IMG/VR virus record: IMGVR_UViG_3300032069_000023
Span: 1-40,353 of that record
Origin: a virus
Reading direction: 5' to 3' (one strand)
DNA: 40,353 bases
Part shown: positions 1 through 40,353 of the stretch, in pieces
How the letters are laid out: the number at the start of each line of letters is the position of its first letter
How positions within the stretch are numbered: position 1 is the stretch's first letter
The notes under the pieces: generated by a model
What the model was told of the DNA's origin: nothing
The model's database searches: none
Seen by the model: the letters and a program-made list of their open reading frames with translations, nothing else
Position numbers and translations under genes: made by a program

Positions 1-127
1 CCTCATAGAGATGGACTCTGGTTATAGTTATCGAAGTATAAGTCCCGTCAAGGTTGTCGTCTATCGATACTGCCGTGACCGACTGCAAATCAATATTATT
101 GAGCCAGAGCAGGTCCGTATCATCCCC
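1..127. repeat. Left copy of 127-bp terminal direct repeat
   Basis: Bases 1-127 are identical to 40227-40353. A coding frame continues in phase through the joint, so the repeat is best read as the overlap of a circular or terminally redundant assembly. The length 127 is a common assembler k-mer, so it is probably not a biological repeat. Confidence 0.97.
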
Positions 128-592
128 ATCATAATATTCGTCTGTGACTGTCTGGACTCCCTTCCAAGTCCTGCCTGTCAGTTCGTCTATCCTCGATGTG
201 ACCCTCTTGATCATGTCATAAACAGCATTGTCGGAGAATTCCGCAGCATCAACTCCAGAATATCTTCTAATTTCTGTGATTGAACAGTAGACTGCCGCGC
301 TTGTTATCTCGGTATCAAGAGTCAAATCCTGATCCTTTGAGCTTCCAGAGACGGTAAAGATTGCTTCCTTGTAATAATTGCCATAGGAGACAAAAAGGCT
401 TATCTCATCGCCGACAGAATAGCCAGAAGTGAAATTTGCCAAGTCGAAAAGATACTGCCCTGAAGAATTTGTGTCCTGCGTCTGCTTCTCGTTTGTGCTG
501 ACATTGCGGCAGATTACTCTTGTGCTGGCCAGAGGAGTCGTAGTTCCGTAATCATAAACAGTTCCGCTTACTGGGAATGGTGTGGAAACCAT
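1..592 (-). CDS. Head-tail adaptor with N-terminal Ig-like domain (5' part; continues at 40226-40000)
   Basis: The frame starts at ATG 592, stays open to base 1 and continues in phase from 40226 to the TGA at 40000-40002, giving about 272 residues. Residues 1 to about 90 form a carboxypeptidase-regulatory (prealbumin/Ig-like) domain beginning MVSTPFPVSGTVYDYG, with a NSSGQYLFDLANFTSGYSVGD core. From about residue 110 the sequence (ITEIRRYSGVDAAEFSD, RIDELTGRTW, EYYDGDDTDLLWLNN) is typical of phage head-tail connector (gp6-like) adaptors that sit under the portal. The position after capsid genes and before tail-terminator genes fits this. The fused N-terminal domain is unusual for adaptors and would point outward at the neck. 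The adaptor call rests on pattern recognition; the reading frame across the joint was checked codon by codon. Confidence 0.75.
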   Translation of the reverse strand, partial: MVSTPFPVSGTVYDYGTTTPLASTRVICRNVSTNEKQTQDTNSSGQYLFDLANFTSGYSVGDEISLFVSYGNYYKEAIFTVSGSSKDQDLTLDTEITSAAVYCSITEIRRYSGVDAAEFSDNAVYDMIKRVTSRIDELTGRTWKGVQTVTDEYYDGDDTDLLWLNNIDLQSVTAVSIDDNLDGTYTSITITRVHLYE

Positions 593-601
593 CTATCCAC
601 C

Positions 602-1165
602 TCATTTGAATACTGTCAGAACTTCGCTTCGTCCAGCAGTTTCGGATTCAAAGACTCGGATGAACCCGCCGTCCATCTTCACTCCAAGATAGCCTATTGG
701 CAATATTGCCGTGTCCCCTGTCGTGGCGCTGGCTGCGGTGCTTTCTACCCTGAAGACAAAAGCATCATTCTTTCTGTCATAGAAATCAACATAAAGTCCA
801 GCTGAATGTGAATTTGAATGCGAAACAAATGTGATAAAGGAATCCGCAAATGGTTCTGAACCTGCATGCAATACCATATCTCCAGCAGAATAATAACCCG
901 TGGCTGTCACGACAGTGTGCCTCTTGCTCAGGCTTCTCTGCGCGCTGCCAAGTCCATAAACTGCTGTGACTTGAATTTTATCTCCATTAGAATAATCCGA
1001 TGTCAGGTTCGCCAAGTCAAGAAGAAATTCTCCTGATGCATTGGTTTTCGCTGAAATCTTCTCATTTAAATTAACATCTAAAATAATAACAGTCGCACCA
1101 GAAACAAGGGTTGTTCCGTCCCTGTCATAGACGACCCCATCGATAGGATATGGAGTTCTGGGCAT
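602..1165 (-). CDS. Virion-associated protein with carboxypeptidase-regulatory/Ig-like domain
   Basis: This 187-residue protein starts in an ATGA overlap with the preceding gene. Residues 1 to about 90 (PYPIDGVVYDRDGTT, NASGEFLLDLANLTSDY) match the N-terminal domain of the adaptor encoded just downstream, so the two are paralogous modules. The C-terminal half is a distinct beta-rich region (FADSFITFVSHSNSHSAGLY, ending SEVLTVFK) that I do not recognise. No signal peptide or membrane segment is seen. Its place between surface proteins and the adaptor suggests a neck or decoration component, which is inference. Confidence 0.7.
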   Translation of the reverse strand: MPRTPYPIDGVVYDRDGTTLVSGATVIILDVNLNEKISAKTNASGEFLLDLANLTSDYSNGDKIQVTAVYGLGSAQRSLSKRHTVVTATGYYSAGDMVLHAGSEPFADSFITFVSHSNSHSAGLYVDFYDRKNDAFVFRVESTAASATTGDTAILPIGYLGVKMDGGFIRVFESETAGRSEVLTVFK

Positions 1166-1821
1166 CAGAACACCTTTCCTTTAGGATGTCTTATATTGAC
1201 ATCTTTGTGAACTGTATCTGGATCGTGATATGAAGTAATTCCTGGGTGTTTGTGATAGACAATTACGCTTTTCCCATCCAAACTCTTATATATTCTTACT
1301 CCCCATCCGTTCTTTACGAACGCCAAAAAATACTTTTTTATGAGAGCAACTCCTCCAGCAGTTGCGAATATTAAAACCAAGACACCCACGATTATTTCTT
1401 CTGTGTAATCTTTAACACATTCTGGGCATTCTGGGATTGTTGTGGTAGTTGTCTCTGGGACTGTTGTGGTGGTAGTTGTAGATGGAAATATGCTAATCAA
1501 ATCAAATTCGACGAATATTCCTAAACTGCCTGCTGTGTATTGGGTTGTCTGTATGCAAAAACTACATATTGGAATTTCTATCCTGAATGAATCCCCGTCT
1601 TGATATTTTTGGACTGAATTCGCCCAGTCTATCAACCATTCTCCACCAGAATTCACAGCAGTCTGAAGATATTCTCCTGTCCTAAGATTTGTCACTCTGA
1701 CACCTATTCCCGCAGGCGAATTAGCTACTTTACCACCGATTGGTAAAGGTGAAGTTGTTGCTTGAACTAAAGAAAAAACTAACAAAGTCATCAAAACTGT
1801 AGAGATGATTATTTTTTTCAT
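1165..1821 (-). CDS. Membrane-anchored Ig-like domain protein with Thr-rich stalk
   Basis: The ATG at 1821 overlaps the previous stop as TGATG; a TTG one codon upstream (1824) is also possible. The product of about 218 residues begins with a signal-type hydrophobic segment (MKKIIISTVLMTLLVFSLVQ). It continues with an Ig-like domain (SPLPIGGKVANS, NSGGEWLIDWANSVQKYQDGD) resembling the N-termini of the next two proteins. A Thr-rich linker (STTTTTTVPETTTTTIPE), a CPEC pair, a transmembrane helix (about residues 144-170, IIVGVLVLIFATAGGVALI) and a basic tail follow. The Thr/IPE linker is a familiar feature of archaeal surface proteins. Whether it sits in the virion or in the host membrane cannot be told. 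Confidence 0.7.
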   Translation of the reverse strand: MKKIIISTVLMTLLVFSLVQATTSPLPIGGKVANSPAGIGVRVTNLRTGEYLQTAVNSGGEWLIDWANSVQKYQDGDSFRIEIPICSFCIQTTQYTAGSLGIFVEFDLISIFPSTTTTTTVPETTTTTIPECPECVKDYTEEIIVGVLVLIFATAGGVALIKKYFLAFVKNGWGVRIYKSLDGKSVIVYHKHPGITSYHDPDTVHKDVNIRHPKGKVF

Positions 1822-3854
1822 CAATAGATCGCCGTCCTGTTTAATATTGTCTGATTCACATTAGGCAGTATCCATACTGCTGTCCCTTCTGGCAATATAA
1901 TCTGTGTTGGAGTCAGCGTTGTTCCAGAGCATATTGACAATCCCTGTTTGCAGGTTATGTAATATCCGCTTGATGCGTTATACCAACTAGCATAGCTTAT
2001 ATTTACTGCCGCTAATGGACAGGTCCCTGCCCTTGCTGATTCGTTGTTTGCCATGTTTGCGCTACAGGCATAGAGAGTCCTGTTCATTGTCACATTGTTC
2101 AACAGACCAATCTGATTCCAAGAAGTGCTGTTTTTATCTGTGTAATTCAAATATAGGGTCACATTCTCTGTTGCATTTCCCGGTAAAATCCATCCCCCAG
2201 TGGATACAGTCCAATCTGGGTTGATAAGCCAAGTATTGCTGGTGACATAGACATAGACTGCCAGACCCGGATACAATTTAGTGTCATTGTTTATGCTTGA
2301 TAGTGAAGTTATGTAGGTTGTGTAATTGCCATAAGTATTGCTAAAGACTGATACAGATGTGGCATTTTTCACATTGTTTCTGACAAATTCATAGACTGTC
2401 ATGTTATGGGTTGTGAAATTTGCCCCAACAAAAGTTATCAGATTCCATCCTGCACTCAATAATGTTGATACTCCAGTCACATTCGCGCTGAGTCCGACAT
2501 TTCCTGCCGTATCGTTCGCCCATCCTTCTATCCTGAATCTTCCATTGACTAATGAAAAGACAGATGACATGGCTGTGTTATTGAACAGCACAGTGCAATT
2601 TGTATTCGCATCATCTACAACTGCCACAGGCGTTGGATATGTCCCATAGAAGTATTGCGGTGTGTCTGAATATCCTGAATTGTTGTAATATCTGATTCCG
2701 CATCTATCGAAATTCCTGTCTGTAAAATTGAAAGTAAAGTTCCAGATTGAATTGTTGTTATAGAGCGATCCATTGTATTTCGTGAATGGGATTGCTGGAT
2801 TTGTCTCGTCTAGCTTGAACTGGATATTGACCATTGCCGCAGTTGAATTTTTCCATGAAGTGTTCCCATAAGCATCTGTGCAGTAATAGGTCAGATTATG
2901 ATAGCCATTATAAGTGCTTTCTATCCAAGTCAGCGCAGAACTGTTTATATAGGATGTTCTTACTCCTGATGCATTACTCATAGCTACTCCAGCTGTCTTG
3001 TTAAGCGAATAATAGCAATAGCTTACGGTATTGTTGATTGTTAAATTGAGCTTTGGCTCTCCAGCATATACTGTCAGATTTGACAGAGAATTGTCTGTGA
3101 TTGTCAGAGTATTCGGAGCAAATTCATTGATCGAATAAACGAAAAAACTTCCCATTGAAGCGCTGTTGTTTATCCAGCTTCTATTCCCATAGGCATCATC
3201 ACAATATCCTGTCATGTTTCTGGTTACATTGTTGTTTGATACCCAAACTACAGCAGAACTATTGGTGTATTGGGTATAATTGGCCGCTGCCGTGAGTGAT
3301 GTCGCCGATCCGTCTAAAAATATGTTGCAAGAAGATACAGTCTCATTAGCATTAAGATTGATTTTCCAAGGGGCGCTCGTGTAAAATTCCGATTTGTTCG
3401 CTGTATACCAGTTTGGCCCATAGGCAGGATTGAACGATACATTGACAGTATTCGGACTTTTTTCATTTATCTTGAAAACTGTCCAATTGGCCCACATTAT
3501 CCCATCAGTATCATTGACAGCAACCTGAGGCCATCTAACAGAATTCGCTCCTGACGAATTCCATACTAAAGCAGTAGCATTGGTTGTATTTCCTAAAGTA
3601 TCATTTCGTAACCATGCGATTCGCGTCCCATTCACAAAAAGACTAACATTATATGAATCTGTCAAAGCGCCTGCCGTATAATTTGTGATGACTTTCACTC
3701 TGAATGCATTGGAATAAAATTCGGAACTATTAGCAAAAGTAGCATTATTGAATTCTATGCTTGTTGCATTTGTCCAGGCATGAGCAGAAATAGACGATAA
3801 AAATAGGAAAAATGCCAGTGCCATTAAAGCCGCTTTTAACCTGAAGTTAAGCAT
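1821..3854 (-). CDS. Large secreted, sequon-rich Ig-repeat surface glycoprotein
   Basis: This 677-residue protein begins with a signal peptide or anchor (about residues 5-26, LKAALMALAFFLFLSS) ending near AHA-W. The rest is Asn/Thr/Ser rich with several dozen N-X-S/T sequons, so heavy N-glycosylation is expected in archaea. Repeated Ig-like units each carry a cysteine pair and a GYCDDAYGNRSW or YYCTDAYGNTSW signature near residues 215 and 325. The C-terminal third (SAGWNLITFVGANFTTHN) resembles host surface proteins. The start has a TATA box at 3890-3897 and an AGGAGA ribosome site 8 nt upstream. Encoded in the head module, it is a candidate capsid spike or decoration, or a host-surface-modifying protein. 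Confidence 0.7.
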   Translation of the reverse strand: MLNFRLKAALMALAFFLFLSSISAHAWTNATSIEFNNATFANSSEFYSNAFRVKVITNYTAGALTDSYNVSLFVNGTRIAWLRNDTLGNTTNATALVWNSSGANSVRWPQVAVNDTDGIMWANWTVFKINEKSPNTVNVSFNPAYGPNWYTANKSEFYTSAPWKINLNANETVSSCNIFLDGSATSLTAAANYTQYTNSSAVVWVSNNNVTRNMTGYCDDAYGNRSWINNSASMGSFFVYSINEFAPNTLTITDNSLSNLTVYAGEPKLNLTINNTVSYCYYSLNKTAGVAMSNASGVRTSYINSSALTWIESTYNGYHNLTYYCTDAYGNTSWKNSTAAMVNIQFKLDETNPAIPFTKYNGSLYNNNSIWNFTFNFTDRNFDRCGIRYYNNSGYSDTPQYFYGTYPTPVAVVDDANTNCTVLFNNTAMSSVFSLVNGRFRIEGWANDTAGNVGLSANVTGVSTLLSAGWNLITFVGANFTTHNMTVYEFVRNNVKNATSVSVFSNTYGNYTTYITSLSSINNDTKLYPGLAVYVYVTSNTWLINPDWTVSTGGWILPGNATENVTLYLNYTDKNSTSWNQIGLLNNVTMNRTLYACSANMANNESARAGTCPLAAVNISYASWYNASSGYYITCKQGLSICSGTTLTPTQIILPEGTAVWILPNVNQTILNRTAIY

Positions 3855-3859
3855 AATAA
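3847..3859 (-). repeat. 13-bp dispersed motif TTATTATGCTTAA, copy 1
   Basis: Minus-strand TTATTATGCTTAA includes the ATG of the 677-residue protein gene. The same 13-mer occurs at 12681, 13209, 23344 and 24988. Confidence 0.8.
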
Positions 3860-3882
3860 ATTCTCCTATACTCTTTTGTCTG

Positions 3883-3897
3883 TTGTTAATATTTATA
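3883..3897 (-). promoter_or_regulatory. TATA-type promoter of the surface glycoprotein gene
   Basis: The minus strand reads TATAAATATTAACAA. The TATA centre lies about 40 nt upstream of ATG 3854, leaving a leader of roughly 14 nt that holds the AGGAGA ribosome site. The motif matches those at 7659 and 39729. Confidence 0.6.
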
Positions 3898-3899
3898 GT

Positions 3900-4271
3900 T
3901 TATTTGAAGTATTTTGCTATCAAATCCAGCTTGATCTTGTCTACTCCGCCAACCCTGAATTTCTTCTTTTTTATGTCAGATAGCATTTCATCTACGGAAT
4001 CGTATTCCTCGGCTATCTCCTCGGCCATTTTAGGGCCTATTCCCTTGATTTTTACAAGTTCATCTTCTATTTTTTTTTTAACTGGTTTTACAGGTTCCTT
4101 TGGTTTTTCTTCCTTCTCCACCTTGATCAGACCCTTTAATACTGCTCTCCAAGCCTCATTATCTGGAACATCCACTACCTCGTTTGGAGACGCAGAAACC
4201 CATCTTACGCTCCCATCCTGTAGTGGGATAGCAAAGGATTTAAATGAACCTGTCAAATTCTTGAATTTCAT
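3900..4271 (-). CDS. Helix-hairpin-helix protein of the head module
   Basis: The protein has 123 residues. Residues 1-50 form a small beta domain (KNLTGSFKSFAIPLQDGSVRW, SPNEVVDVPDNEAWRAVL). A Lys/Glu/Pro linker (51-70) follows, then tandem helix-hairpin-helix motifs: VKIKGIGPKMAEEI (73-86) and a second hairpin RVGGVDKIKLDLI (106-118). Such (HhH)2 modules bind DNA without sequence specificity. The start follows a GAGGAGATAAC ribosome site. It sits just after the capsid and two small beta proteins. A DNA- or capsid-contacting role, for instance at the packaged genome or head completion, is inferred. Confidence 0.7.
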   Translation of the reverse strand: MKFKNLTGSFKSFAIPLQDGSVRWVSASPNEVVDVPDNEAWRAVLKGLIKVEKEEKPKEPVKPVKKKIEDELVKIKGIGPKMAEEIAEEYDSVDEMLSDIKKKKFRVGGVDKIKLDLIAKYFK

Positions 4272-4280
4272 GTTATCTCC

Positions 4281-4514
4281 TCAATATCCTACTATCAACA
4301 CGCCTACATAGTCGTTTTGCGTAGCAGTTACAGTTACAGTGCTCCCTGACCAACTTGCCTTAACTACTCCAGCGCTTGTCTCGTCTGAAGCTAAAACAGC
4401 CACTATTGTTCCAAATCTGGAAACATAAGTCGCTGTAGTCCCGCCTGTAACCTGTCCCCTGACTATTTCTACGGCTAATAGACCTGTTAACTCTTTCACT
4501 TTTGAAAGTGCCAT
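4281..4514 (-). CDS. Small beta protein, possible capsid decoration protein
   Basis: The protein has 77 residues, predicted all-beta (GTIVAVLASDETSAGVVKAS, TVTVTATQNDYVGVLIVGY), with no signal peptide or membrane segment. The ATG follows a clear GGAGG site (ATGGAGGAATAAACC). It lies in the head operon two genes after the major capsid protein. It shares with the upstream 88-residue protein the pattern of a Thr-rich strand, a Val/Ala strand and a Gly-rich C-terminus, so the two may be paralogues. Capsid cement or head fibre is the likely role, inferred from position and size. Confidence 0.55.
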   Translation of the reverse strand: MALSKVKELTGLLAVEIVRGQVTGGTTATYVSRFGTIVAVLASDETSAGVVKASWSGSTVTVTATQNDYVGVLIVGY

Positions 4515-4536
4515 GGTTTATTCCTCCATTTAACCA

Positions 4537-4568
4537 AATTTAAAAAGGGGTAAAAAAGACCCCCTTTA
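4537..4568 (-). terminator. Hairpin with T-tract between two head genes
   Basis: Read on the minus strand, AAAGGGG pairs with CCCCTTT across a loop of about 10 nt and runs into TTTTT. It lies between the 88- and 77-residue protein genes. It could reduce read-through downstream of the capsid genes. Confidence 0.45.
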
Positions 4569-4580
4569 CTTTTTAAAGTT

Positions 4581-4847
4581 TTACACTACCAATGCAATTC
4601 CTTTGATTGCCCCAGTTGTTGCGCCTGTCAAATTAATCAGATTCGCTGTCGTGTAGTCTACTGTCACTGTGTCTGCTACGGCATCGCTCGATCCGTTTTG
4701 GACATGAGCCGCTGCCCATAGAACTTTTCTGTAACTTCCGAATGTTATTGTGTCATTCTGTGCTGTCTTTGTCGCTGAGAAGTAAATCAAGCTTACTCCC
4801 ATGTGCGGAACGCATTCAATTACTGATTCAGTTAGATCGCTTGCCAT
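4581..4847 (-). CDS. Small beta protein next to the capsid gene
   Basis: This 88-residue protein starts MASDLTESVIECVPHMGVSL and continues with beta-rich sequence (NDTITFGSYRKVLWAAAHVQ, ending TTGAIKGIALVV). It follows the major capsid protein gene by 11 nt with a GAGG-type site (TTAGGAGGCTAAAAC) before the ATG. Size, composition and position suit a capsid-stabilising or decoration protein. No enzymatic motif is seen. I do not recognise a named family. Confidence 0.55.
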   Translation of the reverse strand: MASDLTESVIECVPHMGVSLIYFSATKTAQNDTITFGSYRKVLWAAAHVQNGSSDAVADTVTVDYTTANLINLTGATTGAIKGIALVV

Positions 4848-4858
4848 GTTTTAGCCTC

Positions 4859-5953
4859 CTAAGCCAACGCGTATATCCTATAGCACCAAGCCTCTTGGAC
4901 CATGATCATGGTAAAGTATTCCTTTATCATGAACTTGTATGTATCCGCAGTCTTGGCGAGTTCTTCGAAGGTTGCATCCTGTAGAACTCTAAGCTGTATG
5001 TTTCCCTGTTTTCTTACTGTCAATACTAGCAATTCTCTCTCTGTCGCTGTTGTTGGCATGAACAAATCTGGAACTATCGGGACACCCTCAAAGACGACAC
5101 TTTCGATTCCGAATGCTATATTTCCTGTTGGTGCAGGATATCTTAGCAAGTCCTGAATCAAACCTTTCACGTCATCTAAGGTCTTGTAGTCTGTCACTAT
5201 CAAGTCTGGTTCTCCCTTAGCCTCCCTGATTACTCTGATGGCATCACGAAGCAACGCCAATGTTATCTTTCCTGTTCCCGACTGGTTGGAATAGTTTGTT
5301 GTTATCAAGTCTATCAGACCTTGGAATGCGTTTGCATCCGTCACTCCACCGTCTGTGTCTCCTGATGTCGGATTTCCGTTGATTATTGTGTTTTCCTCAA
5401 GTTCTTTGAGGCTTCTGTATTGTCCTTCAGTCTCTATTTTAAGGGCATCCTGCCATATCTTGCTCGCTACCATCAATGGTCCTGAAAGCTCCCCAACCGC
5501 ATAGGCAAACTTTATTGCGCTTGCCACACGTGCATAGGTCGATTCAGCAGATGCTAGTGCCTGAGTCTCAGCCTTCCATTTTGCCGATGATAGGGCTGTC
5601 CTCTTCACATAATCTGCAAACAAACCACTGTTGGTTACTCTTGGAAGGAGTCCGCTCGCAAGAGGTGTTGCTCGGAATGTCAAATCGTAGAGGCTGGAAT
5701 CAACTACTGTTGGGACTAATACTGGAATACTACCAGATGTTCCTGAGTAAGATGTTCCTACCGCAAACAATGGGGAAGTTGTTGTCAAAGCTTTTATTTC
5801 TGCCTTAATTTCTTCTCTCTTGTCAATCGTTTTTGTCTGGTCCCAAAAACCAGCAAGTCTGTCGAAATAGACAGTTTTGTTCGGTAAATTTCCGAAACTA
5901 GCTTGATAGACTAATTGCTCGTTTATATTTTCAGGCATTTCTCCAAAAGCCAT
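4859..5953 (-). CDS. Major capsid protein, HK97 fold
   Basis: The protein has 364 residues. The N-terminal ~55 residues are charged and helical, a short delta-like scaffold region. The shared segment KALTTTS...PTVVD (54-85) follows, then an HK97-type body: SGLLPRVTNSGLFADYVKRT, YARVASAIKFAYAVGELSG, LEENTIINGNPTSGD (P-domain spine helix and loop), LIVTDYKTLDDVKGL and GVPIVPDLFMP. The C-terminus (KTADTYKFMIKEYFTMIMVQ, then EAWCYRIYALA) is the usual A-domain strand and helix. Length and gene order after the protease are as expected. It assembles the icosahedral shell. The start lies 3 nt beyond the protease stop, so translation is probably coupled. Confidence 0.9.
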   Translation of the reverse strand: MAFGEMPENINEQLVYQASFGNLPNKTVYFDRLAGFWDQTKTIDKREEIKAEIKALTTTSPLFAVGTSYSGTSGSIPVLVPTVVDSSLYDLTFRATPLASGLLPRVTNSGLFADYVKRTALSSAKWKAETQALASAESTYARVASAIKFAYAVGELSGPLMVASKIWQDALKIETEGQYRSLKELEENTIINGNPTSGDTDGGVTDANAFQGLIDLITTNYSNQSGTGKITLALLRDAIRVIREAKGEPDLIVTDYKTLDDVKGLIQDLLRYPAPTGNIAFGIESVVFEGVPIVPDLFMPTTATERELLVLTVRKQGNIQLRVLQDATFEELAKTADTYKFMIKEYFTMIMVQEAWCYRIYALA

Positions 5954-5956
5954 GTT

Positions 5957-7600
5957 TTAACCCCCAAGTCTTTTAACAATGTATGAAACCAAATCCTTTG
6001 GTTCGGATTTAGCTTCTTCAAATTTGTCTGTTGTATCAGACAAATTTTTCTTCTCGGGTATTAAATTCTTCAACTCTTCTTTAACAATCGCCTTGATTTG
6101 ATCTTCAAGGGATGGTTCTGTTTTAGTCTCAGCTTTCGCCTCTGCCTTAGGTTCTTCTTTAACTTCTGGCATAGGTTCCGCTTTGACTGTTTCTTTAACT
6201 TCTTCTGTCAAAATTTCATCCTCCTTTACTTCAGGACCGACTTTGGCAAAATCGCCTATTTCAATCCCGAATTTTTTTGCAGCCCTGATAATTTTTCTTT
6301 TAGCAGTCGCCTTTTCTTCTGCCGACATTCCCTGTGTCTGGTTGAACCTTGCCATTGCATTCCTGACATGGGCTGCATCAAATATCGGCAACTTTTTCAT
6401 TTTCGGAAAAGCATAATATTCTTCTTCTGACATTTTTTTCTTCTCTCGCTCCCCTTCTTGCGCTGTGATTCTTGCCTTCACTGCTTCTTGGTCTTCATCC
6501 TCTTCAGATTCTTTTTCCTTCCCGTATCCTTTCTCCATATCTTTCGCCTCCAATTCTTCCTCATCTGATTTAAGTGATTTCTTCCAATATTCATAATGTC
6601 TTCTCTCATCACTCGCTAATTGTGACTGTCCATAACTCTCATATTCTTCAAAAGCATGTAATTCATCTTTCATAAAGAATTCTTTCTTATCCTTGTCCAA
6701 TTTTTTTGGAGGACCCCTGTCAACAACTGTTGGGATTAAGACAGGTATGCTTCCTTCGATTGGGCTGTATGATGTTCCCACATTTGAAGTCGCAGAAGTT
6801 GTTGTCATTGCTTTCATTGCTTCTTCTGCATCCGCGAGTTCGATGCTTTTTGTAAAACAGTCCACGAGCGTGGAATAAGGATTTGCTGGTCTTGGTGTAT
6901 GTCCGTATCCTTTCAGAAGAACTTTGTTCAAGACTCTTACTTTCTTCCCATCTATGTCTTTAAAACTGAAATCAATCGGCCTGTATTCGATACTCAGACC
7001 ATCATAAAATCCATTCTGGACCTGATTCCAAACTGTTGGAAATTGTGGATGGTCTGGATTGAACATTCCTTCAACCAAAAGTCCTTTGGTATCAACAATA
7101 GCAGAAGTTATCTTGGAAATCGGAGGAAGCATTGGATCATTCTGATGGTAAACATCATGGTCTAGACTTCCTTTCACTCCCCTTACAAATCCCCCCAATC
7201 CGGCATTGACTTGCATGAGCATGTCTTTCATGCATTCCTGCGTCACCAAATCATTCACAAGATCGACATCAAAAGTGCTTAAATATCCCTTGAAATAATA
7301 TTTTCCATCAGCTGCTTTGTATTCAAGTAAATCGGAATAGAAAGGTTCGAAATCAACTTCTTCTTCGTTCTTAGCTTCCCAGCTTTCCCCTACTTTCTTA
7401 TATTTCCTTTTTACAGCATTCCAAGCTATTTTAGCCCTTTCCTCGTCAGTATAAGCCTTGCTTGTCCTAGGATTAGTTTTTCCTTTGAGCGATTCCATTA
7501 TTCTCTCAAAAATTTCCTTTGCATGCTCAGGCATGTTTTCTGGTATTGGCATAAATGCGCCAGCTGGATACATATTTTGTGGAAAGGATTCCTGTAACAC
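5957..7600 (-). CDS. Prohead protease fused to ChaB domain and scaffold
   Basis: This 547-residue protein begins with a ChaB-like domain (about 20-72: ENMPEHAKEIFERIMESLKG, IAWNAVKRKYKKV). An HK97/S78-type maturation protease follows (about 85-250), with a candidate catalytic His in GSLDHDVYH (near 148) and Ser in GLSIEYRP (S203). Residues 263-294 copy residues 54-85 of the capsid protein (23 of 32 identical, no gaps). A highly charged scaffold-like region (295-395), a DUF6582-like segment (AHVRNAMARFNQTQGMSAEE, 410-447) and a Lys/Glu/Pro tail complete it. The protease would trim scaffold and capsid during head maturation. The start is GTG 7600; ATG 7573 is an alternative. Confidence 0.85.
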   Translation of the reverse strand: MLQESFPQNMYPAGAFMPIPENMPEHAKEIFERIMESLKGKTNPRTSKAYTDEERAKIAWNAVKRKYKKVGESWEAKNEEEVDFEPFYSDLLEYKAADGKYYFKGYLSTFDVDLVNDLVTQECMKDMLMQVNAGLGGFVRGVKGSLDHDVYHQNDPMLPPISKITSAIVDTKGLLVEGMFNPDHPQFPTVWNQVQNGFYDGLSIEYRPIDFSFKDIDGKKVRVLNKVLLKGYGHTPRPANPYSTLVDCFTKSIELADAEEAMKAMTTTSATSNVGTSYSPIEGSIPVLIPTVVDRGPPKKLDKDKKEFFMKDELHAFEEYESYGQSQLASDERRHYEYWKKSLKSDEEELEAKDMEKGYGKEKESEEDEDQEAVKARITAQEGEREKKKMSEEEYYAFPKMKKLPIFDAAHVRNAMARFNQTQGMSAEEKATAKRKIIRAAKKFGIEIGDFAKVGPEVKEDEILTEEVKETVKAEPMPEVKEEPKAEAKAETKTEPSLEDQIKAIVKEELKNLIPEKKNLSDTTDKFEEAKSEPKDLVSYIVKRLGG

Positions 7601-7611
7601 TTTTTAAGTGT
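7597..7611. repeat. Palindrome over the protease start codon
   Basis: ACACTT-TTT-AAGTGT is a perfect 6-bp inverted repeat covering the GTG start at 7600. It could fold in the mRNA and limit initiation, or serve as an operator. Confidence 0.4.
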
Positions 7612-7658
7612 CCTTGGGAACCCGGATTGGAGTCTCAACTCTATTATTTAATTAGAAG

Positions 7659-7673
7659 TTGTTAATATTTAAA
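7659..7673 (-). promoter_or_regulatory. TATA-type promoter of the protease-capsid operon
   Basis: The minus strand reads TTTAAATATTAACAA, identical over 15 bases to the element at 39729-39743. With transcription starting about 26 nt downstream, the leader to GTG 7600 is about 44 nt. Confidence 0.6.
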
Positions 7674-7700
7674 GTTATTACACAACAACAACATAATACT

Positions 7701-9317
7701 TTATGACTTCTTGTCTTCCAATTCATCTATTCTGTCGTGTAGTTCTTCTATCTCTGACTTCATGTTTTCCAATGCAGCGCCTTGTTTATCAGCAGCCTCT
7801 CCGATTTTTTCTGTGCTTTGGTTGAGAAGCTGGAAATCACTCATCTTGTCTGTTCCCTGCTGTCCAGAACCCCATCCTTGTTTCGGCATTAGTTTTGCTC
7901 TTGCCTTATCCCATTCTTCTTCGCTTGGCAACTCCTCTGGGCTGACACCAATATATTTAGCTGCGGTTTCCCTGTCAAATAATCCCAGAGCTATACGTTG
8001 CTCTACTGTGTCGGTTTTTATCTTGTCAATCTGCGCATCCCTGATTTCATCCTGTGCATAGGTCTTGTTGAATCTCATTTTTACTTTGAATGGGGCCAAC
8101 AATTCGTTGTTAATCAAATCCTCAAGCAAATCCTGTATATGTGAAATCTTTCGATAATAACCTTCGGTAGAAATTGTAGATCCTCTTGAGGCAATCCTGT
8201 CCCCCAATCCCACGTCACTAAGTCTTGACGTTGGGACTCCCCAAGTCATAATCAAGACCTGAGTCAGATATTTTGCAAGTTCTCTGAACTCCATGTCTTT
8301 TCCCCATTTGTTGAGTTCCTTGGCTTCGACTTCTCCTGTCACAACAAGATTCTTGTATTTGTTGGCAAGTGAAGAATAGAGTTGTAATGATTTCTTGAAT
8401 TGCTTGAAATTCTCGCTCTTTGGGGTTTCGTTCTTCAAAATGAACATGAAATTTGGCACACCACCTTTCTCAAAAATATACCTTGCCAAATCCTTGACAT
8501 TCGCTAAAATATCCATTTCCTTCAATATAGAAGCCATCGGACTGAATCCATAGAATTTTCCATCCAATCGCATCAATCTGAAGTGGATTATTTCTTCTGG
8601 ATTGAAGTTCTTGACTTTTGTGCCCACCTTTTGAATCCATTGGCGGACATCCCCATTCTTGTCAAATTGTGCCCTCAAAGTAGAAGAAGGGACACTGATA
8701 AATCCTCGCGGGGAGAAAATATCCTCGTCATCCTGAACTGCCTTGAAAATATCATTGCTGTATTCGGATTTTTTCTCATCAGCAATTAGGCTTTTGAATT
8801 CATCCCTGTTGAGGACATTGTCTATGAAAGATTTGACAACTGTTTTTGAAAGCTTCTGAACATAGAAATAGCCATCTCCTGTGACCATCGTATCAAAAAG
8901 CAAGGAAGAGATTTGCTCCTTAGCATAATTCTTCATCAAAAATTCTTCCGCTGCCTTCTTGTTATTTCTTCCTCCATCTAATTCCCAGCCATCGGACATG
9001 ATGTCTTCGACTATTGCTCGAATTACGGCGACCATTTCTGGCGTATATTTAAAATAGGTCCAAAGGATGTCATAATTGACTGGTGGAGCAACTCCATAAG
9101 GAGTTATAAAAACACCAGCATCGGACATGACAGACATCGGCTCATTTATCATAGGAAAAGCTTTTATTTCGTCAAGAGTCAAATTTGGTTTCCATTCTCC
9201 TGCTGGAATCAAATGCATCTGCTTTTCAGCATCATATTCTATCCTATCTTCCAAAACAATTGTCGCAGATAATTGACTTTTTTTAAAGAAATTCTTTAAT
9301 TTATCGATAAATAACAT
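7701..9317 (-). CDS. Portal protein
   Basis: This 538-residue protein matches HK97/SPP1-type portals in length and layout. Seen are PEMVAVIRAIVEDIMSDGWEL early, a VTGDGYFYVQKL strand, the long stem/wing region, FSPMASILKEMDILANVKDL, and IFEKGGVPNFMFILKNETPK before the crown. The C-terminus is a charged coiled coil (ENMKSEIEELHDRIDELEDK). It forms the dodecameric vertex through which DNA is packaged by the terminase encoded just upstream. The ATG has no ribosome site. A TATA box sits 27 nt before it, so the mRNA should be leaderless. Confidence 0.9.
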   Translation of the reverse strand: MLFIDKLKNFFKKSQLSATIVLEDRIEYDAEKQMHLIPAGEWKPNLTLDEIKAFPMINEPMSVMSDAGVFITPYGVAPPVNYDILWTYFKYTPEMVAVIRAIVEDIMSDGWELDGGRNNKKAAEEFLMKNYAKEQISSLLFDTMVTGDGYFYVQKLSKTVVKSFIDNVLNRDEFKSLIADEKKSEYSNDIFKAVQDDEDIFSPRGFISVPSSTLRAQFDKNGDVRQWIQKVGTKVKNFNPEEIIHFRLMRLDGKFYGFSPMASILKEMDILANVKDLARYIFEKGGVPNFMFILKNETPKSENFKQFKKSLQLYSSLANKYKNLVVTGEVEAKELNKWGKDMEFRELAKYLTQVLIMTWGVPTSRLSDVGLGDRIASRGSTISTEGYYRKISHIQDLLEDLINNELLAPFKVKMRFNKTYAQDEIRDAQIDKIKTDTVEQRIALGLFDRETAAKYIGVSPEELPSEEEWDKARAKLMPKQGWGSGQQGTDKMSDFQLLNQSTEKIGEAADKQGAALENMKSEIEELHDRIDELEDKKS

Positions 9318-9332
9318 ATTTTTTAATTGTTT

Positions 9333-9347
9333 TTGTTATTATTTATA
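9333..9347 (-). promoter_or_regulatory. TATA-type promoter of the portal gene
   Basis: The minus strand reads TATAAATAATAACAA. The TATA centre is about 27 nt before ATG 9317, predicting a leaderless transcript. Confidence 0.55.
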
Positions 9348-9350
9348 ATT

Positions 9351-10787
9351 TTACATGAAACTGATGGAAGCCCTGCCTCTTTGGTCTTCCTGAGCGCCAT
9401 AAAGAGCCAAGCCAAGAGCGATTACAGTATCGTCATGCTCTCCGACTCCTTCATAGGTCATTTTTCTCGTCCTAGGATCTTCTTTGGCTTTAAAAGCAAT
9501 TAATTCATTATATTGAATTGTGTTGTTGAGAACTTCGACCACTCCTGTCTCAAATCCTACATTGATTGCAGAAATCAGCTCTTCTTTTCCGATTTTATTT
9601 GTAAGGAAGCCTTCAATTGGCAAACCAGACATTCCTTTGAGTGTTCTGACCAATCCCACGCTTAAGCCGATATTCTCGACCATGATTTTTTCCGGCCTGA
9701 ATTTGGAATTCAATTCGACTATCCTCTGTATTATCTGCTCCTCTCCCCATCCCTTGTATCTTTCTAATTTTCTCTGCTTGATCATGCCTGTCTTTGTGTT
9801 CTTGCCGATTATGGAGAAGACGAGAAAATCCCTTTTTACACCAGTCTGCATGGCTATGTCGCATCCTATGTAATATTCCTCCTCAGGCAGAGGCTTGTCA
9901 AGTTCAGAATGCGTCCCTATCTTTATGTTCTTGAAAATGGTCGCTCCACCACCGAGAGGATTGCACATATACTCCCTTTCGAAACGGAGGCTTCCCATCT
10001 TATCTTTGATGTTTTGAAGTTCTTCTAAAGTAAATCTCTCCCAAGTCGGCTCGATCCATTGGCCACTGTCATTCACTTTCACGCAGGCCTTTTTCACAAC
10101 CTTCCAGTCGGAAGTTGTCGCAAGTTCGGAAAACAAATCCATCGTGGTCATAGGCGTTCCTACCATTATAATCTGCCCTCTTCTTGTCTGAACAGTCGGA
10201 TAGAAGATGCTCCAGAAATAATCCTTGATCTGCTCCTGAGAAAGATTCTCCTCCCTCAGTATATCGTCGCAAATCAGATAATCGACATGCGTCCCTCGTG
10301 AGGTTGAATTGAACGGCTTCTGGTAGCATTTGTTTTTATTCTCGGTATTGAGCTGGGATTTGTTCCAAGTCTCCTGTTTGTTCTTCGGAATCAATCCTTC
10401 TAAGAATTCGTTATCTTCAATCCTAGTTTGTATCTCCTCGATTATTTTCTGTGACTGCTCAAGGGCAGAACTGACAATCCCTATCTCTATGTTCTTCTCC
10501 TTCCACAGTCTCCAGATGCAATAGGCGATGGACCAGATTGTAGTCTTCAGATGTCCTCTGGGCCAGATGATTAAAATGAAGCGGTTGTTGTAGATATACT
10601 GGATAGGCTCCTTATGGAAATCGCTCATCTTGAATCCAAGTATATGCTCGCAGAAAAAAATGAAATCCATATTGCTTCTTGCGGAGAGCTGGGCTATAAT
10701 ATTGAACTTGTTGTCTTTGACATTCCAAGACGTATCCATCCAAGTCTGCTTCGGAATGCTTTCGACTATATCAGAAAACGTTCGCAT
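9351..10787 (-). CDS. terL: Terminase large subunit
   Basis: This 478-residue protein carries all hallmarks of the packaging motor. It has a Walker A-like WPRGHLKTT (75-83), Walker B YLICDDIL (170-177) and the coupling motif VGTPMTTMD (209-217). The RNase H-like nuclease follows with acidic residues at GCD310, MVE371 and HDD452-453. The N-terminal ATPase drives DNA into the procapsid and the C-terminal nuclease cuts it. The start overlaps the end of the small subunit gene by 17 nt. The length is normal for the family. Confidence 0.95.
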   Translation of the reverse strand: MRTFSDIVESIPKQTWMDTSWNVKDNKFNIIAQLSARSNMDFIFFCEHILGFKMSDFHKEPIQYIYNNRFILIIWPRGHLKTTIWSIAYCIWRLWKEKNIEIGIVSSALEQSQKIIEEIQTRIEDNEFLEGLIPKNKQETWNKSQLNTENKNKCYQKPFNSTSRGTHVDYLICDDILREENLSQEQIKDYFWSIFYPTVQTRRGQIIMVGTPMTTMDLFSELATTSDWKVVKKACVKVNDSGQWIEPTWERFTLEELQNIKDKMGSLRFEREYMCNPLGGGATIFKNIKIGTHSELDKPLPEEEYYIGCDIAMQTGVKRDFLVFSIIGKNTKTGMIKQRKLERYKGWGEEQIIQRIVELNSKFRPEKIMVENIGLSVGLVRTLKGMSGLPIEGFLTNKIGKEELISAINVGFETGVVEVLNNTIQYNELIAFKAKEDPRTRKMTYEGVGEHDDTVIALGLALYGAQEDQRGRASISFM

Positions 10788-11334
10788 TTTTCTTCATCTT
10801 CCTGTAGAATTCTTTCACAGGTTCAGCGCAGGTCTCGAGTGGAATCTGCCCCTCGTCTATCAGCCTGACAATCTCCATCTGCACGGTCTGATTAATCATA
10901 ATCATATTCACTTCCTGCTTCTCTATGAACTGCGCAGGTTTTATTTCACCCGCCCTTTTCAAAAGCAGATGAAGCAACTGAAGAAGTTCCATGATATAGG
11001 TGCTGTGCTGTTTCCATTGCTTGGGGTCTTGGAACTGGCTTATCTTCTCCTTTATCTCATCCAAGGCAAAAATCAGATTCTCAATCGTGTCGAGAAACTT
11101 CTTGGCCAAATTGTTTTTATACTGCTCATTCTGCTCCAAAAAATCCGGAACTGTCGCCAAGACGAATTTCTTAAAATTGCTGATGCTTCCCTCTGAAAGC
11201 TCGATGCCGTCCTCTTTAAAGAGCCTGTCGCAGATTTCCTTGCCAGATAGTTTATCCTTGAAAATCCAGTCGGTGATTTTTTCACCTAGGCCATAATATT
11301 CTATCTTGGATTTTAACCCCGGTTTAGTAGGCAT
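10771..11334 (-). CDS. terS: Terminase small subunit
   Basis: The protein has 187 residues. An N-terminal helix-turn-helix (about 12-48: LGEKITDWIFKDKLSGKEIC, GIELSEGSISNFKKF) recognises viral DNA. A long helical central region (QNEQYKNNLAKKFLDTIENL and on) serves oligomerisation, and the basic C-terminus would contact the large subunit, whose gene overlaps its 3' end. Domain order, size and position identify it; sequence alone would be weaker. The ATG has no ribosome site and a TATA box about 26 nt upstream, so a leaderless mRNA is predicted. Confidence 0.8.
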   Translation of the reverse strand: MPTKPGLKSKIEYYGLGEKITDWIFKDKLSGKEICDRLFKEDGIELSEGSISNFKKFVLATVPDFLEQNEQYKNNLAKKFLDTIENLIFALDEIKEKISQFQDPKQWKQHSTYIMELLQLLHLLLKRAGEIKPAQFIEKQEVNMIMINQTVQMEIVRLIDEGQIPLETCAEPVKEFYRKMKKNANVF

Positions 11335-11349
11335 ATCTAATATTTAATA

Positions 11350-11370
11350 GTGTTAATTTAAATACTTTTA
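11350..11370. promoter_or_regulatory. Bidirectional TATA promoter between terS and the plus-strand block
   Basis: The near-palindromic TTAATTTAAATAC serves both strands. The minus strand reads TTTAAATTAACAC about 26 nt before terS (11334). The plus strand reads TTTAAATA at 11357-11364, about 45 nt before ATG 11408, leaving room for the AGGAGGT ribosome site. Confidence 0.6.
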
Positions 11371-11407
11371 AAACAAATTATTTAGTATGAATTTAGGAGG
11401 TTAAGAT

Positions 11408-11593
11408 ATGGAAGCACATTGTTTTGGATGCAAGACAAAAGTCGAATTCAATCCATCTGGGACGAAGACCTATACGACAAGCAGGGGAATAAAGAGGGCC
11501 GTCGTGGGAATCTGTCCAGCATGCGGAACGAAACTTTCCAAGATGGTCACAAAGGAAAAGCAGGAATTGATTGAAAGCGGGTTGAGGAAGTAA
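11408..11593 (+). CDS. DUF5679-like zinc-ribbon protein
   Basis: The protein has 61 residues. CFGCKTK near the N-terminus and GICPACGTKLSK near residue 35 give a C-x2-C...C-x2-C zinc ribbon. Between them is a KTYTTSRGIKRAVVG strand pair, the layout of the DUF5679 family common in phages and archaea. A strong AGGAGGT ribosome site precedes the ATG. Its stop overlaps the next start (TAATG). Its role is unknown; a protein-protein or nucleic-acid adaptor is plausible. Confidence 0.75.
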   Translation: MEAHCFGCKTKVEFNPSGTKTYTTSRGIKRAVVGICPACGTKLSKMVTKEKQELIESGLRK

Positions 11594-11748
11594 TGCCCAA
11601 GCCGAAATTGTATGGGACTGACGTAGTATCAAGGATGACGTTCTCCCTTGAGAAGTTTGTCGCAGACAAGCTGAAAGCCAAACCAGAGAGAACAAGAAGT
11701 TTCTTTGTGAACTCCGTCTTGAGGAAGGCATTGGAAAATGAAATTTAA
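11593..11748 (+). CDS. Ribbon-helix-helix-like small protein
   Basis: This 51-residue protein starts inside the preceding stop (TAATG). SRMTFSLEKFVADKLKAK forms a strand then helix, and RTRSFFVNSVLRKALENE a second helix, the size and layout of CopG/Arc-type ribbon-helix-helix repressors. Such dimers bind operators through the N-terminal strand. Expressed with terminase-adjacent early genes, it may regulate this region. The identification is from pattern only. Confidence 0.6.
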   Translation: MPKPKLYGTDVVSRMTFSLEKFVADKLKAKPERTRSFFVNSVLRKALENEI

Positions 11749-11768
11749 AATATAATCGAGGAAGAATA

Positions 11769-11948
11769 ATGGATATCCTGAAGATGATGTATGGCGAACT
11801 GGTCCTGTATGACACTCCGATCGGCGTGGTCATAGGCGTTGTTGTTGAAGTCAATTTTGACAGGCATGATGCCGTGGGAATCCGTCCGATCGGCATGATG
11901 GAAGGCGCGCCCCCGAATATGAAAGTCAAGAACCTAATATTGAATTAA
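11769..11948 (+). CDS. 59-residue hypothetical protein
   Basis: It starts at ATG 11769 after a GAGGAAGA ribosome site. A hydrophobic beta stretch (PIGVVIGVVVEVNF) is followed by DRHDAVGIRP and a short C-terminus. It looks like a small beta-barrel fold without cysteines. I do not recognise a family. It is the third gene of the short operon beginning at 11408. Confidence 0.5.
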   Translation: MDILKMMYGELVLYDTPIGVVIGVVVEVNFDRHDAVGIRPIGMMEGAPPNMKVKNLILN

Positions 11949-11958
11949 ATATTAACAA
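11945..11958 (+). promoter_or_regulatory. TATA-type promoter for the gene at 11975
   Basis: TTAAATATTAACAA lies with its TATA centre about 26 nt before ATG 11975, predicting a leaderless mRNA. It is the plus-strand counterpart of the motif at 3883, 7659 and 39729, and overlaps the preceding stop codon. Confidence 0.55.
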
Positions 11959-11974
11959 TCACACTATATTTCTT

Positions 11975-12319
11975 ATGAGCGACGAGGACGGAATTATCTA
12001 TCCGAATGATTACAAAAGAATTATAAAGAAGGAGGAGTGGCTCTTTCTTATAGACAATTTTATCAAGGATTGCAGGGAACTCTCCGCCAGATATGCCCTC
12101 GAGATAAGCAGGATAAAAGACGAAGAAACAAGGGTCTTCTTCACAAGCCAGCTGGAGGGATTGAGGGAGATGCAGAAGGACTACCAGCGCTCCAAGAAGT
12201 GGGCCGAGATCGAGGAAGGGCATCTGATTTTTTACATAGATTCCGAGGGAATACCGTGCTTCTACTCCGCAACGAAGGAGCAGGTAAAGGAAGCCTACAA
12301 GAGAAATTTCTATGTATAA
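11975..12319 (+). CDS. 114-residue hypothetical helical protein
   Basis: The protein is highly charged and mostly helical (KKEEWLFLIDNFIKDCRELS, EGLREMQKDYQRSKKWAEIE). It ends with a beta-like HLIFYIDSEGIPCFYSATKE and a basic tail. No known motif is recognised. The gene has its own promoter and no clear ribosome site. It overlaps the 30-residue zinc peptide gene downstream by 8 nt. Confidence 0.6.
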   Translation: MSDEDGIIYPNDYKRIIKKEEWLFLIDNFIKDCRELSARYALEISRIKDEETRVFFTSQLEGLREMQKDYQRSKKWAEIEEGHLIFYIDSEGIPCFYSATKEQVKEAYKRNFYV

Positions 12320-12404
12320 GTTTGGTCACTGCTTCTTTCATGCCGACACGCCCATGGTTTTCGAGAATAATTTCTGGATCTGTCCATCCTGCGGTTATCT
12401 CTGA
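12312..12404 (+). CDS. 30-residue zinc-knuckle peptide
   Basis: ATG 12312 opens a frame for MYKFGHCFFHADTPMV, ending FWICPSCGYL. One C-x2-H and one C-x2-C pair flank a short beta turn, enough to bind one zinc ion. It overlaps the end of the preceding gene, which argues for translation by coupling. The size is minimal for a zinc ribbon; the function is unknown. Confidence 0.5.
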   Translation: MYKFGHCFFHADTPMVFENNFWICPSCGYL

Positions 12405-12423
12405 CTCTTGCAAGTTTTAAAAA

Positions 12424-12433
12424 ATTTAAATAC
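12424..12433 (+). promoter_or_regulatory. TATA box upstream of the gene at 12469
   Basis: ATTTAAATAC is centred about 41 nt before ATG 12469. No clear ribosome site follows. Confidence 0.4.
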
Positions 12434-12468
12434 CGGCAAATCCAATTTAATTTGTCATAACAGCAACA

Positions 12469-12693
12469 ATGAAATGTGATTTATGTGAGCAAGAGACCAC
12501 AAAACTCCGCCTGCACCATATATTAGATTCTGCCAGCGCCAAGGATATTCTCCGGGATTTGGATTTGCCATGCAACAGGTTTATTGTGATTGTCCTGAAG
12601 AACGCCTCTGGTTTCATGATTTTATGCCCGCTCTGCCATTATTCGATCCACAAGCTATACAAGGCTGCCACAAGAATTAATTATTATGCTTAA
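12469..12693 (+). CDS. Small HNH-like zinc protein
   Basis: The protein has 74 residues. The N-terminal CDLCEQETTKLRLHHI and C-terminal LCPLCHYSIHKLY give two C-x2-C pairs, an HH dyad and a final His, the arrangement of HNH-type beta-beta-alpha-Me folds. Linker length and lack of a clear Asn make nuclease activity uncertain. It might be a DNA-binding derivative. Its last codons and stop form the 13-bp motif TTATTATGCTTAA. Confidence 0.55.
   Translation: MKCDLCEQETTKLRLHHILDSASAKDILRDLDLPCNRFIVIVLKNASGFMILCPLCHYSIHKLYKAATRINYYA
12681..12693 (+). repeat. 13-bp dispersed motif TTATTATGCTTAA, copy 2
   Basis: Exact plus-strand copy spanning the last codons and stop of the small HNH-like gene. 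Confidence 0.8.
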
Positions 12694-12944
12694 CTTTAAT
12701 TACGCCTCGGATTTTGAAAAAAAATTTTCCCTGAAAACTTTGTAAATATTGGAGGGGGACGTCTATTTCCCTCCAGCCCTTTCTTGTTTTCACTACCCCC
12801 CTGTCGCCTTAGTCTCAAAGTTTCATCAATCCTAAGATATGAGACTGAAAAAGTGAATATAGAAGTTAATCAACATAATTATGAAGTAAGCCTAGCCAAG
12901 TGATAAGACAACCCAGTATTAGTTTGACTAAGCTTATTTCTTCA
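12694..12944. other. Non-coding region with hairpins
   Basis: No convincing gene is seen. GGAGGG (12751-12756) can pair with CCCTCC (12769-12774). AGTCTCA (12811-12817) has an inverted partner TGAGACT (12840-12846). AGTCTCAA recurs at 7631 and, in tandem, at 17319-17334. The region lies at a strand switch and could hold a terminator, a small RNA or part of a replication origin. Confidence 0.4.
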
Positions 12945-13046
12945 TTATCCTAATAGTGTTATCAATCTTGCTCTTCTTTCTCTAAGCTCTTTTGCCGTGT
13001 ATCCTTGTGCTATCAAAACATTACCTATTTGTGTCAGTTTCTTCAT
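12945..13046 (-). CDS. 33-residue hypothetical peptide
   Basis: ATG 13046 overlaps the stop of the 24-residue frame upstream (ATGA) and is preceded by a strong GGAGGGAG ribosome site. The peptide begins MKKLTQIGNVLIAQGYTAK and is helical and basic (ELRERRARLITLLG). Two consecutive tiny frames with good ribosome sites, a shared promoter and an overlap argue that both are real. The function is unknown; a regulator of a larger complex is possible. Confidence 0.5.
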   Translation of the reverse strand: MKKLTQIGNVLIAQGYTAKELRERRARLITLLG

Positions 13047-13117
13047 TCTCTCCCTCCACCGTTTCTTATTAAATCAATTAGTGCTTTGTAGTATTCCTTT
13101 ACTTCTTTGCTTACCAT
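13043..13117 (-). CDS. 24-residue hypothetical peptide
   Basis: ATG 13117 follows AAGGAGTGAT with good spacing. The peptide is MVSKEVKEYYKALIDLIRNG followed by GGRE, an amphipathic helix. It is the first frame of a two-gene unit under the TATA element and palindrome at 13141-13165. Too small for family assignment. Confidence 0.45.
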   Translation of the reverse strand: MVSKEVKEYYKALIDLIRNGGGRE

Positions 13118-13140
13118 ATCTTATCACTCCTTGCTTATTC

Positions 13141-13165
13141 TATTAGTCATACTAATATATATCCT
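13141..13165 (-). promoter_or_regulatory. Promoter with palindromic operator for the two tiny genes
   Basis: TATTAGT-CAT-ACTAATA (13141-13157) is a perfect inverted repeat directly abutting an ATATATAT box. TATTAGT recurs at 12917. A repressor bound here would occlude the promoter. Confidence 0.5.
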
Positions 13166-13208
13166 TGAGTTTGGAGGGTGGCGCATTTTATTTTGTGGCT
13201 TTGTATTT

Positions 13209-13221
13209 TTATTATGCTTAA
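13209..13221 (+). repeat. 13-bp dispersed motif TTATTATGCTTAA, copy 3
   Basis: Exact plus-strand copy in non-coding DNA between the tiny genes and the small membrane protein gene. Confidence 0.8.
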
Positions 13222-13303
13222 TTACTCTTGGCTCTCTCGTTATAGGTATCAATCTACACACTCAATAAGTTAGAGTTATAACAAATCATCAACATCATAA
13301 TAA

Positions 13304-13561
13304 TTATTTCTCTTTTCTTATCTCTCTGATTAAATGAATTGTAGTATAGCTCATAGGCAACCAGCTCAACAGTATCAATACTAATTCTAGGTCTGCTTCT
13401 TTGTAGGTGTTTATCATTAATAACCTTGTGTCTGTAAGATATGCTGTCAGAAAGGTTAATGTCAATACTGCTGAATAGCTTAATAAGAAAATCAATCCGG
13501 TTGCTAATGCTGGTTTGTGTTCTCGGTTGAAAAAGGTATAGATAGATTCAGTTACTTTCAT
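13304..13561 (-). CDS. Small two-helix membrane protein
   Basis: The protein has 85 residues with two hydrophobic helices: about 18-42 (ALATGLIFLLSYSAVLTLTF) and 57-77 (DLELVLILLSWLPMSYTTIH). It ends in a basic tail (IREIRKEK), so both ends are probably cytoplasmic. The gene is divergent from the TrmB-like regulator and shares its GTAATAC-bearing promoter region. A TATA-like TTAAATAA about 25 nt before the ATG and no ribosome site suggest a leaderless mRNA. It may be a lysis, superinfection-exclusion or host-membrane protein; none of these is shown. Confidence 0.6.
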   Translation of the reverse strand: MKVTESIYTFFNREHKPALATGLIFLLSYSAVLTLTFLTAYLTDTRLLMINTYKEADLELVLILLSWLPMSYTTIHLIREIRKEK

Positions 13562-13572
13562 AATCCTTATTC

Positions 13573-13667
13573 GTAATACTCTTATTTAAGATTATCGGTT
13601 TTGGAAATATTCATACCAATCAGATAACTTTATATATATCGTAATACCATTAAATATAAGGTAATAC
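13573..13667. promoter_or_regulatory. Divergent promoter region with three GTAATAC boxes
   Basis: GTAATAC occurs at 13573-13579, 13641-13647 and 13661-13667. The last two are 20 bp apart, two helical turns on the same face, just after the TTTATATATA box (13629-13638) of the regulator gene. The first lies between the TATA box and start of the divergent membrane-protein gene. They are likely operators of the regulator encoded at 13670, controlling both directions. Confidence 0.55.
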
Positions 13668-13669
13668 TA

Positions 13670-14074
13670 ATGAAAAGTTCGGATTTCAAAGAGTTTAGGA
13701 ATATAGGATTGACTGCTTATGAGATTATGGTTCTTCAAGCACTCAGGCAAAGAAACGACATGAGATTAAGCGAGATATCCAAACTCTCTGATGTGCCTTT
13801 GAGCAAAACGAATTCTGTTTTGAATTTGCTAAGAGAGAAAAACATAATTACAAAAATGCCACAGCACAGCAAGAAGAAATTGACCGAGAAGCAGAAGAAA
13901 GAAATTATGAGTGCTATTGAGAAGAGCATAGAATTCGGATTTAATATAAGATTTAACGGATACAGGAAATTAAGAATGGTCTGGCATTTGAACGGAAACT
14001 TGGAGAAATACATAGACGGATTTATAGCGCACGAGATAAGCAAGATGGGTGAGCTTAAAAAGAGGTTGGTCTGA
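13670..14074 (+). CDS. TrmB-like winged-helix regulator
   Basis: The protein has 134 residues. The N-terminal winged helix (about 10-62) reads NIGLTAYEIMVLQALRQ, RLSEISKLSDVPLSKTNSVL and NLLREKNII, typical of archaeal TrmB-type DNA-binding domains. A Lys-rich wing (KKKLTEKQKKEI) and a C-terminal region with a long helix for dimerisation follow. No sugar-binding domain is present. It starts the main plus-strand operon (ligase, AAA+ ATPase) and sits next to GTAATAC boxes, so it likely controls the early genes and itself. Confidence 0.7.
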   Translation: MKSSDFKEFRNIGLTAYEIMVLQALRQRNDMRLSEISKLSDVPLSKTNSVLNLLREKNIITKMPQHSKKKLTEKQKKEIMSAIEKSIEFGFNIRFNGYRKLRMVWHLNGNLEKYIDGFIAHEISKMGELKKRLV

Positions 14075-14265
14075 TGGAAAAGATTAGGAAAAGCAAGTTC
14101 TACCTTTATAATGTCAAGGCTAAGGAACTTTTGAATTTTATTAGGAATAGGGCGAAAGAATTTGATGAATTGCTGGGAATAGTGGAAGTAAATCCTCATT
14201 TTAAGGATTGCGTGGTGGTTAATGGGAAGACAGCGATAAGATTAAACAAAGGGGAGTTTTTATGA
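14074..14265 (+). CDS. 63-residue hypothetical protein
   Basis: The start overlaps the regulator stop (TGATG). The N-terminal half is helical and basic (MEKIRKSKFYLYNVKAKELL). The C-terminal half has beta strands (LLGIVEVNPHFKDCVVVNGK). No motif is recognised. It is part of a tightly coupled operon: its stop overlaps the next start as ATGA. Confidence 0.55.
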   Translation: MEKIRKSKFYLYNVKAKELLNFIRNRAKEFDELLGIVEVNPHFKDCVVVNGKTAIRLNKGEFL

Positions 14266-14402
14266 TAGGAAGGCTTTTTTTGAACGACAGGGTTTTCAAG
14301 GTCGATGTCGAGGATTACAAGATTATTTCGATGGTAGATGATGGATTAGCCGAAGATGAAAGCCTACCTTTAAAGGCTATTAAGCAAGAGGTGAGAAACT
14401 GA
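14262..14402 (+). CDS. 46-residue hypothetical protein
   Basis: ATG 14262 overlaps the upstream stop and its own TGA abuts the next ATG (14403). The product begins MIGRLFLNDRVFKVDVEDYK, a beta hairpin, and ends in a helix (LPLKAIKQEVRN). The N-terminal strand pair resembles the first residues of the next protein (MVILKIDNQMFRVDF), hinting at a shared fold. Confidence 0.5.
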   Translation: MIGRLFLNDRVFKVDVEDYKIISMVDDGLAEDESLPLKAIKQEVRN

Positions 14403-14924
14403 ATGGTGATACTTAAAATAGATAATCAGATGTTCCGAGTGGATTTCAGACAGGCTCTCGCATTTGAAAAAGCTGAAAGCACGTATTTTTACGGTTGCCC
14501 GACACATCAGATTAAAGCCGATAATTATTGTGAGAAGTGTAATAAGATTATAAAAGCCGAGAGGATATACTTCAAAGAGCCGACACAAAAAGTAAGGCTT
14601 GATGAGGTTCAAGGAGTGTTTGCCGACACTCTGCCGATTTATGCGATGGTCGAGAATGGCTTTGGCTGGGTTGTCGCAGAAGAGAAGTTAAAGGATTTGT
14701 TGCTTGAAAAGAAGCAGTTCGTCCAATTTAAATTCATAGAAAAAGGAGGGTTAAATGCTCGTGAGCTGGATAATTTTCTGTTCTTGTTTAAAGGCAAACT
14801 CGCAAGGATTAGATGCGACTTGGAGCATAAGAAACTACTCGCTTACGAGACACAAGCCAAGAGGAAGGAAATCAGGAAGAAGAAGGTTAATGTCTTGGAG
14901 AAGCCAATCGAGGTTAAAAAATGA
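14403..14924 (+). CDS. 173-residue protein with zinc finger
   Basis: It begins with a strand pair (MVILKIDNQMFRVDFRQALA). A zinc-binding stretch follows: GCPTHQIKADNYCEKCNK (about 31-48). The central region is mixed alpha/beta, and the C-terminus is strongly basic and helical (LLAYETQAKRKEIRKKKVNV), suggesting nucleic-acid binding. I do not recognise the family. It lies in the replication operon upstream of the ligase. Confidence 0.6.
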   Translation: MVILKIDNQMFRVDFRQALAFEKAESTYFYGCPTHQIKADNYCEKCNKIIKAERIYFKEPTQKVRLDEVQGVFADTLPIYAMVENGFGWVVAEEKLKDLLLEKKQFVQFKFIEKGGLNARELDNFLFLFKGKLARIRCDLEHKKLLAYETQAKRKEIRKKKVNVLEKPIEVKK

Positions 14925-15052
14925 GCTTTAAGGAAGAGGAAAGAGTTGGAGAGAAGTTCAAGAAGATTATCGATGACGCTTTAACCGAATTGACCGAAGA
15001 GCAGAAAGAAGCTTTAAAGTCAGCTCTGGAAGAGGATTTGAATGATATTTGA
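14921..15052 (+). CDS. 43-residue acidic helical peptide
   Basis: ATG 14921 forms an ATGA overlap with the upstream stop. The peptide (MSFKEEERVGEKFKKIIDDA, ending LEEDLNDI) is a charged two-helix sequence with no motif. Its stop lies inside the next gene (10 nt overlap), in line with coupled translation throughout this operon. Confidence 0.5.
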   Translation: MSFKEEERVGEKFKKIIDDALTELTEEQKEALKSALEEDLNDI

Positions 15053-15215
15053 GATAGACAAGAAGAACAGGCTCGTGGATTTTTATATGGATACACCCCA
15101 CGAGGCATTAAATTTTGGTGAAGCCGAAGAACTTGCGACAAAACTATTAAAAGAATTAAAGGGACTTGAAGAGATGGAAGCAAGAGCAGACTTGAAGAGA
15201 AAATATGGTGAATGA
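15042..15215 (+). CDS. 57-residue hypothetical protein
   Basis: The product starts MIFEIDKKNRLVDFYMDTPH, with a short beta hairpin, then a long helix (AEELATKLLKELKGLEEMEA). The TGA is immediately followed by the GTG start of the DNA ligase, so the two are probably co-translated. No family recognised. Confidence 0.5.
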   Translation: MIFEIDKKNRLVDFYMDTPHEALNFGEAEELATKLLKELKGLEEMEARADLKRKYGE

Positions 15216-16013
15216 GTGTTAAAATGTATTGAAAAATCAATCGGAGAAGTCTTGGAATTTGACGATTATCCAAACAGATACTCTATTCAGTTAAAGTATG
15301 ACGGAAGTCGCCAGTTCTGGATTAAAGGCAGTTTGATGTCGGAGAGAATGATTGACAATTCAAGGAAATTCTCGCACATTTCAGCTATATTAAAAGGATT
15401 AGATGCTACTCTTGACGGAGAAGTTTATATCCCCTTTAAAACTGTGATAGACTTGAACAAGAAAATTAATTGGGGCAAGGCAAGATACGTTGTCTTTGAT
15501 ATTTTAGAGTTTGACGGAGAGGATTTGAGGAACAAGCCGTTAAGGGAGAGAATGAAAATCTTGAAATCGGTCTTGGATAATCTGAACAAAGACAGGCTAA
15601 GTTCTCCGGTTCATTTTGTCTTGGAATTTCCAGCAGTTGATGTGGCTTGGGAATTTATCTTAAAGAACAAGCTCGAAGGTCTTGTGATTAAGGATTTGGG
15701 CAGTTCTTACGGCAACAGGGATATTTTCGAGGAGAGCCGAGTTAAAAGCTGGATAAAAGTAAAGAATTTCAAGGAAGGCAAGGAGAAGATAATCGACTTC
15801 GAGCAAGGCTCGGTCAAGGGGGCTTTTATCCTTGAGAACGGAAGCAGGATTAGTAGCCTGAAGCCTGAAGTTTCAAATATATTTCTCTCGGCTAAAGATG
15901 TGATTCCTGTTTTCGCCGAGTTCATTTATCTGAACAAGACCGAAGACAACGCATATTTCCAGCCGATTTTGAAAAGATTGGTAGATGAGAGAGGAGAAGT
16001 CTTGTGGGAATGA
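15216..16013 (+). CDS. Minimal ATP-dependent DNA ligase
   Basis: The 265-residue protein carries the full ligase motif set: motif I LKYDGSR with nucleotidylated Lys27, motif III LDGEVYIP (66-73), IIIa YVVFDILEF, motif IV LEGLVIKD (153-160) and motif V KSWIKVKN (177-184). A short OB-fold-like C-terminus follows. It lacks the N-terminal DNA-binding domain of cellular archaeal ligases (about 550-600 residues), so it is of the compact viral type. It seals nicks in viral DNA replication or repair. The start is GTG directly after the preceding stop; no in-frame ATG is near. Confidence 0.9.
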   Translation: MLKCIEKSIGEVLEFDDYPNRYSIQLKYDGSRQFWIKGSLMSERMIDNSRKFSHISAILKGLDATLDGEVYIPFKTVIDLNKKINWGKARYVVFDILEFDGEDLRNKPLRERMKILKSVLDNLNKDRLSSPVHFVLEFPAVDVAWEFILKNKLEGLVIKDLGSSYGNRDIFEESRVKSWIKVKNFKEGKEKIIDFEQGSVKGAFILENGSRISSLKPEVSNIFLSAKDVIPVFAEFIYLNKTEDNAYFQPILKRLVDERGEVLWE

Positions 16014-16195
16014 AAAGATTTGTAATCGTCAGCGAAGAAAACAACTGGTGTCATTACGGAAAGCATAAAAACATAGATGAAGCAATTAAAGATTTTAAGG
16101 AAGAATTTGAAGATGGAAGATGTCCTGTTTGTTGCGATAAAGATGTTAAACATATTGCTTTTAAAATAATTGAAGAAAAAGAGTTTCGATATTAA
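16010..16195 (+). CDS. 61-residue protein with Cys-rich loop
   Basis: ATG 16010 overlaps the ligase stop (ATGA), as elsewhere in this operon; GTG 16004 is possible. MKRFVIVSEENNWCHYGKHK is followed by a helix and then RCPVCCDKDVKHIAF. The C-x2-C plus nearby Cys/His suggest a metal site. The C-terminus is beta. The family is unknown. Confidence 0.55.
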   Translation: MKRFVIVSEENNWCHYGKHKNIDEAIKDFKEEFEDGRCPVCCDKDVKHIAFKIIEEKEFRY

Positions 16196-16196
16196 A

Positions 16197-17303
16197 ATGG
16201 TTAAACTTACTGAAAGATTGAAGGCAAACTTGACTGCTCTCATTAAGAAAAGAGGGATTGACGAGCAAACAATAGACTTGACGGCTCTCTGGGACAGCAC
16301 TCTCACTTATCAGGAGAACAAGAGGAAAATAGAAGAGCATATAGGCAAGAACTTCCAGTTTGAAATCTCGGAGAAACAGGCTAAGGACGAAAGCGACGAG
16401 TTTGAAAGGGAATTTCACGAACTTGAGGAGAAAAGAGCCAAGATTCAGCTTGAGAAGGAAATCAGGGAAATCAAGACCAAGAAATCAAGCCTTCTTAACG
16501 AGTATTTCAGACCGTTAAAAAATTATGTGATAACTCTGATTAAGGCTAAAAGCATCTACGGATTGATTTGCGAAGGCGACGCCGGTCTTGGAAAATCCTA
16601 TACAACTTTTCAGACTTTAGAAGAAATGGGCTTGAAGAATGGGATAGATTACATAGTAATTTCAAATTATTCCACGCCTTTAGAACTTTACGAGCTTCTT
16701 TACAAATACAACGACAAGATAATCGTCTTTGATGACATAATAAAAATCTTCGAGGACGATATTTCTGTGATGCTCTTGCAAAGTGCGATGTGGCATCGCA
16801 TTAAAAAAATGAGAATTCTTAATTATTTCAGCACTACAGGAAAACTGAACGCTCCGAATACTTTCGAGTTCAAGGGAAAAATCATAATTCTGACCAATAA
16901 TCTTCCAGAACAGCTCACTACGATAAAATCAAGATGCTTCTACTTGCCTTTGGAATTCAGATGGGAAGACAGGATAAAGATGATTTACGAAATCTGTAAA
17001 ATCAATAAGATTCCGATGGAGATAGCAGAATTCATCAGAAGGAATTCGACTCCTGCGTTTTCAATAAATCTTAGGATTCCATTCAAGTTAGCAGAACTTT
17101 ATAGTGAATATCAGAAGAACGGCTGGGAAGGATTAGCTTTAAAGCAGTTGGAAGCAAAGTCGGAGAAGCAGAAGCTCTGGGAGATTCTACAGGACAATTC
17201 AGTTCTGACAATAGAGAACAAGGCAAACAAGTTCAGGGAACTCACAGGATTGAGCAGAGCAACTTTCTTTAGGTATAAAGCCGAAATAGAGAGGGGATTG
17301 TGA
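16197..17303 (+). CDS. AAA+ ATPase, probable helicase or helicase loader
   Basis: The start is taken as ATG 16197, 1 nt after the previous stop; an in-frame TTG lies at 16170. The 368-residue product has a charged coiled-coil N-terminus (about 40-100), Walker A GDAGLGKSYT (127-136), Walker B KIIVFDD (174-180) and a sensor-1 strand KIIILTNN (228-235). A candidate sensor-2 Arg-containing helix (RIPFKLAELY) follows. The C-terminus (LTGLSRATFFRYKAEIERGL) is a helix-turn-helix-like end. Next to the ligase, it is the best candidate for the replication initiator, helicase or loader. No polymerase or MCM is encoded, so host replication proteins must be recruited. Confidence 0.75.
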   Translation: MVKLTERLKANLTALIKKRGIDEQTIDLTALWDSTLTYQENKRKIEEHIGKNFQFEISEKQAKDESDEFEREFHELEEKRAKIQLEKEIREIKTKKSSLLNEYFRPLKNYVITLIKAKSIYGLICEGDAGLGKSYTTFQTLEEMGLKNGIDYIVISNYSTPLELYELLYKYNDKIIVFDDIIKIFEDDISVMLLQSAMWHRIKKMRILNYFSTTGKLNAPNTFEFKGKIIILTNNLPEQLTTIKSRCFYLPLEFRWEDRIKMIYEICKINKIPMEIAEFIRRNSTPAFSINLRIPFKLAELYSEYQKNGWEGLALKQLEAKSEKQKLWEILQDNSVLTIENKANKFRELTGLSRATFFRYKAEIERGL

Positions 17304-17318
17304 TTAAATGAGTGAAAA

Positions 17319-17334
17319 AGTCTCAAAGTCTCAA
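17319..17334 (+). repeat. Tandem AGTCTCAA repeat
   Basis: Two adjacent AGTCTCAA units lie downstream of the AAA+ ATPase gene. The octamer also occurs at 7631 and 12811, the latter with an inverted partner. Confidence 0.5.
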
Positions 17335-17350
17335 ATGTAGGGGTGTATGA

Positions 17351-17695
17351 ATGATACTTGGGCAAGGGAAGCAAATAAGGATAAATGGGAATTACATAGG
17401 CTTTTTAGAAGGCAGGAATTTTATAGCAGAAAGGCAGTTAGGCAAGAAGTTCAGATTATACAACGGCTGGGGAATGAGCAAGGAGCTATTGAACGAATTG
17501 GTTGACTGCGTGGAGAAGATAATCTTCAACATAAAAGACAAGGGAAAATTGTGCTATACCCTCGAAGTTGTGCCTAAAAACTGGCTGGAGAGGGGGATTG
17601 CCTATTATAATCCAGCCTTGAGGGAAGACCAGTTCATTTTATCAGAAACCTCGTTCGACAGGAGGATAATCCCAAGCGTGAAGGTGGTGAAGTAA
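17351..17695 (+). CDS. 114-residue hypothetical protein
   Basis: A beta-rich N-terminus (GKQIRINGNYIGFLEGRNFI, LGKKFRLYNGWGMSKELL) is followed by a helix (LNELVDCVEKIIFNI) and a second alpha/beta part ending RRIIPSVKVVK. There are no cysteine clusters or catalytic motifs. It follows the AAA+ ATPase gene by 47 nt. The family is not recognised. Confidence 0.6.
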   Translation: MILGQGKQIRINGNYIGFLEGRNFIAERQLGKKFRLYNGWGMSKELLNELVDCVEKIIFNIKDKGKLCYTLEVVPKNWLERGIAYYNPALREDQFILSETSFDRRIIPSVKVVK

Positions 17696-17740
17696 TTGGT
17701 TTGTGGGAATGAATTAAGAGAACTAAATCAGGGTGTAAAA

Positions 17741-17863
17741 ATGACGGAATGGATTGTTACAAGAAAATGGTTAATAAAAGCAAAATCTGTTTCAGAAGCA
17801 GTAACTAAAACAAGAAATTGGAGAAATTATCAGACAAGCGTTACGGAGAGAAAAGATAGTTAA
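17741..17863 (+). CDS. 40-residue basic peptide
   Basis: ATG 17741 opens MTEWIVTRKWLIKAKSVSEA, then KTRNWRNYQTS. It is basic and Trp-rich, a strand followed by a helix. A weak GGTG site lies upstream. Similar size and spacing to the next two small genes supports it being real. Function unknown. Confidence 0.45.
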   Translation: MTEWIVTRKWLIKAKSVSEAVTKTRNWRNYQTSVTERKDS

Positions 17864-17900
17864 ACTATCAACATTTTATAGCGTGAGAGTGGTGAAGTGA

Positions 17901-18074
17901 ATGTGCTGGAGAGAGTTCAAGACAGGGTTGGATTATCTGACTAACGAACAGGGAGAAAGTGATTATATGTGTCCAAAATGCCCAAAAGAATTTAAAAATT
18001 TATGTCATCAGCAGATTCCAACTCCTCCTGAAAAGGAAGAAATGGACAGGCATAATCTCAACAGGTGGACCTAA
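17901..18074 (+). CDS. 57-residue zinc-binding protein
   Basis: The peptide begins MCWREFKTGLDYLTNEQGES and contains YMCPKCPKEFKNLCHQQ, a C-x2-C plus C-H pair that could bind zinc. The C-terminus is charged. GAGAGTGGTGAAG upstream may act as a ribosome site. The stop abuts the next ATG. Confidence 0.5.
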   Translation: MCWREFKTGLDYLTNEQGESDYMCPKCPKEFKNLCHQQIPTPPEKEEMDRHNLNRWT

Positions 18075-18218
18075 ATGAGAGAGGGATTTTTTGTGTGTGA
18101 GAACTGCAAGAAGCATTACCTTATGATAGTGGCGGCAAACAATTCTTCCTGCTATGTAATAATTAATGGTCTGAAGCAGTATTTTCCTCGCCATAAATTG
18201 AAGTTACTTAATCCTTAG
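18075..18218 (+). CDS. 47-residue zinc-finger-like protein
   Basis: MREGFFVCENCKKHYLMIVA contains C-x2-C with a nearby His, and a second Cys and His follow later. The start directly follows the previous stop. The last 15 nt overlap the 3' end of the convergent minus-strand gene, so no spacer is left between the two operons. Confidence 0.5.
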   Translation: MREGFFVCENCKKHYLMIVAANNSSCYVIINGLKQYFPRHKLKLLNP

Positions 18219-18572
18219 GATTATCGGCTTGAGTGATTCCATATCTTTGTCAATCGCTTCCTTGGTTTCCTTCCAGTATTTGACCGACTTCTCCACAGTT
18301 TCCATGTCAGGCAGGTTGCCGTCCTTTACAAACTTGGAAATCGTAAGGATTGTTTCGATAATTTCCTTCAATCTCGGCTCTTTGCTGACTTTAATTAAGG
18401 CGAATTTAAGCTCGGAAAATCCGGCGAGCATCTTCTCGGCGTTTGCCTTCTTCGCCTCAAGATCATGATAAATGTTTTTGACCTGCTCCTTGGAGAAGCT
18501 GTCCTTTGTGACCGCCTCTACATTGAGGAGCTGCGTCTTCTCGTCGAATTTAAGCTTTCTTTCTGTGGTCAT
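18204..18572 (-). CDS. 122-residue coiled-coil hypothetical protein
   Basis: The first 25 residues form beta strands (ERKLKFDEKTQLLNVEAVTK). The rest is long charged helices (SKEQVKNIYHDLEAKKANAE, LKEIIETILTISKFVKDG) ending in a short basic tail. No enzymatic motif. It overlaps the upstream zinc-ribbon gene by 23 nt and is the last gene of the minus-strand early block. Confidence 0.55.
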   Translation of the reverse strand: MTTERKLKFDEKTQLLNVEAVTKDSFSKEQVKNIYHDLEAKKANAEKMLAGFSELKFALIKVSKEPRLKEIIETILTISKFVKDGNLPDMETVEKSVKYWKETKEAIDKDMESLKPIILRIK

Positions 18573-18954
18573 GCAATCCTCTTAATAAGAATTTGCCCAG
18601 CTTCAATCTTTGTGCTGGAGTCAGTTTGAAATATTCACTTAATCCCGAAATCCATAATTCTGCTGATTTGTCTTTCTGAATGTTTGCTAACATAACATAA
18701 CAAGAAGAAATTAATGAAAGAGAAATAGAATCATCCAAAGTGTTATAAATTCTATCTTCGATTGTTTTTGGAGGATAAATTTTAAATTTATTAATTATTT
18801 TCTTAAATCTTTCTTCTTCATTTGTTTTTACTATTTTATCTCCTGTCAAACCACAGTCCTTGCATCTTTTTATTCCACCCTCTAAAATCTCATAGTTTTT
18901 ATGATTACATCTAGCCATTTTCTCAGCCTCTTCCTTTAGTTTCTTTGGTATCAT
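18550..18954 (-). CDS. Zinc-ribbon protein
   Basis: The N-terminal zinc ribbon RCNHKNYEILEGGIKRCKDC (14-34) has the C-x-H...C-x2-C pattern. The rest is helical (KFKIYPPKTIEDRIYNTL, SGLSEYFKLTPAQRLKLGKF). The start may be ATG 18954 or the later ATG 18918 (MARCNHK), which has GAGG about 12 nt upstream. The gene is AT-rich like the adjacent methyltransferase and may have been acquired with it. Function unknown. Confidence 0.6.
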   Translation of the reverse strand: MIPKKLKEEAEKMARCNHKNYEILEGGIKRCKDCGLTGDKIVKTNEEERFKKIINKFKIYPPKTIEDRIYNTLDDSISLSLISSCYVMLANIQKDKSAELWISGLSEYFKLTPAQRLKLGKFLLRGLHDHRKKA

Positions 18955-18990
18955 CTTCTATCACACACTATTTTCTAATTTCTGTTTGTT

Positions 18991-19533
18991 TCATAATATC
19001 CACTCAATTGTTGGTTTCCCTTTGTATGATTTATCCCATACAAACCAAGCATAAGCAATCAATCCAGAGTTTTTTCCTACATAATCTTTTCTATAAATTG
19101 GAAGTCTCTTACAAAATACATAAACAACTTTTAATGGAGAATCTTTAAACATTCTGTATCTACCACTTCCTTCTAAAAATACTAATTTTAACAACATCGC
19201 AACTTTTTTATTAGCATATCTTAGGGCATGTTCCACAAATTTTTGAGCGTATCTGTATGGTGGATTTGTTATGATGTTATCGACATTCCTTTTTGTTTTC
19301 AAAAAATCTATCCCTTTCTCACCGAATACTTCTTCATCTGTTCTTATGTCGGATGCTATACAATTAGGGAAAAACTTGGCTATTGCTCCATCACCACTTG
19401 CACACTCCCAAACAGTTCCTTCAAATGTTTCCCTTTTTAATAACTCTCTTACTGCGAAAGGTGGTGTAGGATAAAAATCCTTATCTGCTCTATTGTGACT
19501 AAATCCTACTATTGACAGATGTTTTTGTTTCAT
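18991..19533 (-). CDS. DNA adenine-N6 methyltransferase
   Basis: The 180-residue protein has DFYPTPPFAVRELL (19-32), the SAM-binding VWECASGDGAIAKFF (41-55) and catalytic NPPY (90-93) with a following RYAQKFVEHAL helix. It matches small phage-type adenine methyltransferases. It would modify viral DNA, protecting it from host restriction, or mark replication. No cognate restriction enzyme is seen. Codon use is AT-rich and unlike the flanking metallophosphoesterase, a sign of separate origin. Confidence 0.8.
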   Translation of the reverse strand: MKQKHLSIVGFSHNRADKDFYPTPPFAVRELLKRETFEGTVWECASGDGAIAKFFPNCIASDIRTDEEVFGEKGIDFLKTKRNVDNIITNPPYRYAQKFVEHALRYANKKVAMLLKLVFLEGSGRYRMFKDSPLKVVYVFCKRLPIYRKDYVGKNSGLIAYAWFVWDKSYKGKPTIEWIL

Positions 19534-19600
19534 TTTTCATCACCAGAATAAGACCAAGAGGAATCTCCTTCAGGATTTTCAAATCAGCCACTTCGGCCAT
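19499..19600 (-). CDS. 33-residue hypothetical peptide
   Basis: ATG 19600 encodes MAEVADLKILKEIPLGLILV and then MKNETKTSVNSRI. It overlaps the methyltransferase start by about 35 nt in another frame, so it may mainly serve translational coupling. The start follows the stop of the 28-residue gene by 5 nt. The evidence is only an open frame and context. Confidence 0.35.
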   Translation of the reverse strand: MAEVADLKILKEIPLGLILVMKNETKTSVNSRI

Positions 19601-19605
19601 ATTAA

Positions 19606-19692
19606 TTATTTCTTCTCTTCCTTTAAATACTTTTTAATGTCGCAATACATCTCATCCAGTTCCTCATTTGTGAGACATTCACTACAAACCAT
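19606..19692 (-). CDS. 28-residue cysteine-containing peptide
   Basis: ATG 19692 follows GAGGTAG, the end of the metallophosphoesterase gene. It encodes MVCSECLTNEELDEMYCDIK and then KYLKEEKK. C-x2-C plus a later Cys could bind a metal. It is one of several mini zinc peptides in this genome. Confidence 0.4.
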   Translation of the reverse strand: MVCSECLTNEELDEMYCDIKKYLKEEKK

Positions 19693-19696
19693 CTAA

Positions 19697-20458
19697 CTAC
19701 CTCTTCTTGAAATTAATCAGTTCAGTCCTCATCTTCTTGATGAACCCGCCGTCCCTCTCCATCTCGACAAGCCATCCCCCCACATTTCCCGCACATCCTT
19801 GTCTTATCAGGAAATCTGTCGGTTCAGTGAAACAACCTGCTTCGAAGGAGTGCACCTCTTGGTAATAACCATACCAGCTCTGATGCCTGTGTCCGCTGAC
19901 CAAAATATTCGAATGATAACTAGGCGGCCTATTCCTCAGATATTTCTGTGTTCCATAGGAGATTGCATAAGGTATCGTGCCTGTCGGATGGACCAAGTCA
20001 AGCTTAATCCTGTCCTCAGGGTCCTTGAACCTCGCGTAATACATGCCTACATATTTCAAATCAGGCCTGTAGGAGCAGACATATTTCACTATGTCGGCTC
20101 CCTGAAGTTTCATATAATTGGCGTCGTGGTTTCCCATGACAATAAAAGTGGTCATGTTCTTCTTGTATGGATATTTGTCTCTCGTGAATTTTGACTGCTC
20201 CTCGTATCCTATGCGGTTCTGGTCCATTATCTGGCCTTTGTAAATCATCCAGCCGTCTGTCAGGTCTCCAGCATGATAGACCTGCCTTATCCCTGCCTCG
20301 TCAATCCTGTCATACATTTCCTCAAGTTCTCTTAAAGCGATGTATTTCGAGCCAAAATGAGTATCAGAGACAATCCCGAAGGCGTCATCAATCTTCTGGT
20401 GGAAGACATTCTCCAAAGTCGCAATAGGATAGGGCCTGTTCTTATTCTTGGAGGACAC
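19697..20458 (-). CDS. Calcineurin-like metallophosphoesterase
   Basis: The 253-residue protein shows the family's metal ligands in order: SDTH (D32, H34), HAGDLTDG (D65), MGNHD (N110, H111) and SGHRH (H190, H192). Such enzymes hydrolyse phosphodiesters or phosphomonoesters with two metal ions. In viruses they are proposed to act on DNA ends, cyclic nucleotides or host signalling molecules; the substrate here is unknown. The gene starts directly after the stop of the winged-helix protein gene. The length fits a single-domain enzyme. Confidence 0.85.
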   Translation of the reverse strand: MSSKNKNRPYPIATLENVFHQKIDDAFGIVSDTHFGSKYIALRELEEMYDRIDEAGIRQVYHAGDLTDGWMIYKGQIMDQNRIGYEEQSKFTRDKYPYKKNMTTFIVMGNHDANYMKLQGADIVKYVCSYRPDLKYVGMYYARFKDPEDRIKLDLVHPTGTIPYAISYGTQKYLRNRPPSYHSNILVSGHRHQSWYGYYQEVHSFEAGCFTEPTDFLIRQGCAGNVGGWLVEMERDGGFIKKMRTELINFKKR

Positions 20459-20460
20459 AT

Positions 20461-20673
20461 TTAGATTTTATCGTTGTCCTTATTTATAGATTTGGAGAAA
20501 TTAAAATTATCCAATTGCTTTATCCACTTCAATTCCATCAGGTTCTTGATGTATTTTGAAATCGTCCTCTGCTCCATTCCTGCTTCAATCTTGATCGCCA
20601 TGTTGAGCTCATAAAGTGAGAATTCATTAGGCAATCTCTTCATTATCCTGATGCAGGTCTTGTAGCCGCTCAT
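20461..20673 (-). CDS. Small winged-helix protein
   Basis: The 70-residue protein has MKRLPNEFSLYELNMAIK, IEAGMEQRTISKYIKNLM and ELKWIKQLDNFNF, a compact winged helix-turn-helix. It is probably a DNA-binding regulator. Its ATG abuts the stop of the 21-residue acidic frame, and its stop abuts the metallophosphoesterase start. Confidence 0.6.
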   Translation of the reverse strand: MSGYKTCIRIMKRLPNEFSLYELNMAIKIEAGMEQRTISKYIKNLMELKWIKQLDNFNFSKSINKDNDKI

Positions 20674-20739
20674 TCAATCCTCATAATATTCTTCAAAATT
20701 GTCCTCTTCTTCATAGTAGTCCTCAAAATCATCAGACAT
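20674..20739 (-). CDS. 21-residue very acidic peptide
   Basis: The frame encodes MSDDFEDYYEEEDNFEEYYE followed by D, almost entirely Asp, Glu, Tyr and Phe. Stop TGA abuts the next ATG. Net charge is extremely negative, as in small DNA-mimic proteins, though this is far shorter. A leader peptide role is equally possible. Confidence 0.35.
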   Translation of the reverse strand: MSDDFEDYYEEEDNFEEYYED

Positions 20740-20764
20740 TGAGTTTTCATCGCCTTTTATGGTC

Positions 20765-20995
20765 TTAGATTTTGATTGTGATGATACCTTCTTTCTCATA
20801 ACTCTTCCCGGTCTCAATCTCCACAATCTGCCCTGTGTCGAGTATGAATATGTCTGCTCTTCTTTGTTTGCTTTTATGCAATCTTTCTAAATTTTCTACC
20901 ATCAAGTCATCTAGATTAATTTTAATACTTTTCTTGAATCTCGCTTCCGTGACTACCTGTTTACGCTTCCATTCTGGTATTTTCAAAATCCTCAC
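20765..20995 (-). CDS. C-terminal part of a nuclease-like protein, possibly split
   Basis: The 76-residue frame starts at a GTG inside the HNH gene. QVVTEARF and RRADIFILDTGQIVEIETGK match the second half of an archaeal/haloviral nuclease-like family of the form HELAKF...G...TEARF...ADI-G-IVEIE. The D...E-x-E pattern resembles PD-(D/E)xK cores. The missing first half (NSVEHELAKFICVWLIRKG) is encoded just upstream at 21774-21484. The GTG start may be fortuitous, so this may be a separated fragment, or the two parts may work as subunits. Confidence 0.5.
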   Translation of the reverse strand: MRILKIPEWKRKQVVTEARFKKSIKINLDDLMVENLERLHKSKQRRADIFILDTGQIVEIETGKSYEKEGIITIKI

Positions 20996-21509
20996 CTATG
21001 ATTATTCTATTTCTTGTAATCATTCCATGACAATGATTACAAAGTGTAGTTAAATTCCCTATTTTATTATTAAATTTATTAAAATCTATATGATGAACAA
21101 TCCAACCTCTTTTCTTACAGAGATTACAAGTAAAATTAGTTTGTTTTCTTATTTGTTTCTTCAACCAAAGATTAAATTCTAAAGGATATGTTTGATAAGA
21201 TAACCCACCTTTCCAATTACTACCTTTATTTCCTCTTTGAACCAAACTCTTTCTTAATAATTGTTCTTCTGTAAATTTTCTTCCTTTAGCTGATTTTCCT
21301 ATTATTCTTTTAATTCCCTCTTTATGATGTTTGCCTTTAAATCCATTAGCTCCAAAACCAGCACAACTTTTAGAGCAAAATCGTCTAATTTTTGCATAGA
21401 ATGGTTTTAGATACATTTCTTTACCACAATGTTCACATAATTTTTTAAGTGGTTTTTTCCAGTTAATGTTTTTTTCTTTTGATTTAAATAGATGCTTCAT
21501 TTTTAACAA
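20961..21509 (-). CDS. HNH endonuclease with NUMOD3-like motif (homing-type)
   Basis: The 182-residue protein has an N-terminal zinc finger (CEHCGKEM, then RRFCSKSC, 25-49). A NUMOD3-like DNA-binding motif follows (HHKEGIKRIIGKSAKGRKFT, 61-80), then an HNH core: CNLCKKRGWIVHHIDFNKF, then NKIGNLTTLCNHCH (128-161). This layout is typical of free-standing homing endonucleases. The gene is strongly AT-rich (about 20% G+C around 21061-21120) and overlaps both neighbours, which look like halves of one gene. It probably inserted as a selfish element. Confidence 0.8.
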   Translation of the reverse strand: MLKMKHLFKSKEKNINWKKPLKKLCEHCGKEMYLKPFYAKIRRFCSKSCAGFGANGFKGKHHKEGIKRIIGKSAKGRKFTEEQLLRKSLVQRGNKGSNWKGGLSYQTYPLEFNLWLKKQIRKQTNFTCNLCKKRGWIVHHIDFNKFNNKIGNLTTLCNHCHGMITRNRIIIGEDFENTRMEA

Positions 21510-21774
21510 ACTCCTCTATAAGTTTTGATAACCATTTCAAATGTTCTTTTATAGGTATTTCTGTATCTAAACCCCATTCATTTTTATCAAAAAAAGTTTG
21601 TAATCTGTCTGTATTAACTCCCTTTCTAATTAACCATACACAGATAAACTTAGCTAATTCATGCTCTACGCTATTATTAATGTCAATCTCAACGGCGTTT
21701 ATCTTGGGCCTGAAGGCAGTGTCGAGCTTATTCAGGTTGTTTCTTCTTGCCTTTTCCAGTTCTCTTTGATTCAT
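21484..21774 (-). CDS. N-terminal part of a nuclease-like protein, possibly split
   Basis: The protein has 96 residues. INNSVEHELAKFICVWLIRK is the typical start of the HELAKF-type nuclease-like family; the expected TEARF and VEIE motifs are missing and occur instead after the HNH gene. Codon use changes sharply around 21690: the first ~28 codons are G+C-rich and the remainder AT-rich. The C-terminus (HLKWLSKLIEEFVKNEASI) is helical and may be replaced sequence. It starts after a GTGAGAGG site. Confidence 0.5.
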   Translation of the reverse strand: MNQRELEKARRNNLNKLDTAFRPKINAVEIDINNSVEHELAKFICVWLIRKGVNTDRLQTFFDKNEWGLDTEIPIKEHLKWLSKLIEEFVKNEASI

Positions 21775-21797
21775 CCTCTCACCCCATAAGTAAAAAA

Positions 21798-21814
21798 TTG
21801 AGGCATCGCCTCAA
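21798..21814 (-). terminator. Hairpin followed by T-tract
   Basis: TTGAGGC-ATC-GCCTCAA is a perfect 7-bp inverted repeat. Read on the minus strand it runs straight into TTTTTT, the form of an intrinsic terminator. It separates the 21852 gene from the 21774 gene. Confidence 0.6.
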
Positions 21815-21851
21815 ACAAATCAATTACACTTCCATCCTCCTTGCTGATATC

Positions 21852-22154
21852 TCACTTCCATATTTCTAAAACTAAACCTGTTTTTGCTTCAACTATTCTT
21901 GCTTCACCACCACTACCTAAACTACTCTTAACATTTTCTTGTATCTTTTCTCTTGCTTTTTCTATATCCCTATGACTTCCCCAATAAATCCAAACATTTT
22001 TTCCATTTTTCGCAGATGGTTTTCTAATATCAACATCAAATTTGTATCTATGCTTTTGCTGTGTTCTATCCACCATTCTTGTAATTCCTAAACTTTCTAT
22101 AAAATCTTCAACTTCTTTAGCATACTGTTTTCTTTTTGGCATTATTTTTTCCAT
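21852..22154 (-). CDS. Hypothetical protein, AT-rich gene
   Basis: The start is taken as ATG 22154, with GGAAGTGAG upstream; GTG 22175 would add 7 residues. The product of 100 residues includes QKHRYKFDVDIRKPS and NVWIYWGSHRDIEKAREKIQ, an alpha/beta pattern. RIVEAKTGLVLEIWK ends it. It might be a small RNA- or DNA-binding fold, but I do not recognise it. Codon use matches the AT-rich cassettes at 18.6-19.5 and 21.0-21.7 kb. Confidence 0.5.
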   Translation of the reverse strand: MEKIMPKRKQYAKEVEDFIESLGITRMVDRTQQKHRYKFDVDIRKPSAKNGKNVWIYWGSHRDIEKAREKIQENVKSSLGSGGEARIVEAKTGLVLEIWK

Positions 22155-22158
22155 TATC

Positions 22159-22194
22159 TCACTTCCACTTGCCACAAAATCTACACCTTAACAT
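22159..22194 (-). CDS. 11-residue C-x2-C peptide (doubtful)
   Basis: ATG 22194 encodes MLRCRFCGKWK after an AGAAGAGAG stretch, with the next gene starting 4 nt beyond its stop. It may be a leader peptide coupling translation rather than a functional protein. Confidence 0.25.
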   Translation of the reverse strand: MLRCRFCGKWK

Positions 22195-22208
22195 ACTCTC
22201 TTCTTTTT

Positions 22209-22562
22209 TCATCTCATCAAATCCTTTGAATCGAATGCGAACCTGAATATATCTCCTTTTCTTTCCTTCTCGCATCTCTCGCAGAGAACACCCATCTTAA
22301 GATTCTTCGTGGTCCCGCAGAAGAAGCACCTGTGCTCGAGAGTATTGAGCATCCTGCTGAACTCTGTCATCTTGTTTTTGTAAGTCCTCTTGAATCTCTG
22401 CAACTTGTCCTTGGATTCCTTATCTTTGTATTTGCTCCAGAATTTCACATGGTCGCGATATTCTTTTTTCGCATTTTCCATCTTCTTTAGAATCAAAGCT
22501 TTCTTGTCTTTTATTTTGAATAAATTGTTTAGCGGCTGACATTTCCGTAGGTTATCATCCAT
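22209..22562 (-). CDS. Zinc-ribbon protein with basic coiled coil
   Basis: The 117-residue protein has a very Lys/Arg-rich helical N-terminal two-thirds (KKALILKKMENAKKEYRDHV, DKLQRFKRTYKNKMTEFSRM). A zinc ribbon RCFFCGTTKNLKMGVLCERC (about 78-97) follows. Charge and ribbon suggest nucleic-acid binding. It has its own TATA box (22594-22601). G+C-rich codons differ from the AT-rich gene just downstream. Confidence 0.6.
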   Translation of the reverse strand: MDDNLRKCQPLNNLFKIKDKKALILKKMENAKKEYRDHVKFWSKYKDKESKDKLQRFKRTYKNKMTEFSRMLNTLEHRCFFCGTTKNLKMGVLCERCEKERKGDIFRFAFDSKDLMR

Positions 22563-22593
22563 ATTCTCTTCTAAATTCTATTTGATTTGAAAG

Positions 22594-22601
22594 TATTTAA
22601 A
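22594..22601 (-). promoter_or_regulatory. TATA box of the 22562 gene
   Basis: TTTAAATA on the minus strand, centred about 36 nt before ATG 22562, within the 148-bp spacer after the TFB-like gene. Confidence 0.45.
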
Positions 22602-22710
22602 GATACCATCCCAATTAATTCTTAGTCCGAACCAAAGAGAATCGGGCTGATTGGAGTAATTTTTGAAAGTGGGCCCTTATCATTAGCCGAAAGTATAGAG
22701 ATAATAAATT

Positions 22711-22995
22711 CTAAAAATAAGGCTGTCCGACATGGAGGTCGTGCGCGCACAAAATCGTCCACTTCTTGAGTGTCTTGTATTCTATCTTTCCAACTTTGTA
22801 GAAAGTCTTGTTGGAAATTTCTGGCTTGATCAGTCTTATGATTGCCAGGGCTATCGAAGATGGTTTAGCTGACTGCCAGCCAAGTCTCCGCGCAAAATCA
22901 ACTGCTTTTAAAAATTCCCTCTGGTTTAACGAGAAAAGCGGGGCCATCTCATTGAGATTGTTTATCACCATTGCCTCGTAAATTCCTTCGCTCAT
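22711..22995 (-). CDS. Possible single-repeat TFB-like cyclin-fold protein
   Basis: The 94-residue protein overlaps the resolvase stop (ATGA). FLKAVDFARRLGWQSAKPSS, then IALAIIRLI and KVGKIEYKTLKKW, follow the pattern of archaeal TFB C-terminal cyclin repeats: A...A...G...gKsP-iA-A-iyl...V...ti-ny. TFB recruits RNA polymerase to TATA-bound TBP. A mini version could bias transcription to viral promoters or block host TFB. Similarity is by eye; a generic helical protein is the alternative. Confidence 0.45.
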   Translation of the reverse strand: MSEGIYEAMVINNLNEMAPLFSLNQREFLKAVDFARRLGWQSAKPSSIALAIIRLIKPEISNKTFYKVGKIEYKTLKKWTILCAHDLHVGQPYF

Positions 22996-23351
22996 GACCT
23001 TACCAATCCAAGTTTGATTAATTTATCTAATCCCTTCCCTCCGACTGCCATCGCATTGATATGATGATTGATTTTGTAAAAGAGATAAAACGGACTATTG
23101 TATCTTCTGATTAATTCTAATGCGCCATGATATTCCTCGTCTGACAAGAGCCTGATCGGGTTGTTTGGAACTTTTTCATGGCTCTTGCATTCCACAAAAC
23201 AGGCTGTCCCATCGGAAAATATGACTACCAAATCAGGAAATTTGGAACCTCCGCTTCTTGTTACAAATGCATTTTGTTTGAGAAAGAAATCTTTGACACG
23301 ATATTCGAATCTCCTCCCAGAAACATAGTTAGAATTAGTGGAATTAAGCAT
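22992..23351 (-). CDS. hjc: Hjc-type Holliday junction resolvase
   Basis: The 119-residue protein has the archaeal Hjc layout: GRRFEYRVKDFF (Glu16), VTRSGGSKFPDLVVI (Asp40) and CFVECKSHEK (Glu54-x-Lys56), the PD-(D/E)xK metal site. A C-terminal region with NSPFYLFYKINHHINAMAV follows. It resolves branched DNA from replication and recombination before packaging. The length is normal. The start ATG lies inside the 13-bp motif, and a TATA-like AAATATAAATAG is found about 30 nt upstream. Confidence 0.85.
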   Translation of the reverse strand: MLNSTNSNYVSGRRFEYRVKDFFLKQNAFVTRSGGSKFPDLVVIFSDGTACFVECKSHEKVPNNPIRLLSDEEYHGALELIRRYNSPFYLFYKINHHINAMAVGGKGLDKLIKLGLVRS

Positions 23352-23356
23352 AATAA
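23344..23356 (-). repeat. 13-bp dispersed motif TTATTATGCTTAA, copy 4
   Basis: Exact minus-strand copy containing the ATG of the resolvase gene. A partial copy (TGATGCTTAATAA) lies nearby at about 23391 on the plus strand. Confidence 0.8.
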
Positions 23357-23439
23357 ATATTTGTTTTCTACTATTTATATTTTTATGATGATGCTTAATA
23401 AGTTGGATTTAAATACTTTTAAACATAAGAATAATAAGA
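23357..23439. promoter_or_regulatory. Divergent promoter region between hjc and the plus-strand winged-helix gene
   Basis: A plus-strand TTTAAATA (23408-23415) is about 28 nt before ATG 23440, which has no ribosome site, so the mRNA should be leaderless. A minus-strand AAATATAAATAG near 23375-23390 serves the resolvase. Confidence 0.55.
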
Positions 23440-23709
23440 ATGATAGAGAAGAGAAGCAACAAATTGTTTGTCAACGGCAATACTCTGCCTAAGGGAGACT
23501 CTGACTTAATCACACACTTGCTGAGATCGGAGAACGGCCTCTCGGCATTCCAGCTGATGGGACTCACTGGTAAAATCTACGTCCAGTATATCCAGAACAG
23601 GCTGAGGACGCTGGTCTCCATAGGCATAGTAGTCAAGACAGGAAGGGGAATCTACGAGATTAATCCAGAGCTGAGGGAGGAGCTGAAGAAAGTGATGGAG
23701 ATTGCTTAA
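23440..23709 (+). CDS. Winged-helix DNA-binding protein
   Basis: The protein has 89 residues. DSDLITHLLRSENGLSAFQL, then MGLTGKIYVQYIQNRL and RTLVSIGIVVKTGRGIYEIN, form a winged helix with a clear wing. The C-terminus is an acidic/basic helix. It leads a six-gene plus-strand block and lies divergent to the resolvase operon, so it may control both. Confidence 0.65.
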   Translation: MIEKRSNKLFVNGNTLPKGDSDLITHLLRSENGLSAFQLMGLTGKIYVQYIQNRLRTLVSIGIVVKTGRGIYEINPELREELKKVMEIA

Positions 23710-23839
23710 GAAGATAAAGCACTGCCCTGTCTGCAAAAGCACAAGGTTCAGGGGGATTGAATCGAAAGAACTTATTGGTTGGGAGTGCAAGAAATGCGGA
23801 TATAAGAATCTGCATAACAAGGAGGAAGAGAATGTTTGA
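23702..23839 (+). CDS. 45-residue zinc-ribbon protein
   Basis: HCPVCKSTRFRGIESKELIG and WECKKCGYKNLH give a canonical C-x2-C...C-x2-C ribbon. No ATG is available; TTG 23702, overlapping the upstream stop, is the likely start. Its stop lies inside the next gene. Such ribbons often mediate contacts with polymerase or other proteins. Confidence 0.55.
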   Translation: MLKKIKHCPVCKSTRFRGIESKELIGWECKKCGYKNLHNKEEENV

Positions 23840-23933
23840 AAGATTATTTGGAAAGAAATATACTTGCCCGAACTGTGGAAGAAAGTTTTCTTCTGGACAG
23901 GCGATGGGCGGTCATTTGAAATCATGTAGGTGA
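23832..23933 (+). CDS. 33-residue C2HC zinc finger with QAMGGH motif
   Basis: MFERLFGKKYTCPNCGRKFS continues SGQAMGGHLKSCR. One C-x2-C...H-x4-C finger carries the QA(L/M)GGH helix best known from plant C2H2 factors. It is preceded by GGAGGAAGAG. A single short finger probably binds DNA weakly or a protein partner. It overlaps genes on both sides. Confidence 0.6.
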   Translation: MFERLFGKKYTCPNCGRKFSSGQAMGGHLKSCR

Positions 23934-24286
23934 AAAAATTGATAACAGACGAGGAAAAAAAGGAAGGAATCTGGGAATATGAGGGGAAGAAGTTCAAGAG
24001 ATGTCCTAACTGTGATGGAGCTATCTTGGCTGAATGGAAGTCGCACGGATGTGGCTGGGGAAGAACAGACGAGCCGAAATCTCAGATAGAAGTGAAGAAA
24101 TTAACAAAGACAACTGAAGAACTCAGTTTGAATTCGACTGCGATAGTTAGTGATTGCGTGAAAGAGGCAATTGACATACTAACAAACATCTCGACTACGA
24201 AGGACATCTACTTCGACTGGGGGCACATCATAGGACTCGCAGACCAGATAAGGAGAACAAAGTTGTTCCTTCAATTAAATAAGTGA
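23930..24286 (+). CDS. 118-residue zinc-ribbon protein
   Basis: GTG 23930 overlaps the previous stop (GTGA). RCPNCDGAILAEWKSHGCGW (24-43) has a C-x2-C and a distal Cys/His set. The remainder is helical (STAIVSDCVKEAIDILTNIS, IIGLADQIRRTKLFLQLNK). Possibly a small regulatory or replication accessory factor; the family is not recognised. Confidence 0.55.
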   Translation: MKKLITDEEKKEGIWEYEGKKFKRCPNCDGAILAEWKSHGCGWGRTDEPKSQIEVKKLTKTTEELSLNSTAIVSDCVKEAIDILTNISTTKDIYFDWGHIIGLADQIRRTKLFLQLNK

Positions 24287-24292
24287 AATCAA

Positions 24293-24436
24293 ATGGGATT
24301 GTTTGACATAGACATAGAGAAAGAGATAAAGTCCCTCAGCAGAAGGATAGACAGGCTGATTGAGATAGAAGAAGAAGTCCTAGAGGCAGTCAATCAACTG
24401 GTAAGTTTGAAGAAGAAACAGATGAAGGTGAGATGA
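24293..24436 (+). CDS. 47-residue coiled-coil peptide
   Basis: MGLFDIDIEKEIKSLSRRID is followed by a heptad-like helix (LIEIEEEVLEAVNQL) and a basic tail. It starts 6 nt after the upstream stop and overlaps the next start as ATGA. Probably an oligomerising small protein of unknown role. Confidence 0.5.
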   Translation: MGLFDIDIEKEIKSLSRRIDRLIEIEEEVLEAVNQLVSLKKKQMKVR

Positions 24437-24576
24437 TGGAAGGATACAAGCTGACATTCGGAAGGAAGGTCAAATCAACAATCTATGTCGGAGAAGACGC
24501 TTTGATGGATATGATGGGCATGATTGGGGAGTTTGAGAACTTGACGATTGAAAGGATAAGAAATTATAGGGAATAA
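24433..24576 (+). CDS. 47-residue hypothetical protein
   Basis: MMEGYKLTFGRKVKSTIYVG gives a beta hairpin, and the Met-rich EDALMDMMGMIGEFENLTIE a helix. It is the last gene of the plus-strand block. A near-perfect 12-bp inverted repeat follows at 24600-24648. Family unknown. Confidence 0.5.
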   Translation: MMEGYKLTFGRKVKSTIYVGEDALMDMMGMIGEFENLTIERIRNYRE

Positions 24577-24599
24577 ATTATTCTCTCCTCTAACACAAT

Positions 24600-24648
24600 A
24601 GCTGATAGATATAGTCAGAACAAGATTAAGTTTCGGTATCCATCAGCT
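24600..24648. terminator. Inverted repeat between convergent operons
   Basis: AGCTGATAGATA (24600-24611) and TATCCATCAGCT (24637-24648) pair at 11 of 12 positions around a 25-nt loop. It lies between the ends of the plus-strand block and the minus-strand holin-like gene. A bidirectional terminator or RNA-stability element is plausible. Confidence 0.45.
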
Positions 24649-24678
24649 CTCGCAAATAGATGACCGCTCAACTTATTC

Positions 24679-24936
24679 TTATATTCCGAATGCCTTCAGT
24701 GCCTTGTCTAAAGCAGGTCCCAAGAAGTTCACTATCTCGAATCCAGCCGGTAGGACAATACCAAAGTAGTTCACTACCAATACTGCTATTGGTGGGACTG
24801 CACCTACTAAGACAGTTCTGATGAATTTCTTCCACTCAAAACTTGTCTTGCTGTCTTCACTCTTGGCTTTGAAATAACCTGCTGCTGCATAGAGCAGATT
24901 GCCTAATGCACCAAAGCCGATTAGTTCATATCCCAT
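24679..24936 (-). CDS. Holin-like small membrane protein
   Basis: The 85-residue protein has an N-terminal hydrophobic helix (ELIGFGALGNLLYAAAGYFK), a charged loop (KSEDSKTSFEWKKF), a second long hydrophobic segment (about 42-62, TVLVGAVPPIAVLVVNYFGI) and a final amphipathic part. It has an AAAGGAGGAAAC ribosome site and a TATA box at 24974-24981. It lies at the end of the tail module, where phages keep holins. No endolysin is visible, so the lysis role is inferred. Confidence 0.5.
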   Translation of the reverse strand: MGYELIGFGALGNLLYAAAGYFKAKSEDSKTSFEWKKFIRTVLVGAVPPIAVLVVNYFGIVLPAGFEIVNFLGPALDKALKAFGI

Positions 24937-24973
24937 GGTTTGTTTCCTCCTTTAAATTATTTAAATTAGTCCC

Positions 24974-25000
24974 TATTTAAAGCCGAGTTAAGCATAATAA
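24974..25000 (-). promoter_or_regulatory. Promoter of the holin-like gene with 13-bp motif copy 5
   Basis: TTTAAATA (minus strand, 24974-24981) is about 42 nt before ATG 24936. Immediately upstream of it, at 24988-25000, is the fifth exact copy of TTATTATGCTTAA, adjoining the stop of the hub gene. Confidence 0.6.
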
Positions 25001-26623
25001 TTAAGTTGGAGCATAGGTCAGCCTTGTGGAGATAAGTCTGTTTATCCCGCTGACATTCTCTATGAAAGAGCTTTCCGTGATTTTTTTATTGGAAGCGGTT
25101 ATGATAAATTTGATGTTGCCGTAATCGTAAACCAGATCGAAACCAAGTATCCTGAAATAATCATTCAATCCAGCATCAGAATCAACCAGCTCTATCCTGT
25201 CGCCAAGCTTGACTTTGTTGAGGAATTCGAAGCAATCCATCATCTCGAAGGTTATCTCGTAGGTTATTGTGGCGTTCCTGTTCACCCAGAAGCTTGATTT
25301 TAATTCAAGCTGCTTCTCAGATTCATTGCTCGGATCTATGAGGGTTATCTGCCTTAATCCATTCACAGCAATCGAGCTTCCCGCCTGCGGGGAGGATTCT
25401 ATATAATGGACAGAGGAATCATATTGGAAGACCTTGACCAAATTATCATGCGCCACAGCAGTGGTTCCAGACGCCCCCCTTGTGCAGCCAGTGAAGGTAG
25501 TGGCTGTAATTCCTGTGTAAGAAACCACTTCAGTTCCGATAATTATGCTTCCAGAACTGCTGAAATCCGTGGTAGAATCGACTGTTATGGTGGTTGCAGC
25601 CGAGTTAATCCCACCATTCAAGGCAGCATACGCCTTTCCTGTTCCATCATAATATAAAATGCACAGGGTTCCCTTGTAGTGATAGGAGCCGAGGCTTCCT
25701 CCTTGGGTATCCTGCATCAGTATGTCAAAGAAATTTTCAAGCTTGCTTGTCCAAGTAAGAGGAGTCCTGCCGATTAAAGCCACTCCTCTTGCTGGAAATC
25801 CTGCTCCTGTGATCAAGACAACCGGCGTCGCAGTATCTTTCACGCTCTGGTCAAGCTTGTCATAGACAGTGGAGGCAAAAGAGTATTTCGTCCATATCTG
25901 GCTTGTTCCTTCACCCTTGCCGAGATAGATGACCGAATTATAGAGCTTATGGAAATTGTCATTCCTGTCGGATATTATTCCATTTTGGCTGGTGCCGGAA
26001 AGCTCTACTTTGTAGACAGGAGCGAGGCTTCCCCTCCATTCCATAAAATTGAATCCATCTATATTATAAGGAGCATCCCCATTATCCACATACCAATCCC
26101 ATTCGAACTGTTTTGCCAGAGCATCTATGACGCTCAGTTTGTTGTCGTATTCCGCCCTGAAATCAACAGCTTCTCCGAAAGCCTCTATGATATTCGGCTC
26201 TATAATCCAAGGGGAAGAAGCATCATTGTTGAAAGAAAGAACTGTTTTGACAATCGTATTTGGCTCCTCTGTCCAAATGGTTCTTCCATAATATTCCTTG
26301 TTTGCCAGCAGAAGCGCCATTCCAAATCCTTTGACTACGGCAAAACCATCAGTAGTATATTTTATCTCCTCTATCTTGCCCTTCAGGATTAACGTATATT
26401 CAGAAAAAATCTTCACAATCTTCCCATAGGAGACATTCGTATCTGCATTTGTCACATCCTGGAGTTTTATCTCAAAATTCTCAAGCTGGTTTATTTTTTT
26501 GGTGATTCTCAAATAATAGAAGGCGGGATATTCCACTTCGTTTATATAGACAGAGAAATCATCTGGATGCCCATATGGGGCGGAAGGCATTCCTGAAGTC
26601 GGTTCTGTTGGCATTTTTATCAC
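25001..26623 (-). CDS. Baseplate hub / tail protein
   Basis: The 540-residue protein starts at GTG 26623 in a GTGA overlap with the giant fibre gene; ATG 26614 is an alternative. The N-terminal part (DDFSVYINEVEYPAFYYLRI, NQLENFEIKLQD) resembles gp27-like or Gp37-like siphovirus hub proteins. A module of about 70 residues (NSAATTITVDSTTDFSSSGS, then TTFTGCTRGASGTT) is a beta unit seen in many phage tail proteins. The C-terminus (VKLGDRIELVDSDAGLNDYF) is hub-like beta sandwich. It probably joins tail tube to fibre. No lysozyme or peptidase motif is seen. Confidence 0.75.
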   Translation of the reverse strand: MIKMPTEPTSGMPSAPYGHPDDFSVYINEVEYPAFYYLRITKKINQLENFEIKLQDVTNADTNVSYGKIVKIFSEYTLILKGKIEEIKYTTDGFAVVKGFGMALLLANKEYYGRTIWTEEPNTIVKTVLSFNNDASSPWIIEPNIIEAFGEAVDFRAEYDNKLSVIDALAKQFEWDWYVDNGDAPYNIDGFNFMEWRGSLAPVYKVELSGTSQNGIISDRNDNFHKLYNSVIYLGKGEGTSQIWTKYSFASTVYDKLDQSVKDTATPVVLITGAGFPARGVALIGRTPLTWTSKLENFFDILMQDTQGGSLGSYHYKGTLCILYYDGTGKAYAALNGGINSAATTITVDSTTDFSSSGSIIIGTEVVSYTGITATTFTGCTRGASGTTAVAHDNLVKVFQYDSSVHYIESSPQAGSSIAVNGLRQITLIDPSNESEKQLELKSSFWVNRNATITYEITFEMMDCFEFLNKVKLGDRIELVDSDAGLNDYFRILGFDLVYDYGNIKFIITASNKKITESSFIENVSGINRLISTRLTYAPT

Positions 26624-29600
26624 TCAACTGTTGAACTGAATCCGAGTGTGGCGTTTGTAGTAACCCCAGCCGTGCAGTTGCTCAGATAGAAGAACCCCCA
26701 GAAAGTCTGATTGGCATTGATTCCAAGATTTTGTTTCACCATGATATTTGTCGTATTGCTGACATTGAAATCCACGCTCGTCTCCAAGGTGCTGTTTGTA
26801 GAGAGGAAATGGCTCATGCAAGCAGGCAGAGTAGCATTCCAGTATGCACTCACGTTTATATTGCTGTTTCCTATGTTTGTTATGTTCCATATCCATTGCG
26901 AACTTGTCTGTCCTTTCGGGGTGAATGTGCCATTCTGATAGCAACTAGTATTTGATGGTGTGCAGGAGCTCTCGTTTATCAGGTATTTTGTCACGCTGGC
27001 AAGAACATACGGCTTGTAAGTTGAATTCCAAGACGATGTGAAATTCATCGCCTTCGGCCATATGTTGAGCTGGGGTATCCTGAGCAAAAAGGTGGCGTTC
27101 TTCAATACTGAATACAGATGGCTTGTGATGTCCCATAATCCCCAGCCTTCCGAGCTCGTGAAGTTCTTTTTGACGATTGTGTAGCTGTCATAGCTAGGCT
27201 GTGTCGCCCAGCTTATGCCGCTCCAAGTCTGGTTTGTGGAATAATGTAGATAAGTGACGCATGGCTTTGTCGCATTGCAGTTCTCCCCGCCCTGCGAAGT
27301 GGAGACAATCGGCTGCTGATAAAGATTGAGTGTGGCGTTGTCGAAGTAAGGAAGATTTGAGATGTCGAACTTATACCAAGAATATCTCGACGGGGCATAG
27401 ATGATGCTGGAAGGCAGTATGTATGTTATATTGATCGCATCTAGCTGTATTATTCCTGCTGTGTCAGAATGCAAAATAAATGGCACTTGGCAGGGATTCG
27501 AACAAGTAGTCAGATAAGTCTGTATCTCTGATGAAAAGTTCGCTGTTCTGTTCGGTGAATAGGTGGAATTGAATTCTCCCGTATGATTCCATTCCCAAAT
27601 ATCTCCATCTGAAGAGACATCAAGATAAGGACTGATAGAATAGTTGCCTTGTGAAACATTTATTGTAATATTGTAAATTGTGGGAGTCAACGTTCTAGTC
27701 GTATCAGAACTTAATATTGCTCTCCATTTCAGAGACTGTCCTACGTTACTGAAAACTTTAAGTGTTCCTGGAGTCGTCGCTTCCCAAGTGCTTCCTCCAT
27801 TTGAACTCAAGTAATAGGAAATAGACGTCCCTGTGGGAACATTGCTTGTCACGTTTGTTATATTTGCCGTAAAGTAGTAAGAAGAAGTAGAAGTATCTAT
27901 TGCTTGGGAATTTATATATGCACTTGAATAGTAATCGTAATAAGTGTTTAGGAAATACAAATCTCTTGGTAAAGTGGCAAGTTGTTCCCAACATTTTGTC
28001 CATCCATATCCCGCACAATTAGCATATTGGTCCCAACAAACCCAACAGTCACCATCCGTATAGTAGTCAGTTGTGTCACCATACCCCTCTCGATACCCTG
28101 CCCCGCATATATTAAGTGCCTCACCGTAATCAAAAATCAAAGCCACATAGTAAGTGTTTCCAGGAGTCAGTTCAAGCGGCGAGGAGAGATTCCATGTCCA
28201 TGGCATGCTGCAATTATTAGAACAATAGGGTAAATCTGCTTCCGCCAAATTCGAACCCCCAAGAGAACTTCTTATTGCGATTATTTTTGAAGTATATTGC
28301 AGATTTGTGCCAAGATAAATAGTAACATTGGTCAAATACTTTCCCTGTGCTTTAAACGACTGTTGAAATTCTATGTTTTGGTAACCAACCCATGCCCCAC
28401 ATTCTTCATGTGTTTGATTTTCTCTGTCAAAAAGGACTCTATTAATTTTTATTTCTCCATTTGTTATATTACAGTAATTTGTTCCATCTAAATATGTGTT
28501 GGTATCAAAAGTATCAAAAAAATCAACTTTGTTTTGAGCGGGAAATCCGCTTAAATTCAACTTGGCATCTATAATAGTGGCAGTGTTTGGAATCTCGACA
28601 TAGAAAGTATTATTTTGGCTTCCAGTAAAAGTCTCATTCCAAGCTGATTGGCTATTGTTATTTTCTGTTTCTGTGATTGTCTGTGCCCCTATCTTGTATC
28701 CCCCGCTGATTAGATTAGAGCTGTTTGTCCAGACTGTGGAAGAATCATTCGAATCGGTAGTGGTATTCTCAATTGGATAGCCTTTCCATTCCGGCATTTT
28801 GACAAGGAAGCTTGTGTTCAGAATCAAGACTGTCCTCTCCACTTGGGAAGCCGTGTAATTCTCGTGGTTTAAAGTGGCCGTATAATTGAAGGCCTGTAAA
28901 ATGGAGGCATTTGTCATATTTTCAATTTGGTTCAAAGTGAGACTTGTATTGAAGATTGTTCCATTCCTGTATAGAGAAAGATTGCCATAGTTCACAGTTT
29001 TCCAAGCAGTCGCATTGATGGTTTGATTTATAATATAGTTTTTATTTCCCTGAGTTCCGTTCAAGGCGAGATAGATTGTTGTTGTTCCCTTGTTCACGAG
29101 GGCAAATCTATCTATTGAAATATTAGTAGCTGAGTAATTCACGGAAGAGAACGTCAAAGTATAGTTGTATGATGCGTTCCCCAGCAGAATATTCTCTGAT
29201 ACAGACAATGCCGTCAGAGAACTCGCCTTTATCACTCCATCCCTCCAGAGTGAGATATTATAATCGCTGAAGCTCGTCCCGTTCTTCCAGCCTGTCCCGT
29301 TCACGGCCCCTGGATAAGTGTAGCTCTTGTTTGATTCTGTCGCGTTGAGGGCAAGGTGCAGTGAGACATCCCCCCTATTAACTGTGAAGAATTCTGTTCT
29401 TGATGTCGCGGAATAATTCGCTGTAGAGGTAAAATTGCAGGTGAAGTTATAGTCCTGAGCAGCCAGTTGGGTGTTGTATTCCCCTCTGGTTGTTGAATAA
29501 GTGCCCACATAAGTTCCGTTTCTGGTGATGTTCAGCCACAGTCCGGTTGTGTTTATGAGGCACGTTGCGTTCTCGGCGGCAGGATAGACAGTAGCTTTGT

Positions 29601-32600
29601 TGGCATTCAGAGTCCCATTGAGCCACATATTTATCAAGACATCCGCCTTCTTTTCAAACAGCCAGTAGTTCTTTGTCGCAGCCGAGTAATTTGTATTTCC
29701 AGCCGTATAGTAGGTAAAATTATATGTGCCGTTCCCAAAGACGATGTTCAGGCTTACTGGGTTTGTCGTGCCTATCGAAGTCGTGTTGTTATATAAAGTG
29801 AATGTGATGGTCTGCCCGGCGAAGACTGATGCGGTGTAATTTCCAGTAGCGTTTATCGCGGCTGGATATGTGTAGCTCCTGTTGGTCTCAGTCCCGTTCA
29901 GGGTCAGGTTCATGAAATTGGACGTGGTTGTGTTCTGCGAGATGTAGACAATCGAAGAGTTGATTACTCCGGTCGCGTTGCACGTGAAGTTGTATCCCGC
30001 TGCTCCGTATCTTATCAGGCTGTTGTTGAAGGCTGTCGCCGAAGTATCATTCTTGTAGAGGTTGCATGTGGTTCCTAAGAAACTATAGCAGGTCACATTG
30101 GAAATCACTCCATATGTTGTGTTCCATGTCGTCATATCAAGTCTGCATCCTGGCGGGTTGGTTGTCGTGTATGTGAAGATTGATGATGCGTTCCAGTTCG
30201 ATGGAGACGCTGTGTCATTGACATATTCCCTCCATCCTACTACCTGTCCGGGAGGCGGAGCGGTTTTTGTCACATTCAACCATGTGCCTGCTCCGAAAGC
30301 CACTGCTGAATCATTAACCCATTGGTAACCGCCGCCGGAATAGTTCCAGAACCATGTATCGTTGTATCTCACCCCGCCCCCTATGTTCCCACCCACAAGA
30401 ATCATCCCGTCGATTACATAGGAATACCCGTATCCTACCCTATACGGCAAAACAGACGAGGAATTTGTGACGTTCTCCCACTTCATGGTCGCGTAATCAA
30501 AAAGCCAAGAATTGCTGGAATTCGCATTATAATCTATACTTGTGCAGTCCGAGTGCGAGCCCGAGCCCGTCAGGCACGATTGTCCGTATATCATCATGGT
30601 CTTGCCCAACTCCGGATTGAAGACCATCCCGGGCTCCTGAGTCCATTCTGGGTTTCCTGTCACCACACTTGTGAGATTAATCCAGGTGTTGTTGGAATAG
30701 TTGTATGCCCAAGTCTCGTTATAGAAATACCAAGTCGATGGGGTAGCGCTTAATGTATTTACGCCGCCAAAGAGAATTGTCATGTTGTTCTTGCTGTCGA
30801 AAGCCAGTCCCGGAGCATCATTGGAAACCGGCATGAGTGCTGGGTTCATATTCATCCAAGTCATGTTGCTGTAGTTGAAAGCGTAAGTTATTTGTCTAGT
30901 AGATACTCCATCAAACCCCCCCGATAGTATTGTGACATTGTTACGACTGTCAAAAGCGCAGCTGTGGTAATATCTTGCTGCTGGTGCCCCTGTCACAGTC
31001 AATACCCCCCAGGTGTTGTTTGTGATGTTATACTGCCATGTATCCGCCAAGTTTCCAGCCGAATATCCGCCAAACATTATCAAAATATCATACTGAGAAT
31101 CGTATACCAGACAATGTCCGTGTCTCGGTGCTGGGCAGGTTGCGCCGCACTTGACGGTTATCAGATTCCAAGTGTTGTTGATTGTTGAGAATGAGTATGT
31201 TGAATTGACATCTCCGACATCTGGAATAGAACCACCGAACTTCCACGAGACGTTCCTCTTGCTGTCAAAAATTACTGTCTTGCCGGCTAAGACACTGTAA
31301 TCAGAAATTGTGTTGTTTGTGATGTTCGTCCAGTTGTTCGCCACATTGGAGAGGCTCCCGTTCCAGCTGAAGATACCGACAGACAATCCTGTCGCATCAG
31401 TCCAATTTAAAGAATGATTTATAGCAGAATTTCCGAGAGTAGAGTTAGTCTGATTGAGAGACCATTTTGGAGGTGTTGTGTCTGTCTGTTCCCCTGGACC
31501 GAGCCTTGTCATGTTGTTTATACCTTCATACCACATGTTAAGTTCTTCTGTTGAGGTTAAGGTCCTGTTGTAGATTCTGAGTTCATCAATCAAGCCGTTA
31601 ATTCTCCCAGCGCTTCCACCATCAGAACCGATATAAATGGTGCTCGTTTGCGCTGCCATGGCAGGAGCCATAGCAACTGAATTTGAATATATTCCATTGA
31701 TATATCCCACGACATGGGTAGCATTCCTCACACAGGAAATCAGAGTCCAAGTATTGATAGGTATGGATGTCCCAGTTGTGAATTCATAAGCGTTCGTTCC
31801 ATCTCCCCAGAGGCATCTCAAGGAATCGGTAGAAGAAACACTCATATAATATGCCTGGCAAGGAGCATTCCAGTTACTAATTACATTTTCATCGCCACCT
31901 GTATCTGACAGCCTGTAAATCCATGCTGAGACAGATGTGATAACTGGATTCAATCCAGCATTGTTGGTCACGGTAACACCGGCAGAAGTGGCAGTTTTCT
32001 GTAGAGCTATTCCAAATCTTCCAGAAGTATTAAAACTCGCTCCTGCTTGCAATGTTCCAGTATTGCTATTGCCAGAGCTATCAGAGGCATTTGTTCCTGA
32101 GCCCTCGCCAAAATGCCAGACTGCTCTGGTGTCATTCCCCCAGACAACAGTAGGAGAATTGCCCGTCCTGTTTGTCTCGTTCTCCCAGAATTTCTCATTG
32201 GTAGTGTTTGCTATTGCTATCAATCCAGTGGCGCATCCAGAGACGCTACAATAGACATAGCTCTCGTTGTTCTGCCTCGTCCAGTAGACATCTCTTCCGC
32301 CAATCTTATAAGTGTCATTAGCGGCAATAACCATCTCCGAGGTCGTGTTCACGATTATCGGGTATCTGACCGAATAGGTGGCGTCCCACCATGGATCGAG
32401 AATGAAGTCCACGTCAGCTATGTTCAGCCCGAACTTCCAGTAGATTCTTCTCGTCCCGAGCTGCGGAGGATATTTGACCCTGATTATGAACTTTCTGACT
32501 TGATTCTTAGAAAATGGGGCTGTGCTTATGTCCTGCTCGACTTCCTCTGTGTTTTTCACCAGATGCCATCCCGTTATCTGGACCGAGCAGTTTGCTATCG

Positions 32601-33561
32601 TAGTCCCGTTCGGGGCGGTGTAAGGATTGCAGACGTCCCCCCACTCAGCAATGTTGCTCACGCTCGTCTTCTGGACAATCTCCTTCACTTCCACGGAATC
32701 TATATTCGTCCCAACAACGTTCGAGATGAATGACTTCAGCAAACTCTCGTTCTTGTAATCATAACTTATCTTGCAGGTCCATTTCAACGCAGGCCATGTC
32801 CTCCACAGTTCAGCCTGCCCTGTCAGGAGATACGTGCCGTTCGGGAACTTCTGAGAGAGCTCCTCTATTACTTTGCAGTCCCCCAGACTGGTGCCGTTGA
32901 TATGCCTGTAGTCTGTGGTGCCCTTGCCCCATTCGCTGCTGCTCTCGTTTATCGCATCGCATTGGTAATAGCACCCTGACTTCTCCGTGGAGACTTTGGT
33001 TAATGGTATCTTGAAAGTCGTCGAGTCTCTTATCTCCAGAATCGCGTAGCTCTCTGTCAGGCCAGCAGAAGATTCCTTCAGAGTTACAAAATCTGTGGTC
33101 GAATATCCCTCGAAGACTGGGTCGTAGTCGTTTATCAGTCCTGTCTTCAGGCCCCACTTCACAGTCTTGTCTATAGGCTTCTCGACAACAACCTTGAATT
33201 CATACTTGGTCTCGTTCTTCAGGCAGGTTCCGGCCTTGAAATTATAAATCTTCCATCTGGCAGGATTGTCCGCCCTGTATCTCATATCGGCCTTGTAGAC
33301 AGTTAGATTGATTCCGTTGGTGTCATTAAGATATAATTGGAAGGTGCTTCCGAAGCAGAGATTCCAGTCCGTCAGAGAGATGTTGAAATAGGCAATGCAT
33401 GGCTCCTCTGAATTTCCCGCGCATTTAATAATCTTCTCGCCCAATTCGACTGTTATCCCGTAGTTTGTCAGAGTCGCCAGAAATGCAAGAAAAGCTATTA
33501 ATCCTGTTCCACCATAGACGAATAATTTTTTCGTCTTGCTCATTGCTCTCTTGGTTGTCAT
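26620..33561 (-). CDS. Giant adhesin-like tail fibre with host-type surface domains
   Basis: The 2313-residue protein has an N-terminal membrane segment (about 13-32, LFVYGGTGLIAFLAFLATLT) and a cysteine-containing region up to about 390. A DUF2341-like domain (about 398-455, YSVRYPIIVNTTSE), a LamG/concanavalin domain (about 470-685, WHFGEGSGTNASDSSGNSNT) and Kelch repeats (about 790-1080, GHCLVYDSQYDILIMFGGYS) follow. Next come four tandem Ig-like repeats about 92 residues apart (starting near 1216, 1309, 1400, 1495), a Cys- and aromatic-rich segment (about 1660-1940) and a DNRLRE-like beta domain (about 2050-2190). Sequons are abundant. Between the probable distal-tail and hub genes, it is the probable receptor-binding or glycan-binding fibre. 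An alternative is a host-surface protein. Confidence 0.75.
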   Translation of the reverse strand: MTTKRAMSKTKKLFVYGGTGLIAFLAFLATLTNYGITVELGEKIIKCAGNSEEPCIAYFNISLTDWNLCFGSTFQLYLNDTNGINLTVYKADMRYRADNPARWKIYNFKAGTCLKNETKYEFKVVVEKPIDKTVKWGLKTGLINDYDPVFEGYSTTDFVTLKESSAGLTESYAILEIRDSTTFKIPLTKVSTEKSGCYYQCDAINESSSEWGKGTTDYRHINGTSLGDCKVIEELSQKFPNGTYLLTGQAELWRTWPALKWTCKISYDYKNESLLKSFISNVVGTNIDSVEVKEIVQKTSVSNIAEWGDVCNPYTAPNGTTIANCSVQITGWHLVKNTEEVEQDISTAPFSKNQVRKFIIRVKYPPQLGTRRIYWKFGLNIADVDFILDPWWDATYSVRYPIIVNTTSEMVIAANDTYKIGGRDVYWTRQNNESYVYCSVSGCATGLIAIANTTNEKFWENETNRTGNSPTVVWGNDTRAVWHFGEGSGTNASDSSGNSNTGTLQAGASFNTSGRFGIALQKTATSAGVTVTNNAGLNPVITSVSAWIYRLSDTGGDENVISNWNAPCQAYYMSVSSTDSLRCLWGDGTNAYEFTTGTSIPINTWTLISCVRNATHVVGYINGIYSNSVAMAPAMAAQTSTIYIGSDGGSAGRINGLIDELRIYNRTLTSTEELNMWYEGINNMTRLGPGEQTDTTPPKWSLNQTNSTLGNSAINHSLNWTDATGLSVGIFSWNGSLSNVANNWTNITNNTISDYSVLAGKTVIFDSKRNVSWKFGGSIPDVGDVNSTYSFSTINNTWNLITVKCGATCPAPRHGHCLVYDSQYDILIMFGGYSAGNLADTWQYNITNNTWGVLTVTGAPAARYYHSCAFDSRNNVTILSGGFDGVSTRQITYAFNYSNMTWMNMNPALMPVSNDAPGLAFDSKNNMTILFGGVNTLSATPSTWYFYNETWAYNYSNNTWINLTSVVTGNPEWTQEPGMVFNPELGKTMMIYGQSCLTGSGSHSDCTSIDYNANSSNSWLFDYATMKWENVTNSSSVLPYRVGYGYSYVIDGMILVGGNIGGGVRYNDTWFWNYSGGGYQWVNDSAVAFGAGTWLNVTKTAPPPGQVVGWREYVNDTASPSNWNASSIFTYTTTNPPGCRLDMTTWNTTYGVISNVTCYSFLGTTCNLYKNDTSATAFNNSLIRYGAAGYNFTCNATGVINSSIVYISQNTTTSNFMNLTLNGTETNRSYTYPAAINATGNYTASVFAGQTITFTLYNNTTSIGTTNPVSLNIVFGNGTYNFTYYTAGNTNYSAATKNYWLFEKKADVLINMWLNGTLNANKATVYPAAENATCLINTTGLWLNITRNGTYVGTYSTTRGEYNTQLAAQDYNFTCNFTSTANYSATSRTEFFTVNRGDVSLHLALNATESNKSYTYPGAVNGTGWKNGTSFSDYNISLWRDGVIKASSLTALSVSENILLGNASYNYTLTFSSVNYSATNISIDRFALVNKGTTTIYLALNGTQGNKNYIINQTINATAWKTVNYGNLSLYRNGTIFNTSLTLNQIENMTNASILQAFNYTATLNHENYTASQVERTVLILNTSFLVKMPEWKGYPIENTTTDSNDSSTVWTNSSNLISGGYKIGAQTITETENNNSQSAWNETFTGSQNNTFYVEIPNTATIIDAKLNLSGFPAQNKVDFFDTFDTNTYLDGTNYCNITNGEIKINRVLFDRENQTHEECGAWVGYQNIEFQQSFKAQGKYLTNVTIYLGTNLQYTSKIIAIRSSLGGSNLAEADLPYCSNNCSMPWTWNLSSPLELTPGNTYYVALIFDYGEALNICGAGYREGYGDTTDYYTDGDCWVCWDQYANCAGYGWTKCWEQLATLPRDLYFLNTYYDYYSSAYINSQAIDTSTSSYYFTANITNVTSNVPTGTSISYYLSSNGGSTWEATTPGTLKVFSNVGQSLKWRAILSSDTTRTLTPTIYNITINVSQGNYSISPYLDVSSDGDIWEWNHTGEFNSTYSPNRTANFSSEIQTYLTTCSNPCQVPFILHSDTAGIIQLDAINITYILPSSIIYAPSRYSWYKFDISNLPYFDNATLNLYQQPIVSTSQGGENCNATKPCVTYLHYSTNQTWSGISWATQPSYDSYTIVKKNFTSSEGWGLWDITSHLYSVLKNATFLLRIPQLNIWPKAMNFTSSWNSTYKPYVLASVTKYLINESSCTPSNTSCYQNGTFTPKGQTSSQWIWNITNIGNSNINVSAYWNATLPACMSHFLSTNSTLETSVDFNVSNTTNIMVKQNLGINANQTFWGFFYLSNCTAGVTTNATLGFSSTVE

Positions 33562-34074
33562 CTACCTATCAGCCCCTTTCTGCATGGTTATGGTGAAGCC
33601 CAATCTCATCTCACCTTCCTTCATTATCGTGGTCTCGTCCGAGCCGACCTCGGTCGATTCGTCTGTGAACTGCATGGAAATTATCTGCACTGTCTCCGCG
33701 TTTGAATTGTTCCTGTGCTTGAATGTGACGCTTCCTCCATGCTCTGCCATCGCTATCAGAAGATTCTTCTTGTTGACAGCTGTGGCAGCTGTGGAAGGAG
33801 AGACACCAGTGAGATTTCCAGAATCATTCGTCAGAATTCCTGTCACAATAATTGTCCATTTAATCTGCTTCAGATCAACTATTATACTTGAGGATGCATA
33901 GTTCGGCCAGTTCAACCTGCTTCTCGGCCTCTGGATGTTAGCAGCATATTTCTTCTCTATGTTCTCTTCTACCTTCGTCACTTCGGAATCCAAACTCAGC
34001 TGAATATTGGTTCCACTAAATCCGAACGCATTCCCGTTTGTTGTCAATGTCTTTTGGATATAATATATTACCAT
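33562..34074 (-). CDS. Probable distal tail / baseplate protein
   Basis: The 170-residue protein starts in an ATGA overlap with the tape measure stop. Beta-rich sequence (NAFGFSGTNIQLSLDSEVTK, IKWTIIVTGILTNDSG) and a late VQIISMQFTDESTEVGSDET plus GEMRLGFTITMQ give the profile of small baseplate proteins encoded after the tape measure. No catalytic motif. Position is the main evidence. Confidence 0.6.
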   Translation of the reverse strand: MVIYYIQKTLTTNGNAFGFSGTNIQLSLDSEVTKVEENIEKKYAANIQRPRSRLNWPNYASSSIIVDLKQIKWTIIVTGILTNDSGNLTGVSPSTAATAVNKKNLLIAMAEHGGSVTFKHRNNSNAETVQIISMQFTDESTEVGSDETTIMKEGEMRLGFTITMQKGADR

Positions 34075-35468
34075 CAGTATCTCACCCTCGCCAGTTCAAA
34101 TGCGAATTTCTCGGCAATCTCCCTCGCTATCACATCCACATTTCCTCCGATGGATGCTGTATTGATTGTCACGTTTATCCCTCCTATGCTTCCAATCCTG
34201 TCCAAAGGAATTACTGCTTCAGGTCCTCTTTCACCAAGCAGAGCTGTCATAGGCCTTCTTATCAATCCTCCCTCAGCAAGTCCGAGCGCTCTTCGTGCAT
34301 CTGTGACGGTTGCGTATTTGCCTGTCATCATCGCCGCGCTAATCAAATCACCTTGCTGGCTTGAAGCCAATGATGTTGTCATTGGTGTGCTTGTTATGGT
34401 GGTTGTTGTGGTTGTCCCTCCGAAGGGATTTATTTCAGGTTTTCCAAATGTCCCGCTTGGAACTGGCGTGACGCCTGTCATCAAATCCTTGCATTCCTTC
34501 ACCTTGGCCTCTAATTCTTTCTTCTTGGAATCCATCCCTGAAATCATGTTTGCAATGAAACCAGTTCCAAGGGCAGTTCCGATTGTTCCTGTATCTGTGG
34601 ATAAAGTTGTGAGGTCTGTCTTTATTGTGGAAGTAGCGGTTGATACAGAACTGCTCCAGCTTCCTGTGTAAGTCGTAATTTTATTGGTTGTTTCAGAAAA
34701 TTTATCAGTTGTTTCAGAAAGAGCTTCTCTTACATCTGGAAGATTTTCATCTTTTATCAATCCAAGTTTTTTGGCAAATTGTGTCAAGGAGTCACTTGTC
34801 AAGATCCCAACTGCCTGTCCAAGCCCACTAAAAGTAGTCATTGTTCTGCCAGATTCGGTTGACAATGCGGCTAATCCTGTTCCAGTTCCCAATACAACAC
34901 CAGCCAATGCCCCAAGATTCCTGCCGATAAGAGGAATGGCTTCTCCTAATGCTGCTCCAGTCTGGGCTGCCTGTGCTGTATAACTGACTAAATCAGCAAG
35001 CTGATTGGTTAAAAGAAGCGCGTCTCCTTCTGCCTTTTTCTGGGCATCAGACTGCGCATCCCATTCGTCTCCCAATGCTATGACATTGTCAAGCTGGTCC
35101 AATGCAGTAGGAAGATATTTGAGGGCCAAAAATTGCTGATAGAGTTCGGTCGCTCCTACCATATCCAAGGCAGGATCCAATAAGGATTTCATCGCCTTCC
35201 CCACGGCTTGGAAGCCGAACATCAACGGAAGGGTTATAGACAATGCCCCCAACATCGAACTTTTGAGATTCTTGCCAAGAAGTTTGATTTGCTTGTCATA
35301 CATAGCCCAGCCACTACTTGCTGTTCTTATCATTTTTTTAGTGACTTTCTGATATTCTCCTCCCTTCTTTTCTAGGGTTTCCAGCCATTTCTCAGTCTTC
35401 CTTTTCTGGCCTTCCCCTATGATTTCCCATTTTTCCCTTATCACCAAGTCTTGATATAGTGTTGGCAT
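34074..35468 (-). CDS. Tail tape measure protein
   Basis: The 464-residue protein has helical N- and central regions and hydrophobic stretches (MLGALSITLPLMFGFQAVGK; LGALAGVVLGTGTG). A Thr-rich linker follows, then the family-typical C-terminus GGLIRRPMTALLGERGPEAV, then IPLDRIG. It sets tail length. At about 0.15 nm per residue it predicts a tail near 70 nm, shorter than many siphoviruses. The start follows AGGAGAAAATAAA and lies 1 nt after the chaperone extension stop. Confidence 0.85.
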   Translation of the reverse strand: MPTLYQDLVIREKWEIIGEGQKRKTEKWLETLEKKGGEYQKVTKKMIRTASSGWAMYDKQIKLLGKNLKSSMLGALSITLPLMFGFQAVGKAMKSLLDPALDMVGATELYQQFLALKYLPTALDQLDNVIALGDEWDAQSDAQKKAEGDALLLTNQLADLVSYTAQAAQTGAALGEAIPLIGRNLGALAGVVLGTGTGLAALSTESGRTMTTFSGLGQAVGILTSDSLTQFAKKLGLIKDENLPDVREALSETTDKFSETTNKITTYTGSWSSSVSTATSTIKTDLTTLSTDTGTIGTALGTGFIANMISGMDSKKKELEAKVKECKDLMTGVTPVPSGTFGKPEINPFGGTTTTTTITSTPMTTSLASSQQGDLISAAMMTGKYATVTDARRALGLAEGGLIRRPMTALLGERGPEAVIPLDRIGSIGGINVTINTASIGGNVDVIAREIAEKFAFELARVRY

Positions 35469-35469
35469 T

Positions 35470-35640
35470 TTATTTTCTCCTGATTTTGAGTCTTCTCATC
35501 TGCTTTGTTTGCTCTTTCCAATCGTTTTCCATCTCGTCTAACAAATCCAGCACAGTCGGAATTGGCAGTTTTTTGAACTCCTCGAATGGAATCCAGCCGT
35601 ATTCCTTCATAAATCTATGATGGAGTATTATCAGTTCATT
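35470..35640 (-). CDS. Tail-assembly chaperone frameshift extension (T-like)
   Basis: This frame has no credible start of its own; it stays open upstream to 35730, overlapping the chaperone by 95 nt in the +1 frame. After the chaperone's stop it encodes about 55 residues (ELIILHHRFMKEYGWIPFEE, then FKKLPIPTVLDLLDEMEND) ending 1 nt before the tape measure start. The arrangement equals lambda G/GT. Product: a G-T fusion of about 187 residues. An internal start at ATG 35607 is the alternative. Confidence 0.6.
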   Translation of the reverse strand, partial: NELIILHHRFMKEYGWIPFEEFKKLPIPTVLDLLDEMENDWKEQTKQMRRLKIRRK

Positions 35641-35647
35641 TCTCCTC
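35636..35647 (-). promoter_or_regulatory. Probable +1 programmed frameshift site
   Basis: GAGGAGAAATGA resembles the bacterial RF2 (prfB) site: an internal Shine-Dalgarno-like sequence, one slippery codon, then UGA. Slippage of tRNA-Lys from AAA to AAU moves reading to GAA CUG in the extension frame. A -2 shift would give the same frame. Confidence 0.5.
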
Positions 35648-36034
35648 TTTGTTAAGTTTTCTAATCTTATCAAGCTTCTCTTCCACCTTTGCTGTCTTAC
35701 TACCAAACCTGTTGACTTCGAACACACCATTCAATAGCGTGAAAAAATGCTTTTTTGTGATGCCTTTTAGAACATCTTCTGAGATTTCTGGATAAGACAT
35801 CTTCAATGTCTCCAGAATGAGTTTGCTTGCGACTTCAGTCCCTTTCACGATATTCTCCTGTTTTCCATTAGCCATTTCAATTGATACATTGCTTGCAAAT
35901 AATAGGTCTCCTATGTATTCCATTCCCAGAGGTTTGAGCAATATCTTGTCCTTGTTTCCTTCATCGTCTACTATTTCAACTTCTATTGGTTTGGCCAAGT
36001 GCCTTTCCCATCTCTTCAATTCAATTTCGTCCAT
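35636..36034 (-). CDS. Tail-assembly chaperone (G-like)
   Basis: The 132-residue protein starts MDEIELKRWERHLAKPIEVE and includes LLKPLGMEYIGDLLFASN and ETLKMSYPEISEDVLKGITK, typical of chaperones that bind the tape measure during tail assembly. A strong AAAGGAGGAAGAG site precedes the ATG. Its 3' end reads GAGGAG AAA TGA, a Shine-Dalgarno-like sequence directly before a slip-prone Lys codon and stop. That is the likely frameshift site into the T-like extension. Confidence 0.75.
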   Translation of the reverse strand: MDEIELKRWERHLAKPIEVEIVDDEGNKDKILLKPLGMEYIGDLLFASNVSIEMANGKQENIVKGTEVASKLILETLKMSYPEISEDVLKGITKKHFFTLLNGVFEVNRFGSKTAKVEEKLDKIRKLNKEEK

Positions 36035-36410
36035 TTTCTCTTCCTCCTTTTCTTAATTTCTTCCCTGAAAGTAAAGTTATTTCCTTTACTTCCTCGGGTT
36101 TCTTGTTCTCCAGAGCTATAATCCTCTCCTCTAAAACAGACAAAACATTTAACATTCCTGACATGTCTATCATGCTCTTCAGCGCCATTCCATAATCCGA
36201 GCAGAACTCCTTGTCCGCATACTCCTTGAAAGCCAAGAAAGTATTCGAAGGGATTCTCTTGATGAAGAGATTGGCCCATTCAAACCCGCAGTTCGAGCAT
36301 TTGAATATGCCATTCTCTCCTTTCTCCACTAAGTTGTCGCACTTGAAGCATCTTTCGCTCTTGTGATAGTTTATTATTTCTTTGGCCTGTTCTAACATTT
36401 CATCATCCAA
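36021..36410 (-). CDS. Zinc-ribbon protein of the tail module
   Basis: A zinc ribbon RCFKCDNLVEKGENGIFKCS, then NCGFEW (about 20-45), is followed by a helical region (SNTFLAFKEYADKEFCSDYG, LSVLEERIIALENK) and a basic tail. The open frame begins at TTG 36410; ATG 36398 with GGATGA upstream is an alternative start. It overlaps the chaperone start by 14 nt. It may be an assembly factor or an unrelated passenger; this is unresolved. Confidence 0.6.
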   Translation of the reverse strand: MDDEMLEQAKEIINYHKSERCFKCDNLVEKGENGIFKCSNCGFEWANLFIKRIPSNTFLAFKEYADKEFCSDYGMALKSMIDMSGMLNVLSVLEERIIALENKKPEEVKEITLLSGKKLRKGGRENGRN

Positions 36411-36606
36411 ATATATTTTTATCTATATGCCTGTCCACGAACATCCCGCAATAAGTGCAGACTTCCCTGCCCGGAGGCAAAACCATCCTTCTGACCTCGT
36501 CTCTGCTCAATAGTCTCTTCTCTCTCGGACACCAAGCATAGATTCCTCCTCTTATGGTTTCCCTCATCTTCCTCTGCGGGAATCTCTCCCTCCCTGTGAT
36601 TATCAT
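36403..36606 (-). CDS. 67-residue zinc-ribbon protein
   Basis: The start overlaps the upstream stop (ATGA). A basic N-terminus (GRERFPQRKMRETIRGG) leads to AWCPREKRLLSRDEVRRMVL and VCTYCGMFVDRH, a Cys/His set for one zinc. Function unknown. Third of four successive zinc-ribbon genes. Confidence 0.55.
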   Translation of the reverse strand: MIITGRERFPQRKMRETIRGGIYAWCPREKRLLSRDEVRRMVLPPGREVCTYCGMFVDRHIDKNIFG

Positions 36607-36884
36607 AATTTCACCATATTATGTGCCTTACAAAATTCATTTTTACAATCAATATAACCATAATTTTCAAATTCTTTTTTATTCATTTCAAGAGGACATT
36701 GACAATGCCAGCAATATTTGTTTTGAATAGCATTTTTAATTGTTGCAAAATTTCTATTACGGAAAAATGTCGCTTTTCCTTGTCTTATCCAACCAAGTTC
36801 TAATAAGGTATTGCAAACTAAACAATTCCATATTCCCATGATATCTTCAATGTCCATTTTGCATTTCGGGCAATGTTTTTTCAT
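36603..36884 (-). CDS. 93-residue double zinc-ribbon protein
   Basis: The start is ATG 36884, overlapping the previous stop (TAATG); the frame is open further upstream, but there it only shadows the 37081 gene. HCPKCKMDIEDIMGIWNCLV, then CN, and CWHCQCPLEM with a later CKNEFCKAH form two Cys-rich units. The gene is much more AT-rich than its neighbours, suggesting recent acquisition. Confidence 0.6.
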   Translation of the reverse strand: MKKHCPKCKMDIEDIMGIWNCLVCNTLLELGWIRQGKATFFRNRNFATIKNAIQNKYCWHCQCPLEMNKKEFENYGYIDCKNEFCKAHNMVKL

Positions 36885-37081
36885 TATCGATTCCTCAATA
36901 TCCTGTAGTTGAATCCAGCCGACTGGATTACCAATTTGCAATTGTAGCATTCCAGCAGTCCTTCTGGCAATACGAAACACTGCCCCCCGCATCTTGGACA
37001 GCTTCTTACTGGAATTTTCAAAGTCCTCTCTGGCCAAGATGGAATTATTTTTGGACGTTTGGGTAAGTCCTGTGAGCCCAT
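36884..37081 (-). CDS. 65-residue zinc-ribbon protein
   Basis: The start overlaps the glycosyltransferase stop (TAATG). Residues 28-48 are SCPRCGGQCFVLPEGLLECY, then NC, a ribbon with two C-x2-C knuckles. The N-terminus is basic and Pro-rich (LPKRPKIIPSWPERTLK). G+C-rich codons distinguish it from the following AT-rich ribbon gene. Confidence 0.6.
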   Translation of the reverse strand: MGSQDLPKRPKIIPSWPERTLKIPVRSCPRCGGQCFVLPEGLLECYNCKLVIQSAGFNYRILRNR

Positions 37082-37914
37082 TAGTCAATCACCTTCTTCT
37101 CCTTCAATCTTCTAATTAAACTTGCTATCATTAATTCCAATCTGCAAAGCCTTGCCGATAATTCTTCTTTGCTTATTTTATTTATCCTTTTTTTGAAGCT
37201 CACTTTATGAGCCGCCATCTGCTTATCCCTCCAATCTGTGTTCTCATGGGTTACTCTGAGAGGATCCAGCCAGAATTCAAATCCGGCCGAGTTTGCTCCA
37301 ATCATGAACCATATGTCTTCTCCAATGCCGAAATATGGGGTGTATTTGAATCTAATTCCTGTTTCCAAGACTTTTCTTTTAATTAGACATGGACTGAGCG
37401 CGGTTCCCCAGACTTTTGTCAGTCCGTTGAATTCTTTGATTTCATCCCAAGTATAATAATTTAATCCTCGCTTGCCTCCCTTAATCAGATAGCCGTCCTT
37501 CAAGACAACTGGAAACTGCCTTTCTCCGAATCCTGCATGGCACAGGAATCCCACAATATCTTTATCATGGTCCATCAGTCTTTCGATTGAAAATGCTGGA
37601 GGCAGGGTATCCGTGGATACTATGAAAAGATAGTCATATCCACCATCGATGGCATGTTCAATCAGCATGTTGAATCCTTTTACCAAAGTTTCAAAAACAT
37701 TTTTTTCAGGCTCGATATGAGCAATCGTCCATTTCTTATTCCCATTTGTCAGGGAAAGCAATCTTTGATAGAATTCCTGCCCTTCACTGTTATCTATGAG
37801 CAAGACATCAAAATTAGGATAAGTGAAAGAATTTATGCAGTCGATATATCTATCGATAATATAATCATGCAATCTGCTCGTTGGTGCGCCAACTAATATT
37901 TTCTTCTCTTCCAT
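37081..37914 (-). CDS. GT-A-type glycosyltransferase
   Basis: The 277-residue protein starts KKILVGAPTSRLHDYIIDRY and shows FDVLLIDNSEG (nucleotide-binding strand), YLFIVSTDTLPP (96-106, DxD-like STDT), a central acceptor region (GKRGLNYYTWDEI), FGIGEDIWFMIGA and THENTDW, the order of family-2-like inverting transferases. A C-terminal basic coiled coil follows. It is encoded inside the tail module. Together with the sequon-rich fibre and surface protein, it likely glycosylates virion proteins or alters host glycans. A GAGGAAGAG site precedes the ATG. Confidence 0.75.
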   Translation of the reverse strand: MEEKKILVGAPTSRLHDYIIDRYIDCINSFTYPNFDVLLIDNSEGQEFYQRLLSLTNGNKKWTIAHIEPEKNVFETLVKGFNMLIEHAIDGGYDYLFIVSTDTLPPAFSIERLMDHDKDIVGFLCHAGFGERQFPVVLKDGYLIKGGKRGLNYYTWDEIKEFNGLTKVWGTALSPCLIKRKVLETGIRFKYTPYFGIGEDIWFMIGANSAGFEFWLDPLRVTHENTDWRDKQMAAHKVSFKKRINKISKEELSARLCRLELMIASLIRRLKEKKVID

Positions 37915-37939
37915 GGTCTCTTCCTCTAAATTAAGAAAT

Positions 37940-38563
37940 CTAGAAAGTATATGCTGTTGTTCCCGTTGGCGGATAGTTTGTCGAACTGTATGTGTTCAGC
38001 GTTGTCAGAGCTGTTGCGTCTCCTGAGTCCTCTTTTATCAATGCCACCCCATTCTTGTTGAATGCTGGACATTTGAATGCAAACGTGACTTTCAGGATTC
38101 CGTCCGTATAGCTCGGTTTCATGCTTGTCATGTAGGCATGGGCAAATATGATTCTATAGGCATTTGTTGTTGCTGCTGTTGCACCTGCTCCTGATGTCGC
38201 TGCCGTATCATCAGTCCAAAGTATCGCTATCCTGAACAAATCCCTGTTTATTGAAGATACTACTGCCAAAGGCTCTGCTGTGTCCCATGTTCCCCCATGG
38301 AAAGCTACTGAAACTCCTGTTCCACCTGTAGCATCTATATCCACTGGATAGCCTTCGAATGTTACTGTAGTAATGTCCTGTGGAATTTTCTTTACAACTC
38401 TTCCACCTATCAAAGTTGGAAGTTGTTCTATGTCTTTGTCTCCCATGTCTATGTCAATTGTCTCTGTGATTGCCGCATACTGGACATCCGTCCCGCCACC
38501 CGCCGCATACTTTGTGATTGTCACAAATGCTGTTTCAGACCATGCTCCCGCGTTTAATGACAT
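37940..38563 (-). CDS. Major tail tube protein
   Basis: The 207-residue beta-rich protein (MSLNAGAWSETAFVTITKYA, QDITTVTFEGYPVDIDATGG, ILKVTFAFKCPAFNKNG) has a GSS/TT-rich C-terminus. Size, the IDIDMGDKDIEQLPTLIGGR loop and position between gp10-like and chaperone genes identify the tube subunit. No sheath gene is seen, so the tail should be non-contractile (siphovirus-like). Ribosome site GGAGTGA. Confidence 0.75.
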   Translation of the reverse strand: MSLNAGAWSETAFVTITKYAAGGGTDVQYAAITETIDIDMGDKDIEQLPTLIGGRVVKKIPQDITTVTFEGYPVDIDATGGTGVSVAFHGGTWDTAEPLAVVSSINRDLFRIAILWTDDTAATSGAGATAATTNAYRIIFAHAYMTSMKPSYTDGILKVTFAFKCPAFNKNGVALIKEDSGDATALTTLNTYSSTNYPPTGTTAYTF

Positions 38564-38565
38564 GT

Positions 38566-38694
38566 TTATTCACTCCTTTTTTTCTTTTCTTCTTCGATTT
38601 TCAGAATCTTCACATATCGTTTGCAATGCTTGCAAACAGCTGGGGAAGACTCATACTCGTCGATTCTATCACAACTCGGGCATTTACCTTTCAT
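38566..38694 (-). CDS. 42-residue zinc-ribbon protein
   Basis: MKGKCPSCDRIDEYESSPAV continues CKHCKRYVKI, then a Lys/Glu tail. C-x2-C...C-x2-C makes a complete mini ribbon. The start overlaps the gp10-like gene end by 11 nt and it leads into the tube gene. Its function in the tail module is unknown. Confidence 0.6.
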   Translation of the reverse strand: MKGKCPSCDRIDEYESSPAVCKHCKRYVKILKIEEEKKKRSE

Positions 38695-39166
38695 TGAATC
38701 CACACTCCTTCAAATTTTTTACAACGATCTTGATGGACTTGTAGGGCAAGTTCGCTGTTACTGCCGCTACAGCTGGCCTTATGAACGGCTGCGCCTGGAC
38801 CTTCCATCCTCTTGATTTTATTATGCCCAGCCATCGTCCGGCCCAGTTGCCATATAATCCCTCTCCGAGCTTTTCCATCGCCCAAAGTCTTAAGAATGGG
38901 TGTGTCGCTCCTTTTGGGATCATATGTCCCTCCTCAAGAAATCTTCCATAAAAATTCATGTGTATATTATATCCGTCGATTGTCTGCCTCGACTGGATTG
39001 ACTTCATCAAGTTCCCGTGCCAATAGGGGACAATGGATTTCATCATCTGGACCAAATCCTGTGCATTTTCCCTGCATATCTCTCTCGCTGAATTCTTTTT
39101 CTTGTAATTTGCCAGTTTCCGTTCCAAATCCTTCACTCCACTGATATCAACGAATATTGTCGCCAT
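38684..39166 (-). CDS. HK97 gp10-like tail-completion protein
   Basis: The start is ATG 39166, overlapping the previous stop (TAATG); an open extension to 39280 only shadows the upstream gene. The 160-residue product has AREICRENAQDLVQMMKSIV, PYWHGNLMKSI, MNFYGRFLEEGHM and THPFLRLWAMEKLG, matching the HK97 gp10 family of head-tail joining proteins. It probably acts at the neck, between adaptor and tail tube. Confidence 0.75.
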   Translation of the reverse strand: MATIFVDISGVKDLERKLANYKKKNSAREICRENAQDLVQMMKSIVPYWHGNLMKSIQSRQTIDGYNIHMNFYGRFLEEGHMIPKGATHPFLRLWAMEKLGEGLYGNWAGRWLGIIKSRGWKVQAQPFIRPAVAAVTANLPYKSIKIVVKNLKECGFNER

Positions 39167-39684
39167 TAGCTCCCCGTCCATAAGTAAGTGAAAAATAAAT
39201 TCATGTGCCAGACTGCCTTTCCCTCCTCGTTTGACAGAAAAGTATAATTGAGGTTTGAAGTGACCCTTCTCCCATACCACCAGTATCCCTCTCCCTTTGT
39301 CGTGCTCTCTGAGTTCTGGAGCGAGTCTTTCACCGCATCTGTCAGTATCCTGACGTTTCCTTCTCGTCTGTCTATGATTTCGATGTGAACTGTCAGTTCG
39401 CTCAGATATTTCCTGAGAGTGAGCCTTCTGTCGGATATTTCTGGAGTATGAACAATTATAAGAGGAAATCCGCCTTCCCTCAGCTGTTTAACTGGAATCC
39501 CGTCCATTATTTTCATGGTGGAAAGAGAACTTGTGGCTGTTCCTTCTGCTGTCGTAAATGATAAAGTTGTAGAATCAGAATTGAGAATATCGATTATCTT
39601 GCTCTGTAAAGTCTGCACTACGTTTGCCATCGATGTTGTCATTTTATCCCAGCCCAAAGCTTTTTTGTGCCTATGGAAAACCAT
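39166..39684 (-). CDS. Tail terminator-like protein
   Basis: The 172-residue frame (start ATG 39684; the later ATG 39642, MTTSMANV, is possible) shows FPLIIVHTPEISDRRLTLRK, SELTVHIEIIDRREGNVRIL and VWHMNLFFTYLWTG. The alpha/beta pattern and position next to the gp10-like gene match gpU-type tail terminators, which cap the tube and join the head. A TATA element at 39729-39743 starts the transcript about 30 nt upstream. Confidence 0.65.
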   Translation of the reverse strand: MVFHRHKKALGWDKMTTSMANVVQTLQSKIIDILNSDSTTLSFTTAEGTATSSLSTMKIMDGIPVKQLREGGFPLIIVHTPEISDRRLTLRKYLSELTVHIEIIDRREGNVRILTDAVKDSLQNSESTTKGEGYWWYGRRVTSNLNYTFLSNEEGKAVWHMNLFFTYLWTGS

Positions 39685-39728
39685 AGACGAGGGAATCTAT
39701 TATGTTGTTGTTGATTAATTATTTAGAA

Positions 39729-39743
39729 TTGTTAATATTTAAA
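39729..39743 (-). promoter_or_regulatory. TATA-type promoter of the tail operon
   Basis: TTTAAATATTAACAA on the minus strand, the same 15-mer as at 7659-7673, lies 45 nt before ATG 39684. It probably starts transcription of the whole tail module. Confidence 0.6.
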
Positions 39744-39999
39744 GGAATTTGTTTAAAACCCACATCATAATAGGCAAGATTACAACTATGACAGCTATCG
39801 TTATTTTATATCTCTGTTCCATTTTGCTTAAGCGCTTGTCTATACTATTATCCATTGTATCGGGCTTGCTCAGATCTCCAATCAGGGCCGTTTTGATTTC
39901 TTTAGTAGTAATGGCTAAGTTTCCCATCTCCTTGTTTATAGTCTCCATATGCTCTTCTAGGACAACGATTCTTGAATTGATAGAATTTCTTCTTGCCAT
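39739..39999 (-). CDS. Coiled-coil membrane protein (XhlA-like)
   Basis: The 86-residue protein has an N-terminal coiled coil (INSRIVVLEEHMETINKEMG, MDNSIDKRLSKMEQRYK) and one C-terminal transmembrane helix (about 66-85, ITIAVIVVILPIMMWVLNKF). This is the layout of XhlA/hemolysin-type phage proteins. It begins right after the adaptor stop. It could anchor an assembly step at the membrane or help lysis; neither is shown. Confidence 0.6.
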   Translation of the reverse strand: MARRNSINSRIVVLEEHMETINKEMGNLAITTKEIKTALIGDLSKPDTMDNSIDKRLSKMEQRYKITIAVIVVILPIMMWVLNKFL

Positions 40000-40353
40000 T
40001 CAAGCCAGCCCCCTCGGCCCGAGCCATTTGACTTTCTGGAATATCCTGTCAATCTGTTCTGCTCTGTTCGGGTCATTGTGTATCAGATTCGCGACCATCA
40101 AAATAGCAAGTTCCCTGATGACTTCGCTCGGCTTTGAATTGCCATAAGTGTAAGAGACTTTGATTGATTTCGGCCCAGAAGTGAAGCTTGTTATCTCGGC
40201 ATTCCTATCAAGAACGATGTATCCTTCCTCATAGAGATGGACTCTGGTTATAGTTATCGAAGTATAAGTCCCGTCAAGGTTGTCGTCTATCGATACTGCC
40301 GTGACCGACTGCAAATCAATATTATTGAGCCAGAGCAGGTCCGTATCATCCCC
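40000..40353 (-). CDS. Head-tail adaptor (3' part; first part at 592-1)
   Basis: This is the end of the adaptor whose first part is at 592-1. The unique portion is 40226-40000, and 40227-40353 repeats 1-127. The sequence (LQSVTAVSIDDNLDGTYTSI, SIKVSYTYGN, PSEVIRELAILMVANLIHND) ends with KVKWLGPRGLA and TGA at 40000-40002. The helical region (VIRELAILMVANLI) is the typical C-terminal helix of adaptor proteins that contacts the portal. Confidence 0.75.
   Translation of the reverse strand, partial: GDDTDLLWLNNIDLQSVTAVSIDDNLDGTYTSITITRVHLYEEGYIVLDRNAEITSFTSGPKSIKVSYTYGNSKPSEVIRELAILMVANLIHNDPNRAEQIDRIFQKVKWLGPRGLA
40227..40353. repeat. Right copy of 127-bp terminal direct repeat
   Basis: Identical to 1-127. 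Joining the copies restores one uninterrupted adaptor gene and gives a circle of about 40,226 bp. Confidence 0.97.

Follow-up and report, generated by a model that had tools for sequence, protein, structure and literature searches.

The predicted head maturation protease of a probable archaeal tailed virus carries a copy of the capsid protein's putative scaffold/N-arm junction

The window analysed here is the whole 40,353-nucleotide stretch of DNA in IMG/VR record IMGVR_UViG_3300032069_000023, and its source is a tailed virus, probably an archaeal one. Genes coding for a head maturation protease and a major capsid protein adjoin each other on the minus strand, with the protease gene transcribed first, and this adjacency is also kept in relatives. 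The features of the two genes are as follows.

5957..7600, minus strand: head maturation protease with a scaffold-like tail, 547 residues (phrog_80, E 2e-8; fold resembling T4 gp21 and herpesvirus proteases)
7370..7546, minus strand: ChaB-like N-terminal domain of the protease, residues 19-77 (PF06150, E 6.5e-6)
6863..7324, minus strand: protease catalytic domain, about residues 93-246 (model confidence about 90)
7157-7159, minus strand: conserved H148 of the protease (H148 in 40/44 aligned proteases)
6992-6994, minus strand: conserved S203 of the protease, the catalytic serine (S203 in 44/44 aligned proteases)
6845..6850, minus strand: K251-S252 of the protease, putative ancestral self-cleavage step just behind the catalytic domain
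6719..6814, minus strand: protease residues 263-294, copy of the capsid delta/N-arm junction (KAMTTTSATSNVGTSYSPIEGSIPVLIPTVVD)
6809..6814, minus strand: K263/A264 of the protease, putative added self-cleavage step (hydrophobic-K-A-hydrophobic, like the capsid IKAL)
6530..6694, minus strand: two predicted helices in the protease, residues 303-357 (AlphaFold2 model, moderate confidence)
6254..6463, minus strand: DUF6582 domain of the protease, residues 380-449 (PF20223, E 6e-13)
5960..6109, minus strand: conserved C-terminal end of the scaffold-like tail, residues 498-547 (aligns with the L005 and L003 protease tails)
4859..5953, minus strand: major capsid protein, 364 residues, HK97 fold (SU10_MCP, E 5e-13; HK97 Head II, TM-score 0.72 on the target)
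5699..5794, minus strand: capsid residues 54-85, original junction and start of the N-arm (conserved in 43 aligned capsid sequences)
5789..5794, minus strand: K54/A55 of the capsid protein, putative maturation cleavage step (by analogy with HK97 K103/S104)

Protease residue numbers rest on the GTG start at 7600, which we judge too early because relatives begin at a methionine equivalent to residue 17 (7550-7552); the true start is probably the ATG at 7552, with a protein 16 residues shorter. On the features tested the two proteins belong to the prohead protease and HK97 capsid families, and the gene identities proposed in the initial annotation are borne out by the phrog_80 and SU10_MCP matches and the predicted folds. 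The top structural matches of the catalytic domain are T4 gp21 and herpesvirus proteases, and the capsid model matches HK97 Head II at E 4e-14 (target TM 0.72) along with many others. The window protease falls below detection of PF04586 (Peptidase_S78) in the domain search, matching phrog_80 instead; relatives within the same protease alignment match PF04586. Directly behind the capsid gene are two small minus-strand frames (4281-4514 and 4581-4847) with no PHROG matches, whose position suggests decoration or head-completion proteins. Elsewhere in the window, the minus-strand frame at 26620-33561 (2313 residues, Asn/Thr-rich, with an N-terminal hydrophobic stretch) looks like a very large surface or tail protein.

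Protease residues 263-294 and capsid residues 54-85 align without gaps with 23/32 identities, and the coordinates, residue numbers and identity count in the initial annotation are all exact. BLASTP aligns the protease with the capsid protein at E = 1e-10 (extension upstream adds one gap and brings the count to 27/46 identities), an N-arm profile built from seven capsid proteins matches the window protease at E 9e-13, and the capsid protein searched against the whole record matches only at its own gene and at the protease segment. At the nucleotide level 63/96 bases match, and the same codon is used for 11 of the 23 identical residues, where independent draws by codon usage predict 7.4. An artefact, either chance similarity or a duplication arising in assembly or sequencing, is scarcely credible; occurrence in a single genome is all that speaks for it, whereas chance is ruled out by the BLASTP score together with 200 shuffles of both proteins in which the best ungapped 32-mer had 12 identities, and an assembly duplicate is excluded because it would be identical and 33 of the 96 bases differ.

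When the capsid protein is aligned with 42 relatives, the segment proves to be the start of a conserved mature-type sequence (KALxTxxGGAGTAGYALxPxYVD) directly preceded by a less conserved charged region, in agreement with the earlier description of a charged delta-like region ahead of it. The window protein has a charged N-terminal region of 53 residues and then the K-[A/S] junction; 34 of the 43 sequences have K in column 54 (several others have K or Q one place off), all 43 have A or S in column 55, and L or I predominates in column 56. Modelling the capsid protein, as had been suggested for placing residues 54-85, shows that they overlap a disordered stretch (residues 50-83). In HK97 the capsid protein is proven to be cut at K103/S104, at the start of the flexible N-arm (PMC10275583), a site that reads K-S-L in the gp5 sequence, and before cleavage the beginning of the N-arm is disordered in both HK97 and D3 (PMC10275583, PMC12749128). 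Given the start of conserved sequence, the HK97 K-S parallel and the disorder at 50-83, homology identifies residues 54-85 as the junction between scaffold (delta) and N-arm in this HK97-fold protein, and by analogy we infer that the capsid protein is cut at K54/A55. A literature search found no published N-termini of HHTV-2-type capsids, solved structures gave only weak matches by sequence (the best being the SPO1 capsid), and the HFTV1 virion capsid protein, which lacks residues 1-100 (PMC12494034), is too remote to place the window site.

The segment is conserved among capsid proteins and not among proteases, as the alignment of homologues proposed earlier now makes clear. None of the five closest proteases, of which one is 66% identical, has anything equivalent to residues 263-294, and the capsid N-arm profile found the block in none of 76 other proteases (next best E 0.75). 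Comparison of 73 distinct proteases with neighbouring frames of at least 150 aa at their own loci gave no capsid-like stretch. IMG/VR scans with the whole protease and with residues 255-370 did not find the block elsewhere. When GSIPVL[IV]PTxVD was searched for as a degenerate DNA pattern, the only IMG/VR matches were two capsid genes and GTDB genomes had none; nor did GTDB genomes yield any capsid relatives. Since the block is missing in the sampled proteases, it is an insertion restricted to the window virus, or to near relatives outside the sample. The initial annotation would have taken proteases of related viruses lacking the segment as refuting its interpretation; the 32-residue block is indeed lacking there, whereas a short K-[A/S] signal is present, and the lack refutes conservation across relatives, not function in the window virus.

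The segment stands between the catalytic domain, which ends near residue 246, and the scaffold-like tail, so that the domain boundaries agree with the bridging position first described for it, and residues 266-301 are disordered in the model. This linker is a recombination hot spot in which DUF6582, DUF5661 and other small modules are found. The DUF6582 domain lies further along the linker in the window protease and in that of L006 (4572-5981), and this region is 63% identical between the two, while their catalytic regions are about 31% identical. The L004 protease linker carries DUF5661, and those of L050 and L066 carry other small modules common to neighbouring frames; the linker therefore seems to trade small domains (ChaB, DUF5661, DUF6582). 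The IMG/VR scan with residues 255-370 found no relative of the two helices at 303-357. In L050 and L066 a KYxKRTGSPGxYxY module is common to the protease linker and a long upstream frame of the same virus (L050:4738-5376 with L050:2010-4736; L066:3215-4882 with L066:290-3166).

A shorter form of the junction signal is found throughout the protease family. K251 is present in 44/44 aligned proteases, followed by S in 43 and A in one, and then mostly by L, I or M; it is as invariant as the catalytic serine, yet it lies in a low-confidence stretch of the model just past the folded domain. HK97 gp4 has MKS where the window protease has K251-S252. The pattern hydrophobic-K-[A/S] occurs 135 times in protease tails versus 28 expected from shuffles, and with a following hydrophobic residue 66 times versus 6, an enrichment that may come partly from coiled-coil composition, as hydrophobic-K-D (2.4-fold) and hydrophobic-K-E (1.5-fold) are also raised there. 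Capsid delta regions contain 28 occurrences against 7 expected, the capsid body shows no enrichment (29 versus 27 expected), and the mirror pattern is not enriched. In the L025 (5007-6440) and L028 (4932-5975) proteases, KKALSTQSG sits where an inserted module adjoins the acidic tail; with weak scores, it closely resembles the capsid junction of their family (ELKALNTQTGG in the L025 capsid). A capsid-type signal with a putative role in cleavage thus lies between the catalytic domain and the tail both family-wide, as K251-S252, and here, as the 32-residue block. From these patterns we infer that proteases of this family cut at K-[A/S] and that their own linkers and tails are among the substrates; S78-type prohead proteases in general may be released at the K-[S/A] behind the catalytic domain. 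The cleavage signal common to both proteins proposed in the initial annotation is the best reading and is strengthened by the family-wide K-[A/S], with cutting itself the presumptive part.

The comparison of the two copies bears on how long the segment has been in the protease. Three blocks, KA[ML]TTTS, VGTSYS and GSIPVL[IV]PTVVD, keep 23/25 residues, and the two spacers between them (4 and 3 residues) match at 0/7 residues and 4/21 bases, which is the chance level; among capsid proteins 3-7 of these 7 spacer residues are conserved. The two copies differ at synonymous sites by 1.22, and the window and L005 capsid genes by 1.33 over the same stretch; at nonsynonymous sites the copies differ by 0.30. 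Recent duplication or gene conversion is ruled out by the third-position identity within the blocks (13/25) and the synonymous divergence of 1.2. A recent recombination, as first suggested, is likewise contradicted, the silent-site divergence being about equal to that between orthologous capsid genes of different viruses. With the saturated spacers taken as an internal clock, the copy appears to be old, having long been separate in the protease with its blocks retained. For the 9 differences, a run test returns p = 0.02; in a neutral simulation with equal branches the mean was 11/32 identical residues and 23 was never reached in 3000 runs, and agreement came at a relative nonsynonymous rate of about 0.2-0.3. 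These measures of age and constraint refer to 32 residues of one genome, with silent sites nearly saturated and block borders set after seeing the data. On this footing the copy looks to be under selection, with three blocks kept and two spacers randomised. Its origin lies in the window virus's own capsid lineage, since V65 and S68 are common to the copy and the virus's own capsid protein against its closest relatives (L001, L002, L004, L005).

The fragment could instead be a passenger, captured fairly recently by illegitimate recombination from the capsid gene of a sister virus, with the silent differences predating the capture and no role in the linker. In simulation, the amino-acid identity is also reached if the fragment has been in the protease only briefly, the linker is the kind of hot spot in which such captures occur (DUF6582, DUF5661, other modules), and the block is not found in relatives. 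Nevertheless, the copy has randomised spacers where all capsid relatives conserve them, which needs a long residence, the blocks beside them have lost only two of 25 residues, and V65 and S68 set the copy and the virus's own capsid protein apart from the four closest relatives; we regard such a capture as quite improbable.

The explanation we favour, and consider on balance probable, is that the protease linker is self-processed at capsid-type sites and has here captured the whole junction. A capsid maturation junction, comprising the K-[A/S] step and the start of the N-arm, would have been captured into the flexible linker of a protease that cuts after Lys in hydrophobic-K-[A/S], with K54/A55 as the capsid site. 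Self-cleavage would then fall at two steps, the ancestral K251/S252 and the added K263/A264, parting the catalytic domain from the tail of helices, DUF6582 and scaffold end as the shell is trimmed. There is precedent in SPN3US gp245, which sheds a C-terminal propeptide by cutting itself at the motif it recognises in the capsid protein (PMC10052503). Against the favoured explanation, K251/S252 would already serve self-cleavage without an added block, and the 32-residue block is in one genome only.

Cleavage alone does not account for conservation that extends up to 31 residues past the putative cut (VGTSYS...GSIPVLxPTVVD), so that a second role, binding of the segment or the freed tail in the shell's N-arm site, deserves serious consideration. 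In a specific form of this idea, which we think rather unlikely, the cut at K263/A264 would leave the tail with a new N-terminus replicating the mature N-arm, which would insert into N-arm sites of the shell, anchor the tail (helices, DUF6582 and scaffold end) in the head and evolve with the virus's own capsid protein. Binding is also the basis of the leading rival as a sole explanation, in which the segment is a mimic kept for occupying capsid N-arm sites on a neighbouring subunit and so bringing the protease or its tail into the prohead or keeping it there, with cleavage incidental or absent. The kept blocks include GSIPVLxPTVVD, a part of the N-arm well behind the cleavage step, and they match the virus's own capsid at 23/25 positions versus 20/25 between the window and L005 capsids at similar silent divergence, as expected if a fit to its own shell is needed. 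Against mimicry, the nearly invariant capsid T72 is replaced by I in the copy and L62, F63 and A64 are also lost, relatives manage without the block, and the N-arm disorder before cleavage in HK97 and D3 (PMC10275583, PMC12749128) means that an ordered N-arm site may not exist at the time of recruitment. We consider mimicry unlikely to be the whole account.

How HK97-type maturation proteases are recruited into proheads, and how they later exit, is poorly understood. A protease with its substrate's junction block is a natural chimera that points to K-[A/S] as the cleavage step, to self-processing as the way out and, possibly, to anchoring at the N-arm site, and the family-wide invariance of K251-S252 provides a simple prediction for many unstudied tailed viruses.

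The nearest named capsid relatives are those of HHTV-2 and HCTV-2 (26% and 24% identity), haloarchaeal tailed viruses of the Saparoviridae that have the same protease-capsid gene order and differ in having no significant stretch common to the two proteins. HK97 gp4 and gp5 are alike in gene adjacency, the capsid delta domain and a K/S cut at the base of a flexible N-arm (PMC10275583), and gp4 also has K-S behind its catalytic domain. However, gp4 has no copy of the capsid junction, its best match to gp5 being a weak, unrelated stretch, and it has no ChaB, no DUF6582 and a shorter tail. SPN3US gp245 and T4 gp21 share the catalytic fold, and gp245 moreover cuts itself at the capsid motif with loss of its C-terminal propeptide (PMC10052503), an event that is putative in the window virus. 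The signal in gp245 is the three-residue A-X-E, a different motif and not a homologous capsid block. Herpesvirus assemblin resembles the window protease in fold and as a protease fused by a linker, which may be self-cleaved, to a scaffold-like tail. The release and maturation sites of assemblin resemble each other and both lie in the protease-scaffold, the capsid protein not being the source of the site. To our knowledge, in a literature covered only in part, no protease with a homologous capsid-junction block has been described. By analogy, the window system may resemble a self-processing protease-scaffold precursor of the gp245 or assemblin type; the novelty lies in the nature of the shared signal, a block homologous to part of the shell protein instead of a short motif.
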